Shown one piece after another: positions 1 through 64,000 of a DNA stretch of 64,000 nucleotides. The DNA is from Methanooceanicella nereidis (lineage in GTDB: Archaea > Halobacteriota > Methanocellia > Methanocellales > Methanocellaceae). The stretch lies in assembly GCF_021023085.1 (NCBI RefSeq), contig NZ_PGCK01000002.1, forward strand, positions 248,001 to 312,000. Direction: 5' to 3'. Position 1 is the stretch's first letter, and each line of letters starts with the position of its first letter. A model generated the notes under the pieces. That model had not been told where the DNA came from, searched no databases, and saw only the letters and a program-made list of their open reading frames with translations. The translations under genes and the position numbers were made by a program.

Positions 1-680
1 TGGATTCCAAAAAGCTGGCAGAGTTATACGTCGATCTCATGGGCCATGACATAAACAATATGAACCAGGCTGCGATTGGATTCCTGGAGATAGCGATTGA
101 AAAGTTGAGATCGGAAATAGGTCCGGATGACGTGGCGCTGCTGATGAAAGCCTGCGATATGATGAAGGAAAGCTCCCACATAATAGAGAATGTCAGAAAG
201 CTTCAGAGCATAGAGGAAGGAGGCTATAGGAACAAACGGATAGATATCGGTGAGATACTATCCGAGATCGTCGAGCAGTATTCCAGTATCCCGGACAGGC
301 ATATTAAGATCAAGTATAAGCCGGAGGATGAATATTCCGTCATGGCAAACGAGCTCGCGAGGGACATGTTCGGCAATATCATCGGAAATTCGGTCAAGCA
401 TTCGAAAGGCCTCCTTAATATCGACATCCGCGTAAAAAGAGTATATGAGAAAGAAAGAGGATATTACGAGGTCATCATTGAGGATGACGGCCCGGGAATT
501 CGCGATGACATTAAAGCAAGATTATTTCAGCGCCATACGCTTCCGAAAGGAGGGCTCGGGCTTTACCTTGTGAGAAAGCTGGCCGAAAGCTATGACGGAA
601 GTGTCAGGGTAGAGGACAGGATAGAGGGAGATTACAAAAAAGGCAGCAGGTTCATTATCCTCCTGCCGGCCTTAGATTAA
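1..680 (+). CDS. Sensor histidine kinase, C-terminal part (cut by window start)
   Basis: The reading frame is open from base 3 to the stop at 680, so the ATG at 39 is internal and the N-terminus lies outside the window; about 225 residues are visible. They form a complete kinase core: the phosphoacceptor box reads LMGHDINNMNQ, followed by an N box (NIIGNSVKHS), a G1 box (EDDGPGIRD) and a G2 box (GGLGLYLVRKL). Such kinases autophosphorylate on the His of the HDINN box and pass the phosphate to a response regulator; no regulator gene is visible here. It is clearly a paralog of the kinase at 3269-4492, which has the same HDINN box and core layout behind a PAS domain, so the missing part probably carries a sensor domain. 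The stimulus is unknown. Confidence 0.85.
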   Translation, partial: DSKKLAELYVDLMGHDINNMNQAAIGFLEIAIEKLRSEIGPDDVALLMKACDMMKESSHIIENVRKLQSIEEGGYRNKRIDIGEILSEIVEQYSSIPDRHIKIKYKPEDEYSVMANELARDMFGNIIGNSVKHSKGLLNIDIRVKRVYEKERGYYEVIIEDDGPGIRDDIKARLFQRHTLPKGGLGLYLVRKLAESYDGSVRVEDRIEGDYKKGSRFIILLPALD

Positions 681-686
681 ATATAT

Positions 687-1454
687 TCAGGGCATATTCC
701 CGGGACCTTTAAACGAGCACGGTACCCCGACCATACATTTCGCGCAGACGTCCGTCAGGCCCAGACCTGAATACAGGCTGTCATTATACAGGCACATCTC
801 ATAGCATCGGTGCCTGTCAAAACTATCCGCCCTCAATGCCTGGTTCACGCATCTGTCGACACATTTTTTACAGATCCCTTTACCCTTATAGAGACATCGC
901 TCAATGCCGTCCCTTTCCGTAGGTTCGATCTTCAAGTCCGTGACCATGCTCCCCACTCTTCCGCAGCAGCCCCTATCTGTGATCAGCATGTTATTCAGGC
1001 CGAACGTTCCCAGTCCCGCGACATAGGCGACATGCCTGTGAGACCAGTCGCTTATCAGCTTTTCCCCGTCGAAATTATGCGTCGCTGGAATGACAGCCGA
1101 CCTATAGCCCATCTTTTCCAGCTCACCTTTTATGAATATGCTCAGGTCATTGATCATCTGGTTAGTCTCAATGTACGCTACCGCCCACTGCCTTGAGCTT
1201 TCCCTGCCGGGGATATTACTCTGCGCGACAGACTTCTCGAACGGTATAAAATATGTTATGACTGTTCTTGCGCCTTCCAAAAAATCTTCAGGCATCGCAT
1301 GCGTCGGGCTTATTATCTCCTTTAGCCTGATAAACATCTCATCTTTTACGTCTGCATATGCCACTAATGGTTCATCCCAGCCCGTCAATGTGTTTTTTAG
1401 GGCGGGATAATCTTTTACATACCCTTTGATAAGACTCTCGATAGCTCTTTTCAA
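687..1454 (-). CDS. QueG-like (epoxyqueuosine reductase family) Fe-S protein
   Basis: 255 residues, TTG start with AGGT about six bases upstream. The centre contains the family signature RHVAYVAGLGTFGLNNMLIT followed by a CCGRVGS segment, as in the cobalamin-binding core of QueG-like proteins. The C-terminus is Cys-rich: CKKCVDRC, CYEMC and CAKCMVGVPC, enough for one or two Fe-S clusters. Family members reduce epoxyqueuosine in tRNA in bacteria. Archaea make archaeosine instead of queuosine, so the substrate here is not known and this is best read as a corrinoid/Fe-S reductase of unknown role. A second, more divergent family member lies at 14546-15532. The gene converges on the kinase ending at 680. 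Confidence 0.75.
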   Translation of the reverse strand: MKRAIESLIKGYVKDYPALKNTLTGWDEPLVAYADVKDEMFIRLKEIISPTHAMPEDFLEGARTVITYFIPFEKSVAQSNIPGRESSRQWAVAYIETNQMINDLSIFIKGELEKMGYRSAVIPATHNFDGEKLISDWSHRHVAYVAGLGTFGLNNMLITDRGCCGRVGSMVTDLKIEPTERDGIERCLYKGKGICKKCVDRCVNQALRADSFDRHRCYEMCLYNDSLYSGLGLTDVCAKCMVGVPCSFKGPGNMP

Positions 1455-1642
1455 TTGTAACCTACCGCCGCGATAGTATAGTTAAACTGATAGCTACTTT
1501 AGATATGAATTTTTTGATACAATGAAAGGCTGTTTAACCGGTATTCTCATTTATCCGTGTTATTTCGCCCCGATTTTTAGGATAAAACGCCAAAAATAAT
1601 TAAAAAACTGTATGGCCCACTATTCATCGGGAATGTGATGCT

Positions 1643-3070
1643 ATGGAAAAGTACGATGTCATTGTCATAGGCTCAGGCGCGGGTTTTAACGTAGCCTACG
1701 ATGCCGTGAACGAAGGATTAAACGTGGCGCTTTTAGAGCATGGGCCTCTCGGCGGGACATGCCTGAACACGGGATGCATACCGTCCAAGACGCTTATTTA
1801 CCCGGCTGACGTCATCAGGATACTACAGGATGCGAAATCGGTAGGCGTCGAAGGCAATATCAGCAGGGTTGACTTCGATTTCATAATGAAGCGCATGAGG
1901 GGGATAGTGGAAAAGGAAAGAAGATCTATGGAAGAAGGCATACGGTCCGCGGACAACCTGACCTGGTACAGGAAGACCTCGGAGTTTATCAGCGACCATA
2001 CTTTAAAGTGCGGGGATGAGACTGTCAACGCCCCTAAGATAGTGATAGCTTCGGGCAGCAGGGAAGGGATACCACCGATAGAAGGGCTGAAAGAGACCGG
2101 TTATATTGATCATGTTTCCCTTCTTAAGCTCGATAAGCTGCCAGGGAGCCTGATAATAATCGGCGGCGGATACATCGGATGCGAGTACGGGCACTTCTTT
2201 TCTGCACTGGGATCGGACGTGACACTGATAGGAAGAAGCGCGACGCTCATGGACGATGAGGAGCCGGAAGTGAGCAACACGGTCACAAGGGTACTGTCCA
2301 GGGACTTTAAAGTGCACACGAACCATGAGGCGCAGAAGGTAGAGGCTGAAAAAGACAAAAAAGTAGTCCATGCAAAAAACCGAAACGACGATAAAATGTA
2401 CAGGTTTGAAGCTGAAGAGATACTGGTCGCCACAGGCAGAAGATCGAACTCGGACATACTAAAGCCTGAGAGAACGGGAGTAGAGACAGATAAAAAAGGC
2501 TGGATCAAGGTGAACAAGTACCTGGAGACAAATAAGCCCGGGATATATGCTCTTGGAGATGCCACGGGCAAGAACATGTACAGGCATACGGCCAATTATG
2601 AGGCGGAAGTAGTGTCCGCGAACATGCTAAGGGGCGAGAGAATGGAGAACGATCAACATGCCATCCCGCATGCGGTGTTCACGCACCCCCAGATAGGGGG
2701 TGTCGGGATGAAGGAATCCGAAGCTGCAGAGGCAGGCTATAACATACTGGTCGGTAAAGCCGTTTATATGGATGCCGCAAAAGGGTATGCCATGGCGGAG
2801 CAGGACGGGTTCGTGAAGCTGATCGTCGAAAAGGATACGAGGAAGATCCTGGGATGCTCCATAATAGGGCCTGAAGCTCCGGTCATGATACAGCAGGTTG
2901 TATACCTGATGAACACAGACAGCCAGGACCTGACGCCTTTAATGAGAGCCCAGATCATCCACCCGACATTAAGCGAGGTCATCACGAAGGCGGTCGGTAA
3001 TCTGGAAGAGCCTGAGAGCTACCATGAGAAGCTGCGGCTGGAAGAGCGCGGCAGGGAAGCCCGGGCCTGA
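1643..3070 (+). CDS. Pyridine nucleotide-disulfide oxidoreductase, dihydrolipoamide dehydrogenase-like
   Basis: 475 residues. An N-terminal FAD-binding motif (IGSGAGFNVAYDAV) is followed by the redox-active disulfide GGTCLNTGCIPSK, the NAD(P)-binding motif IIGGGYIGCEYGHFF, the second FAD contact YALGDATG and the C-terminal His-Glu dyad in HPTLSEV. All catalytic elements of class I flavoprotein disulfide reductases are therefore present. No lipoyl-dependent dehydrogenase E1/E2 genes are nearby, so the electron acceptor could be lipoamide, another disulfide or a metal such as in mercuric reductase; the sequence does not decide. The N-terminal ATG sits after a GTGAT-type ribosome-binding sequence. 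It appears monocistronic. Confidence 0.85.
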   Translation: MEKYDVIVIGSGAGFNVAYDAVNEGLNVALLEHGPLGGTCLNTGCIPSKTLIYPADVIRILQDAKSVGVEGNISRVDFDFIMKRMRGIVEKERRSMEEGIRSADNLTWYRKTSEFISDHTLKCGDETVNAPKIVIASGSREGIPPIEGLKETGYIDHVSLLKLDKLPGSLIIIGGGYIGCEYGHFFSALGSDVTLIGRSATLMDDEEPEVSNTVTRVLSRDFKVHTNHEAQKVEAEKDKKVVHAKNRNDDKMYRFEAEEILVATGRRSNSDILKPERTGVETDKKGWIKVNKYLETNKPGIYALGDATGKNMYRHTANYEAEVVSANMLRGERMENDQHAIPHAVFTHPQIGGVGMKESEAAEAGYNILVGKAVYMDAAKGYAMAEQDGFVKLIVEKDTRKILGCSIIGPEAPVMIQQVVYLMNTDSQDLTPLMRAQIIHPTLSEVITKAVGNLEEPESYHEKLRLEERGREARA

Positions 3071-3268
3071 ACCTACCACAATCCATGATCTGGAAAATAT
3101 GGCTGCTGACCTTGTACAGGTAAATTTGGACAGGCCCGTATATCGATCTGAAATAGAATACTGGAGTTCTGGTAAAAAATAGGATAGGTCGTTTAGCAGC
3201 CATAGAATTTATTTTATTATAAGTATTTAAGTTACTGATAACAAATTAAACAAATCCGGACCGGTATC

Positions 3269-4492
3269 ATGAATCGCCTTACAGAGGAGAATAAGACAAA
3301 AGAGGGCTTAATTAAGGAAATAGAAAATCTTCGGGAACAGAACTCGGACCTGAGATCGAAATATTACGACCTGAAGAGAAGCCAGAAGTTCCTCAGGCTC
3401 GCCTTATTCTCGATTGAGAATTCAATGAACATGATCTTTTGGACCACTCCTGATAGCCGGTTTTTTTATGTCAACGATACAGTATGCAAGACGCTGGGAT
3501 ATACCCGTCAGGAACTGTTATCCATGGATGTCTTTGACGTGGACGTCAAGTTCAGAAAGGAGGATTGGCCTGATTACTGGGAAAAGATCAAAGAGCAGGT
3601 GTCCACAAAGATCGAGTCGAAATTCAGGGCAAAGAACGGGACCATAATACCCGTTGAAGCTACCGTGAATTACATCGAGTTCGAGGGAAAAGAGTATAAC
3701 TGCTCCATAGTCAGCGATATTAGCGATAGAAAAAAAGCAGAGGAGGAAATAAAAGAATCAAAGAACAGGGCGGAGATGTACCTGGACCTCATGGGGCATG
3801 ACATCAATAACTTGAATCAGATCGCTCTTGGATACCTGGAATTTGCCAGCGATATATTAGAAAAGAATAACAGGCTTGAAAAAGATGATAAGCAACTCAT
3901 CGAAAAGCCGGCGGAAGCTCTTAAGAATAGCTCCAAGCTCATTTCAAACGTTAAAAAGATACAGCGTATAAAAGCGGGCAGACTACAATTCATCCCCATA
4001 AACCTCTGTGACATATTGTCGGAACTAAGGGACCATTATGCCAGGACCCCGGACAGGGATATCACGATCAATTATGTTTCGATCCCCGGATGTACCATAT
4101 TATCAAACCGGCTGATAACCGACGTGTTCTCCAATATCATAGAGAACTCCATCAAGCATTCGGACCCGGAAAAACCGCTGACCGTCAATATCGAAGTATC
4201 GGTGGTCACGGAGGATAAAAAGGCATATTATAAGGTCGTTATTGAAGATAACGGGCCGGGCATACCCGATGCCTTAAAAAAGAAGATCTTCAAGCGCTTT
4301 GTGGCAGACAGGAAAAAGGCGGAAGGAAGAGGGCTCGGGCTGTTCGTTGTAAAGACACTGGTTGAAGAGTTTAATGGAAAGATCCGGGTAGAAGACCGCG
4401 TACACGGAGACAGAAGCAAAGGCAGTAGATTCATAGTGACACTGCCGGTAATGGTTGATATCCCCGGCACGAAAAAAGCGAATAGCCGTTGA
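3269..4492 (+). CDS. PAS-domain sensor histidine kinase
   Basis: 407 residues. Residues about 1-40 form a charged coiled coil, residues about 45-155 a PAS domain (MIFWTTPDSRFFYVNDTVCK and the PAC-like SIVSDISDRKKAEEEI), and residues about 165-395 the kinase core: LMGHDINNLNQ phosphoacceptor, NIIENSIKHS N box, EDNGPGIPD G1 box and GRGLGLFVVKT G2 box. There is no transmembrane segment, so it should be a cytosolic sensor of a small ligand or redox state. It is paralogous to the kinase at the window start. Its stop codon abuts the stop of the convergent methyltransferase gene with no gap. The phosphotransfer partner is not encoded nearby. Confidence 0.9.
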   Translation: MNRLTEENKTKEGLIKEIENLREQNSDLRSKYYDLKRSQKFLRLALFSIENSMNMIFWTTPDSRFFYVNDTVCKTLGYTRQELLSMDVFDVDVKFRKEDWPDYWEKIKEQVSTKIESKFRAKNGTIIPVEATVNYIEFEGKEYNCSIVSDISDRKKAEEEIKESKNRAEMYLDLMGHDINNLNQIALGYLEFASDILEKNNRLEKDDKQLIEKPAEALKNSSKLISNVKKIQRIKAGRLQFIPINLCDILSELRDHYARTPDRDITINYVSIPGCTILSNRLITDVFSNIIENSIKHSDPEKPLTVNIEVSVVTEDKKAYYKVVIEDNGPGIPDALKKKIFKRFVADRKKAEGRGLGLFVVKTLVEEFNGKIRVEDRVHGDRSKGSRFIVTLPVMVDIPGTKKANSR

Positions 4493-5242
4493 TCATTGAT
4501 TTCCTTTATAGTATGGTGTCTCAAATTCCCTGGCATCAAACACGCTAATGAATTTCCCTGATTTACCGAGACGCTCGACCAGCAAGAATGACGAAGCCGC
4601 AAACCGGGGAAATATTTTGCTCAAGACACTGCTGACCGGAGGCGGGAACGGGTAAAAATTAGATCCTCTGACCTTTGATACCCGGAAATATCCATCCGTC
4701 TCTATGAACCTTTTAAGCGAAGGGACAGTATATCCCCTGACATGAGGCCCCATGGTCTCTATCGAAGTCGGCTGCTCACCCAATAATAACAGGACACGGT
4801 TGTGTAAAGATGCAAGGTTCGGTACGCCGATGATCAATATCCCGCCTTTTTTCAAAGTCCGGGATACCTCGGAAAATATCCAGAAGACCTCTTTTGTATG
4901 CTCTATGACCTGATTGGCTATGATAATGTCAAAAAACCCGTCTTCGAACGGTAAAGCGTCCTTCTCGATGTCCAGCACGCGTACATTAATGCCGTTATGT
5001 CTCAGCGCTTCTGCTTTCTGCTCATCATAGTCTATTCCGTAAAGCTCCAGGTCTTTATCCGCTATTGAACTTTTAACGTTTTGAAGGTCGGCGCCGTATC
5101 CGCACCCGATGTCAAGCACTTTGAGCTTCATGCCGTCCTGTCTGCCTGCGTGTTCATTACACCAGCCTGCAATGATGTCGCGGCCATAGTTTAAGTGGAA
5201 GTTCTTTTCGACGGACTTGTTGAGTGGTCTGAGCATTGTCAT
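4493..5242 (-). CDS. Class I SAM-dependent methyltransferase
   Basis: 249 residues. The SAM-binding motif I is VLDIGCGYGADL, followed by an acidic strand end (YGIDYDEQKAE), motif II (FFDIIIANQVIEHTKE) and motif III (LKKGGILIIGVPN), as in the methyltransferase-11/UbiE-like group. A C-terminal segment of about 60 residues is basic and aromatic and may contact a substrate or membrane surface. Two in-frame ATGs lie six bases apart; the second, at 5236, has the better spaced GGTAATGA-like upstream sequence, so the true start may be there. The substrate is unknown; homologs of this type often methylate lipids, quinones or glycans. Confidence 0.85.
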   Translation of the reverse strand: MTMLRPLNKSVEKNFHLNYGRDIIAGWCNEHAGRQDGMKLKVLDIGCGYGADLQNVKSSIADKDLELYGIDYDEQKAEALRHNGINVRVLDIEKDALPFEDGFFDIIIANQVIEHTKEVFWIFSEVSRTLKKGGILIIGVPNLASLHNRVLLLLGEQPTSIETMGPHVRGYTVPSLKRFIETDGYFRVSKVRGSNFYPFPPPVSSVLSKIFPRFAASSFLLVERLGKSGKFISVFDAREFETPYYKGNQ

Positions 5243-5466
5243 TACCGATCTATGTTAGATTATTCATGAGATAGTCCCGATAGAATAAACACTTTATCAT
5301 CAAGGTATCGGTATGGTAAAAAGAATAAGTGTCCATATGCGTTTTTAATAAGACATTCATCGAGTTTAGTCAGGACCGGATGATCGCTGAACTCACGAGA
5401 GCATGGAATAGCCGATCCATTGTACGAATAGAGTAGGCGACATTTGTCGCCTTCCCGTTATTAACT

Positions 5467-6147
5467 TTAATTGCCCGGCTCCTTAAAGAACATGACAGTC
5501 AGGGGGATAAGCGCGAGGATAAAAAATATCCCGCCGACAAGAGAGCCTGGCGTTAGGGCACCGATGTTCCCGACAATTCCTATTACGCCCAGGATACACG
5601 CTATAGCGTTTATGATTAGCAGCAATCCTGATATTCTGGCATATTTGCCGCGGTTCATGAGTATTAGCCCGAAAGCTATCGACGAAATGCCGAGTATCGC
5701 ATAAGCCAGGTTATTTAACAGGTAGACCAGGGAGCCCGGCCAGGACTGGATCATATAGCCCAGAAGGAACCCTGACATCGACGCAGTCTCGGCTACCTCG
5801 TATGATGAGATGAGCGAAGGCACGATCGTGATCTGGGTGAGATACGAGAAAAGGTTCAGCATGCAATATACGGGGATAAAAACGAGCCCTATCAGCGATA
5901 GGCCGGGGTCGCTGTGCTTGCAGTACAGATAAAGCCCTGCGAATAAAGCTGTTATGACAAGAGTGAGCAATACGACATTCACATATGATAAGTATCCAAC
6001 AATATCCTGTCCCGATAGTTCGGCTATCGCCTTATCCAGAGTGTCGGTCGGGCCCTTACCCGACATCGAGGCGATCAATAAGACGATCCATAGCACTGAT
6101 AGTAACAGACCTATAAAAGAGACATGACCAAAATCCTTTATTTTCAT
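5467..6147 (-). CDS. Polytopic membrane protein, DUF4386-like
   Basis: 226 residues from the ATG at 6147, which has a GAGGTC ribosome-binding site nine bases upstream; a longer frame to 6252 exists but its extra N-terminus is not hydrophobic and has no such site. Six to seven hydrophobic segments are visible, beginning with FIGLLLSVLWIVLLIAS and ending with GGIFFILALIPLTVMFF. The pattern of a long extracytoplasmic loop after helix 1 and conserved small residues resembles DUF4386 proteins, whose function is unknown. No catalytic motif is visible. It stands alone between non-coding gaps. Confidence 0.65.
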   Translation of the reverse strand: MKIKDFGHVSFIGLLLSVLWIVLLIASMSGKGPTDTLDKAIAELSGQDIVGYLSYVNVVLLTLVITALFAGLYLYCKHSDPGLSLIGLVFIPVYCMLNLFSYLTQITIVPSLISSYEVAETASMSGFLLGYMIQSWPGSLVYLLNNLAYAILGISSIAFGLILMNRGKYARISGLLLIINAIACILGVIGIVGNIGALTPGSLVGGIFFILALIPLTVMFFKEPGN

Positions 6148-6408
6148 ACGGTAACGACCTCTAACATGGCTCGAGCCAGATAATGTCTTGAAGACATTAG
6201 CACTGAATGAAATCTTTACTGATAGTATTTGAAGATTACAGTATAATGTCAAGTATCGTCATCGACAAACAATTACTTGGTTTTATGTGCCATCGGAGAC
6301 GACGGCAGGAGATCCGATAAGGATCTCGTCAAGAGCGATCTTTAAAATCAGGCTATTTGTCATGGCTGGCGGACTTTGATGGAAAAACAGTGGCAGAAAA
6401 AAGTAAAT

Positions 6409-6885
6409 CTATTTTTTAACTTGCTCAAGTGTAATGAATTTGGGACGATACCCATAGCGGCCATAAAATGAAAGCACATCCTCATTTCCGGCTGCTATGG
6501 ATACTTTCTTTGTTATCGCCCCGCCCGTGTCCATCCACTTTTCCGCTCTTTCTAAAAAAGTGTCGCCTATGCCCATCGACCTGAAATCCTTTTCTATATA
6601 AATAGAGTCTATCTCGCCTGCCTTTTCGCCTTTTTCAAGGCATAGGGAAGTGATGCAATAACCGATACATTGATCTGTATCATTCTCGATAGCCATGTCC
6701 ACTCTCAGAAGACCGTTCCTGGATTTTTCCTGAAGTTCTTCTTTTCTTTTCTCGAAGCTCATTTCCTCATATCTTTTTTTAAAGTCACGTGACATAGCCC
6801 GGTGATGATCCCTTAGCTTTTCCCACAATGGCCGGACCATATCAAGACCTTTCTCATCCGTTTCAATGAAAGTGATGTTTGGCAC
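6409..6885 (-). CDS. GNAT family N-acetyltransferase
   Basis: 158 residues, GTG start. The acetyl-CoA binding region is clear: strand IDSIYIEKDFRSMGIGDTFL carries the R-x-x-G-I-G version of the Q/R-x-x-G-x-G/A pyrophosphate loop, and the C-terminal NEDVLSFYGRYGYRP strand matches the usual N-x-x-A/S-x-x-F/L-Y-x-K/R-x-G-F/Y motif. GNAT enzymes transfer acetyl groups from acetyl-CoA to amines on small molecules or proteins; the acceptor is not predictable from the sequence. The N-terminal half is helical and charged. The gene is monocistronic. Confidence 0.85.
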   Translation of the reverse strand: MPNITFIETDEKGLDMVRPLWEKLRDHHRAMSRDFKKRYEEMSFEKRKEELQEKSRNGLLRVDMAIENDTDQCIGYCITSLCLEKGEKAGEIDSIYIEKDFRSMGIGDTFLERAEKWMDTGGAITKKVSIAAGNEDVLSFYGRYGYRPKFITLEQVKK

Positions 6886-7092
6886 ATATTCGCCGTATGT
6901 GTTTTACGATTATATTTTTTATGATATGATCTAAAAAGCTCAAGGAAATTCCCAGTAAGGTTATTTGTCGACAGGGAAAAATTGTACGTTTGATAATTTA
7001 CTAAAATTAATCATATTTTTAAATAATATTGTATTTCACAGGAAAATTTAAGTAAATATCCCATATAATTTAATTATTCCGGAAGTGTGAAA

Positions 7093-7689
7093 ATGATAAG
7101 GAATCATAAGATATTAATATTGATACTGCTGGTATCATTCGCCGTAATGATCTGCGGTTGTGCGAAACCGGTGGAAAAGCCGCCGGTGATGAACGGCACG
7201 ACACCGTCGCCGGGTTCTGAGCCGGCCGGCTTTTCGAAGGATAATCCCGCACCCATAGGGGAGACCATCACTGTCGAAGACTGGAACTGGGGACAGAAAA
7301 AGATCAGCATCGAGATCACTCTCCTTGAGACGGTACGAGGGGATGAAGCCTGGAACCGTATCTCGGACGCCAATGTCTTAAACCAGGCCCCTAAGGACGG
7401 AAAAGAATACCTGATGGCTAAATTCAGGTACAGGCTTGAGAAATTAGGGCCAGCCGGGGAAAGCTTCCGCATCAGTACGCTTGACTTTGATGCCGTGACA
7501 ACGGACGGTGTCGTTGTAAATGGCATACCTCTCATGGCCGGTATTGAAATGATCAACGCGGAACTCTATGAAGGCGGCACGAAAGAAGGATGGGTAATAT
7601 ACCAGGTGCCTAAGGATGATGCCTCGCCCGTAATAGCTTACGGAAGGATGGTATCTGGCTCTGGCGGGCTATGGTTTAAAACCGCATAA
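7093..7689 (+). CDS. Secreted lipoprotein, DUF4352-like
   Basis: 198 residues from the ATG at 7093, with GGAAG seven bases upstream; a GTG two codons earlier is possible. The N-terminus is a lipoprotein-type signal (hydrophobic LILILLVSFAVMICGC, Cys at the lipobox end), followed by a Pro-rich linker and a beta-rich domain from about residue 50. The run PIGETITVEDW, the YLMAKFRYRL strand and the late GGTKEGWVIYQVP strand fit the immunoglobulin-like DUF4352 fold found in many exported prokaryotic lipoproteins of unknown function. It is probably anchored at the outer face of the membrane. A strong hairpin-plus-T terminator follows. Confidence 0.7.
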   Translation: MIRNHKILILILLVSFAVMICGCAKPVEKPPVMNGTTPSPGSEPAGFSKDNPAPIGETITVEDWNWGQKKISIEITLLETVRGDEAWNRISDANVLNQAPKDGKEYLMAKFRYRLEKLGPAGESFRISTLDFDAVTTDGVVVNGIPLMAGIEMINAELYEGGTKEGWVIYQVPKDDASPVIAYGRMVSGSGGLWFKTA

Positions 7690-7702
7690 TAAAAAACAGT
7701 TT

Positions 7703-7731
7703 GAATATCCCTGTTCGGGATATTCCTTTTT
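7703..7731 (+). terminator. Hairpin terminator after the DUF4352 lipoprotein gene
   Basis: A perfect 9-bp stem (GAATATCCC / GGGATATTC) with a 5-base loop TGTTC is followed by CTTTTT. It lies 13 bases after the stop codon at 7689 and separates this gene from the next gene on the same strand. Confidence 0.7.
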
Positions 7732-7859
7732 ACTATACGGCCATTTTTCAGGGTATTATGACCTGTTTTTGTTGACTGATTAGAAATTTGAACAAATTTA
7801 AAAATTAATTTTATAAAAAAATAAATATTAATGTCTTTTATGTTATTTTGTGGGGGATT

Positions 7860-9092
7860 ATGGCAGAATATAGGAAAATACTCATAATACTGGCTTTATC
7901 GGCCTTGATGATCGGCCTGACAGTGCCATTAATATCTGCACAGGATACACAGCAAAATACCATACCTGAAAATCTACGGTTGTTCACTGATTTTTCAACA
8001 CTTGTAAATGCCGTGGACGCGGCAGGGATAGAGAACACGCTTAGCGGTCCCGGACCTTATACCTTGCTTGCTCCTACTAACGACGCTTTCGATAAATTTA
8101 CGCCGAACACTCTCGGCGCGATATTTAACGATAAGCAAAAGATCGGTGACATACTCCGGTATCACGTCATACCTGGAAAATTGACATTGAACGAGCTTGC
8201 CGGCTTGAGGTCCGTCAGGACCATCGATGGCAGGACTTTACAGGTATCTGTTAAAGACGGCTATCTAATGGTCGACGGCGCAAGGATCATCACAAGAGGT
8301 ATCGATAGCAAGAACGGAGTCATCTACGCAGTTGACAATTTGATGATACCGCCCGCGGCTGCGGCTCCGGTCGAGGTGGGGACGGGTGTACCGGCTCCTG
8401 TGAAGATCCCGCAGGCAGGCCAGCCAGCGGCAAGACAGCAGCCTCCGGCCATTCCGGGAATACCGCCGCCGGGAGGACAGACAGGCATTAACTGGGGAAG
8501 ACTTCTCGGGATCTTCGTTGGCCTGGGCATACTGTTCCTGATAGGCCTCGCGATACTCCTGCCGATATGGATGTTCATGCGCTGGAGGAGAAAGCGTGCA
8601 GAAAGGGCTGCCAGGGCCAGACAGAAACAGGCATACGGCACCCAATATAAAGAGCCTGCGGCATCACGATATGAAAAGCCGGCCGCGGAAAAGCCAGAAG
8701 CACAATACAGGCTAAAATATGAAGAGCCCTACGTTACGGCGGCGGAGACTGAGAGGATCACGCTCGATGATACTGCCGTGGAAGAGCTGAAGAGGCTTGA
8801 TAAGAGTAAGCTGGCAGGGATACGCAAGTACATTATTGGTTCATATAATAACTTCCGGGACATGCTGGAATTCGTCCGTGACGCCCACATAGACCTGTTA
8901 GAGATCAGGGACCTGAATGCCGTAAGAAGGCTTGCGGAAAGATATTCGCTCAACCTGTTCAATTCCAGTACCCTTGAGCTCGCCCTTGAGAAGAATGCCA
9001 CAATATACACAAAGGACCCGGGGCTGATGAACAAATACCGTGCAGCCGGAGCGAGAGCCGATGATGTCAGAAAATTAATATCCCGCTTATAA
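7860..9092 (+). CDS. Membrane-anchored fasciclin-domain protein with PIN-like cytoplasmic tail
   Basis: 410 residues from the ATG at 7860, which follows the GGGGG ribosome-binding sequence; a TTG upstream overlaps that site. There is a signal peptide (about residues 1-28), one fasciclin (FAS1) domain at about 38-165 with the hallmark GPYTLLAPTNDAFDKF and ILRYHVIPGKL motifs, a Pro/Gly/Gln-rich linker, a single transmembrane helix at about 215-240 (LLGIFVGLGILFLIGLAIL), a basic stop-transfer stretch and a cytoplasmic domain of about 130 residues. FAS1 domains mediate adhesion. The tail ends with a helix and an ATIYTKDPGLMNKY segment that resembles the second half of a PIN domain; this is inference. 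A shorter FAS1 protein is encoded at 57454-57957. Confidence 0.85.
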   Translation: MAEYRKILIILALSALMIGLTVPLISAQDTQQNTIPENLRLFTDFSTLVNAVDAAGIENTLSGPGPYTLLAPTNDAFDKFTPNTLGAIFNDKQKIGDILRYHVIPGKLTLNELAGLRSVRTIDGRTLQVSVKDGYLMVDGARIITRGIDSKNGVIYAVDNLMIPPAAAAPVEVGTGVPAPVKIPQAGQPAARQQPPAIPGIPPPGGQTGINWGRLLGIFVGLGILFLIGLAILLPIWMFMRWRRKRAERAARARQKQAYGTQYKEPAASRYEKPAAEKPEAQYRLKYEEPYVTAAETERITLDDTAVEELKRLDKSKLAGIRKYIIGSYNNFRDMLEFVRDAHIDLLEIRDLNAVRRLAERYSLNLFNSSTLELALEKNATIYTKDPGLMNKYRAAGARADDVRKLISRL

Positions 9093-9214
9093 GCCCCGGG
9101 TCGTGCGATGAGACCTGTTTAGGCGAGAGGGTTGAGCAGGATCATTTTTTATTTTCATGAGCCATGGACAGTAACTTATTTGTCCGATGCACTTAAATGA
9201 AGTCTTGGTAGCAT

Positions 9215-9427
9215 ATGTCCGATAGATTAAAAGAGATCCTCGTACCATGCCCTGGCTGCGGCAATATCCATAAGGTACCCGTAAAAGACGTGCTGGAAAA
9301 CGCGCATATAAAAATGCCCTGCGGTGCCGTAATAGGAAGCGCCGGGCTGATGAGACGTATCAAGGATGCCGAGGAAAAGGCCAAGGACCCAAAACCGCGC
9401 ATATACAGGCTGGACGATAAGATCTAA
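9215..9427 (+). CDS. Small zinc-ribbon-like protein
   Basis: 70 residues. The N-terminal half has CPGCGNIHKVPV followed by MPCGA, a pattern of three cysteines plus a His that could form a small zinc knuckle. The C-terminal half is charged and helical. The regular ATG start, coding-like composition and position between other genes argue that it is real. No family is recognised; such small zinc-ribbon proteins are common in methanogens and are usually of unknown function. Confidence 0.6.
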   Translation: MSDRLKEILVPCPGCGNIHKVPVKDVLENAHIKMPCGAVIGSAGLMRRIKDAEEKAKDPKPRIYRLDDKI

Positions 9428-9455
9428 TTAAGTTCAGTGATAAAATAAAAAGTTT

Positions 9456-9995
9456 TTATTGATCCTTTTTACGGGTATTACCTTTCATCCCCTCATAAGC
9501 CGGACAGCCGATCTGCCCTTGCTTGCAGTTCTTGCAAAATTCTTTTTTCATCAGGAAGCTAACAATGACCGCAATTATCGTATAAGCCGCTAAAAGGGCT
9601 AAAGATAGTATCGAGAATCGCAACAATATCAATGCAAGCCCTCCGAACACAGGAAGCAGTAAGGCTCCGAAGTCAAGTATCCCGGCTGTCATTAAATTTT
9701 TTGGGTTTTTAAATTCATTCGGGTCGCCCCTCCTGAATAGCAGCTTACACAGTAGTCCAAGGCCTGAAGAGCATCTTTTACCATAGTAATAACAGTAGCT
9801 GCACCGAAATTTCACGCCTGCAAGCAATGATATTGCACATAGTATTACATAGGCAAGGCCAAAAAACGGATCTGCCAGGTAAAAGATCGCCGTCCCTATC
9901 GCATAGCTTAAAAGTGTTATGCCTAAAGATATGCAATTATGCCGGAAAGGATAGCCTTCATTACAGGCATTTTCTTCGATCGGAATGATTTGCAT
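9456..9995 (-). CDS. Cys-rich integral membrane protein
   Basis: 179 residues. Four hydrophobic helices in two pairs: ISLGITLLSYAIGTAIFYLA with FFGLAYVILCAISLLAGV, then GILDFGALLLPVFGGLALIL with ILSLALLAAYTIIAVIVSFL. Between the pairs is CSYCYYYGKRCSSGLGLLC, and after the last helix CKNCKQGQIGCPAY, giving two Cys clusters that should face the same side of the membrane and could bind Fe-S clusters or zinc. I do not recognise the family. The frame is the only long one here, with consistent composition. It converges on the small zinc-ribbon gene, and the 28-base gap contains an A/T-rich inverted repeat that may terminate both. Confidence 0.65.
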   Translation of the reverse strand: MQIIPIEENACNEGYPFRHNCISLGITLLSYAIGTAIFYLADPFFGLAYVILCAISLLAGVKFRCSYCYYYGKRCSSGLGLLCKLLFRRGDPNEFKNPKNLMTAGILDFGALLLPVFGGLALILLRFSILSLALLAAYTIIAVIVSFLMKKEFCKNCKQGQIGCPAYEGMKGNTRKKDQ

Positions 9996-10023
9996 AAGCC
10001 CGTTACCCTCCTCCCGTCATGTC

Positions 10024-10467
10024 TTACCAATGCCGTTTTCCGTTGACAAAACCTTCGATGCCGCCCTTATTGATCTTTTTAAGGTTCTTGATATATGCAT
10101 CATCATGTATCGGCTTCAGGAAATCCAGCTTTGTACAGGTCTCGAACTCACCGCACTCCCAGCAACCCTGTATTCCCTTTTTCACACAGCAGTTCCGGAT
10201 CTTACACTGCGGAGGACCTCCTCCGTTCCTGCATCCCCGTTTACATCTTAGCCTTACCATAGCGCCCAGGACATCGTAGCATTGGTCATAGTTCTCAAAA
10301 TCCTTAAAGTACTTTGATAATCCTTTTGACGTCCTGTCAAATTTTGACTCGCGCAGCTTTTTCCTTAGATCCCTTGCAAGATCGGCTATCTCCCCTTTAT
10401 AGTTATGACAGTCTCCGCAATAAAGGCCGCAATAGCAGACCAGTTCATACCCGCCGTCACCCATCAT
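10024..10467 (-). CDS. DUF3795 Cys-rich protein
   Basis: 147 residues. The N-terminal CYCGLYCGDCHNY motif, the central CKRGCRNGGGPPQCKIRNCC and the late GIQGCWECGEFETC segment are the Cys pattern of DUF3795 proteins, which probably bind a metal or Fe-S cluster; the role is unknown. Two adjacent ATG codons (10467 and 10464) follow GAGGT; the second has better spacing. It lies head to tail behind the Cys-rich membrane protein on the same strand with only 28 bases between them, so the two may be co-transcribed. Confidence 0.75.
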   Translation of the reverse strand: MMGDGGYELVCYCGLYCGDCHNYKGEIADLARDLRKKLRESKFDRTSKGLSKYFKDFENYDQCYDVLGAMVRLRCKRGCRNGGGPPQCKIRNCCVKKGIQGCWECGEFETCTKLDFLKPIHDDAYIKNLKKINKGGIEGFVNGKRHW

Positions 10468-10864
10468 AAAACCTCATATCCATATATTGTATAAATAAGG
10501 GTAATATAACAATATCCCGGTATGATCAACAAGCCCATACATCCGACCTGAAAGTCAATCCTTTCATAGGTTCGTCTTTTTATGTTAAATCTGAAAGACC
10601 ACTGACAACTGAAATGATAAAGTTTTATTCCGGGAAAGCTTGAATTCAAGGTTTTTTAATAAAGCAGTAAAGGTCATGTAAACCTTTTATATTTTATCCA
10701 AATAATTATATATTTTACCCCATTTAGAAAAATAAGCCGATTTTATGCATTTTTCGTGCAAATATTAAGAAATTTAGTATTATTTAGCACAATTGTTGAT
10801 ATATTTGCCAGTTGAACATACAGTACGAGCATTAATACTACAAATAAACCGGGGAATGGTCATT
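10468..10864. other. Intergenic region, AT-rich, divergent promoters
   Basis: About 400 bases without a convincing gene. A 61-codon minus-strand frame (10464-10649) has no ribosome-binding site and overlaps the DUF3795 start, so I do not annotate it. The right half is very AT-rich and must carry the promoter of the exported protein at 10865. A CTTGAATTCAAG palindrome followed by GTTTTTT at 10639-10657 looks like a terminator but has no upstream gene on that strand. Confidence 0.5.
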
Positions 10865-11296
10865 ATGGAAAAAACGATAAAACTTTCATTCGCAGTCCTG
10901 ATAGCACTGATATTATTGAACGCCGGATGTATGGCCAGTGCGTATGAGGCTTCGCCCGCATCATCAGCCGACATTGTAAAACCCTTGGTGAAAAATTTTG
11001 TAACGTACGATGAGACGTTCAAGTATGACGGCATACGTGAGACTTTAGCGATAGAGCAGCTAAATGATGATACGGATAAGATGGGTTTGTTACAGGCCGA
11101 TATTCCTGGACCGGCATATAAGTATAAAGTAAAGTTCGACTGCCTGCACACCGGGTATGGAGACAGGAGAGGGAAGTACCTCGGACAGGCAATAACAGGA
11201 CATGAAGCGATAATCACCGTGGAGAACTACAGGATAAAAAGCGCGATCATGGATGAGTACTGGGATATGATGAACGAGGAAGTATTATTTGACTAA
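10865..11296 (+). CDS. Small exported (possible lipo-) protein of unknown function
   Basis: 143 residues from the ATG at 10865, chosen because GGGG lies ten bases upstream; the upstream in-frame ATG at 10856 is only one base from it. The N-terminus is a signal sequence (LSFAVLIALILLNAGC), with a Cys in a lipobox-like position. The mature part of about 120 residues is charged, contains KYKVKFDCLHTGYGDRRG and ends acidic. No family is recognised. It is flanked by AT-rich gaps and appears monocistronic. Confidence 0.6.
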   Translation: MEKTIKLSFAVLIALILLNAGCMASAYEASPASSADIVKPLVKNFVTYDETFKYDGIRETLAIEQLNDDTDKMGLLQADIPGPAYKYKVKFDCLHTGYGDRRGKYLGQAITGHEAIITVENYRIKSAIMDEYWDMMNEEVLFD

Positions 11297-11413
11297 CTTT
11301 TTTTATTTATTGATCTTATTTTTTCATGTCTTGAACTGAAATTTTAATATCCCCATGCAAAAACTGATAGATATTATCAGATTTGAATTCGAAAAAAAAA
11401 AGGATGACTATGG

Positions 11414-12910
11414 TCATAATGAAATACCATATATACTCCCATACTTCTCTTTTGCATAACGGATGAAGTGATCCTCGTTAATGGTCTCTCCGGTCACCCT
11501 TCTGATAAGCTCCTTCGCATCATACCGCTTGCCGTGCCTGTGCACGTTCTTCCTGAGCCAGTCCAGCAATACACTGACATCACCAGCCATGATCCTATCC
11601 TCAAGACCGGGTATTTTCCGTTTTGCCGCATCCCAGAGCTGTGCAGAATATATGTTGCCCAGAGCATATGTGGGGAAATATCCGAATGCGCCGATAGACC
11701 AGTGGATGTCCTGCAGGCAGCCGCTGGCGTCGTCAGGAACTTCTATGTCAAGATAGTTCTTAAAACGCTCGTTCCAGAAAGCGGGTATCTCATGCGTCTT
11801 AAGCTTGCCGTCGAAGATCGCCGACTCGACATCATAGCGGAGCATTATATGCATGTTATAGGTCATCTCGTCCGCATCGATCCGGATATACGACCGCTTT
11901 ACACGATTTATGTATCTATGGAAGGCGTCAGGAGACATTTTGCCGATGCCCGGGAACGTATGCTGAAGCTTCGGATATTGATATTTCCAGAAATATATGC
12001 TTCGGCCGACCACATTTTCCCAGAATCTTGACTGAGACTCATGGATACCAAGAGAGATCGCATCTGCCAGCGGCGTGTGATAATACTTCTCCAAAAATCC
12101 CTGCTCGTAGAGCGCGTGCCCGGTCTCGTGCAGAGCCGGGAATATGGCAATGGCAGGGTTATTTTCGTCGTACTTGACAGTTATCCGGACATCGCTTCCT
12201 GTGCCGGACGTGAACGGGTGGGCGGAAATGTCGATCCTCCCGCAGTTCATATCGAACCCGATGTCCGAGCACAGCCGGGCGATAAATTTTCGCTGTTCTT
12301 CGAGCGGATAAGTACCGGGAGGGATAACATCTACAGGCTCTGTCTCCCCCAATATTTTTTCGGCTATCGGTTTTAGCTTGCCCAGGAAACGAGGGAACAG
12401 TAAGTCTATGTCACCGGCCTTCATGCCGGGCTCATATTCGTCCAGTAGCGCATCATATGGCCGGTCTTCATACCCGATACATTCCGTCTCGCGGAACTTA
12501 AGGCCGATCATCCTGTCAAGCAGCGGCTCCAGCTTTTTAAAATCGCTATCACTCCTTGCCTTTACCCATGCTTCCATGCCCAGGGACGCAGTTCGCGTGA
12601 TCTCTTTTACCAGATCCGCGGGCATGCTTGACGCTCTCTTATACTTCCTTTCTACGTTTCGGAGTATCGCCTCTCCGTCAGATGAAAGCTTTTGTTTTTT
12701 CAATGCTTTGATCAGCTTACCCATTTTTTGCGAGGTCAGCTTCTCATGTACGACACCTGCGATGACGGCATTATATCGCGCCCTTTGCTGGAAAGACCCT
12801 GGCGGCATATAAGTTTGCTCATCCCAGGACAAAAGTCCCCCGATCTGTTCAAGCATCCCGATATCCCTGACCAACTCTAAAAATTCGCGGTATTCTTTGC
12901 TCGCTGGCAT
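11414..12910 (-). CDS. M32 carboxypeptidase (Taq carboxypeptidase family)
   Basis: 498 residues, the usual size for this family. The zinc site is HETGHALYEQG, the HExxH signature of M32 metallocarboxypeptidases, and a downstream Glu in HESQSRFWENVVGRS supplies the third ligand with its family context. Other conserved blocks are LLSWDEQTYMPPG near the N-terminus, FTSGTGSDVRIT, and YNMHIMLRYDVESAIFDG near the C-terminus. These cytosolic enzymes trim residues from the C-terminus of peptides and may help recycle peptides. The gene is monocistronic. The gap on its 5' side contains the first copy of the large palindromic element. Confidence 0.93.
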   Translation of the reverse strand: MPASKEYREFLELVRDIGMLEQIGGLLSWDEQTYMPPGSFQQRARYNAVIAGVVHEKLTSQKMGKLIKALKKQKLSSDGEAILRNVERKYKRASSMPADLVKEITRTASLGMEAWVKARSDSDFKKLEPLLDRMIGLKFRETECIGYEDRPYDALLDEYEPGMKAGDIDLLFPRFLGKLKPIAEKILGETEPVDVIPPGTYPLEEQRKFIARLCSDIGFDMNCGRIDISAHPFTSGTGSDVRITVKYDENNPAIAIFPALHETGHALYEQGFLEKYYHTPLADAISLGIHESQSRFWENVVGRSIYFWKYQYPKLQHTFPGIGKMSPDAFHRYINRVKRSYIRIDADEMTYNMHIMLRYDVESAIFDGKLKTHEIPAFWNERFKNYLDIEVPDDASGCLQDIHWSIGAFGYFPTYALGNIYSAQLWDAAKRKIPGLEDRIMAGDVSVLLDWLRKNVHRHGKRYDAKELIRRVTGETINEDHFIRYAKEKYGSIYGISL

Positions 12911-13033
12911 ATAGACATAAATTAATTTAAATTGATATAATAGTTAGTATAAATCATATCAGAAAAGGGAGTTTTTAGTATGGTCAATGTTTCGCTGCTA
13001 TCAATGTACAATGATTCTTATCAAATATTGGGG

Positions 13034-13600
13034 GATATGTTTTACGTTATGCCTGTCGGATGGCAGGTAGGCACGTAACCTCACAGAAACACAAAACCAC
13101 AAAATTTTTTATATGATTTTTTAAGGTCTCTAAATCACAAAAACTTACTCACCAAACCACAAAGGCTCAAGTATCACCGTCAACGCACAAACACCCCTAA
13201 CGCACGGCTTAACGCTCGAAGTGCTCTAATCCACTAACGCTAAAACAAGCCCCGAACATTCTCCAATAACACGAAATTTTAACTGCACGGTTGACGTTTA
13301 TATGGCTAATATATCCATGATATAGATCAGGCGAACACAGACCGGGATATTGAACTTTAGTGTTTTTGGAGAATGTTCGGGGCTTGTTTTAGCGTTAGTG
13401 ACTTAGAGAGGTTAGTGCGTTAAGCCGAGCGTTAGGGGTGTTTGTGCATTGACGGTGATACTGGAGCCTTTGTGGTTTGGTGAGTAAATTTTTGAGATTT
13501 CGTGCACTTAAAAAATCATATAAAAAATTTAGTGTTTCCGTGTTTTTGTGAGGTTACGTGCCTACCTGCCATCCGTCAGGCACAACCACAAAAATATCAC
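13034..13600. repeat. Large palindromic element, copy A (about 566 bp)
   Basis: Two arms of roughly 240-250 bases face each other around an unpaired centre of about 70 bases (about 13286-13355). The outer ends read GCCTGTCGGATGGCAGGTAG on the left and the complement of GCCTGACGGATGGCAGGTAG on the right; further blocks such as CACCAAACCACAAAGGCTC, CACCGTCAACGCACAAACAC and AACGCTAAAACAAGCCCCG recur in inverted orientation. A second, diverged copy lies at 32903-33468 with the same arms, centre and total length. No open frame of useful length exists on either strand. A transcript would fold into a long imperfect hairpin. I know no described element with this structure. Confidence 0.85.
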
Positions 13601-13731
13601 ATCCAAAAAGCCAATGAAACAGTACAATAAATGAATGGAGATTCTATCATTTTTGCATTTCAAGTAATTCACGTTAGATTCTTCACAAAGATATTTTTAG
13701 ATAACTCCGGATTTTTTACGGGGGATAAATT

Positions 13732-14466
13732 GTGCACAGTAAAACTATCAGAACGATTTTAATAGTATTTGTCCTGCTTTCGCTTTTTACCGGGATCGTT
13801 CCCGGCACATTTGCGCAGGACGGGTACATGGACGATAAAGATCCTATGGCCGATAAATATGGCCGTATGACCGGCAGGCAGATCGACCGCATAGACAGTG
13901 TGATATCGATCTCTAACATGAGCACTGATTCGGCTATGTTCACGATAAGTGAAATGGTCTTGAAGGGAATAGGGAATAACGTATCCCACATTATTCTCAG
14001 TAAGCCGTTAAGCGGGGAGTATGACATGACCAGCGACATGGCTTACATGTCTACAAAAGAACTGGACACGGCTACCATGGAAAGATCGGACGTCGGTAAA
14101 ACATCCATCGCAGTTGCCGGCGCTTCCGCGATCTGGACCATGAAGGACATCAAGGTGCTATTCAACGACAGGGACTACTTCCTGTACGAGTTCGGCACGC
14201 TGTCGCTGTACATGCCGGACGGCACAGTGAAATCCTATAAGCTGGAAAAGCCCGTGAAGATGCTGTTTTCCAAAGAGAGAAAGATGGAAATAATGGATGC
14301 GTATCCTACGGTGACCAGCGCCCTTAAAGATGCTTTCATGCCGGGAGATAAGTTCCCGTCCGACGCTGAGCCGATACCTATGACCGAACTGATCAAGGCG
14401 ACATCGTCTGCGCCGGCTTCGCGGATAGAATATAAGAAGCCTGAAATAGTGTCGGTGCCTGTGTGA
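13732..14466 (+). CDS. Secreted protein of unknown function
   Basis: 244 residues, GTG start with GGGGG seven to eleven bases upstream. A classical signal peptide occupies residues 1-29 (TILIVFVLLSLFTGIVPG, cleavage near TFA-QD). The mature protein is soluble, unusually Met-rich (for example MDDKDPMADKYGRM and MTSDMAYMSTKELD), and has no second hydrophobic segment. No domain is recognised. It starts about 130 bases after copy A of the palindromic element, and a hairpin overlapping its stop codon probably terminates transcription. Confidence 0.7.
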   Translation: MHSKTIRTILIVFVLLSLFTGIVPGTFAQDGYMDDKDPMADKYGRMTGRQIDRIDSVISISNMSTDSAMFTISEMVLKGIGNNVSHIILSKPLSGEYDMTSDMAYMSTKELDTATMERSDVGKTSIAVAGASAIWTMKDIKVLFNDRDYFLYEFGTLSLYMPDGTVKSYKLEKPVKMLFSKERKMEIMDAYPTVTSALKDAFMPGDKFPSDAEPIPMTELIKATSSAPASRIEYKKPEIVSVPV

Positions 14467-14495
14467 CTTCAAAGTCACATCTTTTCTTTTTTTAA
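14463..14495 (+). terminator. Terminator overlapping the stop codon of the secreted protein
   Basis: The stem GTGACT / AGTCAC with loop TCAA includes the TGA stop at 14464-14466 and is followed by CATCTTTTCTTTTTTT. It separates this gene from the convergent Fe-S protein gene. Confidence 0.55.
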
Positions 14496-14545
14496 AGATC
14501 GGTGATATACGATGTGTTTTTAACTTTACGGCCCTGTCCGCCGGG

Positions 14546-15532
14546 TTAAGTTTTATCCTTACTGCTCGCACGATTCTTTCTATCGTGTCCCGCCTTGATA
14601 TTATCATATCCGACCGTATTAAAGGGACATTCTTTGATGCAAACAGAGCATCCATAATTTTTGCTAAAGTATTGCAGGCATTTTTCACCGTCGACAAATC
14701 GTATCTCTTCGTTCGCCATTTTCACCGGCGTTTCATATATTGCGCCCGGCGGGCATTTTTTAATACACCTGCCGCAGTTTTTACAGAAATCACGGATCCA
14801 TTCGTGAGAGTTATCAGCCGATACCGGAAGGTTCTCTATGCTCGTAAAGACCGCTGCGATCCTCTGGCGGGGACCGCAACCCGGCGATATCAGTAGCCCG
14901 TGCCTGCCGCGCACCCCCATGCCGGCTTTCTCTGCAAGGGCAGGATAGAAAACGAGACCGCCTAATGCAGGGCTTGCATGTGCACCGTAGCCATTCTTTC
15001 TTAAGGAACTTGCGATCTCATTGGCCATCTCGCCAAGGTCGGCATAGGTCTTGATCACGTTATCCATCGTGTCAAAGCTTGGAGCCTTGCCGATCTTTTC
15101 CTTATCCATCTCCATCGTCAGGATGATCGCGTTTTCGTAAAGGATGCCCCGGTTTTTAAAGATCGATCCCCGGGGGACTTTAACGTATCCTACCGCATTT
15201 ACTCCCATCAGCTTTGCTTCTTTCTCCAGGCTCGCGATAAATGCTTTATCGGCTATTGTCTTCGGGTGTCCGGGATTTTCGATTAAAGACTCAACGCTTT
15301 TGGACTGGATATTCCTGCAGCGCCTTAAGTTAGGCAATATTCTCTTTAAAAATTGTAATTTTTGGAAAAAAGCCATTTCCTTAAATGAATTATCATCGAT
15401 CGTGACCGTTCCCCGTTCTCTTGAAAGCTCATTATACAGGATAACGCCTTTCATTTCCAGGATCTTCTCTTCGGCCTTATTCATTTTTTCATATGTTTTT
15501 TCCCTGTATCCGGAAATGAATTCCTTAATCAT
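14546..15532 (-). CDS. QueG-related 4Fe-4S dicluster reductase-like protein
   Basis: 328 residues. The middle contains HGLLISPGCGPRQRIAAVFT, matching the conserved corrinoid-binding core of QueG and reductive-dehalogenase-like proteins. The C-terminal part is a two-cluster ferredoxin module: CKNCGRCIKKCPPGAI and CSVCIKECPFNTVG, with one more Cys in GEKCLQYF. The first 100 residues are helical and charged. Queuosine is not made by archaea, so I infer a corrinoid/Fe-S reductase acting on an unknown substrate. It is only distantly similar to the protein at 687-1454. Monocistronic, with an ATG start. Confidence 0.75.
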   Translation of the reverse strand: MIKEFISGYREKTYEKMNKAEEKILEMKGVILYNELSRERGTVTIDDNSFKEMAFFQKLQFLKRILPNLRRCRNIQSKSVESLIENPGHPKTIADKAFIASLEKEAKLMGVNAVGYVKVPRGSIFKNRGILYENAIILTMEMDKEKIGKAPSFDTMDNVIKTYADLGEMANEIASSLRKNGYGAHASPALGGLVFYPALAEKAGMGVRGRHGLLISPGCGPRQRIAAVFTSIENLPVSADNSHEWIRDFCKNCGRCIKKCPPGAIYETPVKMANEEIRFVDGEKCLQYFSKNYGCSVCIKECPFNTVGYDNIKAGHDRKNRASSKDKT

Positions 15533-15938
15533 TTTACCACCCGGTGAAATCTGTTGAGTAAATAAACAGGTGTGTCTTACACGTATAAATACAGAATGGT
15601 CGGTACATGACGATCAATTTAGAAAAATTTTATAGTGACGAAATTAAGGGATAACATAAACCCATACCGTCCGGATGCCTGCCGGCATTGATCATTCAAC
15701 GTACTGTGGACATGGAAGAGACCGGCTAAAAATATGCCTTTATTTAATGTGCTTAAAACACTTTATTTTTAATAAATAAACAATAAAATTATAACTAATA
15801 TTATAATAAATAATAATATGCAATGGCCTTCGTAAAGTAAAGCATATCGTTTTCCGAATGATCATAATACGGAAAAGGGTCTGCTCTCGATAGCATACTG
15901 ATACTGACGGGGCTTTGACGACGGGAGAAAATGCGCCT
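15533..15938. other. Intergenic region with AT-rich promoter DNA
   Basis: About 400 bases between divergent genes. The stretch 15735-15825 is almost only A and T (many TAATAAATAA-like runs), consistent with archaeal promoter DNA for the debranching enzyme. I see no gene, RNA or repeat in it. Confidence 0.5.
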
Positions 15939-18092
15939 ATGCCGGATAGAAAAAAAGTGCATAAATGGCATGAAAGTTCAAAGGACATACTTAACGCTTT
16001 GGTGATACGTGAAGAGAACCTGACACTGGTAACATTGCAGAACGGGAACATACCAAACGGCCACCATCACGGGTACGGCCTCTATCACAAGGATTGCAGG
16101 TTCTTGAACGAGTTCGTGCTTAAGATAAATGGCAGGGAGCCGAAAGAGATACTGGCAAGCGATGATAAAGGCTACTCGTCAATTACGATGATGACCAACT
16201 CTGAGTCAGTCGACTGTAAAGGGAGAAGCATAGACAAGGATACTATCAGCATAAGACGAATTAGAGAAATTCCGGAGATACTGATCGAAAGAATAAAGAT
16301 AGAAAATTTTAACGAATTTGAAGTCTCGCTTAAGGTGACTCTCGAATTCGACTCTGATTTTTACGATATATTCACTGTCAGAGGTATCACCGGAGAAGAT
16401 AAGGGAAAGCTTGTCCACCCGGCATTTAATGGGAAAGACCTGCTATTTTCCTATGTGGGAAAGGACGAACATATAAGGAGCACGAGGATATCTTTCTCAA
16501 CCCCGCCCCAGGACATAAAGTCAGGGCTCTGCACATTCATTGTAGATCTAAGCCCGAATGAGTCCAGGGAAATATCGCTAAAAATAAAAGTGGACGATAT
16601 TGATAAAAATGCGCCTCGCAAAGAAAAAAAGGTCTCTCCTGAAAAAACTTTAAAAAAGATACAGTTTTCTTACCTTAACAAGCTGGAATACTGTAGCAAT
16701 ATCCAGACAAATAACCTCATATTTAACAAAATATTCCTGCGCTCGCTCTTAGATCTCAGAATGCTTCATATGAGTTCGGGGAAATACACATATCACGCGG
16801 CAGGCGTACCGTGGTACGATGCGTTGTTCGGACGGGACAGTATTATCTCGGCCATTCAGATATTGCCTTATGAGCACATCATTGCAAGATCCACTCTTAT
16901 GTTGCTGTCAAAGTTCCAGGGCAGGAGGATGGATAACTGGACAGAGGAAGAACCCGGCAAGATATTGCATGAATTAAGAGTGGGAGAGAAATCAAACCTG
17001 AACGAGATCCCGCAGACGCCATATTATGGCAGTATCGACTCGACGCCGCTATTCCTCATATTGTTATCCGAATACATTGACTGGACGGGGGACATCGACC
17101 TGTACCATAAGCTTAAGGATAACGTTGATGCAGCCATTTCATGGATTGACAGATTTGCCATGAGCGAGAACGGGTTCGCGACTTATAAAAGAAGGTCGAA
17201 AATGGGACTGGATAATCAGGGCTGGAAAGATTCTTTAAACGCAATAAGCCATTCGGACGGATCGCTGGCCAGGCATCCTGTAGCCCTGGCAGAAGTACAG
17301 GGATATGTTTACATGGTAAAGCGCAAATTTACCATTCTTTTCAGCAGGATAGGAAGGGAGGACGAAGCGGCGAGGATGAAAAGAGAAGCTGATGACATGT
17401 ATAGAAAATTTAACGAGCTCTTCTGGATGAAAGATAAAAAATATTACGCGCAGGCCATCGACGATAAGGGTGTCTGCGACGTCATATCCACAAACCCGGC
17501 TCAATGTTTATGGACAGGGATTATAGATAAGGCACACTCAGATGACCTGGTGAGCAGGATATTCGAGCCGGACATGTTCACGGGATTGGGCATACGTACG
17601 TTATCGTCAAAAGAAAAACGATATAATCCCATGGGATATCATACCGGCACTGTCTGGCCGCATGATAATTCGATAATCACTGCCGGCTTAAGCAAATACG
17701 GATACAGGGACGAGATGACGACCCTATTTTCAAGTATGTATGATGCGGCGCAGTTCTACCCGAGATACAGGCTTCCTGAGCTTTTCGGCGGATTTAATTA
17801 TGCTGAATACGGAATACCTATTAAGTACCCGGTAGCATGTAGCCCGCAGGCATGGTCTGCAGGTACGATACCCCATATGTTAAGCTCCTCTCTCGGGTTT
17901 ACGCCGGACGCCATGGATAAGCGCCTGACATTAAATGAACCATACCTGCCGCCATGGCTTGAGACGGCCCGGATATTAAATTTGACGATCGGTGATTCGA
18001 GGGTGGATCTCGAATTCAGAAGAGTCGGAAAAAGCACTCTTGTCAACGTCATAGATAAAAAAGGCGACGTTGAGGTGAACGTAGTCTATTGA
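15939..18092 (+). CDS. Glycogen debranching enzyme (amylo-alpha-1,6-glucosidase)
   Basis: 717 residues from the ATG at 15939 (GGGAG 11 bases upstream); a TTG at 15915 would add eight residues. Residues about 25-230 match the N-terminal beta-sandwich of the family (LVTLQNGNIPNG, GYGLYHKDCRFLNEF). The rest is an (alpha/alpha)6 toroid with GVPWYDALFGRDSIISA, GLDNQGWKDSLNAI, the GTVWPHDNSIITAGL block and SPQAWSAGTIPHML, all typical of archaeal GH133/amylo-1,6-glucosidase proteins. It should hydrolyse alpha-1,6 branches of glycogen-like storage polysaccharide in the cytosol. No other glycogen genes are adjacent. The 5' gap is AT-rich promoter-like DNA. Confidence 0.9.
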   Translation: MPDRKKVHKWHESSKDILNALVIREENLTLVTLQNGNIPNGHHHGYGLYHKDCRFLNEFVLKINGREPKEILASDDKGYSSITMMTNSESVDCKGRSIDKDTISIRRIREIPEILIERIKIENFNEFEVSLKVTLEFDSDFYDIFTVRGITGEDKGKLVHPAFNGKDLLFSYVGKDEHIRSTRISFSTPPQDIKSGLCTFIVDLSPNESREISLKIKVDDIDKNAPRKEKKVSPEKTLKKIQFSYLNKLEYCSNIQTNNLIFNKIFLRSLLDLRMLHMSSGKYTYHAAGVPWYDALFGRDSIISAIQILPYEHIIARSTLMLLSKFQGRRMDNWTEEEPGKILHELRVGEKSNLNEIPQTPYYGSIDSTPLFLILLSEYIDWTGDIDLYHKLKDNVDAAISWIDRFAMSENGFATYKRRSKMGLDNQGWKDSLNAISHSDGSLARHPVALAEVQGYVYMVKRKFTILFSRIGREDEAARMKREADDMYRKFNELFWMKDKKYYAQAIDDKGVCDVISTNPAQCLWTGIIDKAHSDDLVSRIFEPDMFTGLGIRTLSSKEKRYNPMGYHTGTVWPHDNSIITAGLSKYGYRDEMTTLFSSMYDAAQFYPRYRLPELFGGFNYAEYGIPIKYPVACSPQAWSAGTIPHMLSSSLGFTPDAMDKRLTLNEPYLPPWLETARILNLTIGDSRVDLEFRRVGKSTLVNVIDKKGDVEVNVVY

Positions 18093-18212
18093 TCTCTAGC
18101 GTTTTACCTGAATAACAGGTCAATGATGAAATACATAGGACTTTTTTTAAGGATAAAAAGGATAACCGGCAAGATTATAGCTTCAATACACCTATGAGAG
18201 ATTGGGTAACAA

Positions 18213-18761
18213 ATGAAAGCATTGGTAGTATACGGTACCAGAGGCGGTGCTACGAAAGGCATTGCCGATGAGATAGCAAAGGCGCTGGAAGAACAGGGCT
18301 ATGCTGCGACGGTGAAAAATGCCCGGGAGACGAAAGGTATCAATGTGAATGAGTTTGACCTGATAGTAGTGGGCAGTTCCATCTGGGCTACGAAGTGGAA
18401 GAGAGATGCGGCGAACTTCCTGAAGCGTAACGCCAAGGCGCTTGAAGACAAGAAGGTCGCGCTGTTCGCTTCCGGCCTGTCTGGCGGAGACCCGTCCCAG
18501 AGAGAATACGGCATGAAGACCTACCTCGAGAAAGTGGCGGAAAAATATCCATCCATAAAGCCGATATCCATGGGGCTATTTGGCGGCTATGTCGACTTTA
18601 ACAGTCCCAACCTTATAGCAAGGATAATGGGCATGGCCATGAAGGGAGAACTTGAGAAGAAAGGTGTGGATGTCAGTAAGCCTTATGATGCCAGGGACTT
18701 ACCGGCAGTGAGAAAATGGGCGCTGGAGCTGGCGGAAAAAGCAAAGCAGGCTTCTAACTGA
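18213..18761 (+). CDS. Flavodoxin-domain protein (HemG/FldA-like)
   Basis: 182 residues. The N-terminal VVYGTRGGATKGIADEIA is the FMN phosphate-binding loop of flavodoxins; DLIVVGSSIWATKWKRDAANF and VALFASGLSGG supply the isoalloxazine loops, as in the family that includes HemG-type protoporphyrinogen oxidase. It is somewhat longer than a minimal flavodoxin, with a helical C-terminus. Its partner is unknown and its genomic neighbours do not help. A second flavodoxin-fold protein is encoded at 28164-28631. Confidence 0.85.
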   Translation: MKALVVYGTRGGATKGIADEIAKALEEQGYAATVKNARETKGINVNEFDLIVVGSSIWATKWKRDAANFLKRNAKALEDKKVALFASGLSGGDPSQREYGMKTYLEKVAEKYPSIKPISMGLFGGYVDFNSPNLIARIMGMAMKGELEKKGVDVSKPYDARDLPAVRKWALELAEKAKQASN

Positions 18762-19014
18762 GCAAGGAAACCAGAAAAATAATTTTTTTAAACATATACT
18801 CAGTGTAGTTTGCCTATCAGCTATTTTCAATTTGATAATTTTCTGGTCGATCGTATAAAATATTCAATTAATGGCAATACCAGGCCTATTAACTAAAAAC
18901 AGTAATATTAAAGCTAATTTTAATAAATAATGAATTAATTCTATAACTACAAATCAAATCGTAGCCTAATAAAAGCTTAAATCGGGTAAATACCAACAAT
19001 TTAACAGAGATAGG

Positions 19015-21015
19015 ATGAGCCTTATGAAATCTGAGAGATCTGATATTTACCTGTTTGCTATCTTTGCATTACTCATATCGGCCGTGTTGATGATATCTGC
19101 CATCGCCCTTATCAGCAATATGAGACCCCAAAACGTCATATTAAGTTCGCCATTCGATCCCGGGCATACTTCTGAACTTCCGAGGTTTTCATCGGACCGG
19201 GATATGATAAAAGCGTTCATGAACGCGTCCGCCGGCATTTATGAGTGTGAGGATAGCGCATGGAATTCATGGCTGCCTTTATCTCCCATATTAAGCGCCG
19301 GGGATGCATCAAAAGGTTCGGAGGCCATCGGCAGACAATCAGGGGACTTTTCGACAACGAATGTGCAGGTCGAAGGCGTTGACGAAGCAGATATAATAAA
19401 AACTGACGGGAAATACGTATATATTATCGCCAAAGACAAGATCATCATCGCCTTAGCTTATCCTGGAAGAAACGCTGAAATATTATCGTCAACGAATATC
19501 GCCGGATTCAGGCCGTCAGAAATGTTCATTGACGATGACAGATTACTTGTATTCGGTTCTTCCAGCGTAAACATTCCGGAGCCGCTTGACGTAAAGGCGG
19601 AAAAGATCGTTGCAGGATGCCCCTATTGCTGGCATATACCTGCAGTAACTTCAGTAAAGCTCTATGATATATCTGACAGGAAAGATCCGCAGATCCTGAG
19701 GACGTTCGAGATAGAGGGCAGTTATCTCACGTCAAGAAAGATAGGCAATGATGTATATTTCGTCGTGAACACTTATCCCCGTATATGGCCATTATACGAG
19801 GGCGTGGAAGCGGACAACATCATACCTCTTTGCAGGGAAGGCTCGGAGTCATTTAAGCCGGTGGCCGATGCCACGGACATCTGCTACATCCCGCCGGTAG
19901 AAGCTGCCAGCTTTATAACTTTAGCATCGGTATCGATGACCGACGAGGATAAAGACATCACTAAAGAGACGATCGCGGGTTCAGGACAGAACGTGTACGC
20001 CTCGGAGAATAATCTTTATATCACGCAATCGGACTGCTATGGATATTATAGATACTCTCCGGACGGTAAAACCGGTGAGGAAACTACCGTTGCTAAGTTC
20101 AGTCTTGACGGCGGGAAAATAAAATTCATAGGCAGCGGCCGCGTTAAAGGGCATATACTTAACCAGTTCTCCATGGACGAGTATAATGGATATTTCCGGA
20201 TAGCAACGACCATAGGGGAAGTCTGGAACTCTAAAACCCCGTCTACAAATAACGTCTATGTTTTAGACGGGAACATGAACGTCGTCGGCGAACTTGAAGA
20301 CCTTGCGCCGGGAGAGAAGATATATTCAGCCAGGTTCATGGGCAAGCGCTGCTATATGGTCACGTTCAAGAAAGTCGACCCGCTGTTCGTAATAGACCTC
20401 AGCGACCCGAAAGACCCGGATGTCCTGGGTAAATTAAAGATACCCGGGTACAGCGATTATCTTCACCCTTACGACGAGAACCACATAATAGGCATAGGAA
20501 AGGACACAGTTGATGCAGGCGAGAGCGAGACATCTGGCAGGGGCCTTGACTTCGCATGGTACCAGGGCGTCAAGATGGCGATATTCGACGTCAGCGACGT
20601 GGAACATCCTAAAGAGATGTATAAGGTGGTCATAGGTGACAGAGGCACCGACTCGCCCGTACTTACTGACCATAAGGCATTCCTGTTCGACAGGGAGAAA
20701 AATTTACTGGTATTACCTATCACTGTAGCCGAGATACAGGGTGAGCGGACTTCTTTGAACCAGTATGGCGATTATGTGTTCCAGGGAGCCTATGTCTACG
20801 ACGTCAGCATAAAAAATGGCTTCACGCTCAGGGGAAAGGTAACTCACTACGATGACGACGAAGTTTTCAAGAAGAGCGGATACTACTTCTATGGCGACAG
20901 GTCGATATCGAGAAGCCTTTACATAAAAGATGTGCTTTACACAATGTCAAGCTCGATACTTCAGCTAAATGACCTTGATACGTTGAAGGAAATAAAACAA
21001 CTGAAACTTGATTGA
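19015..21015 (+). CDS. Membrane-anchored beta-propeller-domain protein
   Basis: 666 residues. A single N-terminal transmembrane helix (YLFAIFALLISAVLMISAIA) anchors a large extracytoplasmic domain. The block TTNVQVEGVDEADIIKTDGK, the repeated propeller strands (LYDISDRKDPQILRTFEIEG, LFVIDLSDPKDPDVLGKLKI, MAIFDVSDVEHPKEMYKV) and the late HKAFLFDREKNLLVLPI segment are diagnostic of the secreted beta-propeller family PF09826. The function is unknown. Start choice is uncertain: ATG 19015 abuts GATAGG, while ATG 19024 has GGATGAG at a better distance. A long hairpin follows the stop. Confidence 0.88.
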   Translation: MSLMKSERSDIYLFAIFALLISAVLMISAIALISNMRPQNVILSSPFDPGHTSELPRFSSDRDMIKAFMNASAGIYECEDSAWNSWLPLSPILSAGDASKGSEAIGRQSGDFSTTNVQVEGVDEADIIKTDGKYVYIIAKDKIIIALAYPGRNAEILSSTNIAGFRPSEMFIDDDRLLVFGSSSVNIPEPLDVKAEKIVAGCPYCWHIPAVTSVKLYDISDRKDPQILRTFEIEGSYLTSRKIGNDVYFVVNTYPRIWPLYEGVEADNIIPLCREGSESFKPVADATDICYIPPVEAASFITLASVSMTDEDKDITKETIAGSGQNVYASENNLYITQSDCYGYYRYSPDGKTGEETTVAKFSLDGGKIKFIGSGRVKGHILNQFSMDEYNGYFRIATTIGEVWNSKTPSTNNVYVLDGNMNVVGELEDLAPGEKIYSARFMGKRCYMVTFKKVDPLFVIDLSDPKDPDVLGKLKIPGYSDYLHPYDENHIIGIGKDTVDAGESETSGRGLDFAWYQGVKMAIFDVSDVEHPKEMYKVVIGDRGTDSPVLTDHKAFLFDREKNLLVLPITVAEIQGERTSLNQYGDYVFQGAYVYDVSIKNGFTLRGKVTHYDDDEVFKKSGYYFYGDRSISRSLYIKDVLYTMSSSILQLNDLDTLKEIKQLKLD

Positions 21016-21030
21016 TCAGGTTCGGATATA

Positions 21031-21079
21031 ATGACATATCAGGGCGCGGGTTACCCTGCCTGCTGCCCTGTAATGTCAT
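21031..21079. repeat. Strong hairpin between convergent genes
   Basis: ATGACAT..CAGGGC pairs with GCCCTG..ATGTCAT across a 19-base loop that itself contains GGGTTACCC. The stem is 13 bp with a two-base internal mismatch. It lies 15 bases after the beta-propeller stop and could terminate transcription from the left or protect mRNA ends; no T tract follows on the plus strand. Confidence 0.5.
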
Positions 21080-21176
21080 AAATTATGGATACATTAAAAA
21101 AGTAAAAAAAAATGTAGCTTCTGGCAACAGGATAATAGCCACCAATATTAATGTGGCCATATCCACCATTTCATTA

Positions 21177-21641
21177 TCAGTTCTTTAACGGGAATACGAT
21201 CAGCGTCTGTAATTCCGAAGGCGGCGTGACCGTCGGATCATTCAGGTACATCTCATAGGCCACTCCTGTCGGCTCATAACCCTTATCGATAATGAAGTTG
21301 GTAAGCGCCCCATACGCATGGCACATCTCATCACCATATGGGCCGGTATACAGACAGGTCCCCAGTTTGCCGCCGGGGATCTCGCCCGGATTAATATCCC
21401 CCTTTCCCGGAAGCTTTTTTGCTACCGGGAAACCAAGTTCGATATCCAGGTTTTCCATGTCCATGTTATAATAGGCAGTAAATGGCGGGCCTACGGGGTT
21501 TTCGCCAAGTTCGCAAATGTATTGTATGATCGATCCGTATCCATTCCCCAGCACCTGCGGTAAATTCCGCACGGACGTCCTTGCCCTTATAGATAACACC
21601 GGTTGAGCGGGCTGTTCTTTGAGTTCGCATTTGAAAGACAT
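21177..21641 (-). CDS. GyrI-like small-molecule binding domain protein
   Basis: 154 residues. The pattern of an N-terminal strand (LKEQPAQPVLSIRART), a central FTAYYNMDMENLDIELGFPV and a late GYEPTGVAYEMYLNDP matches the GyrI-like/effector-binding fold also seen as the C-terminal domain of transcription activators. Here the domain stands alone with no DNA-binding region. Such proteins bind small cationic or hydrophobic ligands. The name does not imply a proven effect on the gyrase at 46-51 kb. On the minus strand the A-rich run at 21092-21110 supplies T tracts after the stop. Confidence 0.8.
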   Translation of the reverse strand: MSFKCELKEQPAQPVLSIRARTSVRNLPQVLGNGYGSIIQYICELGENPVGPPFTAYYNMDMENLDIELGFPVAKKLPGKGDINPGEIPGGKLGTCLYTGPYGDEMCHAYGALTNFIIDKGYEPTGVAYEMYLNDPTVTPPSELQTLIVFPLKN

Positions 21642-21849
21642 TGTTATTACTCCAGACCAATATATCGACTATTAGATAGCCGTAAGTCTATCCATCCAGA
21701 TGGATAACTTAGCTAAGAATTGTTCTGCATAAAAATATCATTTAGCGTAGTGTTTGACGAAAGTATTTTCATGAAAAATCATCAGGACGGCCACATAAAA
21801 ACATAAAGTGAGGGATCGCATGGCTTACCCTCGCCAAATACATATCTTT

Positions 21850-22416
21850 TTATGTTTCCAGGGTAACCGTGATCGGAGTCGTATTATGCGTAATGTCAAA
21901 TACGGGCGACCTCTTTTGAGCCACATCTATGAGCTCCAGCAATTGCTCACGGGTGGCATTCGATTTGATCTTAAAGGTCACGCGTATTTTTTCATATCCT
22001 CTCCTGACGCTATTCGAGATCCCCAGGAATCCCCTGACATCAAGGTCGCCCTCCAATCTTGATTCCACCTCGTCCAGCTGGATCCCTTTTACGGCAGCGT
22101 GGGCTACCAGGCTTGTGGTCAGGCATGCGGAAAGTGCTACCAGCACATATTCTACAGGGTTAGCTCCCTGGTCTTCCCCTAAAAGTACCTGAGGCTCATC
22201 CGCATCAAAAACATATGGCTCGGTCCGCGTATCGTCTTCCTTGCCGGCCCCGTAAAAATCCTTGACCTTTGCGCGGTTATGCATCGAGTTGACCCATTTG
22301 TTGGTCGCGCGAAACTGGAATTTTGCAAGTCCCGGTCTCTCTTTTATAGTATCGATAGTGCTGTACAGCTTTGTGACATTTATACCGTTCACGATCTTTT
22401 CTTCTATCATCTGCAT
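21850..22416 (-). CDS. OsmC family protein
   Basis: 188 residues from the ATG at 22416 (GGGA six bases upstream); an ATG two codons earlier overlaps that site. The family block LLGEDQGANPVEYVLVALSACLTTSLVAHA carries the conserved peroxidatic-type Cys, and the N-terminal half has strands typical of OsmC/Ohr (for example FQFRATNKWVN). Only one of the two redox cysteines of classical Ohr proteins is obvious, so it may belong to the YhfA-like branch rather than being a true hydroperoxidase. It is likely cytosolic and possibly linked to oxidative stress. Monocistronic. Confidence 0.85.
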   Translation of the reverse strand: MQMIEEKIVNGINVTKLYSTIDTIKERPGLAKFQFRATNKWVNSMHNRAKVKDFYGAGKEDDTRTEPYVFDADEPQVLLGEDQGANPVEYVLVALSACLTTSLVAHAAVKGIQLDEVESRLEGDLDVRGFLGISNSVRRGYEKIRVTFKIKSNATREQLLELIDVAQKRSPVFDITHNTTPITVTLET

Positions 22417-22630
22417 TGACATTCCCGGATAATAATCAGACCCGGGTGGTGTTAAGATTTTGTAGCGGTTTGTGTCATTAACACTTTATGTACCTGGTTT
22501 TTTAATGCCTGTATGTCTGAATATGACTTTCGGCCATTCTTTTTAGAATTATATCATGTTTCGGAAAGTGTTAAAATATAGTTTATATTATATTCTAATG
22601 TTATCGGGATGTCCATCAGTGTGAGTTTGT

Positions 22631-23878
22631 ATGCGTAGAGAGACTCCGGAGAAAAGCGGGATAGATAAAACACCTGAATCCGTGCTTATACGAGTTGCCT
22701 TTTTATCCCTTATCGTTAATGTCGGCCTGGTCATAGCAAAGTTAGGCCTCTCCCTGATCTCGGGAAGCCTGGCACTTCGCGCTGACGGCATACACTCGTT
22801 TGTAGACGTCATCATGTCCGTAGCACTGATCTTTGGGATAAAGATCTCTTCCCGTAAGAGCAAAGGCTATCCTTACGGCCTCTATAAAGTGGAGAATATC
22901 GTATCTGTGGCCATCTCGTTATTGATATTTCTCACGGCGTACGAGATAACGCTGGAGGCATTGAGCTCCAAGGGCGCTCAACTGCCATACAGCGGATGGG
23001 TCCTGGTAGCTGTCGCACTTATCGTTCCGGTCCCTTACATTCTTGGAATGTATGAAGTAAAAGTGGGTAGAAAGTATAACTCGCCAAGCCTGATAGCGGA
23101 CGGAGAACAGCACAAGGTCGATGTCCTCACCGCATCTATAGTGTTCTTTGCCCTGCTTGGCCAGTACTTTGGTATTCCGCTCGACAGTATCGCAGCGATA
23201 ATAGTAGCCCTATTTATAATCCGTTCGGGATGGTACATTTTAAAGGATAGTATGCGTACCCTTCTCGATGCCTCTATAGATCATGATACCCTGGATACTA
23301 TCAGAGCCGCCATACTATCGGATCCCATCGTTAGAAGAGTAAAGCGGATAACGGGCCGTAATTCAGGGCGTTTTATGTTTGTGGAAGCGACGGTAACCAT
23401 GGCCGGATCGGATCTGGAGAAGGCGCATAATGCAAGTGAGAGGATCGAAGATCAGATCCGTAAACTGGTCCCTAACGTAGATCGTGTACTTATCCACTAC
23501 GAACCGGAAACGAAAACGCATTTGCGCTATGCCATTCCTTTACAGGACAGGGAGGGTAAGCTCAGCCCCCACTTTGGGGAGGCGCCTTTCTTTGCGCTTA
23601 TAGATTTTAACGTAAAAGAATGTAAGTTCGAGCGTCAGAAAATAATAGCGAATCAGGAAAAAGAGTCTGAAAAAAGAAAAGGGATAATGGTGGCAAAGAT
23701 GCTGCTCGATAACGAGCCTGACGTAGTGCTCACAAAGCAATCTCTCTCCGGAAAAAGCGCGTCATATGTTTTTGGAGCCGCGAACATAAAGGTAAAAGAA
23801 ACAGATGCTGAATCAATCTCCCGGGCCATAGAGCAGATAGAGCGTGAGCTTCGATGGAAGAATACTATCGAAGAATAA
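22631..23878 (+). CDS. CDF cation efflux transporter fused to a NifX/NifB-type C-terminal domain
   Basis: 415 residues. Residues about 20-210 form a cation diffusion facilitator: six hydrophobic segments, metal-site residues in LRADGIHSFVDVI (helix 2) and IADGEQHKVDVLTA (helix 5). The cytoplasmic ferredoxin-like CDF tail follows (about 215-300, ending RVLIHYEP). From about residue 305 comes an extra domain, IPLQDREGKLSPHFGEAPFF through VFGAANIKVKE, matching the dinitrogenase iron-molybdenum cofactor (NifX/NafY) fold. CDF proteins export Zn, Fe, Mn or similar ions by proton antiport; the extra domain may bind a metal cluster as a sensor. Start ATG follows GTGAG. The fusion is known in some archaea and bacteria. 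Confidence 0.88.
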   Translation: MRRETPEKSGIDKTPESVLIRVAFLSLIVNVGLVIAKLGLSLISGSLALRADGIHSFVDVIMSVALIFGIKISSRKSKGYPYGLYKVENIVSVAISLLIFLTAYEITLEALSSKGAQLPYSGWVLVAVALIVPVPYILGMYEVKVGRKYNSPSLIADGEQHKVDVLTASIVFFALLGQYFGIPLDSIAAIIVALFIIRSGWYILKDSMRTLLDASIDHDTLDTIRAAILSDPIVRRVKRITGRNSGRFMFVEATVTMAGSDLEKAHNASERIEDQIRKLVPNVDRVLIHYEPETKTHLRYAIPLQDREGKLSPHFGEAPFFALIDFNVKECKFERQKIIANQEKESEKRKGIMVAKMLLDNEPDVVLTKQSLSGKSASYVFGAANIKVKETDAESISRAIEQIERELRWKNTIEE

Positions 23879-24145
23879 CCACGACCCAAAAAACCAATAC
23901 AATAAAGGTATCTTTATAGAGGATCCTATATTACACCAATAACTGATGCAAAATAGTTATAGAATATCAATGACCATTTTGAATACAATTTATTTATAGC
24001 ATAATGGATTACATTACTATCCAAATATGGTGAAAATCCTCGGTCACCAGAAGTTATACACAATCATATGTATCAAAGCGTATGATATGAGGAAAGACCA
24101 TCAGGATACATGATCTGTTCATCCTATTGCCGGAGAGGTACCAGT

Positions 24146-25789
24146 ATGGATTTAAACGGAAACCGAATCACAAAACGCGGGATCGAGCTCTTACAGGATC
24201 CGACGCTCAATAAATCCACCGCATTCACAGAGGAGGAACGTCAGGCAAGAGGCCTGGTCGGTCTTATCCCCGACGTTATCGAGACAGAAGAGACACAGAT
24301 AAACCGCGTGATGCAGCAGCTCAACGATAATTCCTCCGACCTAGACCGGTACATCTACCTTATTTCACTTCTCGATAACGACGAGACATTATTTTACAAG
24401 GTGGTCATGTCAGACCCCGCGCATTTCCTGCCGGTAATTTACAGCCCGACGATAGGCGAGGCATGCTTGAAGTTCGGCCACATTTTCCAGCGGCCTCGCG
24501 GCATGTATATCTCGATCAGGCGCAAAGGCCATGTAAAGGAGATACTTCGCAACTGGCCGGAAAAAGACGTCCGGTTCATATGCGTAACGGACGGCGAGCG
24601 AATACTCGGCCTCGGCGACCTGGGCGCTAACGGAATGGGTATACCCATAGGAAAATTACAGCTATACACCGCCTGTGCAGCAGTGCCGCCCCACGTCCTT
24701 CTTCCGGTGTTCCTGGATATGGGAACGAATAACCGCGATTGCATTAACGATCCGCTGTATCTCGGCATCCGCCAGACAAGGCCCCCGGCTGAAGAGATAT
24801 ATGAGTTCACGGACGAGTTCATGTCCGCAGTGCAGGAAGTTTTTCCCCAGTGCTGCATCCATTTCGAGGACTGGGGAGGTGTCGATGCCATTAACCTTCT
24901 GGAGCGATACCGTGAGAACTATTGCTGTTTTAACGATGACATACAGGGCACTTCAGGCGTCATACTGGCCGGCATCATCAACGCGCTTAAGATCGCCGGC
25001 AGCAGGCTGAAAGACCAGAGGATATTGTTCCTTGGAGCCGGCTCTGCGGCCATCGGGATCGCCGATCTTATCGTCTCTGCCATGATGCAGGACGGGCTGA
25101 CGAAGGAAGAAGCGGTCTCCCGCATATGGCTCTTCGATACCAAAGGCCTGGTAGAGTCAAGCCGATCGAAGGTAAAGAGCTTTCAGAAGCCTTATGCGCA
25201 TACACATACGCCAACCAGGGATTTCGCCGAGGCGATCGGGTCCGTCAAGCCTACTGCGATAATCGGCGTGAGCACTACAGGTAAAGCCTTCAACAGGCGT
25301 GTTATCGAGACCATGGCCACTATTAATGATCGCCCCATTATTTTCGCGCTGTCGAATCCTACGGACCATGCGGAATGTACTCCTGACGAGGCGTACGAAT
25401 GGTCCCGGGGCCGTGCCATTTATGCTGCCGGCATTCAGTTCCCGCCAGTAGAGTATAACGGTAAAAAATTCGTTCCCAGCCAGGCAAACAACATGTATGT
25501 TTATCCTGCTATCGGAATGGCGGTGTATGCCACTCAGGCAAAGCGTATCACTGACGATATGTTCATTGCTGCTGCTCATGCAGTTGCCGAACAGGTCACG
25601 CAGGCCGAACTTGACTCAGGAAAGATTTACCCGCACCAGTCGAATATTCTGGAGACAGAGCTATATACGGCGACGAAAGTGGCAGAGGTCATCTTCGATA
25701 AAAGCCTCGCGGGAGTGGACAGGCCTGAGAATATACGCGCATTCATTGAATCGCATGCATATAAGCCTGAATACAAGAGCCTGATGTAA
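24146..25789 (+). CDS. NAD-dependent malic enzyme, bacterial/eukaryotic large type
   Basis: 547 residues from the ATG at 24146, which has GGAGAGG seven bases upstream; the frame continues to an ATG at 24110 without such a site. The conserved blocks of large malic enzymes are present in order: YSPTIGEACLKFGHIF, the catalytic region RILGLGDLGANGMGIPIGKL, the FEDW..AINLLERYR metal-binding region, YCCFNDDIQGTSGVILAG, and the nucleotide-binding LFLGAGSAAIGIADLI. It decarboxylates malate to pyruvate with NAD(P). This type is unusual in methanogens, and I infer acquisition from bacteria. Monocistronic, with a clean RBS. Confidence 0.92.
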   Translation: MDLNGNRITKRGIELLQDPTLNKSTAFTEEERQARGLVGLIPDVIETEETQINRVMQQLNDNSSDLDRYIYLISLLDNDETLFYKVVMSDPAHFLPVIYSPTIGEACLKFGHIFQRPRGMYISIRRKGHVKEILRNWPEKDVRFICVTDGERILGLGDLGANGMGIPIGKLQLYTACAAVPPHVLLPVFLDMGTNNRDCINDPLYLGIRQTRPPAEEIYEFTDEFMSAVQEVFPQCCIHFEDWGGVDAINLLERYRENYCCFNDDIQGTSGVILAGIINALKIAGSRLKDQRILFLGAGSAAIGIADLIVSAMMQDGLTKEEAVSRIWLFDTKGLVESSRSKVKSFQKPYAHTHTPTRDFAEAIGSVKPTAIIGVSTTGKAFNRRVIETMATINDRPIIFALSNPTDHAECTPDEAYEWSRGRAIYAAGIQFPPVEYNGKKFVPSQANNMYVYPAIGMAVYATQAKRITDDMFIAAAHAVAEQVTQAELDSGKIYPHQSNILETELYTATKVAEVIFDKSLAGVDRPENIRAFIESHAYKPEYKSLM

Positions 25790-25891
25790 AAACAATAATA
25801 GCAGACATATTGTATTAGCGGCAGCCAGGACTTTCATACGGGAATACATTGACGGAAGCCGTATACCCTGCCACTATTATGGCAGGATATT

Positions 25892-27670
25892 TTACTCCTT
25901 ATTTTTATTAAAAGTGATTATGAACGTAGCCCCTTTACGATCAGGGTACTCTATATTCCCTTTAAGCTGTTCTGTCAGAGTGACCACAAGCTGCAAGCCC
26001 AGCGAATCAGTATTCCGGAAATCCATGCCTGCGGGCAATCCTACGCCGTCATCGCTTACGACAAGCCTGTACAGGTCATTCTCGCAACACATTGACACGC
26101 AAATTCTGCCGGATCCCGTATCTTTAAACGCATACTTCAGGCTGTTAGAGACCAGTTCGTTAATTATCAGGCCGCAGGGGATGGCGGTATCGATATCCAG
26201 GAAGACATTATCTATGTCCGTATCGACCTCAATGCCCGGGTAAAGTGCATAAGAGCGCTTTAAAGATACGATAAGGCTTCTGACATACTCCTTGAAGTCG
26301 ATCCGGGCCAGGTCTCTGGACAGGTAAAGTCTCTCATGGATCAAGGCCATGGACTTGATACGGCCCTGAGTGTCTCTCAGGTGTGCGCTGGTATTTTCAT
26401 TGATCGTATTCAGTGCCTGCAGGCTCATGAGACTGGAAATGATCTGAAGGTTGTTCTTTACCCTGTGGTGTATCTCTTTAAGCAGTAGCTCCTTTTCTTT
26501 CAAAGATATCTCAAGGCACTCTTCGGCGCGCTTACGTTCTGCTATTTCCGCATGTAATGCCTCGTTGGACAGCCGTAGCGCTTCTTCGATATGCGTCCTT
26601 TCGATCACCTCGGCCTGAAGTGACTCGTTCGACCGCTTTATCTCCTCTTCTGCGAGCTTGCGTTTTGTAATATCCCGCAAGGTGATAAGCCTGCCGTAAT
26701 ACTTTCCGCTGCCGCCGCATAGAGGAGATGTATGTATCTCGATCCATGATGGTTCTTGATGGCCGTTGATCAATATCTCTGAAGACCCCTCTTTGTCACT
26801 GCGGCAATAATCGACGAGCTCAGGCCATTTCGTCAGAACGGTATCTACAGGCTGCTCGATCGAAGACTCCGCAGCTCCGAGCATCTTCATTGCGGCAGGA
26901 TTCAGATCGACGATATCTCCCTCATTGCTTAATACCATCACACCGTCGGCCATACTGTTGACCAGGACCTCTCTTGCCACCGGCTTGATATCAAACAGCC
27001 GCTGCCCGAAAATACTCCAGGTGTAAAGCAAGATCGTAATGCCCATGGCGACGGGCGTAATATCTATGTCAGCCCAGGGATTGAACCTCACCATCCAGAA
27101 TATGCTCGTTATCATCGGCATCATCGTGCCCAGCAATAACGCCGCAGCCTTAAGGAAATTCTTTTTATAGGATCTTATTACGGTCCATATCAGTAACACG
27201 AACCCTGCAAGCAAGAGTATATAGGTGTATATAAAATTGGCCCACAGGCCGGCGCCATGGTTAAAGACCACCAGGTCTTGATGCCCTGGTCTTAGCCATA
27301 TAAGCCCATGCAATTCGTTCGTTATCGCAAGTAGGATTATAATTACAGGTACGACACAGATCAGCATAGTTTTCTTTGTTATAGGCCAGCGATCGCGATA
27401 TCCGTAATCAAGGACAAATAACAGCCACAGCGGGCCTGCCCATGTGACCGATATGTATGATAGCAGCGAGAACATTTCACTGACGTCCTCACTCATTGCG
27501 GCAGGTTCCCCCATGGTCACAAGCGCCCAAAAGGAAACTGCGGCCATCAATATTGAAAAATAGGTTCCGCCGGGGACTTTACGGCGCTTCCATGTATAAT
27601 GTCCCAGTATAGCGGCCATGATGGATATAATAATATAGCCTAGACTATTGAGCGATAAATCAAGGATCAA
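25892..27670 (-). CDS. 7TM-PAS-HisKA_2 sensor histidine kinase
   Basis: 592 residues from the TTG at 27670, which has GGGAGGG six bases upstream; an ATG at 27697 would add nine residues but lacks a ribosome-binding site. Seven hydrophobic helices fill residues about 1-225 (histidine kinase 7TM sensor region). A PAS domain follows (MADGVMVLSNEGDIVDLNPAA), then two near-identical coiled-coil repeats containing AEEEIKRSNESL and AEIAERKRAEE, then the HisKA_2 phosphoacceptor LLLKEIHHRVKNNLQIISSL and an HATPase domain (NELVSNSLKYAF, VSDDGVGLPAG). It is unrelated in the phosphoacceptor to the HDINN kinases at the left end. The partner regulator is not nearby. Confidence 0.9.
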   Translation of the reverse strand: MILDLSLNSLGYIIISIMAAILGHYTWKRRKVPGGTYFSILMAAVSFWALVTMGEPAAMSEDVSEMFSLLSYISVTWAGPLWLLFVLDYGYRDRWPITKKTMLICVVPVIIILLAITNELHGLIWLRPGHQDLVVFNHGAGLWANFIYTYILLLAGFVLLIWTVIRSYKKNFLKAAALLLGTMMPMITSIFWMVRFNPWADIDITPVAMGITILLYTWSIFGQRLFDIKPVAREVLVNSMADGVMVLSNEGDIVDLNPAAMKMLGAAESSIEQPVDTVLTKWPELVDYCRSDKEGSSEILINGHQEPSWIEIHTSPLCGGSGKYYGRLITLRDITKRKLAEEEIKRSNESLQAEVIERTHIEEALRLSNEALHAEIAERKRAEECLEISLKEKELLLKEIHHRVKNNLQIISSLMSLQALNTINENTSAHLRDTQGRIKSMALIHERLYLSRDLARIDFKEYVRSLIVSLKRSYALYPGIEVDTDIDNVFLDIDTAIPCGLIINELVSNSLKYAFKDTGSGRICVSMCCENDLYRLVVSDDGVGLPAGMDFRNTDSLGLQLVVTLTEQLKGNIEYPDRKGATFIITFNKNKE

Positions 27671-28163
27671 TATAGTCCCTCCCGTACACCTGGCCATGGA
27701 TCATGCCTGGCAAAATACCCGGAGGTGATCCCCATACTTCCGCTATATGATATTTTAATATCTCCTGCGTTTTTAATACGAATGAACGATGAAGCGATGA
27801 CGGATAGCATCTTTCATACCACAATTATTCCATATTGTTACCGGGAGTCATGCAATAAGCGAGACCATAATAATCGGTCGGCTAATATTAGTTTATATAA
27901 GATATATAGGTTTATATTGCATTTTCTTTGCATTTCTGAAATTATTTGTTTATATTTTTTAAAAATTAAGAACGAATAAGTTATATTCAATATGGAGATA
28001 TTTAGTAAATAATAAAAGCGCAGCAGGCCGTTTATGTGCCAGGGGCATTTCTAGCACGGATATAATTAGCATGATCATTGGAAAGTAAAGGGCAGTCAAA
28101 TATTGAAAACTAATGAACACTTAAAAATATATGAAAATTTTGTAAAAAAATAAAAAGGAATAG
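27671..28163. other. Intergenic region, AT-rich
   Basis: Almost 500 bases between the 7TM kinase promoter and the 3' end of the flavodoxin gene. An 84-codon plus-strand frame at 27725-27979 has no ribosome-binding site, no recognisable motif and a composition like its surroundings, so it is not annotated. I see no RNA gene or repeat. Confidence 0.45.
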
Positions 28164-28631
28164 TTAAAATGATCCGCTCAATTTTTCTACCACATCTTCG
28201 ATATTTTTCTCGACGCCCGTCTTCTTCCAGATCACTATCCCCGTAGCGCCCACTGTTCCGCCTCTGGATTCGCAGGCTTTTTTCATCTGAGAGATGGCAC
28301 GGTTCCCGCCCGTCCAGTAAAAGGGCAGGCCTTTAGTGACAAAACATGCGATCTTTTTACCTTGAAGCGATGGAAGCTGTTTCAGATATGCCGCCATCAC
28401 GGGCGAAACAGAAAATGCCTGTACTGGAGCGCCTAATACCAGGGCGTCGTATGCGCTTAGGTCCGGAAGCTTATCGAACCGGATGTTCTTTGCGTCTCTT
28501 TGTTCGCCGCCCGCGGGAGCTATACGTTCAATATTTACCGAATGCCCTGCCGTTGATAGCTTATCCTGAAGCTTTTGTGCCACTGTAAACGTATTACCTG
28601 TCTGAGAATGAACAATGATACCGATTTTCAT
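28164..28631 (-). CDS. Flavodoxin family protein
   Basis: 155 residues with a strong AAGGAGATC ribosome-binding site six bases before the ATG. IIVHSQTGNTFTVAQKLQDK is the FMN phosphate loop; YDALVLGAPVQAFSVSPVM and KIACFVTKGLPFYWTGG form the ring-binding loops. It should be a cytosolic FMN electron carrier or an NAD(P)H:quinone-type reductase subunit. The late loop GGNRAISQMKKACESRGG is a helix typical of the archaeal group. It is not close to the longer flavodoxin protein at 18213. Confidence 0.88.
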   Translation of the reverse strand: MKIGIIVHSQTGNTFTVAQKLQDKLSTAGHSVNIERIAPAGGEQRDAKNIRFDKLPDLSAYDALVLGAPVQAFSVSPVMAAYLKQLPSLQGKKIACFVTKGLPFYWTGGNRAISQMKKACESRGGTVGATGIVIWKKTGVEKNIEDVVEKLSGSF

Positions 28632-28789
28632 AATTGATCTCCTTAAATATTAACCGTTTAATTATTAAGTCTTTATCTAGAAGGAAATGATAATAGACGT
28701 TCAAAAAAATGATGGCAGAGCATTGTGAATTCCAGAATTATCTTATTACCGGCCCTTCTTTTGGGTTATTAAAAATGAAAATAGTATTT

Positions 28790-29794
28790 TCAGTAATACT
28801 CCTTTATGACCCGTATAGCGTTTAAGGTGACCCATTTGCTCTGTTTGCCTTTTTGTTCGATGTCTACCTGGAAACGACCGTTAAAAGTATTTTCCAGTAC
28901 CCATTTGCCATGCTTGTCCTGCTTAGATATCAAAATGTCCATTGCATCCTGCATTCTATCATCCCTGCAGCCAAGGCCGGTCAATATCCCCAGGATCTCC
29001 AGAATGTCCGTTTGATACATCAGCGGGAACCCTAACTTCTTCCAGCCGGGTTTTGAAACACGGCTCAAATCATGGCTTTTTTTGTATATATGATGGATGA
29101 GCAGGTATTCCATACCGTTTTCTATAGTCGTTTTCACATCAGCGGACCGTTCATTCTCAGGGATTTCCGCCAGTGCCTTTAACGCCTTTACTACACCCAT
29201 GTGGCAGGTGTGTTTTCCCCAGCATGCATCAGATCGATCATAGGGCCAGCCTGTCGGGAGTGCTGTTATTCCATCATCGAAACGCTGATATGTCGTGATC
29301 CACTTGATCCCGTCCTGAAGACGCGGGTCGTCTAAAAATCCTAGCCTTATCAGGCTCCGGACCATATTACCGGTCAGACAGGGAATAACTTCGCTGTGCC
29401 TGCCTCCGCCGTTTTTTACGCTAACCGACATGGAGAAACCGCCGCTTTCCCTGTCCTGTGAATTATTTAGAATGAACTCGCATGCTTTTTTGACCCGGGA
29501 ATCCTTTTCGCCTGCCCCGAGTTCTGCAAGGATAATGACCTGCCATACGGTCCCCGTATACTTGGCCGTGTAAAATCGCTTAGGGTCAACCCAGTATCCT
29601 TCATCGTCCTGTTTCTCTAAGATTGCCGGCACAATGCCGGTCTTCATGATATCCTGTTTAGCATCCGTTACTTCGGGATCGTTCTCAGGCCTATCTAAAA
29701 TATCACGTAAAGTAAAATACCTGACAGAAGGGTTTTCCTTTTCTAGCAGCCAGTCAACGGGATCGCCGTTCAGGACGGATCTCCAATCACTCAT
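28790..29794 (-). CDS. Alpha/alpha-toroid (prenyltransferase/squalene-cyclase-like) protein
   Basis: 334 residues made of helical repeats with the Q-x-x-D/G-G-x-W-type turns of the terpenoid cyclase/prenyltransferase toroid: EKQDDEGYWVDPKRF, NNSQDRESGGFSMS, YQRFDDGITALP and ISKQDKHGKWVLENT. Many prokaryotic homologs are annotated vaguely and no catalytic DxDD cyclase motif is visible, so it may not be a cyclase. The N-terminus (DWLLEKENPSVRYFTLRDIL) is typical of this conserved group. Function unknown; probably cytosolic. The ATG has only a weak A-rich upstream sequence. Confidence 0.7.
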   Translation of the reverse strand: MSDWRSVLNGDPVDWLLEKENPSVRYFTLRDILDRPENDPEVTDAKQDIMKTGIVPAILEKQDDEGYWVDPKRFYTAKYTGTVWQVIILAELGAGEKDSRVKKACEFILNNSQDRESGGFSMSVSVKNGGGRHSEVIPCLTGNMVRSLIRLGFLDDPRLQDGIKWITTYQRFDDGITALPTGWPYDRSDACWGKHTCHMGVVKALKALAEIPENERSADVKTTIENGMEYLLIHHIYKKSHDLSRVSKPGWKKLGFPLMYQTDILEILGILTGLGCRDDRMQDAMDILISKQDKHGKWVLENTFNGRFQVDIEQKGKQSKWVTLNAIRVIKEYY

Positions 29795-29936
29795 GTTTTT
29801 CTTTTAGACTGGATTTGATGATTAAATTTCCGCACATATCATTATTTCTGGCAACTGACAGGATAAGTCAGTCACATAACTTGCAGACATAAATAAATAT
29901 TACTGATACAGAATTGAGCATGAAAAAGGTACCATT

Positions 29937-30395
29937 ATGCGTTATGATGAATTCGAGCGATTACTCTCTAAACTGAACATTTCCGTTATCCCTAAGGACA
30001 AAAAACGTATACGAGGCTATGATGTCGATACGTACAGGACAATGGCTAAACAAACTGAGAAAATAGATTTTGACTGCTGTGACGGCAACAGCTTTTGCAG
30101 ATACATTCATGTCAACGGCGTCGGATGCTGCGCGGATTGTGTCGATACTTTAGGGCACTGGAAGAGAGAGGACGGTACTCTTGACGATGATTCTGCCAGA
30201 ATGATGGCCGAGTATTGCGACCTGCACGATGGGTTCTGCCGCGACGGGACGGGATGCATATTACCCAGAGAACTGCGAAGCCCTGTATGCCTGTATCACA
30301 TATGTTCGGATGCGAAGATGACGGAAGAGGAAAAAGACCTGCTTCATAAAATAAAATGTGGTATAGACGGGAGTTATCGTGATCCGGGAGAATGA
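29937..30395 (+). CDS. Cys-rich protein of unknown function
   Basis: 152 residues with fourteen-odd cysteines or histidines between positions about 42 and 125: FDCCDGNSFCRYIHV, VGCCADCVDTLGHW, YCDLHDGFCRDGTGC, and LRSPVCLYHICSD. The pairing suggests two or more metal or Fe-S sites. I do not recognise the family, although the spacing recalls YkgJ-type cysteine clusters. The first 40 residues are basic and the last 25 helical. The start ATG follows AAAGGT. The PAS protein follows 73 bases downstream on the same strand and may be co-transcribed. Confidence 0.65.
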   Translation: MRYDEFERLLSKLNISVIPKDKKRIRGYDVDTYRTMAKQTEKIDFDCCDGNSFCRYIHVNGVGCCADCVDTLGHWKREDGTLDDDSARMMAEYCDLHDGFCRDGTGCILPRELRSPVCLYHICSDAKMTEEEKDLLHKIKCGIDGSYRDPGE

Positions 30396-30468
30396 TAATA
30401 ATTTGATTATCGTACAATAAAATAAATATATTTATATATTTTGTTTATTTTCTGTCCATAGGGATGAT

Positions 30469-30942
30469 ATGAAAATGTCAGTGAGTATATTGTCGATCAT
30501 TCTTGGATTGTTCAATGAACGAGGCGGTCCGAAAATTCAGGATATAAGCACAATGCCGTCCTCGACGGAAAGAGGAACGGACTGCTGCGAGATAGTCGAA
30601 AACGCCAACAGTATCATCTTGACCTGGGATACTCAGGGAAAGATCATGTACATGAACAAGTTCGGGCAGCAATTTTTCGGCTATACCAGCGACGAGTTAG
30701 TCGGGAAAAGCATAATCGGTAAGATCCTTCCTGAGATGTCACGTCCGGGAAAAAGTTCCGCTGACATGATCAAAGATATTCTTAAAAATCCGGAGCAGTA
30801 CGTTTCGAATGATGCAGATGAGAATATCAAGAAAAGCGGTGAGCGAGTCAGGCTCCTGTGGTCAAATAAAGTGATAAGGAACAGGAAAGGAGATATCGTC
30901 AAGATAATATCGGTCGGAAATGTCCCGAAAGAATATCTCTGA
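30469..30942 (+). CDS. Single PAS-domain protein
   Basis: 157 residues. After a short hydrophobic N-terminus and a linker, one PAS domain spans about residues 40-155: ANSIILTWDTQGKIMYMNKF, FFGYTSDELVGKSI and the PAC strand IRNRKGDIVKIISVG. There is no kinase, DNA-binding or cyclase output, so it probably signals by binding another protein or is a sensory remnant of a larger gene. A weak purine-rich AGGGATGAT precedes the ATG. Confidence 0.75.
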   Translation: MKMSVSILSIILGLFNERGGPKIQDISTMPSSTERGTDCCEIVENANSIILTWDTQGKIMYMNKFGQQFFGYTSDELVGKSIIGKILPEMSRPGKSSADMIKDILKNPEQYVSNDADENIKKSGERVRLLWSNKVIRNRKGDIVKIISVGNVPKEYL

Positions 30943-31039
30943 TCCGTACGACTGTATGAATTTTTTTAAGACCGGGAAAATAAACAGAATAACCCGGCCA
31001 ATTTTATCTACCTATTAGTTTCAATTTGTTTTTCAATAA

Positions 31040-31319
31040 AGTATCCGCGGTCGGCGAGGCGTTTTGGGTTTGCCCGAGCAAAGCGAGGGATGCGTAGATT
31101 GCAGGGTAATGGACGCCGCCTCAGTCGGCGTCGCTTAGGGCTTGCGAGCGAGCATTCTGCGAAGCAGAAATGCGAGCGGGGTGCAAGCCCGGCCCTGACA
31201 TCGAAGCACCCAAAACGACGAGTAGCGAGCGAACAAAGTGAGCGAGCGTCGAACCCGCGAACAAAAACATAATAGAAAAATACTAAAAGATACGTATCCA
31301 AGCCATACGGCCGGATACT
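31040..31319. mobile_element. MITE-like non-autonomous element next to tRNA-Ser
   Basis: 280 bases, clearly richer in G and C than the flanks. Ends are perfect 8-bp inverted repeats AGTATCCG (31040-31047) and CGGATACT (31312-31319). Immediately outside are perfect 7-bp direct repeats TCAATAA (31033-31039 and 31320-31326), the pattern of a target-site duplication. Inside, CGTTTTGGGT (31060-31069) pairs with ACCCAAAACG (31208-31217), GACGCCG with CGGCGTC (31112-31132), and GGGCTTGC (31138-31145) with GCAAGCCC (31183-31190) around a further hairpin. There is no transposase, and the open frames on both strands are low-complexity. The right end lies 12 bases from the 3' end of tRNA-Ser. Confidence 0.7.
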
Positions 31320-31330
31320 TCAATAAAGAG

Positions 31331-31414
31331 CGCCGTGGGGGCGATTTGAACGCCCGAGCCCCGAGGGGCACAGGTTTAGCAAACCTGCTCCATACCAGGC
31401 TTGGATACCACGAC
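31331..31414 (-). tRNA. tRNA-Ser (anticodon GCT)
   Basis: Read on the minus strand, a 7-bp acceptor stem GTCGTGG / CCACGGC (with one G-U pair) and discriminator G enclose a D arm, an anticodon arm CAGGT-TTGCTAA-ACCTG, a long class II variable arm (TGCCCCTCGGGGC region) and a T arm GGGCG-TTCAAAT-CGCCC. The GCT anticodon reads AGC and AGT serine codons. No CCA is encoded. An AT-rich stretch with TTAAATACT-like sequence lies upstream at about 31450-31470 and may be the promoter. Confidence 0.93.
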
Positions 31415-31588
31415 ATATAGAAGAAATGCGAACCCTAATCTACTCTAATAGTATTTAATATTTTCCGGTTTCAAAAGATACCGGACATTCTATACATTTT
31501 TATCAGGCTAATATTAATAGTTTTGGTAATCCAGTTACCATTAAAAACCCATACGGCAAGTCGAAATGATTTACAGGCACTTCAAGCC

Positions 31589-32599
31589 TCAAACATTGAC
31601 GCTCAGGCTAAACCCTACCGCCTGAGTCTCTTCGCTGTTCTCCGGCAGGAAGAACACATAAAGCGGCATAGTCCCGTTCTGTGTTACTTTTTCAAGCGTC
31701 TCTTTATCGACCTCGAACTGGAAGCCGATAACGGCCTTCCCGGCAGAAGAGCCATGTAAAGCATTGATCAGATAGATGTCAGGTAAAATCTTAAGGCTTA
31801 TAGCAAAAGTCCGGGCAACATCCATGTTGCCGCTTTCCACAAGCGACCTTAAAGCAGTATATGCGTCAACGTTAGTTTTCAGCACCAGGTATTTTCCCAT
31901 ACATCCGCCTTCTCCGACCGACATATGCGATGGCGGGTCCAGTATCGAAATGCCCGAACCCCATACGAGAGCCTGTAAAGACATCGCTATACGCGAATAA
32001 AGGATCTCAGTGTTAAGCTGGGCGAAAACATCCCCGGGGTCCTCGAGATATTTTTTTGCGATCCCCCTGACGGCAGTGTCATCCATATAGTGCTGTGCCG
32101 CGCTATAGGGTATGGACATGTCGACAGCGCCCTCCGTGCTTATCAGGTTATAGTAAGCGTCGTCCACCCAGTAAGAGATCGTCTGGTCAATAAGTAATTC
32201 CAGATCCCCTAAAAGTACGTCATCGTTATCCAGTTTATTAAGTCCGCATGTAGACTCGAGCATCGGGTATTTTTCATGCACGAACGCCTTCATATCCGAT
32301 ACTTTTGTCCTGTACGCCCTCATTGGATAAGCCCTGCATGCGAACGGCCTTGCCCCATGGACGCTACACAGCCCATCCTTCAAGAACGGGCAGGCATGAT
32401 CTATTGTCCGGATATACATATGCACTTCGGGATTAAGGTTAGTAGCCCCGAGCTCACAGTATTCATTGAAAAACTCGACCGGGGACATACCCAGGTGCTC
32501 CGCAAGCCTGTAAAGCTCAAAGGTCGTTAATTGCACGAGATCCTGGTTGGCGCAGCACTGGCCGCACATCTCACATTCGAACGTATCATGAACACGCAT
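31589..32599 (-). CDS. YkgJ-type Cys-cluster protein
   Basis: 336 residues. The N-terminal 100 residues contain the family pattern CEMCGQCCANQDLVQLT, then HACPFLKDGLCSVHGARPFACRAYP, a set of seven to eight cysteines that is thought to bind zinc or an Fe-S cluster. The remaining 230 residues are helical and not recognised; the C-terminus has LYVFFLPENSEETQ-like strands. The ATG has GTGAG nearby. Function unknown. It lies between tRNA-Ser and the repeat-rich region. Confidence 0.8.
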   Translation of the reverse strand: MRVHDTFECEMCGQCCANQDLVQLTTFELYRLAEHLGMSPVEFFNEYCELGATNLNPEVHMYIRTIDHACPFLKDGLCSVHGARPFACRAYPMRAYRTKVSDMKAFVHEKYPMLESTCGLNKLDNDDVLLGDLELLIDQTISYWVDDAYYNLISTEGAVDMSIPYSAAQHYMDDTAVRGIAKKYLEDPGDVFAQLNTEILYSRIAMSLQALVWGSGISILDPPSHMSVGEGGCMGKYLVLKTNVDAYTALRSLVESGNMDVARTFAISLKILPDIYLINALHGSSAGKAVIGFQFEVDKETLEKVTQNGTMPLYVFFLPENSEETQAVGFSLSVNV

Positions 32600-32713
32600 A
32601 GGCTACTCACTTTAATGTCAATGATGCCTCTTGATTGAAATAGTTTTGTTAATACGTTGATTCATAATGCGTGTGAACATGCCCGTTGTTCCCGGGCTTA
32701 ATGCATCTTCATC

Positions 32714-32795
32714 TTAAAGACTCAAAGGACATCTCAAAGAACTCAACGTATATTTAAAAAAACTTTGAGATCTTTCAGTCTTCTTTGAGTCTTAG
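32714..32795. repeat. Dispersed hairpin family 2, copy A
   Basis: TTAAAGACTCAAAGGACATC and the following TCAAAG on the left are mirrored by CTTTGAGATCTTTCAGTC and TTCTTTGAGTCTTA on the right. The left-arm sequence closely matches the left arm of the hairpin at 40125-40216, so both belong to one family. Confidence 0.65.
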
Positions 32796-32797
32796 TA

Positions 32798-33690
32798 GTT
32801 TCGGTGTGTGTTTGTACCGGTTGGTTTTTTGTGGGTGTTCTCATAAAGAAACTTTTTGATGGTCATTGAAAAAGACGTGCATGTAACATTCATTATGGGA
32901 TCGATGTTCTGCCGTGATGCCTGTCGGATGGCAGGCAGACACGTAACCTCACAGAAACACGGAAACACAAAAATTTTTTTAGAATTTTAAGATCACGAAA
33001 ACCCTAAGGTTCACTCACCAAACCACAAAGGGCTCCAGTATCACCGTCAACGCACTAAAGTCTCAAATGCACGGCTTAATGCTCGAAGCGCTCTAATTCA
33101 CCAACGCTAAAACAAGACACGAACATTCTCCAAAAACACTAAATTTTAACTGCACGGTTGACGCTTACACGACTAATAAATCTGTTATAGGTCGGGCGAA
33201 CACAGACCGGGATATTAGACTTTCGTGCCCCTTGGAGAATGTTCGGGCCTTGTTTTAGCGTTGGTGACTTAGAGAATGTTGGTGCGTTCAGCCGAGCGTT
33301 AGAGGTGTTAGTGCGTTGACGGTGATACTAGAGCCCTTCGTGGTTTAGTGAGTAAACTCTTAGTGCTTTTTGAGCCCTTAAAAAATCATAAAAAAAATTT
33401 TGTGTTTCCGTGTTTTTGTGAGGTTACGTGTCTACCTGCCATCCGACAGGCACAACCATAAAAACATCATCTCAAAGACCATTGAGTAAAACACGTTCTT
33501 TCATCCTTAAAACCTGAACAAGACCCCGCACATCAAAGATTTTGTGTATTTTTTATTTTGGTGGTTGGTTATAGCAAGTGGTGTAGGGTGTTGTTTATGG
33601 TGTTTTTATGAAAACAACAACCAACAAAAAACCAGGACAAACCCCACCGAAACTACTGAGACTCAAAGATGAGAATGAATTACTCCAATA
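32798..33690. repeat. Outer inverted repeat surrounding palindromic element copy B
   Basis: The left piece at about 32785-32850 (TTTGAGTCTTAGTAGTTTCG, then GGTTGGTTTTTTGTGGG, then TTCTCATAAAG) recurs in inverted orientation at about 33600-33680 (complement: TTTGAGTCTCAGTAGTTTCG, TTTTTTGTTGGTTG, TTTTCATAAA). The large palindrome at 32903-33468 is thus nested in a second, weaker inverted repeat. No gene is present between 32600 and 33796. Confidence 0.6.
32903..33468. repeat. Large palindromic element, copy B (about 566 bp)
   Basis: Same organisation as copy A at 13034-13600: outer ends GCCTGTCGGATGGCAGGCAG and the complement of GCCTGTCGGATGGCAGGTAG, internal inverted blocks (CACCAAACCACAAAGGGCTC, CACCGTCAACGCAC, CACCAACGCTAAAACAAG) and a centre of about 70 bases (about 33150-33221) that keeps TGCACGGTTGACG and GGGCGAACACAGACCGGGAT from copy A. 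Substitutions are spread through both arms but pairing is largely kept. No long open frame. Confidence 0.85.
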
Positions 33691-33796
33691 AGCTTCCTGC
33701 AGGATTAAAATCAATAAAAACCTATCAAACGATTAACTATCCTATTTACGGGACAAGACACCATGCCAGTCAATACACAATAAGAAAAATATGATA
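33469..33796. other. Non-coding stretch after palindrome copy B
   Basis: About 330 bases without a gene. It holds the right part of the outer inverted repeat (33600-33690) and the 3' side of the SprT gene. A T/G-rich run at 33535-33610 can pair with the following AAAACAACAACCAACAAAAA stretch. Confidence 0.45.
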
Positions 33797-34489
33797 TCAG
33801 GCTTTATTCCTGACAAGTTCCATCAGGCAGGTGTTGTCGAAATCATCAGGGTTACAAACGGCGCAGGAGTGCTTTTCAGTCCAGCGCTTATATCTCCTGA
33901 CTTCACGGCCGCATTTTATACACCTGTAAACGTTTATCTTGGGCCGGACTTTTTTCCGGAACTCGTTAAGAGGCATGTCGATCTGGTCTTTGTTGACCTT
34001 GATGAGCATCGTCTCATCAGACGTGCCGTCGCATGAATCACAATACTCTACGCTTCTCAGAGGCCTGTAAGTGGAGATAGTCTGGCCGCAATTCCTGCAC
34101 CTGTAATGCCATTTCTCCCGTTCCACGTAAAGATCGTTGGTCCTGGCGCTCGGAGATACCCCCATCTTCTTGCACGCCTCCCTAAAATTCTCTCCGCGGT
34201 GACCTCTTTCTCCATAAAAATGATAGGCATAAATGTGGGCTATCTCGTGTTTTAAGACCTCGTCAAGTGTCTCCCACCCGTACTTCTCGAGATATCTTGA
34301 GGATAACACGATGCCCAGCGGATTGCTGTGCGCATATCCAATGCGGCTGTAAAGCCGGTCGCTGATGCGCACCATGATATCCGGTATTTCGTTATCAAAG
34401 TAATCTGAGTTAATTGCGCAAAAACGTTCTCTTGTATCCAGCAAATATTCGTTTAAGTTCTGCATCTTTGCATCATTATCGTTTTCCAT
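33797..34489 (-). CDS. SprT-like zinc metalloprotease-family protein
   Basis: 230 residues, ATG preceded by AAAGGTGAG. The zinc site is LKHEIAHIYAYHFYGERGHRG, an HExxH helix with the SprT-typical G-H-R/G-x-x-F continuation (ENFREACKKMG). Two C4-type zinc ribbons follow: CRNCGQTISTYRPLRSVEYC and CIKCGREVRRYKRWTEKHSC. SprT/Spartan proteins are implicated in DNA-protein crosslink processing in eukaryotes; in archaea the function is unproven. Length is somewhat greater than minimal SprT because of the second ribbon. Confidence 0.88.
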   Translation of the reverse strand: MENDNDAKMQNLNEYLLDTRERFCAINSDYFDNEIPDIMVRISDRLYSRIGYAHSNPLGIVLSSRYLEKYGWETLDEVLKHEIAHIYAYHFYGERGHRGENFREACKKMGVSPSARTNDLYVEREKWHYRCRNCGQTISTYRPLRSVEYCDSCDGTSDETMLIKVNKDQIDMPLNEFRKKVRPKINVYRCIKCGREVRRYKRWTEKHSCAVCNPDDFDNTCLMELVRNKA

Positions 34490-34844
34490 TCACTCACCTT
34501 TCATTTTTGAAAAGCGGTCTTACCGATGTATATCCGCACGAGATGTGTATACCGCCATTATAGCGGGAATACCGGTACCTCTACAAGACGCCAATGCCGC
34601 TCAGGACATTTGACATCACATACTTATACAAACCCATTTATTAACTTTGTCGTAAAATGGCCAAAAATTTCGATATATTATTGATTGAATAGCAATAAAA
34701 AGAAAAATAAATCGATGGGGACGATAATGTTTATATATACGTATTTTTTCCTTTTTTATAAAAATATACGTCAGGCCGGTTTCAGTAAAGATTTAATAAA
34801 ATATTGCCGGCATCATCATAAATAGCTAAAACGGCCCTTGGAGC
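34490..34844. other. Intergenic region, nothing recognised
   Basis: About 355 bases between two minus-strand genes, AT-rich in the middle (34640-34800). It contains the SprT promoter and the 3' side of the isomerase. I see no RNA gene, repeat or clear terminator. Confidence 0.4.
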
Positions 34845-35606
34845 CTAAAGCAAGGCATTGCGGATGTTATCCCGCGCGCGCAGCACTTTCTGGTAATCGC
34901 TTAGCTCGATTATCATGCGGTCATGTCCCCTGAGCATGCCCAGGTCCAGAATACCGTCTCCTGGACAGAGATGCTGGTCCTTTAAGCCGTCATTGTCATT
35001 AACATGGAGATACGAGATCCCGTCTATCTCTAAAAATCTTTGAGGCTCCGGACAGGTAATGGCGTGGCCGACATCAATGGTCACCCCGCACCCGCATTTT
35101 TTCTGGAACTCGGCCAGTGTCACGGGATCGGTACAGAGATAGGTCTCCCTGTTCGGCATATTCTCTATGGAAAGCGTAACTCCCGCGGACCTCGCGCGGT
35201 CCCCGGCCTCGCCAAGCACCTGCATGGCCGCCTGTTCGCAAAACTCCCTTATGCGCGGCATGGGCTTATGGACTATGCCGGGATGGGTGGTCACGAACTT
35301 TGCGTTTATCTCCACAGCCATTTCTATCGACTCTATTAGCTGTTTTAGCGTTTCCTCTCGTATACCCCGGTTAACGCTCGCCGGGTTCAGGTCGATGGTC
35401 GGGGAATGCATGTAAATCTCGACATTTTTATCACCCATATTTTTGAGAGTTTCCCACTTCTTTTCTCTTGGCCACATAGGCCCCTCGCAGAGTATCTCGA
35501 GCGCGTTAAAACCATCGCTCATAGCTGTCTCTACCCAGGTATCCGGTGGGCTCATGAACAATGCAAGAGTGGAAAACCCCAGGCGTAAACCGGAATGCAT
35601 CGCCAT
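34845..35606 (-). CDS. Sugar phosphate isomerase/epimerase-like TIM-barrel protein
   Basis: 253 residues from the ATG at 35606; a TTG at 35627 and an ATG at 35600 are alternatives and none has a well-spaced ribosome-binding site. The AP-endonuclease-2/xylose-isomerase-like fold is shown by FNALEILCEGP, KFVTTHPGIVHK, GVTLSIENMPNRE, CGVTIDVGHAITCP and ISYLHVNDNDGLKDQHLCPG, which supply the His, Glu and Asp metal ligands of the barrel. Substrate unknown; endonuclease IV-type DNA repair is less likely because the DNA-binding loops are short. Confidence 0.82.
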   Translation of the reverse strand: MAMHSGLRLGFSTLALFMSPPDTWVETAMSDGFNALEILCEGPMWPREKKWETLKNMGDKNVEIYMHSPTIDLNPASVNRGIREETLKQLIESIEMAVEINAKFVTTHPGIVHKPMPRIREFCEQAAMQVLGEAGDRARSAGVTLSIENMPNRETYLCTDPVTLAEFQKKCGCGVTIDVGHAITCPEPQRFLEIDGISYLHVNDNDGLKDQHLCPGDGILDLGMLRGHDRMIIELSDYQKVLRARDNIRNALL

Positions 35607-35770
35607 GATAGAATGGTATGGCCTCAAAGGATTATAACGTTACGCTACCCCAAACACGACTTATTGTATATATTCCAGGTAACTATTCGCCGATTCTGCG
35701 GATTAACCATATGGCTTTGCAGATGAACCATAGAAATGAAATATATCAAAAAAATAGGAGCAATACCTTA

Positions 35771-36277
35771 TTGAAGCCCAAGACGATAGCATTCATGATC
35801 ATCCTGAGCATTATCATGACATCAGGCTGTACCTTCTCGAGCCAGGATACCGGCGAATCCGGGGATACGGGGATAAGATACGTGGAGGAGTATTGCCAGG
35901 GCCTTGAGCATCACTTGAGTGCAAAAGAATATTTTGATGCAGGGACCGACCTCTGGGATTCTGGAGACCTGGACCGGGCTATCGACCAATACCAGGAATC
36001 AAAGCGAGAATACTCCATTGCTGGTGCCCATTATATGAAAATGAAGGATCATGCGAGCGAATGGAATGAACTTAATTTTGCGGAAAGCCTGACAATGTAC
36101 ACCGATACTATGATAAACGCGTCGAACTGTTTTATCCTGGCCGGAAATGAATACAGGGAGAATGATGAGACTGCTGGAGACCAGTACTTTATGGACGGAC
36201 AGAGACTTGTAAGCCAGAGCAGTGTAATGCTGAACAGGTCGCTTGAACTGATACCCGAATGGCTAAAGGGAAGCTAA
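35771..36277 (+). CDS. Lipoprotein of unknown function
   Basis: 168 residues from the TTG at 35771, chosen because AGGAG lies about 11 bases upstream and because it leaves a compact lipoprotein signal: TIAFMIILSIIMTSGC. The frame stays open upstream to 35618 but that part is not signal-like. The mature region is helical, with AGTDLWDSGDLDRAIDQYQE and YSIAGAHYMKMKDHASEW segments recalling tetratricopeptide-type helical pairs. It is divergent from the isomerase gene. The repeat array begins about 70 bases after its stop. Confidence 0.6.
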   Translation: MKPKTIAFMIILSIIMTSGCTFSSQDTGESGDTGIRYVEEYCQGLEHHLSAKEYFDAGTDLWDSGDLDRAIDQYQESKREYSIAGAHYMKMKDHASEWNELNFAESLTMYTDTMINASNCFILAGNEYRENDETAGDQYFMDGQRLVSQSSVMLNRSLELIPEWLKGS

Positions 36278-36346
36278 AATAAAACATATTTGATATATTA
36301 CATGGTTTTTAGGTATACCCCTTTCATTCCATTTACCAAAATAGGC

Positions 36347-36590
36347 ACAAAGGCAACAAAGGAACACAAAACTGCCAACCACAAAGCGCACAAAGGCAAA
36401 CAAGGAACACTAAACTGCCAACCACAAAGCGCACAAAGGCAAACAAGGAACACTAAACTGCCAACCACAAAGCGCACAAAGGCGAACAAGGAACACAAAA
36501 CTGCCAACCACAAAGCGCACAAAGGCAAACAAGGAACACAAAACTGCCAACCACAAAGCGCACAAAGGCGAACAAGGAACACAAAAGACT
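36347..36590. repeat. Tandem array of a 43-bp repeat, left arm (5 copies)
   Basis: The block GCCAACCACAAAGCGCACAA recurs at 36374, 36417, 36460, 36503 and 36546, a constant 43-bp period, with only a few substitutions between units. There are no variable spacers. The 104-codon open frame over it is a by-product of a repeat with few stops. The array faces an inverted copy array at 36624-36745. Confidence 0.85.
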
Positions 36591-36623
36591 TTTTTAGAAG
36601 ATGATCATATACTAAAAAAATTT

Positions 36624-36745
36624 GTGTACCTTACTAGCCTTCGTGCGCTTCGTGGTTAACAGTCTAGTGTACCTTACTCGCCTTCGTGCGCTTCGTGGTT
36701 AACAGTATAGTGTACCTTACTCGCCTTCGTGCGCTTAGTGGTAAA
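36624..36745. repeat. Inverted partner array of the 43-bp repeat (3 copies)
   Basis: Units starting GTGTACCTTACT at 36624, 36667 and 36710 have the same 43-bp period. Each contains GCCTTCGTGCGCTTCGTGG or a close variant, the reverse complement of the left-arm core with G/A differences shared by all right-arm units. Together with the left array this makes an inverted repeat with a short centre at about 36591-36623. Confidence 0.8.
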
Positions 36746-36842
36746 AAATCGTGTGCATCAGCGCCGGTGAAATGAATGTTATAATGAGTTCTTCTAACGC
36801 CAATGACCATTAATTTAAGTAAAGGTCGCTTAAAGTTAAAAA

Positions 36843-38108
36843 TCAGGAGCCCGACGTGGTTTCCACGTTGACCTTGACAGGCTCCGCATGGCTATCCTCA
36901 TACTTTTTGAAGAACCTGAAGTACAGCAGCGCGGCGGCAGTATACAGTCCGCATGCTGCGATGTACGGCAGCACATAGGAGCCGCTCGACATCAGAGTCC
37001 CCGCTATCATTGTGCTGGCAGCTATCGATATATAGCTGCCCATGGAGGTCAGGCTGGAAACCGATGCCATCTCATCCTCTTTTACGATCTCCATAGAGAA
37101 GCTGTTGCTTATGGGCATCGACATGTTCATGAACAGCATCCTAAGCACATATGCAGAACCGACCAGGAACAGGTTAGTCGATATCGCCATTATTATAAGG
37201 AACGGTATTGAGATCATGTAGGTGAGCGAGATGGTCTTGACCTTCCCGAACTTTTTGACCAGGTAAGGGACAGCCACGGCGCCAATCACCATCGATGCCT
37301 GGGCAAGTGCGAATATGACTCCGATCTCATTGGGGCTGGCAGCCAGTATCCTGTTAAAGTAGACGTTGAAGAACGGCACTATAAGCCCGGCCCCGAGGCC
37401 TATAAGACAGCTTATCATGACAAGTTTTTTTACCCGGTCAGACTCGGCCATCTTCTTTATCATGACCCTGATGTCCCGCGGCTTGGCGCAAGCGCTCTTT
37501 TTATCATTGATGAACACCAGAGGCAGCACCGATACCGTCGCCAGTATCAGCGAAATGAACAGGGTATATCGGTATGAGCTGATGCCGGTGCCGTCTATGC
37601 CGAATATCATGTTCCATAGCTGGGGCAGATAGCCGCCTACGGCAGTTCCCAGCACTGTCGCGACAAGGAACAGCGTGAAGTTGACGCTGAACAGGTATAT
37701 GCGGTCGTCGGCGTTACTGTTCTGGACAAGGAACGGCGAGGATATGACGGCCGGCACGGTCGCAAATATCCCGCTCATTACGCTCAGGATAAGCAGTATC
37801 TCCTGGGACGTGACCGTATATAGCAGGTACATTGTCACCGAGGTCAGTAATCCCGAGATTACAAGGCTTTTCTTACATCCGATACGATCGCATATCTGGG
37901 CTGCCGGGAATGCGAACAGGCCGGTCGCGATCATGGTCGCCGCGATGATCAGCCCTAAAAATCTTTCGTTGTATCCCAGCTTTAGTATGTAAAGGTTGAA
38001 GATAACGTTGGTGATCCCGATGCATAACGATGAAAGGAACGTCGAGGTCAGGAACATTCGTGCGTTCGGTGAAAACTTCTTAACGGCTTCAATGTAGTCG
38101 CGTATCAA
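36843..38108 (-). CDS. Major facilitator superfamily transporter
   Basis: 421 residues, TTG start with GGTAGGG seven bases upstream. About twelve hydrophobic helices are visible. The loop between helices 2 and 3 reads AAQICDRIGCKKSLVISGLL, the MFS G-x-x-x-D-R-x-G-R/K-R/K signature, and a related VKKFGKVKTISL lies in the second half. It should be a proton-driven exporter or importer; the substrate is not predictable. It is a paralog of the next gene (38327), and both lie in the same orientation 218 bases apart, as from a local duplication. Confidence 0.85.
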   Translation of the reverse strand: MIRDYIEAVKKFSPNARMFLTSTFLSSLCIGITNVIFNLYILKLGYNERFLGLIIAATMIATGLFAFPAAQICDRIGCKKSLVISGLLTSVTMYLLYTVTSQEILLILSVMSGIFATVPAVISSPFLVQNSNADDRIYLFSVNFTLFLVATVLGTAVGGYLPQLWNMIFGIDGTGISSYRYTLFISLILATVSVLPLVFINDKKSACAKPRDIRVMIKKMAESDRVKKLVMISCLIGLGAGLIVPFFNVYFNRILAASPNEIGVIFALAQASMVIGAVAVPYLVKKFGKVKTISLTYMISIPFLIIMAISTNLFLVGSAYVLRMLFMNMSMPISNSFSMEIVKEDEMASVSSLTSMGSYISIAASTMIAGTLMSSGSYVLPYIAACGLYTAAALLYFRFFKKYEDSHAEPVKVNVETTSGS

Positions 38109-38326
38109 ATATCAACCCTACCTTTTATTAAGTTTTTAAATCTAAGATAATTAACATATTTTGTGGTTTTTTCGATTTTAGTACCAAATATACAGGCAAC
38201 CATAGATTTTAATGATAATATAAATCCTTTTTACTATGCAAGCTAAAATTTAAACGCATATAATAAAATAATGTATTAGTTTGGTATTAATTGATAACAG
38301 GGCATAAGCGCTAACACCCATACAGA

Positions 38327-39517
38327 TCATATGGCCGCGGAGGGCTGTGAAAGGTTATCATGCATGACGGGAGCGGCCTTTTCAGCGTTCCTGAAATAAT
38401 GATACATGAGACACGCGGCAAGAATGTAAGCCGCACACGTGATCCAGTAGGGCAATATATAATTGCCACCGGCCATAAGCAGGCCTCCGGCGTAGGTGCT
38501 GACACATAGCGCCAGGCTGTTGCCGGTAGACATTACGCCCACTGCAAGCCCCCTTTCCTCTGCCTTTAACTGTTCCATCTGAAAGCTTGTCGTGGCTGGC
38601 CCCGCGACATTCATCAGGAACATGCGCGCGACATATGAAGTGGACGCTATCATGAAATTATTCGTCGCTGCCATCATGATAAGAAACGGCACGGACGACA
38701 TCTCCGTTATTACGGATGACCTGACCTTGCCTATCTTTTTCACAAGCCATGGGATAGCCATGAAACCCATGACCATCAGGATGTCCGCCGCGGCGAATAC
38801 GATGCCGATCTCAAAGACGCCTGCGTTCAGCACTTTCGTGAAGTATACATTGAAGTATGGCACGATCATGCCGGAACCGGTGCCTATGAGCATGCTTATC
38901 GCGGTGAACTTTTTTACGTTGGGCGATAGCTTGAATCCCCTAAATGTGAGTTTATTGACGGGCTTAAGCTCGCTCCTGTCTTTCATAAAGAGAAGCAGGA
39001 TACATCCCGGTATGAGCAGAAAGGCCGCGGCGAGAAGAGTGAGACGATGGCTGCCCATGTTCGCCAGTGCAGGAATATGCACCCATATTCCGGACAGGAC
39101 ACCGCTTATCGCGCATCCTGCGACTGACGCGGTCCAGCTCAGTGCCGAGTTAGCGCTGAATACCCGGACAGAGTTTTTCCCGACGTTATTCTCAATAAGG
39201 AATGGCGCTACACATACTGCGCTAACGGAATTGAAAACGCCTCCGATGCCGCAGAACAGGAGCAGTAATACGGGGGAATCGGTAAGGAATATGGGGAATA
39301 CCGTTGCGGCAGACAGGAAGCTGGATACTACCATTGATCTTCTCCTTCCGACCCGATCGCATAAAATTCCTGCCGGTATAGATGTCAATGAGGATGCGAG
39401 AAGCGTGACGGACAGCAGCAGCCCGAGAAAATCCTCCCGGAACCCGAGGTCAAGGATATACAGGTTGAACACGACCCCATACACGCCGGCGTAAAGGCTG
39501 ATGATGAAAGTCCTCAA
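38327..39517 (-). CDS. Major facilitator superfamily transporter, N-terminus uncertain
   Basis: 396 residues from a TTG at 39517, but homology to the neighbouring MFS protein continues upstream in the same frame to about 39572 (residues matching YFRELFNFNIDVKLFLLRTF against YIEAVKKFSPNARMFLTSTF). No good start exists in that frame; the ATG with a GGGGGT ribosome-binding site, at 39581, is one base out of phase. Either a start codon other than ATG/GTG/TTG is used or one base is missing or extra near 39565-39575. Otherwise the protein is intact, with the MFS motif GILCDRVGRRRSMVVSSFL. Confidence 0.75.
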   Translation of the reverse strand: MRTFIISLYAGVYGVVFNLYILDLGFREDFLGLLLSVTLLASSLTSIPAGILCDRVGRRRSMVVSSFLSAATVFPIFLTDSPVLLLLFCGIGGVFNSVSAVCVAPFLIENNVGKNSVRVFSANSALSWTASVAGCAISGVLSGIWVHIPALANMGSHRLTLLAAAFLLIPGCILLLFMKDRSELKPVNKLTFRGFKLSPNVKKFTAISMLIGTGSGMIVPYFNVYFTKVLNAGVFEIGIVFAAADILMVMGFMAIPWLVKKIGKVRSSVITEMSSVPFLIMMAATNNFMIASTSYVARMFLMNVAGPATTSFQMEQLKAEERGLAVGVMSTGNSLALCVSTYAGGLLMAGGNYILPYWITCAAYILAACLMYHYFRNAEKAAPVMHDNLSQPSAAI

Positions 39518-39805
39518 CAGGAATAGTTTTACATCGATATTAAAATTAAAAAGTTCTCGAAAATAATTTCCGATTATACATGTACCCCCGGTGGAGCAAG
39601 TGTAGTGTGTCAGGGCTATGATACTTTAAATCTTTCTGCATGCCCTGCCAGCCTTTAGTAGCAATTACAGGCATTTGCTAAGGGGATTTACAGGTAAACC
39701 TGATTTATGATATTATTAAAAAAATCGATACTTGTTTCCGGTGATAAATAAAATATCAATTTATATTTATTGACATATTACTCTTTTTCGGAAAATGGTG
39801 ATGAT

Positions 39806-39991
39806 ATGGACCTTATATGGTTAGCGGTTATATTTCTAATACTGGCATTTGTGGCATATGTATTGGGTGCAAGAGGCGTGGCTGGCTTTAGTGTCGAGAT
39901 CGCAAAGTGGCTGGTCATAATCTTTGTCATACTGGCAATAATAACCATATTATTCGGCGGCAGAGTATTTTTAGCCGGAATGCTGGTATAG
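39806..39991 (+). CDS. Small membrane protein, DUF1328-like
   Basis: 61 residues from the ATG at 39806, with GGTGAT just upstream. Two hydrophobic helices (LIWLAVIFLILAFVAYVLG and AKWLVIIFVILAIITILFGG) separated by ARGVAGFSVEI match the short DUF1328/YtjA family found widely in prokaryotes, function unknown. The frame extends 12 codons further upstream but that part lacks a start signal. Confidence 0.75.
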   Translation: MDLIWLAVIFLILAFVAYVLGARGVAGFSVEIAKWLVIIFVILAIITILFGGRVFLAGMLV

Positions 39992-40498
39992 AGCAAAATT
40001 CTTTAAATTTTTTTATATCATGCCTTCCTTAGTGCTCTGTCCCGTTAATTCAATGGCCCGTCAGTTTATTATCGGACAGGTTTTCAATGTTAGTGAACTT
40101 GCAGGCAGTATATTGGTGCAATGGATTTTTATCAAAGGCTCAAATGACATCTCAAAGCTATTTTATTAAATGAAACGTTGTGCTCTTTGAGCCGTCTTTG
40201 AGCCTTTGATAAAAATGCATCGGAGCACATATTTCCAGGTAAGAAAACGCATCAGGGATATTTGGGATGCAAAACTCAAGAGTGAAAGGAAGATACAACT
40301 TAATGTAAGGAAGAAGATTTTTAATTATTATTTTTTTGTAAAAAAAGCTGCCATAATTAACCCTTACTTAAAATTTTTAAGGCTTACGACAAGTACAAAT
40401 AGTCAAACATATAAGTGATAATAAGCGCATAGCAAGCGCTCCATCTAAAGGTAACTAAAGGTCCGAAAAAGGGGATGGGGACCTGAGGGAGCATTAAA
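39992..40498. other. Intergenic region holding a perfect-stem hairpin
   Basis: About 500 bases. Apart from the family 2 hairpin at 40125-40216 (listed separately) it contains AT-rich DNA and the antiporter ribosome-binding region. A 70-codon plus-strand frame at 40206-40418 overlaps the hairpin arm, lacks a start signal and is not annotated. Confidence 0.5.
40125..40216. repeat. Dispersed hairpin family 2, copy B, with perfect 20-bp outer stem
   Basis: ATTTTTATCAAAGGCTCAAA (40125-40144) is the exact reverse complement of the sequence at 40197-40216. The inner arms GACATCTCAAAG and CTTTGAGCCGTC continue the stem with three mismatches around a loop of about 26 bases. The left arm closely resembles the hairpin at 32714-32795, so this is a repeated element and not only a terminator. 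Confidence 0.85.
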
Positions 40499-41842
40499 GT
40501 GTTAGATAATAATCTATTACTATCCATATTTCTTATACTCGCATTTGCAAAACTGCTCGGGCTGCTTGTGGAAAGGTTCGGCATTCCGGCCATAGTGGGA
40601 GAGATATTCGCAGGACTTGCGCTGGGCCCTATGGCGCTCGGGATAATACACCCGTCTGAGCCGCTCGACTTTTTAGCGAACATGGGCATAATGTTCATGA
40701 TGTTCATAATGGGTCTTTCCACTGACCTTGAGAACGTTATAAAGGCAAGCGCCCGAACTGCGACAATGATCACAGTCATCGGCGCTGCGATCGTGTTCGT
40801 CGTGTCTGCCGGAGTGACTTTGCTTGTGGGCATTTTGCTCGGCCAGGACTTCTTCTACTCGCTGGCACAGGCCTGCCTCATAGGCATAGGCCTCACTTCC
40901 ACTTCGACTGTCATCGGGTTTAAATATTTAAGCGACCTCGGGGACAGGTTTTCGAACGTGTTCAAGACGCTTCTGGCAGTGGAAGTGACTGACGGCGTAT
41001 TCTCTATCATGCTTCTGGCGATCTTTTTATCCGTGATCAACATGTTCACGATCTCAGACGGTAAGACGGCCATAAGCGAGTTCTTGCCGATGCTGGGCTG
41101 GTCTAGCTTTAAGCTATTCTTACTGATAGTTGGCTTCATTATATTCGTGATGAAATTCGGAGGGAAGGTCGCGGACATTCTGCTGGGAGTATCGAACAGG
41201 AACAAGGAAGACAGGGCCATCATCACACTGTCGCTTATTGTCCTGTTCGCGGTGGCCGGGCTAAGCGACTGGCTGGAACTGACCAGTGTAATAGGCGCGT
41301 TCCTGGCCGGGGCGATACTTGCGGGATCACCATACAGCGAGACAGTGATAGCCCCAAGGATCAAAGCACTGGGATACGGGCTGTTCATACCGATATTCTT
41401 CGCATACACAGGCGTGCAGATGAATTTCGGCGCATTGCTCGGAGGCCCGAACATCCCGATCGCTGGCGGGTTCGGCATACCGTTTTACCTTATACTCTTC
41501 ATAGGATTGCTCATAGGCGTTATGGGCGGGAAATATCTGGGAGTGATGGCAGGCTGCGCATTGTCAGGGAATTTCAGGCCTTTCGAGGCAAAAAGGATAG
41601 GAACATCGCTATTATGCATAGGGGAAGACACCCTGGTAGTGGCACAGATAGGCACGATGGTCTATTTTGCCAGAGATATGCCGCTAGTCACGCCGGAGAT
41701 ATTCTCGGTCCTGGGGCTGCTGATAATAGTATCATCGTTATTGACGCCGTATTTCATAAACAAGGCTTACGCGGAAAAAGAGTACAGGCCGATGTCACCC
41801 CGTAACGGGAATGGCACCAGGAGCAGGATGAGGAGCATATAA
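40499..41842 (+). CDS. Cation:proton antiporter, CPA2/KefB type
   Basis: 447 residues, GTG start with GAGGGAG eight bases upstream. Twelve to thirteen hydrophobic helices are visible. Conserved CPA2 segments include GLLVERFGIPAIVGEIFAGL near the N-terminus, GIGLTSTSTVIGFKYLSDLG in the middle and LTSVIGAFLAGAILAGSPYS later; the membrane-embedded charged residues of helix 5 are the EVTDG of LLAVEVTDGVFSIML. It should exchange Na+ or K+ for protons across the cytoplasmic membrane. There is no C-terminal TrkA-N domain, so it is the short form. Confidence 0.88.
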   Translation: MLDNNLLLSIFLILAFAKLLGLLVERFGIPAIVGEIFAGLALGPMALGIIHPSEPLDFLANMGIMFMMFIMGLSTDLENVIKASARTATMITVIGAAIVFVVSAGVTLLVGILLGQDFFYSLAQACLIGIGLTSTSTVIGFKYLSDLGDRFSNVFKTLLAVEVTDGVFSIMLLAIFLSVINMFTISDGKTAISEFLPMLGWSSFKLFLLIVGFIIFVMKFGGKVADILLGVSNRNKEDRAIITLSLIVLFAVAGLSDWLELTSVIGAFLAGAILAGSPYSETVIAPRIKALGYGLFIPIFFAYTGVQMNFGALLGGPNIPIAGGFGIPFYLILFIGLLIGVMGGKYLGVMAGCALSGNFRPFEAKRIGTSLLCIGEDTLVVAQIGTMVYFARDMPLVTPEIFSVLGLLIIVSSLLTPYFINKAYAEKEYRPMSPRNGNGTRSRMRSI

Positions 41843-42000
41843 GCTAATTTTTCATCCTTTTTTATGTGCGATTTTTTTAATAATATTACTCTAATAAACC
41901 ATCATGAAATAAAAGAATGCAATATAGAAAGACCTTGAGGGAAAACATTATATGCAATAAATGCATTTAGGATTCTGCAACACACCCAAAATCATTGAAT

Positions 42001-42072
42001 GCGCCGGTAGTGTAGTGGTTATCACTGTGGCTTGCCAAGCCACAAACTCGGGTTCGAGTCCCGACCGGCGCA
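42001..42072 (+). tRNA. tRNA-Gly (anticodon GCC)
   Basis: Acceptor stem GCGCCGG / CCGGCGC (perfect 7 bp) with discriminator A, D arm with AGTGGTT, anticodon arm GTGGC-TTGCCAA-GCCAC and T arm ending GGTTCGAGTCC. The GCC anticodon reads GGC and GGT. No CCA is encoded. A TTATATGC-like TATA box lies at about 41948-41955. Confidence 0.96.
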
Positions 42073-42547
42073 CTCGCGAATTTTTTTAAAGATTTTCCTT
42101 GAAAGGCAGTCATGTTTTTACTATAATGTATCTTATTTTCCGGATACTGTTATCCAGGTAAACATTAATGGACGGTAAATCCCTTATTTGTCAGGGCTTT
42201 TTTAATAAATGCTTAAACAGTAGTGAAAGGACAAAGTATATTAAAATTTTAGAACTCTAGGTGGAGTGTAAGATATATCATGGTCCGCGACCCGGCATGA
42301 ACATCGCTGGCGAGTTCGGGTATCCGGCGATCGTGCAAAGGTCATTAGCCATCTGAACCCTTATGGTATTTCGAAAATCATCGGATGACATATAAAATAC
42401 TGTCAATATTTTTGAAGGTATATTTTATCTTCTGCCACATTAAACCGGAAGACATCGCCCGTATCTTAAGGAAGGCCATTAGCTGGAAGATAATTTATTT
42501 AATAAAGTATATAATAAATATTAACATGTTATTATGGAGATAATAAG
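42073..42547. other. Intergenic region with a possible structured RNA
   Basis: About 475 bases between tRNA-Gly and the FwdD-like gene. A weak hairpin CCCT..AGGG followed by CTTTTTT at about 42182-42211 may end the tRNA transcript. From about 42255 to 42360 the sequence is richer in G and C than its surroundings and contains an 8-bp stem ATCGCTGG / CCGGCGAT (one G-U pair) with a 13-base loop. It could be a small RNA; no known class is recognised. The rest is AT-rich promoter DNA. Confidence 0.4.
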
Positions 42548-42958
42548 ATGACCGGGCCAATTGAACTGAACCTCATAACCGGCCGCACAGTATGGCAGGG
42601 AGTCGCCATAGAGGGCCACAAGCATGAAGATACGTATACAAAAGCTTGCGGGATAATCGAGATGGACGTAAGCGACCTGAAGAGGCTTCGCGTCTTCCCG
42701 GGGCAGACGGTAAAGGTCAGGTCAGATCATGGGGAGGTCATCGTCAAAGCCGTCAAGGCGACACAGGGACCTCATCCCGGCCTTGCTTTCATCCCTATGG
42801 GGCCGTGGGCGAACCAGGTCATTGACCCCAAGACATATTCGACAGGCATGCCCCATTTTAAAGGAGTGAGGATAACGGTGGAGCCTGCTCCCGGCGAGAA
42901 GGTGCTGAACGGCATAGAGCTATTACAAAAAACGACCTTGAATCTGGAGAAGAAATAA
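42548..42958 (+). CDS. Molybdopterin dinucleotide-binding protein, FwdD/FmdD-like
   Basis: 136 residues. ELNLITGRTVWQGV starts the fold, and CGIIEMDVSDLKRLRVFPGQ, VRSDHGEVIVKAVK and GLAFIPMGPWANQVI match the D subunit of tungsten/molybdenum formylmethanofuran dehydrogenase, which covers the pterin cofactor of the catalytic B subunit in the first step of CO2 reduction to methane. The other subunit genes are not here, so it may be an accessory copy or the only D gene placed away from the rest. Its TAA overlaps the ATG of the next gene (TAATG), so the two are translationally coupled. Confidence 0.85.
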   Translation: MTGPIELNLITGRTVWQGVAIEGHKHEDTYTKACGIIEMDVSDLKRLRVFPGQTVKVRSDHGEVIVKAVKATQGPHPGLAFIPMGPWANQVIDPKTYSTGMPHFKGVRITVEPAPGEKVLNGIELLQKTTLNLEKK

Positions 42959-43842
42959 TGGAGCACAGCCGGTTATCACTATTAAATGCATATCAAAGGA
43001 GAACTAAGCCCTTGAAGAGCAAGAAGGTATCAATAGTACATACCAGCGATCCGGTAAACGGCCCGAAGAGGGCTCTTGACCTTATAGAAGCTGATAAGAT
43101 CCTGGAAAAATACGACAGCATACTGATCAAGCCCAATTATGTTAACGGCAGCCTGCCCGAAACGGGCGTCACTACCGACCCCAGAGTCGTAAGGGGAATA
43201 ATTGAATATTTGATAGGGCACGGGTGGACAGGCAGGGAATTAGCGGTCGGCGAGGGCGGCATGGCAAGCATCGATACCGCGGATACCTTTAAAAAGGTGG
43301 GGCTTCTGGACGAGCTTAAAGAATTTAACATAAGGATCATCGACCTTAATAAAGAGCCGCATGTAGAGGTTGACATAGAAGGCGGAAGATCGCTAAAGAG
43401 CATAAAAGTGGCAAAGCCATTCATGGAGTATGACTGCATACTATCCGTGCCGAAGCTTAAGATACACTGCTGGTCGCTTTCGACCATATCCATGAAGAAC
43501 ATGATGGGAGGCATATTGCCGAAAGGCATTATGCATGATGACCTGCATCAAAAGATAGCCGACCTGAATAAGGTGATAGGCCCCGAGCTTACTGTCGTTG
43601 ACGGCATACTCGGCTGCCAGAGACATGAGCTTGCATGCGATCCGATCAATTCGAACGTGATAATCGCCGGCGAAGATTTCGTGGCCACGGATGCTATAGG
43701 GTCATACCTCATGGGATTGAGGCCCGAGGACGTGCAGTACCTCGCCCTGGCGAAAAAGGCCGGCCTGGGAGAGAATAATATAAGTGATATCGAGCTTGTC
43801 GGCGATGACATTAATGTACTAAGAAAACATTATAAGATGTAA
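42958..43842 (+). CDS. DUF362 protein
   Basis: 294 residues, ATG overlapping the FwdD-like stop by one base. The family blocks ILIKPNYVNGSLPETGVTTDP, GRELAVGEGGMAS, CILSVPKLKIHCWSLSTISM and VVDGILGCQRHELACDP are clear; the N-terminal KPN and the central CILSVPKLK-H segment are diagnostic of DUF362. No ferredoxin domain is attached. DUF362 proteins have unknown biochemical function but are frequent in methanogens and anaerobes. The overlap with an MPT-binding subunit suggests a role linked to that enzyme, by inference only. Confidence 0.88.
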   Translation: MEHSRLSLLNAYQRRTKPLKSKKVSIVHTSDPVNGPKRALDLIEADKILEKYDSILIKPNYVNGSLPETGVTTDPRVVRGIIEYLIGHGWTGRELAVGEGGMASIDTADTFKKVGLLDELKEFNIRIIDLNKEPHVEVDIEGGRSLKSIKVAKPFMEYDCILSVPKLKIHCWSLSTISMKNMMGGILPKGIMHDDLHQKIADLNKVIGPELTVVDGILGCQRHELACDPINSNVIIAGEDFVATDAIGSYLMGLRPEDVQYLALAKKAGLGENNISDIELVGDDINVLRKHYKM

Positions 43843-43960
43843 AATATCTGGTCCGAAGCCCGGATCATAGACATAGATCATGCTGCTGCCGGGCGAATAT
43901 ATGATCTTATATTGATAGCGGTCTTTCGCATTGTATCAAGATCACATAAAGGTGTTTGAA

Positions 43961-44284
43961 ATGGAAATCGTATATTACTATGATTCTAAGTACAAGAGTA
44001 ACGTCGACGAGCTTACAAAAGACGATGCTTTCATGAGGGTCGACATCGTCAACAAAGAGGCCTCTTCCGTAGGCACGGATAAAAAAGAGGGATATTACCT
44101 TTATATTAAGTCAAGCGACGAAGAGACGTTAAAAGGCATCGACGCGAAGATCACAGAAGCATGTGAAAAGAAAAGCGAAGAGTTTATCAAGAAAGCAGAA
44201 GGCAGCGAGTCTCAGACCGTTATCGACTACATTCATAAGGAAGCCGATGAGGCCGCCGAAGGCATGGGCGCCATCTTCGGCTAA
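43961..44284 (+). CDS. Small acidic protein of unknown function
   Basis: 107 residues from the ATG at 43961, with AGGTG eight bases upstream; the open frame begins at 43931 without a site. Beta-strand IVYYYDSKYK, a charged middle and the helical C-terminus (KITEACEKKSEEFIKKAEG) suggest a small alpha/beta domain. It is rich in Lys and Glu and has one Cys. No family recognised. Its stop overlaps the stop of the convergent S4-methyltransferase gene by three bases. Confidence 0.6.
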   Translation: MEIVYYYDSKYKSNVDELTKDDAFMRVDIVNKEASSVGTDKKEGYYLYIKSSDEETLKGIDAKITEACEKKSEEFIKKAEGSESQTVIDYIHKEADEAAEGMGAIFG

Positions 44285-44934
44285 TCTATCCTGGAGGCCG
44301 CGATATAAGCCTCCCTTTTTTCAGGGCGTATCACATCGGTCACTTTGAAGCCTTTTTCTTCCAGCTCTTTTATCATAGGCTCAGGATCCTGCCGATCGCC
44401 AAGCTTCAGTACCTGCATCACCCTGCCGCGGCTTTTTAAAAGCGGCTTAAAGCGCATCGTTATGGATATAGAGACCTCCGGATCTACGGTCATGTCATTC
44501 AGAATGACGTCAAACTCCCTGTTCAGCCGGGAAAGGTCCATATTAAAAGCATCGTCGAATATTACATTGACTCCGGGATATTCTTCTACGACGCGCTCAA
44601 GAGGCTCCCTGAACTCCTCGCTAAACTCAATACCCGTCACATGGCTTGCTATCCCGGAAGCGTACATGAGAAATCCGCCCGCGCTGGAGCCGATGTCTAG
44701 AACTGTATCACCCTCGTGAATAACGCCGGTTTTTTCCTGGATGCCCTTTAGCTTAAAATATCCCTGAGGCCGGTCCTCCTCTGCCACTTCTATGGCACAG
44801 CCGTGTTCCACTTTTTGCGAGGGCTTGGTGACGGTCTTTCCGTTCACGGAGACAAGTCCGCGCTGAATGAACCGCTTTGCCCTGCTCCTTGAGGAGATGA
44901 TGCCTTCCGTCACGAGATACTCATCGAGGCGCAT
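44281..44934 (-). CDS. S4-domain RNA methyltransferase (TlyA/RrmJ-like)
   Basis: 217 residues. The N-terminal 60 residues are an S4 RNA-binding domain (RLDEYLVTEGIISSRSRAKR and GLVSVNGKTVTKPSQKV). The rest is a Rossmann methyltransferase with VLDIGSSAGGFLMYA as SAM motif I, VIFDDAFNMDL and FDVILNDMTVD as the acidic and catalytic-region motifs. This layout is that of TlyA-type 2'-O-ribose methyltransferases, which modify rRNA, and the archaeal homologs probably do the same. The hemolysin label often attached to this family is not meaningful. It converges on the preceding gene with overlapping stops. Confidence 0.85.
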   Translation of the reverse strand: MRLDEYLVTEGIISSRSRAKRFIQRGLVSVNGKTVTKPSQKVEHGCAIEVAEEDRPQGYFKLKGIQEKTGVIHEGDTVLDIGSSAGGFLMYASGIASHVTGIEFSEEFREPLERVVEEYPGVNVIFDDAFNMDLSRLNREFDVILNDMTVDPEVSISITMRFKPLLKSRGRVMQVLKLGDRQDPEPMIKELEEKGFKVTDVIRPEKREAYIAASRID

Positions 44935-45085
44935 GATGCTATAAGTTCAGGGCGAAAATAGATTAATGTTTCTGTCTGGAGGTTTTTGTAATAGAGATTA
45001 TCGTAGTTACACCATCGCGATTTGATCAGTATCAACTATAGGCGGCCGGTAAAATATAATGCATGGCGGGGGATGCCAATAAAAT

Positions 45086-45994
45086 TTACAGGCTCGAAGG
45101 ATGTCTCCACCAGAACCTTCCCGGCAGATACTCCTCTTCGATGCAGGGGCATAGTTTTAAAATATCTTCCTTATTGCAGGTAAATACCTCTTTTAATGTC
45201 GTATCGAACCCGGCCAGAGACTCTTCCATGAGACTGAGATCATAATCATAGCTAAGTTCCATCATCAGTATTTCCAGAACGTCCCTTATGTTGAGGTCGT
45301 TCTCGACCTCCGCGCATACAGGTTCCGGCTTGAAGAAATATTCGACTATGCCTGAATAACAACTGGCGTAATGTTCGAGATCGGAACATAGTAAAGCGCG
45401 ATAGTCGCCTCCGCGTTTTTGCTCGAACTCTTCCATCTTTTTATTTATGCTCTCGAACCTTTCCAATAATTCTGGAAGCTGTACTCCTTTTTTAAAGATA
45501 TAATCGAACCAGAAAGAGAATATACGTTTCCTTACCAGCGGCGTACATGCCCTGCAATTCGCCTGCCCGATATTATCGAAGTTCCTGTCCAGCTCGTCGA
45601 TAGCCTGCTCATATTCATCGAGCATCTTTTTTACGGCATCCGGCTCATCGTCAATAGAGTCTTTAGGGGATGAACATATCAGATCTTCGCATTCCACCCT
45701 CTCCCTTACGAAATTCTTCTTCGTATTATCGGGCTTAAAAAAGTTCTTTAACTGGCCGTCTTCTGTGCCTTCGGCCCACTCGTTAGCCTCAGGGTCGTAA
45801 ACGACGGTAGTCCCGTTTTGTATATATGAGTATATACGTACCCCGTTGTTAAGATCTTTACAGTTCAGCAGTTCGGCTGCCTTTGACACATATTCTTCCC
45901 GGGTTAATAGAGAGTTACCTGATCCGTCTATTCCCCATTCCCTGAGAAAAAAAGCATGTTTTACATAATTGTCAAAAAGATTATCCCCGTCCAT
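45086..45994 (-). CDS. BECR-fold (toxin/RNase-like) candidate with acidic C-terminal domain
   Basis: 302 residues from the ATG at 45994, six bases after GAGGGG; the frame extends 13 codons further without a site. Residues about 1-85 have the layout of phage and toxin BECR-fold domains (barnase/EndoU/colicin-like): KHAFFLREWGIDGSG, LTREEYVSKAAELL, TTVVYDPEANEWAEGTEDG and LKNFFKPDN, in the usual order. Residues 90-302 are acidic, Cys-containing (CEDLIC, CRAC, CSDLEHYASC, KLCPC) and unrecognised. There is no signal peptide and no antitoxin-like neighbour, so a toxin role is not shown. The family call is by eye and inferred. Confidence 0.5.
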   Translation of the reverse strand: MDGDNLFDNYVKHAFFLREWGIDGSGNSLLTREEYVSKAAELLNCKDLNNGVRIYSYIQNGTTVVYDPEANEWAEGTEDGQLKNFFKPDNTKKNFVRERVECEDLICSSPKDSIDDEPDAVKKMLDEYEQAIDELDRNFDNIGQANCRACTPLVRKRIFSFWFDYIFKKGVQLPELLERFESINKKMEEFEQKRGGDYRALLCSDLEHYASCYSGIVEYFFKPEPVCAEVENDLNIRDVLEILMMELSYDYDLSLMEESLAGFDTTLKEVFTCNKEDILKLCPCIEEEYLPGRFWWRHPSSL

Positions 45995-48315
<2,321 letters not shown>

Positions 48316-48319
48316 TCAT

Positions 48320-50767
48320 ATGGCTGAACAACAGACTTTAGAGAAAATCGTACCCGTCAAGATAGAAGAGGAGATGAAAAAGTCCTACATCGATTACGCG
48401 ATGAGCGTAATAGTGGGCAGGGCTCTCCCCGACGTCAGGGACGGCCTGAAGCCGGTCCACCGCCGTGTACTTTACGGCATGTACGAACTCGGCAACACTC
48501 ATGATAAGCCGTATAAGAAATCGGCAAGAGTCGTGGGTGACGTCATGGGTAAGTACCACCCGCACGGCGACGCCGCGATATATGATACCATCGTAAGGAT
48601 GGTACAGGACTTCTCGCTGAGATACCCGCTTATCGACGGCCAGGGCAACTTCGGCAGCGTAGACGGTGACGGGGCCGCAGCTATGCGTTACACCGAAGTG
48701 AGAATGGACAGGATAGCCGAAGAGATACTTAAAGACCTGGACAAGGAGACGGTAGAGTTCGTCCCCAATTTTGATGAGTCGCTAAAGGAGCCGTCGGTGC
48801 TCCCGGCGATGCTGCCGAACCTGCTCATCAACGGCTCTTCAGGCATAGCAGTAGGCATGGCGACGAACATCCCGCCACATAATATAACCGAGGTCATAGA
48901 CGGCACGATCGCAGTCATTGAGAATCCGGATATCGCGCCTATAGACCTGCTTCAATACGTAAAAGGCCCGGACTTCCCGACAGGAGCGTTCATTTACGGC
49001 CGCGAAGGGATAAAAGAAGCGTATCTCACGGGAAGAGGCTCCGTTAAGCTCAGGGCGAAAGCGGACATCGTGGAGGAAGGCGGAAAGAACACGATCATAG
49101 TCACGGAGATACCATACCAGGTGAACAAGGCAAGGCTCATCGAGAACATTGCGGACCTGGTCAGGGATAAAAGGCTTGAGGGGATCTCCGATCTCAGGGA
49201 TGAGTCGGACAGGGAAGGTATGCGTATCGTCATCGAGCTAAAGAAGGCCGCCAACGCTAATGTCGTCCTCAACCAGCTTTTCAAGCATACCCAGATGGAG
49301 ACGACGTTTGGCGTGAACAACCTCGCTCTTGTTGATAACGTGCCAAGGACGCTCACTTTAAAGGAGACCATAGAGTGCTACATAAAGCACAGGCAGGAAG
49401 TCGTAACAAGGCGCAGCATGTTCGAGCTTTCGAAGGCTGAGGAAAGAGAGCATATCCTCTCAGGGCTGATAATAGCGGTCAACAACATCGACGACTTTGT
49501 CAATATCATTAAAAGCTCGTCCAGTTCCGAGGACGCCAGGAACGCGCTCATGGCAAAATATGAGCTTTCTGAGGCACAGGCAAAGGCCATACTGGATATG
49601 AGGCTGAGAGGGCTGACAGGCCTCGAAAGACAGAAGATCGAGGACGAGAGGCAGGCGCTTCTAATGACCATAGCGCACCTTAAGGAGGTCCTTGCGAGCC
49701 CGAAGATGGTGCTCGACATAATAACGAAAGAGCTTGCGGAACTTAAAGAAAAATATGGCGATAAGCGCAGGACAGTCATAATTGAATCATCAGGCGAGAT
49801 AGTCGATGAGGACCTGATACCGGTCGAGAACATGGTTGTCACCATCACGAACACGGGCTACATAAAGCGTATGCCCGTCAACACCTACAGGACGCAAAGG
49901 CGCGGCGGCGTCGGAGTCGTCGGAATGGGTACGAAGGAAGAGGATTATGTGGTGGACCTCTTTTCGGCGTCCACACATGACAACATCCTTTTCTTTACTA
50001 ACAAGGGTAAAGTGTATTCGTTAAAAGTATACGAGATACCGCCTGCGGAGAGCAGGCAGGCCCGCGGTAAGGCGGTCATTAACATCATAAACATCGAGCC
50101 CGGGGAAAAGGTCAACGCCATGATCCCCATCAAGGAGTTTGACGACAGCCATTGCCTCTTCATGTGCACGGAAAAGGGAACCGTAAAGAAGACAGTGCTT
50201 TCTGCGTTCCAGAACATCAGATCGTCCGGCATCATCGCTATCGGCCTCTCGGAGGGCGACGAGCTTATCTCTGTAAAGCTCACTAACGGCGAGCAAGAGG
50301 TCATGATAGCGACATACAGCGGCAAGCTCAACAAGTTCTCGGAAAAAGACGTGAGAGACATGGGCCGCCAGGCGCATGGAGTCATAGGCATCAGAATGGC
50401 TGAAGGCGACAGGGTCGTCAGTATGGAGATAGTCCAGGAGAACTCATCCGTACTCACGATCTGCGAGAACGGGTTCGGCAAGCGTACGCCTGTAAGCGAG
50501 TACACGCCACACAGGAGAGGAGGGCAGGGCATGATCAATATTAAGACAACGCTGCGTAATGGCGGTGTCGTGACAGTGGCATGCGTTACCTCCGAAGAGG
50601 AGATCATGATGGCCACCATGGACGGCGTCATGATAAGGATGAAAGTCTCAGACATTGCGGAGATCGGAAGGAACACGCAGGGCGTAAGGCTGATCAAGCT
50701 GAGGCCGGAGGACAAGGTAGTGGCCGTTGCCAAGGTCGTGTCCGAGACAATAGAAGATGAGATATAG
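48320..50767 (+). CDS. gyrA: DNA gyrase subunit A
   Basis: 815 residues. The breakage-reunion domain contains [21 protein letters not shown], the catalytic Tyr in [11 protein letters not shown], and the quinolone-region segment [13 protein letters not shown] with an Ala at the position often Ser. The C-terminal beta-pinwheel begins near residue 500 and contains the GyrA-box [11 protein letters not shown], which marks a true gyrase rather than topoisomerase IV. It starts four bases after gyrB and is presumably translated by coupling, as there is no good separate ribosome-binding site. A hairpin follows its stop. Confidence 0.98.
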
Positions 50768-50768
50768 G

Positions 50769-50800
50769 CGCAGGAAAAGTCCTGCGGCCATTTCTTTCAT
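50769..50800 (+). terminator. Terminator after gyrBA
   Basis: A 7-bp stem CGCAGGA / TCCTGCG with tetraloop AAAG directly follows the gyrA stop codon and leads into GCCATTTCTTTC, a T-rich but interrupted tract. Confidence 0.6.
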
Positions 50801-51030
50801 AATTTATTTTTTGAAGCGTCATTAAAATTTGTTTATGTGTATTCTTCATTCCTCACATGAACATGATGCATTATGACCATAGTATACAATTAAGTGTAAA
50901 ACGAACCGGCCACATAGATATATAATAGCTGGCGCAAATTTTTTCGCAGCACAATAAATATCATTTTATCCAAAATCTAGCGTTTATACTTTTATCGTTA
51001 TCTTCCGGATATAATTTTATTAATGCATAA

Positions 51031-51049
51031 ATTCATAAATTTTATGAAT
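51031..51049. promoter_or_regulatory. Operator-like 19-bp palindrome 1 upstream of glutamate synthase
   Basis: ATTCATAAATTTTATGAAT, a perfect 9-1-9 palindrome, the first of three related sites before the glutamate synthase operon. It is a probable dimeric regulator site; the regulator is unknown. Confidence 0.6.
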
Positions 51050-51078
51050 AATGAAAAAAAGACAAAAAATCTTTAATA

Positions 51079-51097
51079 ATTCATAAAAGTTATGAAT
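51079..51097. promoter_or_regulatory. Operator-like 19-bp palindrome 2 upstream of glutamate synthase
   Basis: ATTCATAAAAGTTATGAAT, 8-3-8 palindrome, differing from site 1 only at two central bases; centre-to-centre distance to site 1 is 48 bases. The overlapping right flank continues ATTTCATAATT. Confidence 0.6.
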
Positions 51098-51165
51098 ATT
51101 TCATAATTATTTTTATAATTCACAATTTTTGTCTTAAAATCATTTTTGAGCATTAATATTTTATC

Positions 51166-51184
51166 TTTCATAACTTTTATGAAC
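51166..51184. promoter_or_regulatory. Operator-like 19-bp palindrome 3 upstream of glutamate synthase
   Basis: TTTCATAACTTTTATGAAC, with TTCATAA and TTATGAA half-sites as in sites 1 and 2. It lies about 35 bases before the TATA box at 51221, closer than the other two sites. Confidence 0.55.
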
Positions 51185-51220
51185 TTTTTTGATTTACTAA
51201 AAAGGTTATAATGAATAAAG

Positions 51221-51230
51221 TTTAAATATA
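51221..51230 (+). promoter_or_regulatory. TATA box of the glutamate synthase operon
   Basis: TTTAAATATA fits an archaeal box A. Transcription would begin near 51250, giving a leader of about 100 bases before the ATG at 51352. The TTG at 51247 that opens the long frame therefore lies at the expected transcription start and is not used as start here. Confidence 0.5.
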
Positions 51231-51351
51231 TCTTGTATACATAAGGTTGCCTACTACCGTCTTAGTAATTTATATACAGGTAGCCGGAAAAGAGTTGAAA
51301 CTGAATGAAAATGATCAATTTTGCAAAACCGGACAAAGAGGTGTATTGGAC

Positions 51352-52440
51352 ATGATGAAAAACTGCGACAAGGAATACATACCGTCAGGCTGTGCCATCT
51401 CTGGGATAATGAACAAGAGGGGCAAGCGTATAGACGGTAAAAAGATCATTAAGTCCATATCCCTTATGCACGACAGGTCCAACGGGCTTGGAGGAGGTTT
51501 TGCAGCATACGGCATATACCCGCAATACAAAGACCATTATGCATTTCATATAATGTTTGACGACATCGAGAGCAAGGAAAGGCTTGAAGGGTACCTGTCA
51601 GACAATTTCCTGATCGAGAAGGACGAGAAGATCCCGACGAGGAAGACCGAGAACATACACAATCCGCCCATACTATGGAGATATTTCGTCAAGGTGAACG
51701 AATCAAAGCTGGAGGAAATATGCGAAGAAGACTACGTAGTAAGGCAGGTCATGCATATCAACTCGAAGTTCATGGGCACCTTCATATCCTCGAGCGGTAA
51801 GAACATGGGCGGCTTTAAGGGAGTAGGATACCCGGAGGACATCGCGAAGTTCTACAGGCTCGAAGACTACAACGCCTATATCTGGACATCGCACGGAAGG
51901 TTCCCGACGAACACCCCCGGATGGTGGGGAGGGGCTCACCCGATAACCCTTCTGGACTGGTCAGTCGTCCATAACGGCGAGATATCCTCTTACGGGACTA
52001 ACAAGAGATACCTCGAGATGTTCGGTTATCACTTAGAATTGATGACCGACACTGAAGTCATAGCATACTTATTCGACCTGCTTGTCAGGCGTCATAAATT
52101 ACCGATCGACATTGCCACAAAGGCACTGGCACCGCCATTCTGGAAGGATATAGACAGGATGGCCCCCGAGCAGAAGAAAGCGTACGAGGCCATCAGGATG
52201 GTCTACGGCAGCGCGCTGATGAACGGACCGTTCTCGATACTCGTCGGATTTAACAGGGGCATGGTCGGCCTGAACGACCGTATCAAGCTCAGGCCTATGA
52301 TAGCAGCGACTAAAGGCGATTTCCTGTACATGGCATCCGAAGAGTCGGCCATCAGGATAATCGAGCCGGAGCCGGAACACGTATGGGCGCCGAAAGCGGG
52401 AACGCCCGTTATCGGATTACTTGAGGAGGACGTCGAATGA
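51352..52440 (+). CDS. Glutamate synthase, glutaminase (GATase class II) subunit of split enzyme
   Basis: 362 residues from the ATG at 51352, chosen for AGAGGTG about ten bases upstream. Residues 12-23 read [12 protein letters not shown]: Cys14 is in the position of the N-terminal nucleophile of class II amidotransferases, so a propeptide of 13 residues would be removed, as happens in bacterial GltB. The [20 protein letters not shown] and [13 protein letters not shown] blocks form the Arg/Asn-Gly glutamine-binding site. It releases ammonia from glutamine for the next subunit. Its stop overlaps the next start (ATGA). Three palindromes and a TATA box lie upstream. Confidence 0.9.
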
Positions 52441-53948
52441 TCTCGAACGTACCGCCAGAGTTCAACGTCGACATCAGCGACAGAAAATGTGTAAAGTGCA
52501 AAAGATGCACGAAGGAATGCGGTTTCGATGCGCTGAGCTACAGTAAGGAGTTTGACTGTATCATCGCCGATGACTCGAAGTGCGTAGCATGCCACAGATG
52601 CGTCACGTTCTGTCCCAAGAACGCGATAACGATCAGGGAGAACCAGCTGGCATACAAGAATAATTACAATTTCACCGCCAGTGTCAGGAAAAACATTCAG
52701 AAACAGGCAAACACAGGCGGAATACTGCTTACAGCAATGGGTAACGACAGGCCATACCCGATATACTGGGACCACATGCTCATAGATGCCTGCCAGGTAA
52801 CCAACCCGTCTATCGACCCGCTCAGGGAGCCGATGGAGCTAAGGACCTACATCGGCAGGAAGCCGGACAGCCTTGAGTTCGAGACCGTGGATGGAAAACT
52901 TAAGCTGAAGACCAGGATAGGCCCCAACATCAAGATCGACGTGCCTGTCGTGTTCGCTGCGATGTCATACGGCTCGGTCAGCTATAACGTTCATAAATCG
53001 CTCATGAAGGCGGCACAGAACTGCGGAACACTGATGAATACCGGAGAGGGAGGCCTTCACAAGGACTTCTACGAGTATAAGGACAACGTCATTGTACAGT
53101 GCGCATCGGGAAGGTTCGGCGTTCACGGAGACTATCTTAATGCCGGCGCAGCCATCGAGATCAAGGTAGGCCAGGGAGCCAAGCCCGGTATCGGAGGCCA
53201 CTTACCGGGCGAGAAAGTCGACGAGGAAGTGTCGAAGACCCGTATGATACCGCAGGGATCCGACGCGATATCCCCGGCACCGCATCACGATATTTACTCC
53301 ATAGAGGACCTTTCGCAGCTGATATACGCACTGAAAGAGGCCACGGAATACAAGAAACCGATCTCGGTCAAGGTCGCGGCTGTTCATAACATAGCAGCCA
53401 TATGCAGCGGTATCGTTCGCGCAGGGGCGGATATAGTCACCATAGACGGCTTCAGGGGAGGCACTGGCGCTGCACCGCTCGTCATACGCGATAACGTAGG
53501 CATACCGATCGAGCTTGCACTCGCCGCTGTCGACGACAGGCTGAGAAAAGAGGGCATACGCAACCATGCATCAATCATCTGCGGCGGCGGTATAAGGCAC
53601 AGCGGAGATGTCATCAAGGCCATCGCCCTGGGTGCCGACGCAGTGATGATAGGTACATCCGCACTGGTGGCGCTTGGCTGCAGAGTGTGTCAGAAGTGCA
53701 ATACAGGAAAGTGTTCCTGGGGCATTGCCACCCAGAAGCCCCATCTGACCGCAAGGCTCGACCCCGAGGAAGGCGCGCTCAGGCTTACCAACCTCCTGAA
53801 CGGGTGGAGCCATGAGATACAGGAAGTTCTCGGCGCGTTAGGCGTGAACTCCCTGGAAAGCCTTAGAGGCAACAGGGAAAGGCTTCGCGGAATAGGGCTG
53901 GATGAAAAGACACTTGAAATACTGGGCATAAAGCCTGCAGGGAGATGA
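52437..53948 (+). CDS. Glutamate synthase, FMN/Fe-S synthase subunit with ferredoxin domain
   Basis: 503 residues, start overlapping the preceding stop by four bases. Residues about 15-65 are a two-cluster ferredoxin ([32 protein letters not shown]). The rest is the FMN-binding TIM barrel of glutamate synthase: [56 protein letters not shown] and the 3Fe-4S loop [16 protein letters not shown]. It converts 2-oxoglutarate and ammonia to glutamate. No NADPH-binding small subunit is encoded here, so electrons probably come from ferredoxin through the fused domain. Confidence 0.95.
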
Positions 53949-53952
53949 ACAT

Positions 53953-54687
53953 ATGAAGATAGACGCGAACGAGATGAATTATAAGGACCTTAACAATAAG
54001 GTCCGCAAGCTAGTCGAGGACGGAGAGGCCTGCATCGAGCTGGACCATATCTGCGGCCAGAAGTTCATCGGTGACGGGTTAAAGGGAAGGTCGAAGATAG
54101 TCATAAACGGTGTGCCCGGTAACGACCTTGCCGCGTTTATGGACGGCCCGGAAATAATAGTGCATTCCAACGGACAGGACGGTATCGGCAATACAATGAA
54201 CTCCGGTAAGGTAGTCATCCATGGACACGCGGGAGACGTCATAGGCTATGCCATGAGGGGCGGAAAGATATTCATCAAAGGCGATGTAGGCTATCGCGTC
54301 GGCATACACATGAAATCTTACGGCAATCACATTCCGTGCATAGTTGTAGGCGGTACTGCCAGCAACTTCTTCGGCGAGTATATGGCCGGAGGAGTCATGG
54401 TGCTTCTGGGACTCGGGGAACACAATGGCGATCCGATCTCGGGAGATTACACCGGCACGGGAATGCACGGCGGTGTCATCTACGTCAGAGGCGACATTGA
54501 TGACTCGTACCTGGGAAGAGAGGTAAAAAAAGTAGAGCTTGACTCCCATGATATTTCCAGGCTGTGCAAGCTTGTAGCGGAGTACTGCTCTCACTTCGGA
54601 TACGATTATGACGAGGTCATGAGCAAGCCATTCATAAAGCTCGTACCGAAGTCACACAGGCCTTATGGCAACATGTACGCCCATTAG
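53953..54687 (+). CDS. Glutamate synthase, C-terminal (GXGXG beta-helix) subunit
   Basis: 244 residues, four bases after the previous stop. The right-handed beta-helix repeats are visible as successive G-x-x-G-x-x-x-x-G turns: NGQDGIGNTMNSGKVVIHGH, GDVIGYAMRGGKIFIKG, VGYRVGIHMKSYG, GGTASNFFGEYMAGGVMVLL and GTGMHGGVIYVRG. The same fold forms the C-terminal domain of bacterial GltB and the C subunit of formylmethanofuran dehydrogenase. Here it completes the three-gene split glutamate synthase in one operon. Confidence 0.93.
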   Translation: MKIDANEMNYKDLNNKVRKLVEDGEACIELDHICGQKFIGDGLKGRSKIVINGVPGNDLAAFMDGPEIIVHSNGQDGIGNTMNSGKVVIHGHAGDVIGYAMRGGKIFIKGDVGYRVGIHMKSYGNHIPCIVVGGTASNFFGEYMAGGVMVLLGLGEHNGDPISGDYTGTGMHGGVIYVRGDIDDSYLGREVKKVELDSHDISRLCKLVAEYCSHFGYDYDEVMSKPFIKLVPKSHRPYGNMYAH

Positions 54688-54810
54688 GCCTTGATTATTT
54701 TCCTTTTTTTAACATGCCTCTGTTCATTATGTTATAATAACACCTTAGCCACGGTTTTATCGCTATTATCAAGGACATTTGTTTTTAGATAGTATAAAAA
54801 ATCCTAATTC

Positions 54811-54999
54811 ATGTCAATGAGCAGGATACTGATAATGTTATTCGTTCTGATAATGTTCGTAATAATCTGGCGGCTAATTGATCTTCTGCTCGGCACCGCG
54901 CTGGGAATTTTCATATGGGCATTGAAAACGGCACTGTTCTTGATATTAATGTACGCCATATACATACTGTTCATAAGGCAATCGCCCGTAACAGCATAG
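54811..54999 (+). CDS. Small two-helix membrane protein
   Basis: 62 residues consisting almost only of two hydrophobic helices (ILIMLFVLIMFVIIWRLIDL and FIWALKTALFLILMYAIYIL) with a short basic C-terminus. There is no clear ribosome-binding site before either ATG, so it may be leaderless or not expressed. I accept it as probable because composition and helix pattern fit a small membrane protein; no family recognised. Confidence 0.45.
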   Translation: MSMSRILIMLFVLIMFVIIWRLIDLLLGTALGIFIWALKTALFLILMYAIYILFIRQSPVTA

Positions 55000-55100
55000 G
55001 CTAACGTTTATACGCTTATAGTACAAATAATAAAAATACAATAACTAAAAAATAAATATCATATATAGTATTGTTGATTCTATAATTGTGGGGTAATCGC

Positions 55101-56390
55101 TTGTTCGTGCCAAAGATCTATGACCGGAACGGCCTGGACGCTTACAGGATAGTGGGTAGCGATGGCAGCGAATTTTTTTATGAAGGCGAGATAGAGCACG
55201 TTAACGATCAGGTCTTTAAGGACGAGCAGGGAAAAATGTATCTGCCGCTTATCACGAATCTTCGAGACGGTACAAAATACTATGTGGAAGTGGAAGTAGA
55301 GGCCCCGTTGATAAAGACATCAGGTGAAGAGCCTGAAGAAGAAAAAAATATTGCAAGCCTTATACTTGCATCCCCCAGAAATGTCGACAACTATCCCGAA
55401 GATATCACAGCCACAGCCGGAAGGCAAATTACGGGCGAAGAGAGACCTTTGCAGGAAACCAAAGATGTTGAAACTGAAGACAACATTACTCATGTCCAGG
55501 GATTTGAGAAGGGTCCAATACCGCAGGAGGTCCCTGAGATCGAAGAGCGGGTTCCCGATGCAGTTGTGAGACCCGAAGAGAGTATATCGGAAAACGCCCC
55601 GGAAAAACCGCCTGATTATGAGCGACCGGAAAGATCGAGGGGAAGAATGCCGTCTTTTATGATCGTGGGGTTTGTTGCAATCATTATAATAATCGTGGCG
55701 ATTTCCAGCGCATATATTTTGAAGCCGGATATGATAAAAGGCTATATGTCGACAGGAGCGACGACCACGCCTTCAGCTACCATTACAGCTACGCCTGTAC
55801 CGACTGCCGATCCGACGGTATCTCCGACTGAAGAGCCCGTCAGCATGAGCATATATGATACCATGATGCTTTTGTCCTCGGCAATAGACGGGTCGGACGG
55901 ATCTGTGAAGGCCTATGCGGATAATAGTATTAGCCAGGACTCGACAGATAGTGGAAATAAGCTAGCCGCCATCCTTGACATCTATGAGAAGGTATGCGCG
56001 GATTGGTCTATGGCAGAGCCGGGAAACCAGTTGCCTGGTCATCCGGCGGTCACAGTAAAAACGATGAATGGTGATATGAAGGACTATAGCGTGCTGATGT
56101 GCTCGCTTGCAAAGTCCCTCGGTTTTGAATCGCGTATCGTGGTCTCTTTTACCGATGAAGGCCAGAAATTTTATCCGGAGATAATGGTAGCTTCTGACGA
56201 GACAACATTTGATAATGTAAAAAATTATCTTTATTCAAGGTATAGAATTGACAGGCCATATGTCCATACAGGTGATTCGGAATACTGGATAAACCTGGAA
56301 ATAGATTCTCCCGGAGCCGTTATCAATTCTTCCGAAGAATACGCCGTCTATCCTGAAGGTTACATCGTGAAGCTCATGACAGGCTCTTGA
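55101..56390 (+). CDS. Membrane protein with extracytoplasmic transglutaminase-like domain lacking the catalytic Cys
   Basis: 429 residues from the TTG at 55101 (GTGGGG seven bases upstream); a GTG two codons later is possible. The N-terminal 80 residues are a small beta domain (IVGSDGSEFFYEGEIEHVND), followed by a Glu/Pro-rich linker, one transmembrane helix at about 190-215 (MIVGFVAIIIIIVAISSAYI), a Thr/Pro-rich stalk and an outer domain of about 170 residues. In that domain NGDMKDYSVLMCSLAKSLGF aligns with the GDCEDFS-type active site of transglutaminase-like proteins, but Met stands in place of Cys. The likely role is structural or binding. Confidence 0.65.
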   Translation: MFVPKIYDRNGLDAYRIVGSDGSEFFYEGEIEHVNDQVFKDEQGKMYLPLITNLRDGTKYYVEVEVEAPLIKTSGEEPEEEKNIASLILASPRNVDNYPEDITATAGRQITGEERPLQETKDVETEDNITHVQGFEKGPIPQEVPEIEERVPDAVVRPEESISENAPEKPPDYERPERSRGRMPSFMIVGFVAIIIIIVAISSAYILKPDMIKGYMSTGATTTPSATITATPVPTADPTVSPTEEPVSMSIYDTMMLLSSAIDGSDGSVKAYADNSISQDSTDSGNKLAAILDIYEKVCADWSMAEPGNQLPGHPAVTVKTMNGDMKDYSVLMCSLAKSLGFESRIVVSFTDEGQKFYPEIMVASDETTFDNVKNYLYSRYRIDRPYVHTGDSEYWINLEIDSPGAVINSSEEYAVYPEGYIVKLMTGS

Positions 56391-56570
56391 GGAACAGGCC
56401 GGCCAGGTTTTACCAAAACTTATGGAGCCGCAATACGCGTTTTTTAGACCTTATTTGCCGGGAAATATTGAAGTATTTCCTTTTATTACGTCCATATTTT
56501 ATTTAAATAAAGTAGAATTTTTATAAATATAAAAGCCTGTTTCCGGATTATTTATACAGTGGTGGGTTTT

Positions 56571-57419
56571 ATGGCGATCGACACGACATTGTTTGGCAAT
56601 ACAGGGGTAAGGGTCACTCGCATCGGACTGGGCGGTGAGGGCGTCCTCCGCACATATGGAATGGAAAAAGAAGCTGAAGCGGTCATAAAAGAAGCGACAG
56701 AAAAAGGCATAACATATTACGATTGCGCGAAAGCATATGCAGGCAGCCAGGGGTATTATGGTAATTTCTGGTCAAAATACAGGGACGTTCGTGCCGGGAT
56801 CTTTCAGGCAAGTAAATCGGCATCACGCGACAGGTCAGGAGCGCTGAGCGACCTTAGTGAGACATTGCGGACAATGAGCTTAGAGCACCTTGACCTCTGG
56901 CAGATCCACGACGTAAGGACCAGGGAGGATATAAAGGAGATAGAGGAGCCCGGAGGAGCCCTGGAAGCTTTCATTGAGGCGAAAGGCTCGGGAAAGGTGC
57001 GGTTTATCGGTGTGACCGGCCATCATGACCCGGAAATTTTGACCTATGCTGTGGAGAACTGGCCTGTAGACTCCGTTATGATGCCTGTGAACCCTGTTGA
57101 AGGATCTATCGGAGGATTTTTAGACAGCACATTGATAGCCGCGAGAAAAAAAAGCATAGCGGTGATAGGAATGAAGATACTCGGCGCTCAAAACTATATT
57201 TTTCCGGATGAAGGGATAACACCAGATGTGTTGATAAGATACGCGCTATCGCAGGATATTGATGTGGCCATAGTCGGATGCTCGAACATTGGCGAAGTGA
57301 GGACGCTTGTAAATTGCGGGACAAAAATTATGCCCATGACGGAAGAAGAGCGAGAAGATCTTGTGGATCTGTTCAGGCCCTATGCTAAAAAACTTGCATA
57401 TTACCGCGGCGTATTGTAA
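56571..57419 (+). CDS. Aldo/keto reductase family protein
   Basis: 282 residues from the ATG at 56571, with GGTGGG four bases upstream; two GTG codons just before it are part of that site. The barrel signature is GVRVTRIGLGGEGVLRTYG, with catalytic tetrad candidates Asp and Tyr in GITYYDCAKAYAG, Lys in FQASKSAS and His in LWQIHDVRT. The NADP site near the C-terminus (VGCSNIGEVRTL) is present. No C-terminal ferredoxin domain is attached. Substrate unknown. It converges on the fasciclin gene across a hairpin. Confidence 0.85.
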   Translation: MAIDTTLFGNTGVRVTRIGLGGEGVLRTYGMEKEAEAVIKEATEKGITYYDCAKAYAGSQGYYGNFWSKYRDVRAGIFQASKSASRDRSGALSDLSETLRTMSLEHLDLWQIHDVRTREDIKEIEEPGGALEAFIEAKGSGKVRFIGVTGHHDPEILTYAVENWPVDSVMMPVNPVEGSIGGFLDSTLIAARKKSIAVIGMKILGAQNYIFPDEGITPDVLIRYALSQDIDVAIVGCSNIGEVRTLVNCGTKIMPMTEEEREDLVDLFRPYAKKLAYYRGVL

Positions 57420-57446
57420 AAAAAGTGGCTGAGTGAGCGCCTCAGC
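57417..57446 (-). terminator. Terminator of the fasciclin gene (minus strand)
   Basis: On the minus strand GCTGAG / CTCAGC with a 7-base loop is followed by CAC and a run of T. It lies eight bases after the stop at 57454 and overlaps the 3' end of the convergent aldo/keto reductase gene. Confidence 0.65.
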
Positions 57447-57453
57447 AAGTTGA

Positions 57454-57957
57454 TTACGACGGCATCATCACTTTGTCTATGACGTGTATCACACCGTTAT
57501 TTGTCATTATGTCAGCATTGGTGACTGTTGCGCCATCGACCATTACTTTGTCACCTATTACAGTGACCTTAAGCTCCTGGCCCTGGACGGTCTTAAGCGT
57601 CTTCATGTTCTTAATGTCGGCAGCGGTAAGCTTACCCGGCACTACATGGTAGGTCAGGATATTTTTAAGCTTAGGCTTGTCATTGACCAATGACTGCACG
57701 GTCCCTGCAGGCAGCTTATCAAAGGCGGCATCGGTCGGGGCGAATACGGTGAACGGTCCTTTTCCGCTTAACGTATCCTGAAGGTCCGCGGCCTTTACCG
57801 CTGTTATCAGCGTGTTGAATTGTCCAGAGTCCTGTGCGACCTGTACGATATTCTTATCAGCCATCATCTGGTTTGATGTCGCCAAAGCAGGAGAAGCGAA
57901 CACTGACACCATAGCAGCTAATAAAAGAACTGTTAGTAATTTTTTATATCCATCCAT
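57454..57957 (-). CDS. Secreted fasciclin (FAS1) domain protein
   Basis: 167 residues. A signal peptide (LLTVLLLAAMVSVFASPALA) is followed by a single complete FAS1 domain: NTLITAVKAADLQDTLSGKG, PFTVFAPTDAAFDKLPAGTV, ILTYHVVPGKLTAADIKNM and NGVIHVIDKVMMP. The protein is probably released or cell-wall attached and may mediate adhesion. The domain is closely similar to that of the membrane-anchored protein at 7860-9092, but there is no anchor here. Single gene with its own terminator. Confidence 0.93.
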   Translation of the reverse strand: MDGYKKLLTVLLLAAMVSVFASPALATSNQMMADKNIVQVAQDSGQFNTLITAVKAADLQDTLSGKGPFTVFAPTDAAFDKLPAGTVQSLVNDKPKLKNILTYHVVPGKLTAADIKNMKTLKTVQGQELKVTVIGDKVMVDGATVTNADIMTNNGVIHVIDKVMMPS

Positions 57958-58064
57958 CCTTTACACCATCAAGACAATATTATTTCAATTTTTTATAGAT
58001 TCGCAAAAGAACATAATTAATAAATCAGGTGTTAACCGCGTTTATACGGAAATCGCGAAAGGAT

Positions 58065-58088
58065 AAAAAAGGCATACGTAAGTATGCC
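58065..58088 (-). terminator. Terminator of the hisD-aspS operon (minus strand)
   Basis: On the minus strand GGCATAC / GTATGCC with loop TTAC is followed by TTTTTT. It lies 30 bases after the aspS stop at 58119. Confidence 0.8.
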
Positions 58089-58118
58089 CTATAAAAAAGA
58101 TAAATTAGTGCTGCCCGA

Positions 58119-59426
58119 TCAGGGCGTGAGCCTTACGCGGTCTCTCGGGAACAGCACGGCTTCCCTGACGTTGTTCAGGTTAAGCATGGTCTGCAATAGC
58201 CTCTCGGCTCCCAGTCCCCATCCTGCGTGAGGAGGCATGCCAAAACGGAACGCGTCAAGGTAGAACTTGAAGCTTTCAGGGTTGAGGTCCCTTGCCTCGA
58301 GATTCATGACAAGCTCATCGTGACGGTGCTCTCTCTGCGCCCCCGAGGAAAGTTCCATGCGCGGATGCATCAGGTCAAACGCCTTACAGACCGACGGATC
58401 CGAATCGCAAGACTGAGAGTAGAATGCCCTGATGCCTGTCGGCCAGTCCACGATGAAGTAGTGCTCCCCTATGGCCTGCCCGAGGTAATTCTCTGCCTGC
58501 GTTGTAAGGTCGTCGCCGTAATCCAGTTCAGCGCACTCAGGATCATTCTTGATGATGTCCATCGCTTCCTTATATTTAAGCCTCTTGAAGGGAGTTTTCG
58601 GGACCTGTAGATCGATGTTCAGCAGCTTTAGCTGTTTCTCGCAATTGTCCTTAACATACTGATAGACATATGCGATAGTATTTTCCAGTAATTCCATCGC
58701 GTCCTCATGAGTCGCGAATGAAAGCTCCACGTCGATGGATGTCGCCTCGTTAAGATGCTTACGTGTCGCATGCTCTTCGGCCCGGAATATCGGGCCTATC
58801 TCATATACGCGGTCCATTCCGGCAGCCATCATCATCTGCTTATAAAGCTGCGGGCTCTGGTTAAGGAAAGCCTCGCGCTCAAAATAGGATATGGGGAAAA
58901 GCGCAGTGCCGCCTTCCGTAGCGGTGGCCACGATCTTAGGGGTCGCTATCTCCAGGCAACCCTGCGAGCAGAGATAATCCCTGACGGCTTTTATCATATT
59001 GGACCTGATAATGAATACTGCGGTGACCTCCGGGCTCCTGATATCGATGAACCTGGCGTCAAGCCTTGTGTCAAGCTCCGCCGGGACCTTTCCAGTGGGA
59101 TCCAGCGGCAGCGGCGAATCCGCAAGCGATAATACCTCTATGCAGGATGGTATGAGCTCAAAGCCGCTAGGGGCTTTAGCCTCTGCTTTTACGGCCGCCG
59201 TGACAGAAACCACGGATTCGCGGCTTAAGCCTTTTAGCTTATCGACGACCTCTTTCGGGACTTTCTTCTTGGGCATCGTGACCTGCATAAGGCCTTCCCT
59301 GTCCCTGACTATTAAAAACGCTAAACCTCCGAAATCACGGATCTCGTGCACCCAGCCGTTAATAACGACCGTATCGCCGTTCATTTCCGGCTTTATGTCC
59401 TTAGAATAGTGAGTCCTCTTCATCAT
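58119..59426 (-). CDS. aspS: Aspartyl-tRNA synthetase, archaeal type
   Basis: 435 residues. An N-terminal OB-fold anticodon-binding domain ([20 protein letters not shown]) precedes the class II catalytic domain with motif 1 region [20 protein letters not shown], motif 2 ([20 protein letters not shown]) and motif 3 ([20 protein letters not shown]). It lacks the GAD insert of bacterial AspRS, so it is the archaeal/eukaryotic type. Trp in GWVHEIR and Lys in the KAPSGFE loop are, as I recall, features of the discriminating form that charges only tRNA-Asp; that is an inference. The start overlaps the hisD stop (TGATG), so it is translated from the same mRNA. Confidence 0.95.
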
Positions 59427-60694
59427 TCAAACCTCTTTGCCACCGATCTTGCGTGAGCGTCAAAACCCTCAATGTTGGCCAGCGCTATGATCGTATCCTT
59501 AATGCCCTCCAGCCCTTCGCGGTCAATGACCTGAATGCTCGTGGTCTTTATGAATTGCATCGTGTTCATGCCCGAGAACGTTTTCGCGTAGCCCCCGGTC
59601 GGCAGGACGTGATTGGCGCCGCTGGCGTAATCGCCCGCTGCAACTGGAGCATATTCTCCTACGTACACAGTGCCTGCGTTCTTTACTCTGTTAAGCACGG
59701 ACAGCGGGTCACGGACCATTATTTCCACGTGTTCCGGCGCTATAAAATTACATACTTCGGCCGCGGACTCCAGGTCCTTTACCACATATATGCCCTTGCT
59801 CGCTTTCTCTATTATCTCCTTTCGCGCCGCCTTAGCCGTCTGGACCGCGATCTCGTTCTCCACGGCATCCGCCAGAAGCCTGGACGTCGTAAGCAGTATC
59901 GACATGGCATTTACATCGTGCTCGCCCTGTGCGATCATGTCCGCAGCGATAAAGACCGGGTTAGCGCCTTCATCCGCGATGACGACGATCTCGCTAGGTC
60001 CGGCAGGCATATCGATCTCTACGGAGTCCCTCACGTACATTTTAGCGGCCGTGACGTATATGTTACCTGGCCCTACTATCTTTTCCACCTTAGGTATTGT
60101 CCCGGTACCATATGCCATTGCCGATATCGCCTGTACGCCGCCTACCTTGAATATCCGGTCGGCTCCCGCCATATCCAGGGCTGTCAGTGTGAGCGGGTGT
60201 ATCGACCCGTCCTTTCTTGGCGGTGTGCATGCGATGACCTCCGGGACTCCTGCCACCCTTGCCGGTATGACCAGCATGAGCGCCGAAGACGGGTATGAGC
60301 CCATCCCTCCGGGCACATATGCGCCTATGCGGGACAGCGGCGTATATTTTTGCCCCAGCCTTATGCCGGGGTAGATCTCCGTAAGCCACGTCTCAGTCGA
60401 TGGTAATTGCAAAGCGTGAAAAGCCTGAATATTTTCTATAGCAGCTTCCAGATGGCCTATTGTCTCATAGTCGATAAGCTCTTCGGCATTATAGATCTCA
60501 TCTTCCGTCACCTCTAAGCTCTCAATGTCTACGCCGTCAAATTGCTTTGTGTACTTTTTAACCGCAGCATCGCCGTTCGACCTGACATCGTCGGCGACCA
60601 GCTTCACGGAGCCCATCACTGACTCTATGCTGGTCCTGCGCTTAAAGAGCTCCTTCAGCACATCTTCATCTATGTTAGAAAGCTGCCTTATCAT
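59423..60694 (-). CDS. hisD: Histidinol dehydrogenase
   Basis: 423 residues from the ATG at 60694, with GGAGAGG five bases upstream; the open frame begins 27 codons earlier without a site. Conserved blocks include YVPGGMGSYPSSALMLVIPA, IFKVGGVQAISAMAYGTGTI, KIVGPGNIYVTAAKMYV, EIDMPAGPSEIVVIADEGA and the zinc-site segment AQGEHDVNAMSILL, with the catalytic EHVEIM segment near the C-terminus. The enzyme oxidises histidinol to histidine in two NAD steps, the last part of histidine synthesis. It is the first gene of a two-gene operon with aspS, an association without obvious metabolic reason. Confidence 0.97.
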   Translation of the reverse strand: MIRQLSNIDEDVLKELFKRRTSIESVMGSVKLVADDVRSNGDAAVKKYTKQFDGVDIESLEVTEDEIYNAEELIDYETIGHLEAAIENIQAFHALQLPSTETWLTEIYPGIRLGQKYTPLSRIGAYVPGGMGSYPSSALMLVIPARVAGVPEVIACTPPRKDGSIHPLTLTALDMAGADRIFKVGGVQAISAMAYGTGTIPKVEKIVGPGNIYVTAAKMYVRDSVEIDMPAGPSEIVVIADEGANPVFIAADMIAQGEHDVNAMSILLTTSRLLADAVENEIAVQTAKAARKEIIEKASKGIYVVKDLESAAEVCNFIAPEHVEIMVRDPLSVLNRVKNAGTVYVGEYAPVAAGDYASGANHVLPTGGYAKTFSGMNTMQFIKTTSIQVIDREGLEGIKDTIIALANIEGFDAHARSVAKRFE

Positions 60695-60875
60695 CCAGTC
60701 CTCTCCTGTTCGTACACCATGCCATCCCGGATGGCCACGGTGTATATTAGATACATTACATTTTTGCTTTTGCATAATACATCTAAATGTTCTTTAAACT
60801 TTGCGTTAAAAGACCATAAACCAAAAACTATTTTCTTTAATAACCAGATACAGAAGCAAAATTCGAAGGTATCTT

Positions 60876-61388
60876 ATGGAAGATCAGTGCCGGCAGGAAC
60901 TTAAAAAAAGAGAGGCCGAACCGGGAATAAACATCAGAAAAGCCGTGGGCAGCGATGCTGAAGAGATGTTCAGGCTTGAATGTTTGTGCTTTGACATAGA
61001 AGCGTTTTCGATCGAACAGCTAAGGTACCTCATCCATACGAGGACGTCAATACCTCTTGTCGCCGAATTTGACGAACATTTCGCCGGTTTCGTCATCGGG
61101 CTCACCAACAGGAACAGGGGCGGCATTTATGGCAGGATATACACTCTCGATGTAGACCCTGCATGCCGTGGAAAAGGAATCGGGATGGTCTTAATGTCCC
61201 GTGTCCTTGAAGAGCTGAAAAGGGCGGGATGTAAGAAATGCTTCCTGGAAGTAAAAGTGGAGAACAAGAGCGCTATATCATTATATAAAAAGCTGGGCTT
61301 CGAGGAAAAGGATACTATTTTAGACTATTATGCGAAAGGAGTCCACGCAATAAAGATGAAGAAGGACCTGAAAGAGCCTGGTCGTTGA
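60876..61388 (+). CDS. GNAT acetyltransferase, RimI-like
   Basis: 170 residues, ATG with GAAGGT four bases upstream. After a short charged N-terminus comes a full GNAT domain: IRKAVGSDAEEMFRLECLCF, IYTLDVDPACRGKGIGMVLM with the R-G-K-G-I-G acetyl-CoA loop, and CFLEVKVENKSAISLYKKLG as the substrate-side motif typical of RimI/Ard1-like N-terminal protein acetyltransferases. It may acetylate protein N-termini. Its last 74 bases overlap the 3' end of the convergent membrane gene. Confidence 0.88.
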   Translation: MEDQCRQELKKREAEPGINIRKAVGSDAEEMFRLECLCFDIEAFSIEQLRYLIHTRTSIPLVAEFDEHFAGFVIGLTNRNRGGIYGRIYTLDVDPACRGKGIGMVLMSRVLEELKRAGCKKCFLEVKVENKSAISLYKKLGFEEKDTILDYYAKGVHAIKMKKDLKEPGR

Positions 61389-61860
61389 ACATATACGTGA
61401 TGCACAGCGCGGCACAGGTCAGGTTAAGCGCTATTAACCCCACGGATATAAGATAAGACGATGATCCTATCAAAGAATACAACAAGGATACGTCTGTCCC
61501 GGGGGTATAGTTTAATGCATATAATGAAGTGCGCACTGCGATGAACAGCGTTACGGGGCCTGCATCGATTAATAAAGTCGCGAAGGCTAAAACTGTCGTC
61601 ATTGCCAGGCCTGCCATGTAAAGCAGTATCATGCCAGAATCATCTTTTATGGCTGTGTGCGTTGTGGAAGCATCCAGGCCGAAGTAATTAACGTATATGC
61701 CGTACACTTGCCCTTCAAACGCTTTTACGATAACGGCGTGAGCGCATTCGTGGACATAGCCATAGAGTATATTTGCCGCCCAGAGCGCCAGAACAAGGCA
61801 CATTACCTTAAAAATCACATGCGATGTAACTTCGACAGAGAGTGTATCCTTAAGAAGCAT
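61315..61860 (-). CDS. Membrane protein with HExxH motif, M50-like
   Basis: 181 residues with about five hydrophobic helices. In the first, ILYGYVHECAHAVIV carries HExxH inside a membrane helix, the layout of site-2 protease (M50) zinc peptidases; an Asp-containing segment near the end of helix 4 (PGTDVSLLYSLIGSSS) could supply the third ligand, but the usual LDG motif is absent, so activity is uncertain. A TTTATAAG box on the minus strand about 30 bases before the ATG suggests a leaderless transcript. The gene overlaps the convergent GNAT gene by 74 bases. Confidence 0.65.
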   Translation of the reverse strand: MLLKDTLSVEVTSHVIFKVMCLVLALWAANILYGYVHECAHAVIVKAFEGQVYGIYVNYFGLDASTTHTAIKDDSGMILLYMAGLAMTTVLAFATLLIDAGPVTLFIAVRTSLYALNYTPGTDVSLLYSLIGSSSYLISVGLIALNLTCAALCITYMFNDQALSGPSSSLLRGLLSHNSLK

Positions 61861-62037
61861 GTATTATGAAAAAATTAAATAAACTTATAAATCCTTTCTC
61901 CTGGATTTTGAAAATTTTTTTATAATTAACTGTGAATATGAAAATATTTTCCCAAGTAATAAATTTATAGTCTAATTATAAATAAATTAAAAAAGGAATG
62001 TTTTTATATTATGCTAGTTATACATTAATTGGTTGCT

Positions 62038-62589
62038 ATGGAAGCAGTTAAAAACCACCTATTATCGATGCTTCAGCAAGACGCCGGGAACGCGTGCACA
62101 TATTTCAAACGCAGGACAACGGGGATCATCTCGAACGTCCTCGGGGACTATTACATAACCCAGCACATGAGAACGTATATACTCAGGGCCAGCGGAATGA
62201 GGCTCGGTAAAGGCGTAAGGATCAGGGCCCCTATGCACGTGGAAAGGCCGGACCGGCTCACGATAGGCGAGTCATCGTTCATCAACAGGGAAGTTTACAT
62301 CGATAATACGGCAGCCCCGGTCCATATTGGTAAGAACGTCATAATAGGGTTCAGGACTTCGATAACCACATCCAGCCACGACCCAAGGTCAAGAGATATG
62401 GAAGGCAGGGCTATCACCATCGGCGACGATGTCTGGATAGGTGCCTGCGCCACGATATTGCCGGGAATAAAGATCGGCGACGGGGCGGTAGTAGCGGGCG
62501 GAGCTGTGATCACAAAGGACGTAGAGCCTTATACGATGGTAGGAGGAGTCCCGGCCAGGCCAATAAAAAGCCTAAGAGATGATCAGTAA
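62038..62589 (+). CDS. Left-handed beta-helix acetyltransferase (maltose/galactoside O-acetyltransferase type)
   Basis: 183 residues from the ATG at 62038; a TTG three codons earlier is less likely. Hexapeptide repeats are visible (ASGMRLGKGVRIRAPMHV, DRLTIGESSFINREV, VHIGKNVIIGFRTSI, ITIGDDVWIGACATILPGIK, IGDGAVVAGGAVITKD, TMVGGVPARPIKSL), with catalytic His in TTSSHDPR. Such enzymes O-acetylate sugars, often in surface polysaccharides. A TATA-like box about 30 bases upstream suggests a leaderless mRNA. The next gene starts within its stop codon (TAATG). Confidence 0.9.
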   Translation: MEAVKNHLLSMLQQDAGNACTYFKRRTTGIISNVLGDYYITQHMRTYILRASGMRLGKGVRIRAPMHVERPDRLTIGESSFINREVYIDNTAAPVHIGKNVIIGFRTSITTSSHDPRSRDMEGRAITIGDDVWIGACATILPGIKIGDGAVVAGGAVITKDVEPYTMVGGVPARPIKSLRDDQ

Positions 62590-63134
62590 TGAGCATGCTT
62601 GATAAAAACAATGTATTATTTACGGGCATCATCGCAATGGTGCTGATAAGCCTGGTCACAGGCATATATCTAATCTCATCAGCACCCGCCGAAACTGTGG
62701 AAGAGCGCAATACAGCCATGTTTATGTTCACTTCAGACATCGAAAAGAACATCACAGAAACCCCTGCCACGATCAAGGTGCCTTTCTATATAGAAAACCA
62801 TGAAGGAAGGGACATAGAGTATAGATATAGCATTGACCTTTTCCTTAAGGACGGATTCTTCCATCAGAGCCTTGACAAAAAGGACGCATGGACAGAGGAC
62901 CTGAACGTTGGGCAAATATTCAACGCAGCTTCCGGCAGCGTTTACGTGCGGGACGGGGAGATACAAAAAGTGGAATGTGAAGTGCCATTTTCATATGACG
63001 GCCTCTGGAAATACTCGAATATCACTTTGGGCGACGACGACTGGAAATACATGAACATCACCATAAAATTATACAAAGACGGCTCGGATGAGATCTACAG
63101 GTCCCTGAAGCTATGGGCGCTTAACAAGATATAA
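62589..63134 (+). CDS. Membrane-anchored DUF1616-like protein
   Basis: 181 residues, ATG overlapping the previous stop by one base. One N-terminal transmembrane helix (VLFTGIIAMVLISLVTGIYL) is followed by an outer beta-rich domain: TIKVPFYIENHEGRDIEYRY, YVRDGEIQKVECEVPF and MNITIKLYKDGSDEIYRSLK. This agrees with the DUF1616 type of archaeal membrane proteins often found near polysaccharide genes. Overlap with the acetyltransferase suggests a shared role in surface glycan metabolism, an inference. Confidence 0.65.
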   Translation: MSMLDKNNVLFTGIIAMVLISLVTGIYLISSAPAETVEERNTAMFMFTSDIEKNITETPATIKVPFYIENHEGRDIEYRYSIDLFLKDGFFHQSLDKKDAWTEDLNVGQIFNAASGSVYVRDGEIQKVECEVPFSYDGLWKYSNITLGDDDWKYMNITIKLYKDGSDEIYRSLKLWALNKI

Positions 63135-63224
63135 TGAGTTGAACGCTTCAAAATTGCCTGTTCCATTATGTATTTTTTCTAATTTTTATAGCCGCGATGA
63201 TTGTACAAAATAGTACAGGATTAA

Positions 63225-63421
63225 AACAACAAGCTCACAAAGGCAAACAAGGACCATTATCTTCCACCACAAAGCGCTCGAAGGCGAAAAAGGTCCACAA
63301 ATTTTTTTAAAGTATATGTTAATCTTCTAAAAAAGTCCTTTGTGTACCCTTGTGCCCGTTGAGCCCTTAGTGGTGGAAACTGGTGTACCCTTGTGCCCGT
63401 TGAGCGCTTTGTGGTTAACAA
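63225..63421. repeat. Inverted repeat of 41-43-bp units, second locus
   Basis: The left side (63225-63302) has CTCACAAAGGCAAACAAGG and CACCACAAAGCGCTCGAAGG units. The right side has two units in inverse orientation, beginning GTGTACCCTTGTGCCCGTTG at 63342 and 63383 (41-bp period) and containing GAGCGCTTTGTGGTTAACA. It is clearly the same repeat family as at 36347-36745 but more diverged. The 392-base gap 63135-63526 holds nothing else recognisable. Confidence 0.7.
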
Positions 63422-63526
63422 ATTAGAGAACTTCGAGCTCTTTGCGGGGAAATAGAGTGAATCAGATTGTAATACCAGAGGAAATAGTCTGAATACGTAT
63501 ATAGCGGATGTACTGATGTTCTTCAT

Positions 63527-64000
63527 TTAATTTTTATAACTTGTAAGCTTTTTCTTTGCCTGGCTTCGTACTGGCATATACCGGATCCGGTTCTCTGCCA
63601 TCTTGACCAGGGCGCCCAGCTTTCTTGCATCACTGTACTTCCTGAACATCAGCTCCGAGTTTACATAGTCCAGCTCGGAAGACATGTATTTCCATGCGAG
63701 CTCTATATCGCCGAAGTCCATTTGCCTTGACCTTATCACGCAGTTGAAACCGTCATAGGACCCGAATCCGGCATCCTCTTTTATCAGTTTTTCCTTCAGG
63801 GCATCCTCCCTTAATCCGGTGCCATGGTAAGGCGTCATAAGAGAAACGACGCTGCGGATGTTTATTTTTCTCGCATAGTCAAGATTCCGGGATACGCTGT
63901 CCCAGGTCTCTCCCGGAAAGCCCACAATATAAAATCCGGTAAGATCGATGTTATGCGACCTGCACACATCTATCATCCGTTCTATCTTTGGCACGGAACC
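63527..64000 (-). CDS. Radical SAM protein, C-terminal part (cut by window end)
   Basis: The frame is open to the right edge, so the N-terminus with the CxxxCxxC cluster motif lies beyond the window. The visible part of about 157 residues begins at the end of the TIM barrel: FYIVGFPGETWDSVSRNLDY is the GFPGET segment typical of B12-binding-domain radical SAM enzymes, followed by SLMTPYHGTGLREDALKEK and a helical C-terminus. Members act as methyltransferases or in other radical chemistry; the substrate cannot be told. The Ala/Arg-rich tail has no membrane segment. Confidence 0.8.
   Translation of the reverse strand, partial: GSVPKIERMIDVCRSHNIDLTGFYIVGFPGETWDSVSRNLDYARKINIRSVVSLMTPYHGTGLREDALKEKLIKEDAGFGSYDGFNCVIRSRQMDFGDIELAWKYMSSELDYVNSELMFRKYSDARKLGALVKMAENRIRYMPVRSQAKKKLTSYKN

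Follow-up and report, generated by a model that had tools for sequence, protein, structure and literature searches.

A gene-less palindrome family in Methanooceanicella nereidis as a probable MITE-like form of an element carrying a predicted GxxExxY nuclease gene

The window considered here, a stretch of 64,000 nucleotides from the archaeon Methanooceanicella nereidis, contains an 820-bp gap bounded by a gene coding for 498 amino acids (11414-12910, - strand) and a gene coding for 244 amino acids (13732-14466, + strand). Within this gap lies a hairpin-shaped element of 565 bases, hereafter copy A (Table 1). An initial annotation of the window had placed a long palindrome at 13034-13600, and such a palindrome is indeed present, with two arms that are more than 80% complementary as claimed; the proposed arm length of about 240 bases was slightly low (258 nt) and the proposed centre of 70 bases slightly long (49 nt). 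The description of the palindrome as free of genes and filling most of the gap holds as well, since no open reading frame (ORF) of more than 42 amino acids lies wholly inside the gap.

Table 1. Palindromes and related repeats of the window, numbered from its first nucleotide.
Feature	Position	Strand	Basis or remark
Left arm of copy A	13034-13291	+	Inverted repeat I1, 258 nt, 86% complementary
Centre of copy A, 49 nt	13292-13340		Equivalent place holds a GxxExxY gene in L057, L058 and L060
Right arm of copy A	13341-13598	-	Inverted repeat I1
End motif TGCCTGTCGGATGGCAGG of copy A, conserved, forming the small hairpin CCTGTC-GGAT-GGCAGG	13050-13067	+	40-copy alignment
Mirrored conserved end motif of copy A	13565-13582	-	40-copy alignment; end-pattern matches in genome
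Copy B of the palindrome (locus L026)	about 32918-33452	+	Genome search; end-pattern matches
Copy B and the outer repeat around it	32782-33659		Stretches common to loci; flank alignment
Facing arrays of 43-bp CACAAAGG-type repeats with a short gene-less centre	36346-36752		93-96% identity to L056 array
Gene-less repeats resembling the 43-bp array in style, shorter and more diverged	63225-63425		78-84% to L056 and L014 stretches

Copy A has many relatives in the host genome (3.19 Mb, 41 contigs), where a search yielded 115 first-look candidates, 40 of which were scored, at 83-88% identity to copy A. A pattern derived from the end motif matched 71 times in forward and 71 times in reverse orientation, compared with no match for the reversed-pattern control, and the number of dispersed palindromes is put at about 71, gene-bearing ones counted in. 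All 40 copies examined are intergenic, no ORF of at least 100 amino acids reads through a palindrome around the 40 copies fetched, and the gaps in which they lie are convergent (16), tandem (16), divergent (6) or at contig edges or unresolved (2). The exact end motif also gave 13 single matches in other genomes, all in unrelated organisms, which were read as chance. Palindromes are found at many contig ends (e.g., C2:409106, C3:147, C5:231397, C8:171564, and C13:402), several of them no more than a few hundred bases away, so that this repeat family probably limits the assembly of the host genome and the real number of copies may slightly exceed the count.

Most copies, copy A not among them, are enclosed by an outer repeat (CCATGAAAAACTTTTTGATGG ... 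CCTGAGCAAGACCCCGCTCATCAAAGATTTCGTGGTG; flanks of L002-L030 and L045-L054), which itself adjoins CACGAAG-type repeats, giving the elements a nested appearance. At L024:3278-3540 the outer repeat occurs with no palindrome inside; this is a possible empty site, too diverged to reveal exact insertion ends. In 8 of the 40 copies the palindrome centre has the opposite orientation to its outer flanks, an arrangement which, judged from these alignments, suggests that the arms recombine with each other. No target duplication was recognized for the archaeal family: matches of 6-9 bases between flanks were considered and rejected, since they do not fall at consistent positions and AT-rich flanks should yield matches of this kind by chance.

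Of the other three genomes of the family searched, one gave a weak match. This genome (2,957,635 bp), which represents a sister genus, bears a palindrome family of its own, with at least 35 members each about 510 bp long, homologous to those of the host over some 400 bp (60-62%). Palindrome positions generally differ between the two genera; at L019, for instance, a palindrome occupies a host gap, whereas the orthologous sister-genus genes adjoin without it (L076). Several sister-genus palindromes carry insertion sequences (IS) near their centre, with Mutator/IS256-type transposases in L105 and L106 and IS-like ends in L107 and L108. The IS256-type genes were first suspected of being the mover of the palindromes, a candidate that was abandoned: in L106 and L108 the ends of the insert show arm sequence duplicated over 8 bases, and for this reason the genes were read as later insertions. 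The tips of palindromes may be preferred IS targets.

Three copies in the host genome (L057, L058, and L060) are more than palindromes: a gene of the GxxExxY family occupies their centre, in the same orientation in each, between arms of 255-291 bp that are 88-89% complementary. The encoded protein belongs to this family at high score, both by TIGR04256 (E 4.5e-36; 123.7 bits for a curated cut-off of 35) and by PF13366 (PDDEXK_3; E 2.6e-34; 118.5 bits for a curated cut-off of 22), the latter of which has seven matches in six genes of the host. Residues G34, G36, E39, Y42, E90, K92, Q104, N121, and F122 are invariant in 59 relatives and D80 is nearly so; D80, E90, and K92 fit the D...ExK pattern of PD-(D/E)XK nucleases, and a nuclease is predicted on this basis. 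A sequence search for a relative of solved structure returned none. Cas4 scores of GxxExxY proteins are weak, in line with a published case in which GxxExxY was called beside a reverse transcriptase where another tool gave cas4 (PMC8934634). In a tree of arms, most gene-bearing arms lie beside copy A and other copies devoid of the outer repeat; the mixing seen in this tree is probably due to arms having been exchanged. The host also has a divergent GxxExxY-type gene, L059, with no flanking inverted repeats. With some 71 dispersed copies, a homologous family in the sister genus and three copies that hold a GxxExxY gene between their arms, the suggestion of the initial annotation that the palindrome is a mobile unit is supported, and the search it proposed, through this genome and related methanogens, did bring to light copies and a homologous family.

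The same gene family also connects the palindrome to other repeats of the window. On either side of the GxxExxY genes L055 and L056 stand arrays of 40-43-bp CACAAAGG-type repeats that face each other, and the array at 36346-36752, by its likeness to that of L056, is the gene-less counterpart of the L056 locus. This match to arrays flanking a GxxExxY gene accounts for the earlier remark that the palindrome arms and the 41-43-bp repeats have CACAAAGG-type words in common, a remark also borne out by word counts: each consensus arm contains 14 CNCNAA words, compared with 2.7-2.8 in shuffled sequences. Across archaeal arms the count is 14-19, compared with about 3 in shuffles, and the words are spaced mostly by 8 or 9 bases or near multiples thereof.

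Beyond the host, the layout of a GxxExxY gene between inverted repeats recurs widely. Among Methanocellales, 14 of 17 GxxExxY loci are directly flanked by an inverted repeat (all 14 at E <= 3e-11). The sister genus has six GxxExxY genes, and the arms of its 510-bp palindromes were found at none of them. The family is present in 18 of 148 genomes of the wider archaeal phylum, in 96 of 199 genomes of the phylum sampled around a Planctomycetia genome and in 71 of 198 of the phylum sampled around a Desulfobacterales genome. Flanking inverted repeats (E <= 1e-6) accompany 2 of 7 strong archaeal loci outside Methanocellales and 26 of 54 bacterial loci in the two phyla, proportions that describe the best-scoring family members and are no census. 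In the controls the counts were 0 of 80 for bacterial-contig ORFs of similar size, 0 of 46 for ORFs of the window and 5 of 300 for random stretches; for 26/54 bacterial loci compared with 0/80 control ORFs, the latter being mechanical frames and not curated genes, Fisher p = 5e-13. The family was found in eight plasmid records and in none of the viral contigs and phage records searched.

The repeats at these loci differ in sequence and have in common a style of 8-9-base words; those of bacteria read CCACGGAACACACGGAATACACGGAA, CCACAGAGACACAGAGACACAGAG, CCGCAGAGGCGCAGAG, and similar. Of 40 genomes with the gene, 19 contain one such bacterial pattern, vs. 4 of 40 genomes that lack the gene (p = 2e-4). 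Among the matches listed for this pattern, 39 of 43 neighbors within 1 kb face each other, most of them 45-270 bp apart, which makes these pairs gene-less palindromes. In a bacterial genome of 12.3 Mb (G202), a CACGGAG-type triple repeat has 420 matches, compared with one for the control pattern, and among the matches listed these are mostly facing pairs. Another bacterial genome (G375) has 64 repeat matches though no PF13366 gene was found in it; the gene may have been lost, the assembly may have missed it, or there may be a different mover. In the openly available literature searched, no report was found that ties GxxExxY to flanking inverted repeats or to gene-less palindromes, and six typical repeat strings had no match. 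The recurrence of the layout in distant archaea and bacteria is pointing to a widespread and little-described kind of mobile element.

Taken together, these observations make an explanation likely in which copy A is a GxxExxY element that lacks its gene; the less certain part of this explanation is that the GxxExxY nuclease spreads such copies in trans. The complete element would consist of a long inverted repeat, a small GxxExxY gene of the PD-(D/E)XK superfamily and a second inverted repeat. Gene-less copies would descend from complete ones that lost the gene internally, and their later spread would be that of passive DNA. The palindromic form would result from having the same sequence at both ends of the element and not from selection for a hairpin RNA. 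The nuclease made by a complete copy would recognize the repeated ends, or the cruciform that they extrude, and its cuts at either would let gene-less copies spread in trans. The parts of this proposal are not equally firm. That copy A is a non-autonomous, MITE-like form lacking the gene can be held with high confidence. The nuclease acting in trans is our leading guess for the mover, favored because the gene is found together with repeats in both domains even though the repeats themselves vary in sequence, and it falls slightly short of an even bet. It is more tentative still that GxxExxY genes define an undescribed class of mobile elements spanning both domains, in which a nuclease gene stands between inverted repeats of 8-9-base words and spreads gene-less palindromes in trans. 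Against the explanation as a whole count the roughly half of tested bacterial GxxExxY loci that have no detectable inverted repeat, the state of the gene-bearing copies, only one of which has an intact frame (L057; L060 has a stop and is split, and L058 is disturbed near its start), the failure to recognize a target duplication for the archaeal family, the six GxxExxY genes of the sister genus that do not carry its palindrome arms, a bacterial gene-less family (described next) that was probably moved by another transposase, and the fact that, to our knowledge, no activity is known for GxxExxY.

The strongest competitor, in our judgment unlikely, holds that the palindromes, as MITEs, owe their movement to an ordinary insertion-sequence transposase of the DDE type and that the GxxExxY gene is a passenger of the inverted-repeat unit and not its mover. 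MITEs are usually moved by IS transposases, and a case of this type exists in two bacterial genomes (G373 and G411), where a dispersed gene-less unit of 276 bp (L203-L208) has 8-bp target duplications lying outside its GTAATGTCAAAA / TTTTGACAGTAC ends (TGTCAAAA-type), ends that are absent from the gene-bearing loci checked in these genomes (L183, L175, and L211). These duplications and missing ends indicate that the L203-L208 family was probably moved by another transposase of ordinary type. The unit, a clean MITE, carries facing CCACAGAG repeats in the GxxExxY style. The archaeal copies, however, have the same ends with and without the gene, no extra ends or duplications were found at them, and the gene accompanies inverted repeats in both domains despite their differing sequences.

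Two further explanations would have the palindromes kept for a function. According to one, which we consider very improbable, they serve as sites of chromosome organization or recombination, whatever their origin; their number, their intergenic placement and the inverted centres, taken as a sign that arms recombine, are what such sites might show, but their positions are generally not those of the sister genus and the copies have diverged from copy A by 12-17%. According to the other, a shade less credible again, selection keeps the palindrome as a functional RNA or hairpin (double-stranded RNA, terminator or RNA-processing signal); the initial annotation had pointed this way in calling palindromes of this size unstable unless maintained, in naming a functional unit beside a mobile one and in remarking that a transcript would be a very long double-stranded RNA. 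Copy A does fold into a very stable RNA (-365 kcal/mol vs. -150 +/- 7.6 for 20 dinucleotide shuffles; z = -28), and convergent gaps are in mild excess (16/38). Selected pairing would, however, make the arms of the same copy match each other better than arms of different copies, and no such excess exists: arm identity in host copies is 0.811 both within and across copies, with swaps restricted to the three copies nearest to each other the values are 0.8114 within and 0.8106 swapped, which differ by 0.0008 +/- 0.0023, and in the sister-genus family it is 0.753 within vs. 0.757 across. The palindrome is thus not a conserved RNA, and maintenance as a functional double-stranded RNA is not supported; both arms started out alike in the ancestor, and each has since decayed on its own. 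Moreover, the window has no Rfam match beyond one tRNA, and copies occur in convergent, tandem, and divergent gaps alike. Of the two findings that the initial annotation had named together as counting against it, a lack of compensatory changes from arm to arm was observed, whereas a lack of copies in related genomes was not: copies exist, and so does a homologous family. Least probable of all is a REP/RAYT system in which a Y1 tyrosine transposase spreads the palindromes, for although these are dispersed and intergenic and the host has one Y1_Tnp gene (PF01797, L062), this single locus resembles none of the palindrome loci (0 matches), the gene between the arms is of PD-(D/E)XK and not of Y1 type, and 565 bp is far from the 20-40 bp given for REPs (PMC3733652).

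If the GxxExxY explanation is right, it would make sense of long palindromes that otherwise resemble giant RNAs and of the repeat words CCACAGAGACACAGAG, CCACGGAACACACGGAA, and CCACAAAGCGCACAAAGG, familiar in many genomes and so far unexplained; the proposed class, if true, would explain a substantial part of the CACGAAGG-, CACAGAG-, and CACGGAG-type repeats that are dispersed in archaeal and bacterial genomes. A common protein family without a function would gain a testable role, and the system would be a PD-(D/E)XK counterpart of RAYT/REPIN, in which the nuclease that spreads the repeats belongs to none of the classical transposase families.

Among known systems, MITEs resemble the palindromes in being short, gene-less, intergenic, and present in many copies with inverted-repeat ends, and in having gene-bearing relatives with the same ends (here L057, L058, and L060). 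On the other hand, the inverted repeats fill nearly the whole element here, the gene of the relatives encodes a PD-(D/E)XK protein and not a known transposase, and target duplications were not recognized in the archaeal copies. The GxxExxY family itself (TIGR04256, PF13366), to which the gene between the arms belongs, is described in the literature searched as a protein family only, with neither repeats nor gene-less palindromes. RAYT transposases (TnpA-REP) are thought to spread REP/REPIN sequences. This is a system that works alike, with dispersed gene-less palindromes, a small endonuclease-type gene flanked by inverted copies of the same repeats and a gene that possibly acts in trans, and in the literature searched it is the nearest described arrangement (PMC3116915, PMC8266576, PMC3733652). 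The two differ in size, 510-565 bp here and 20-40 bp for REPs, and in the gene, as RAYT is a Y1 tyrosine transposase, whose hallmark presence beside the repeats was not found in the host genome, whereas a GxxExxY gene takes that place here.
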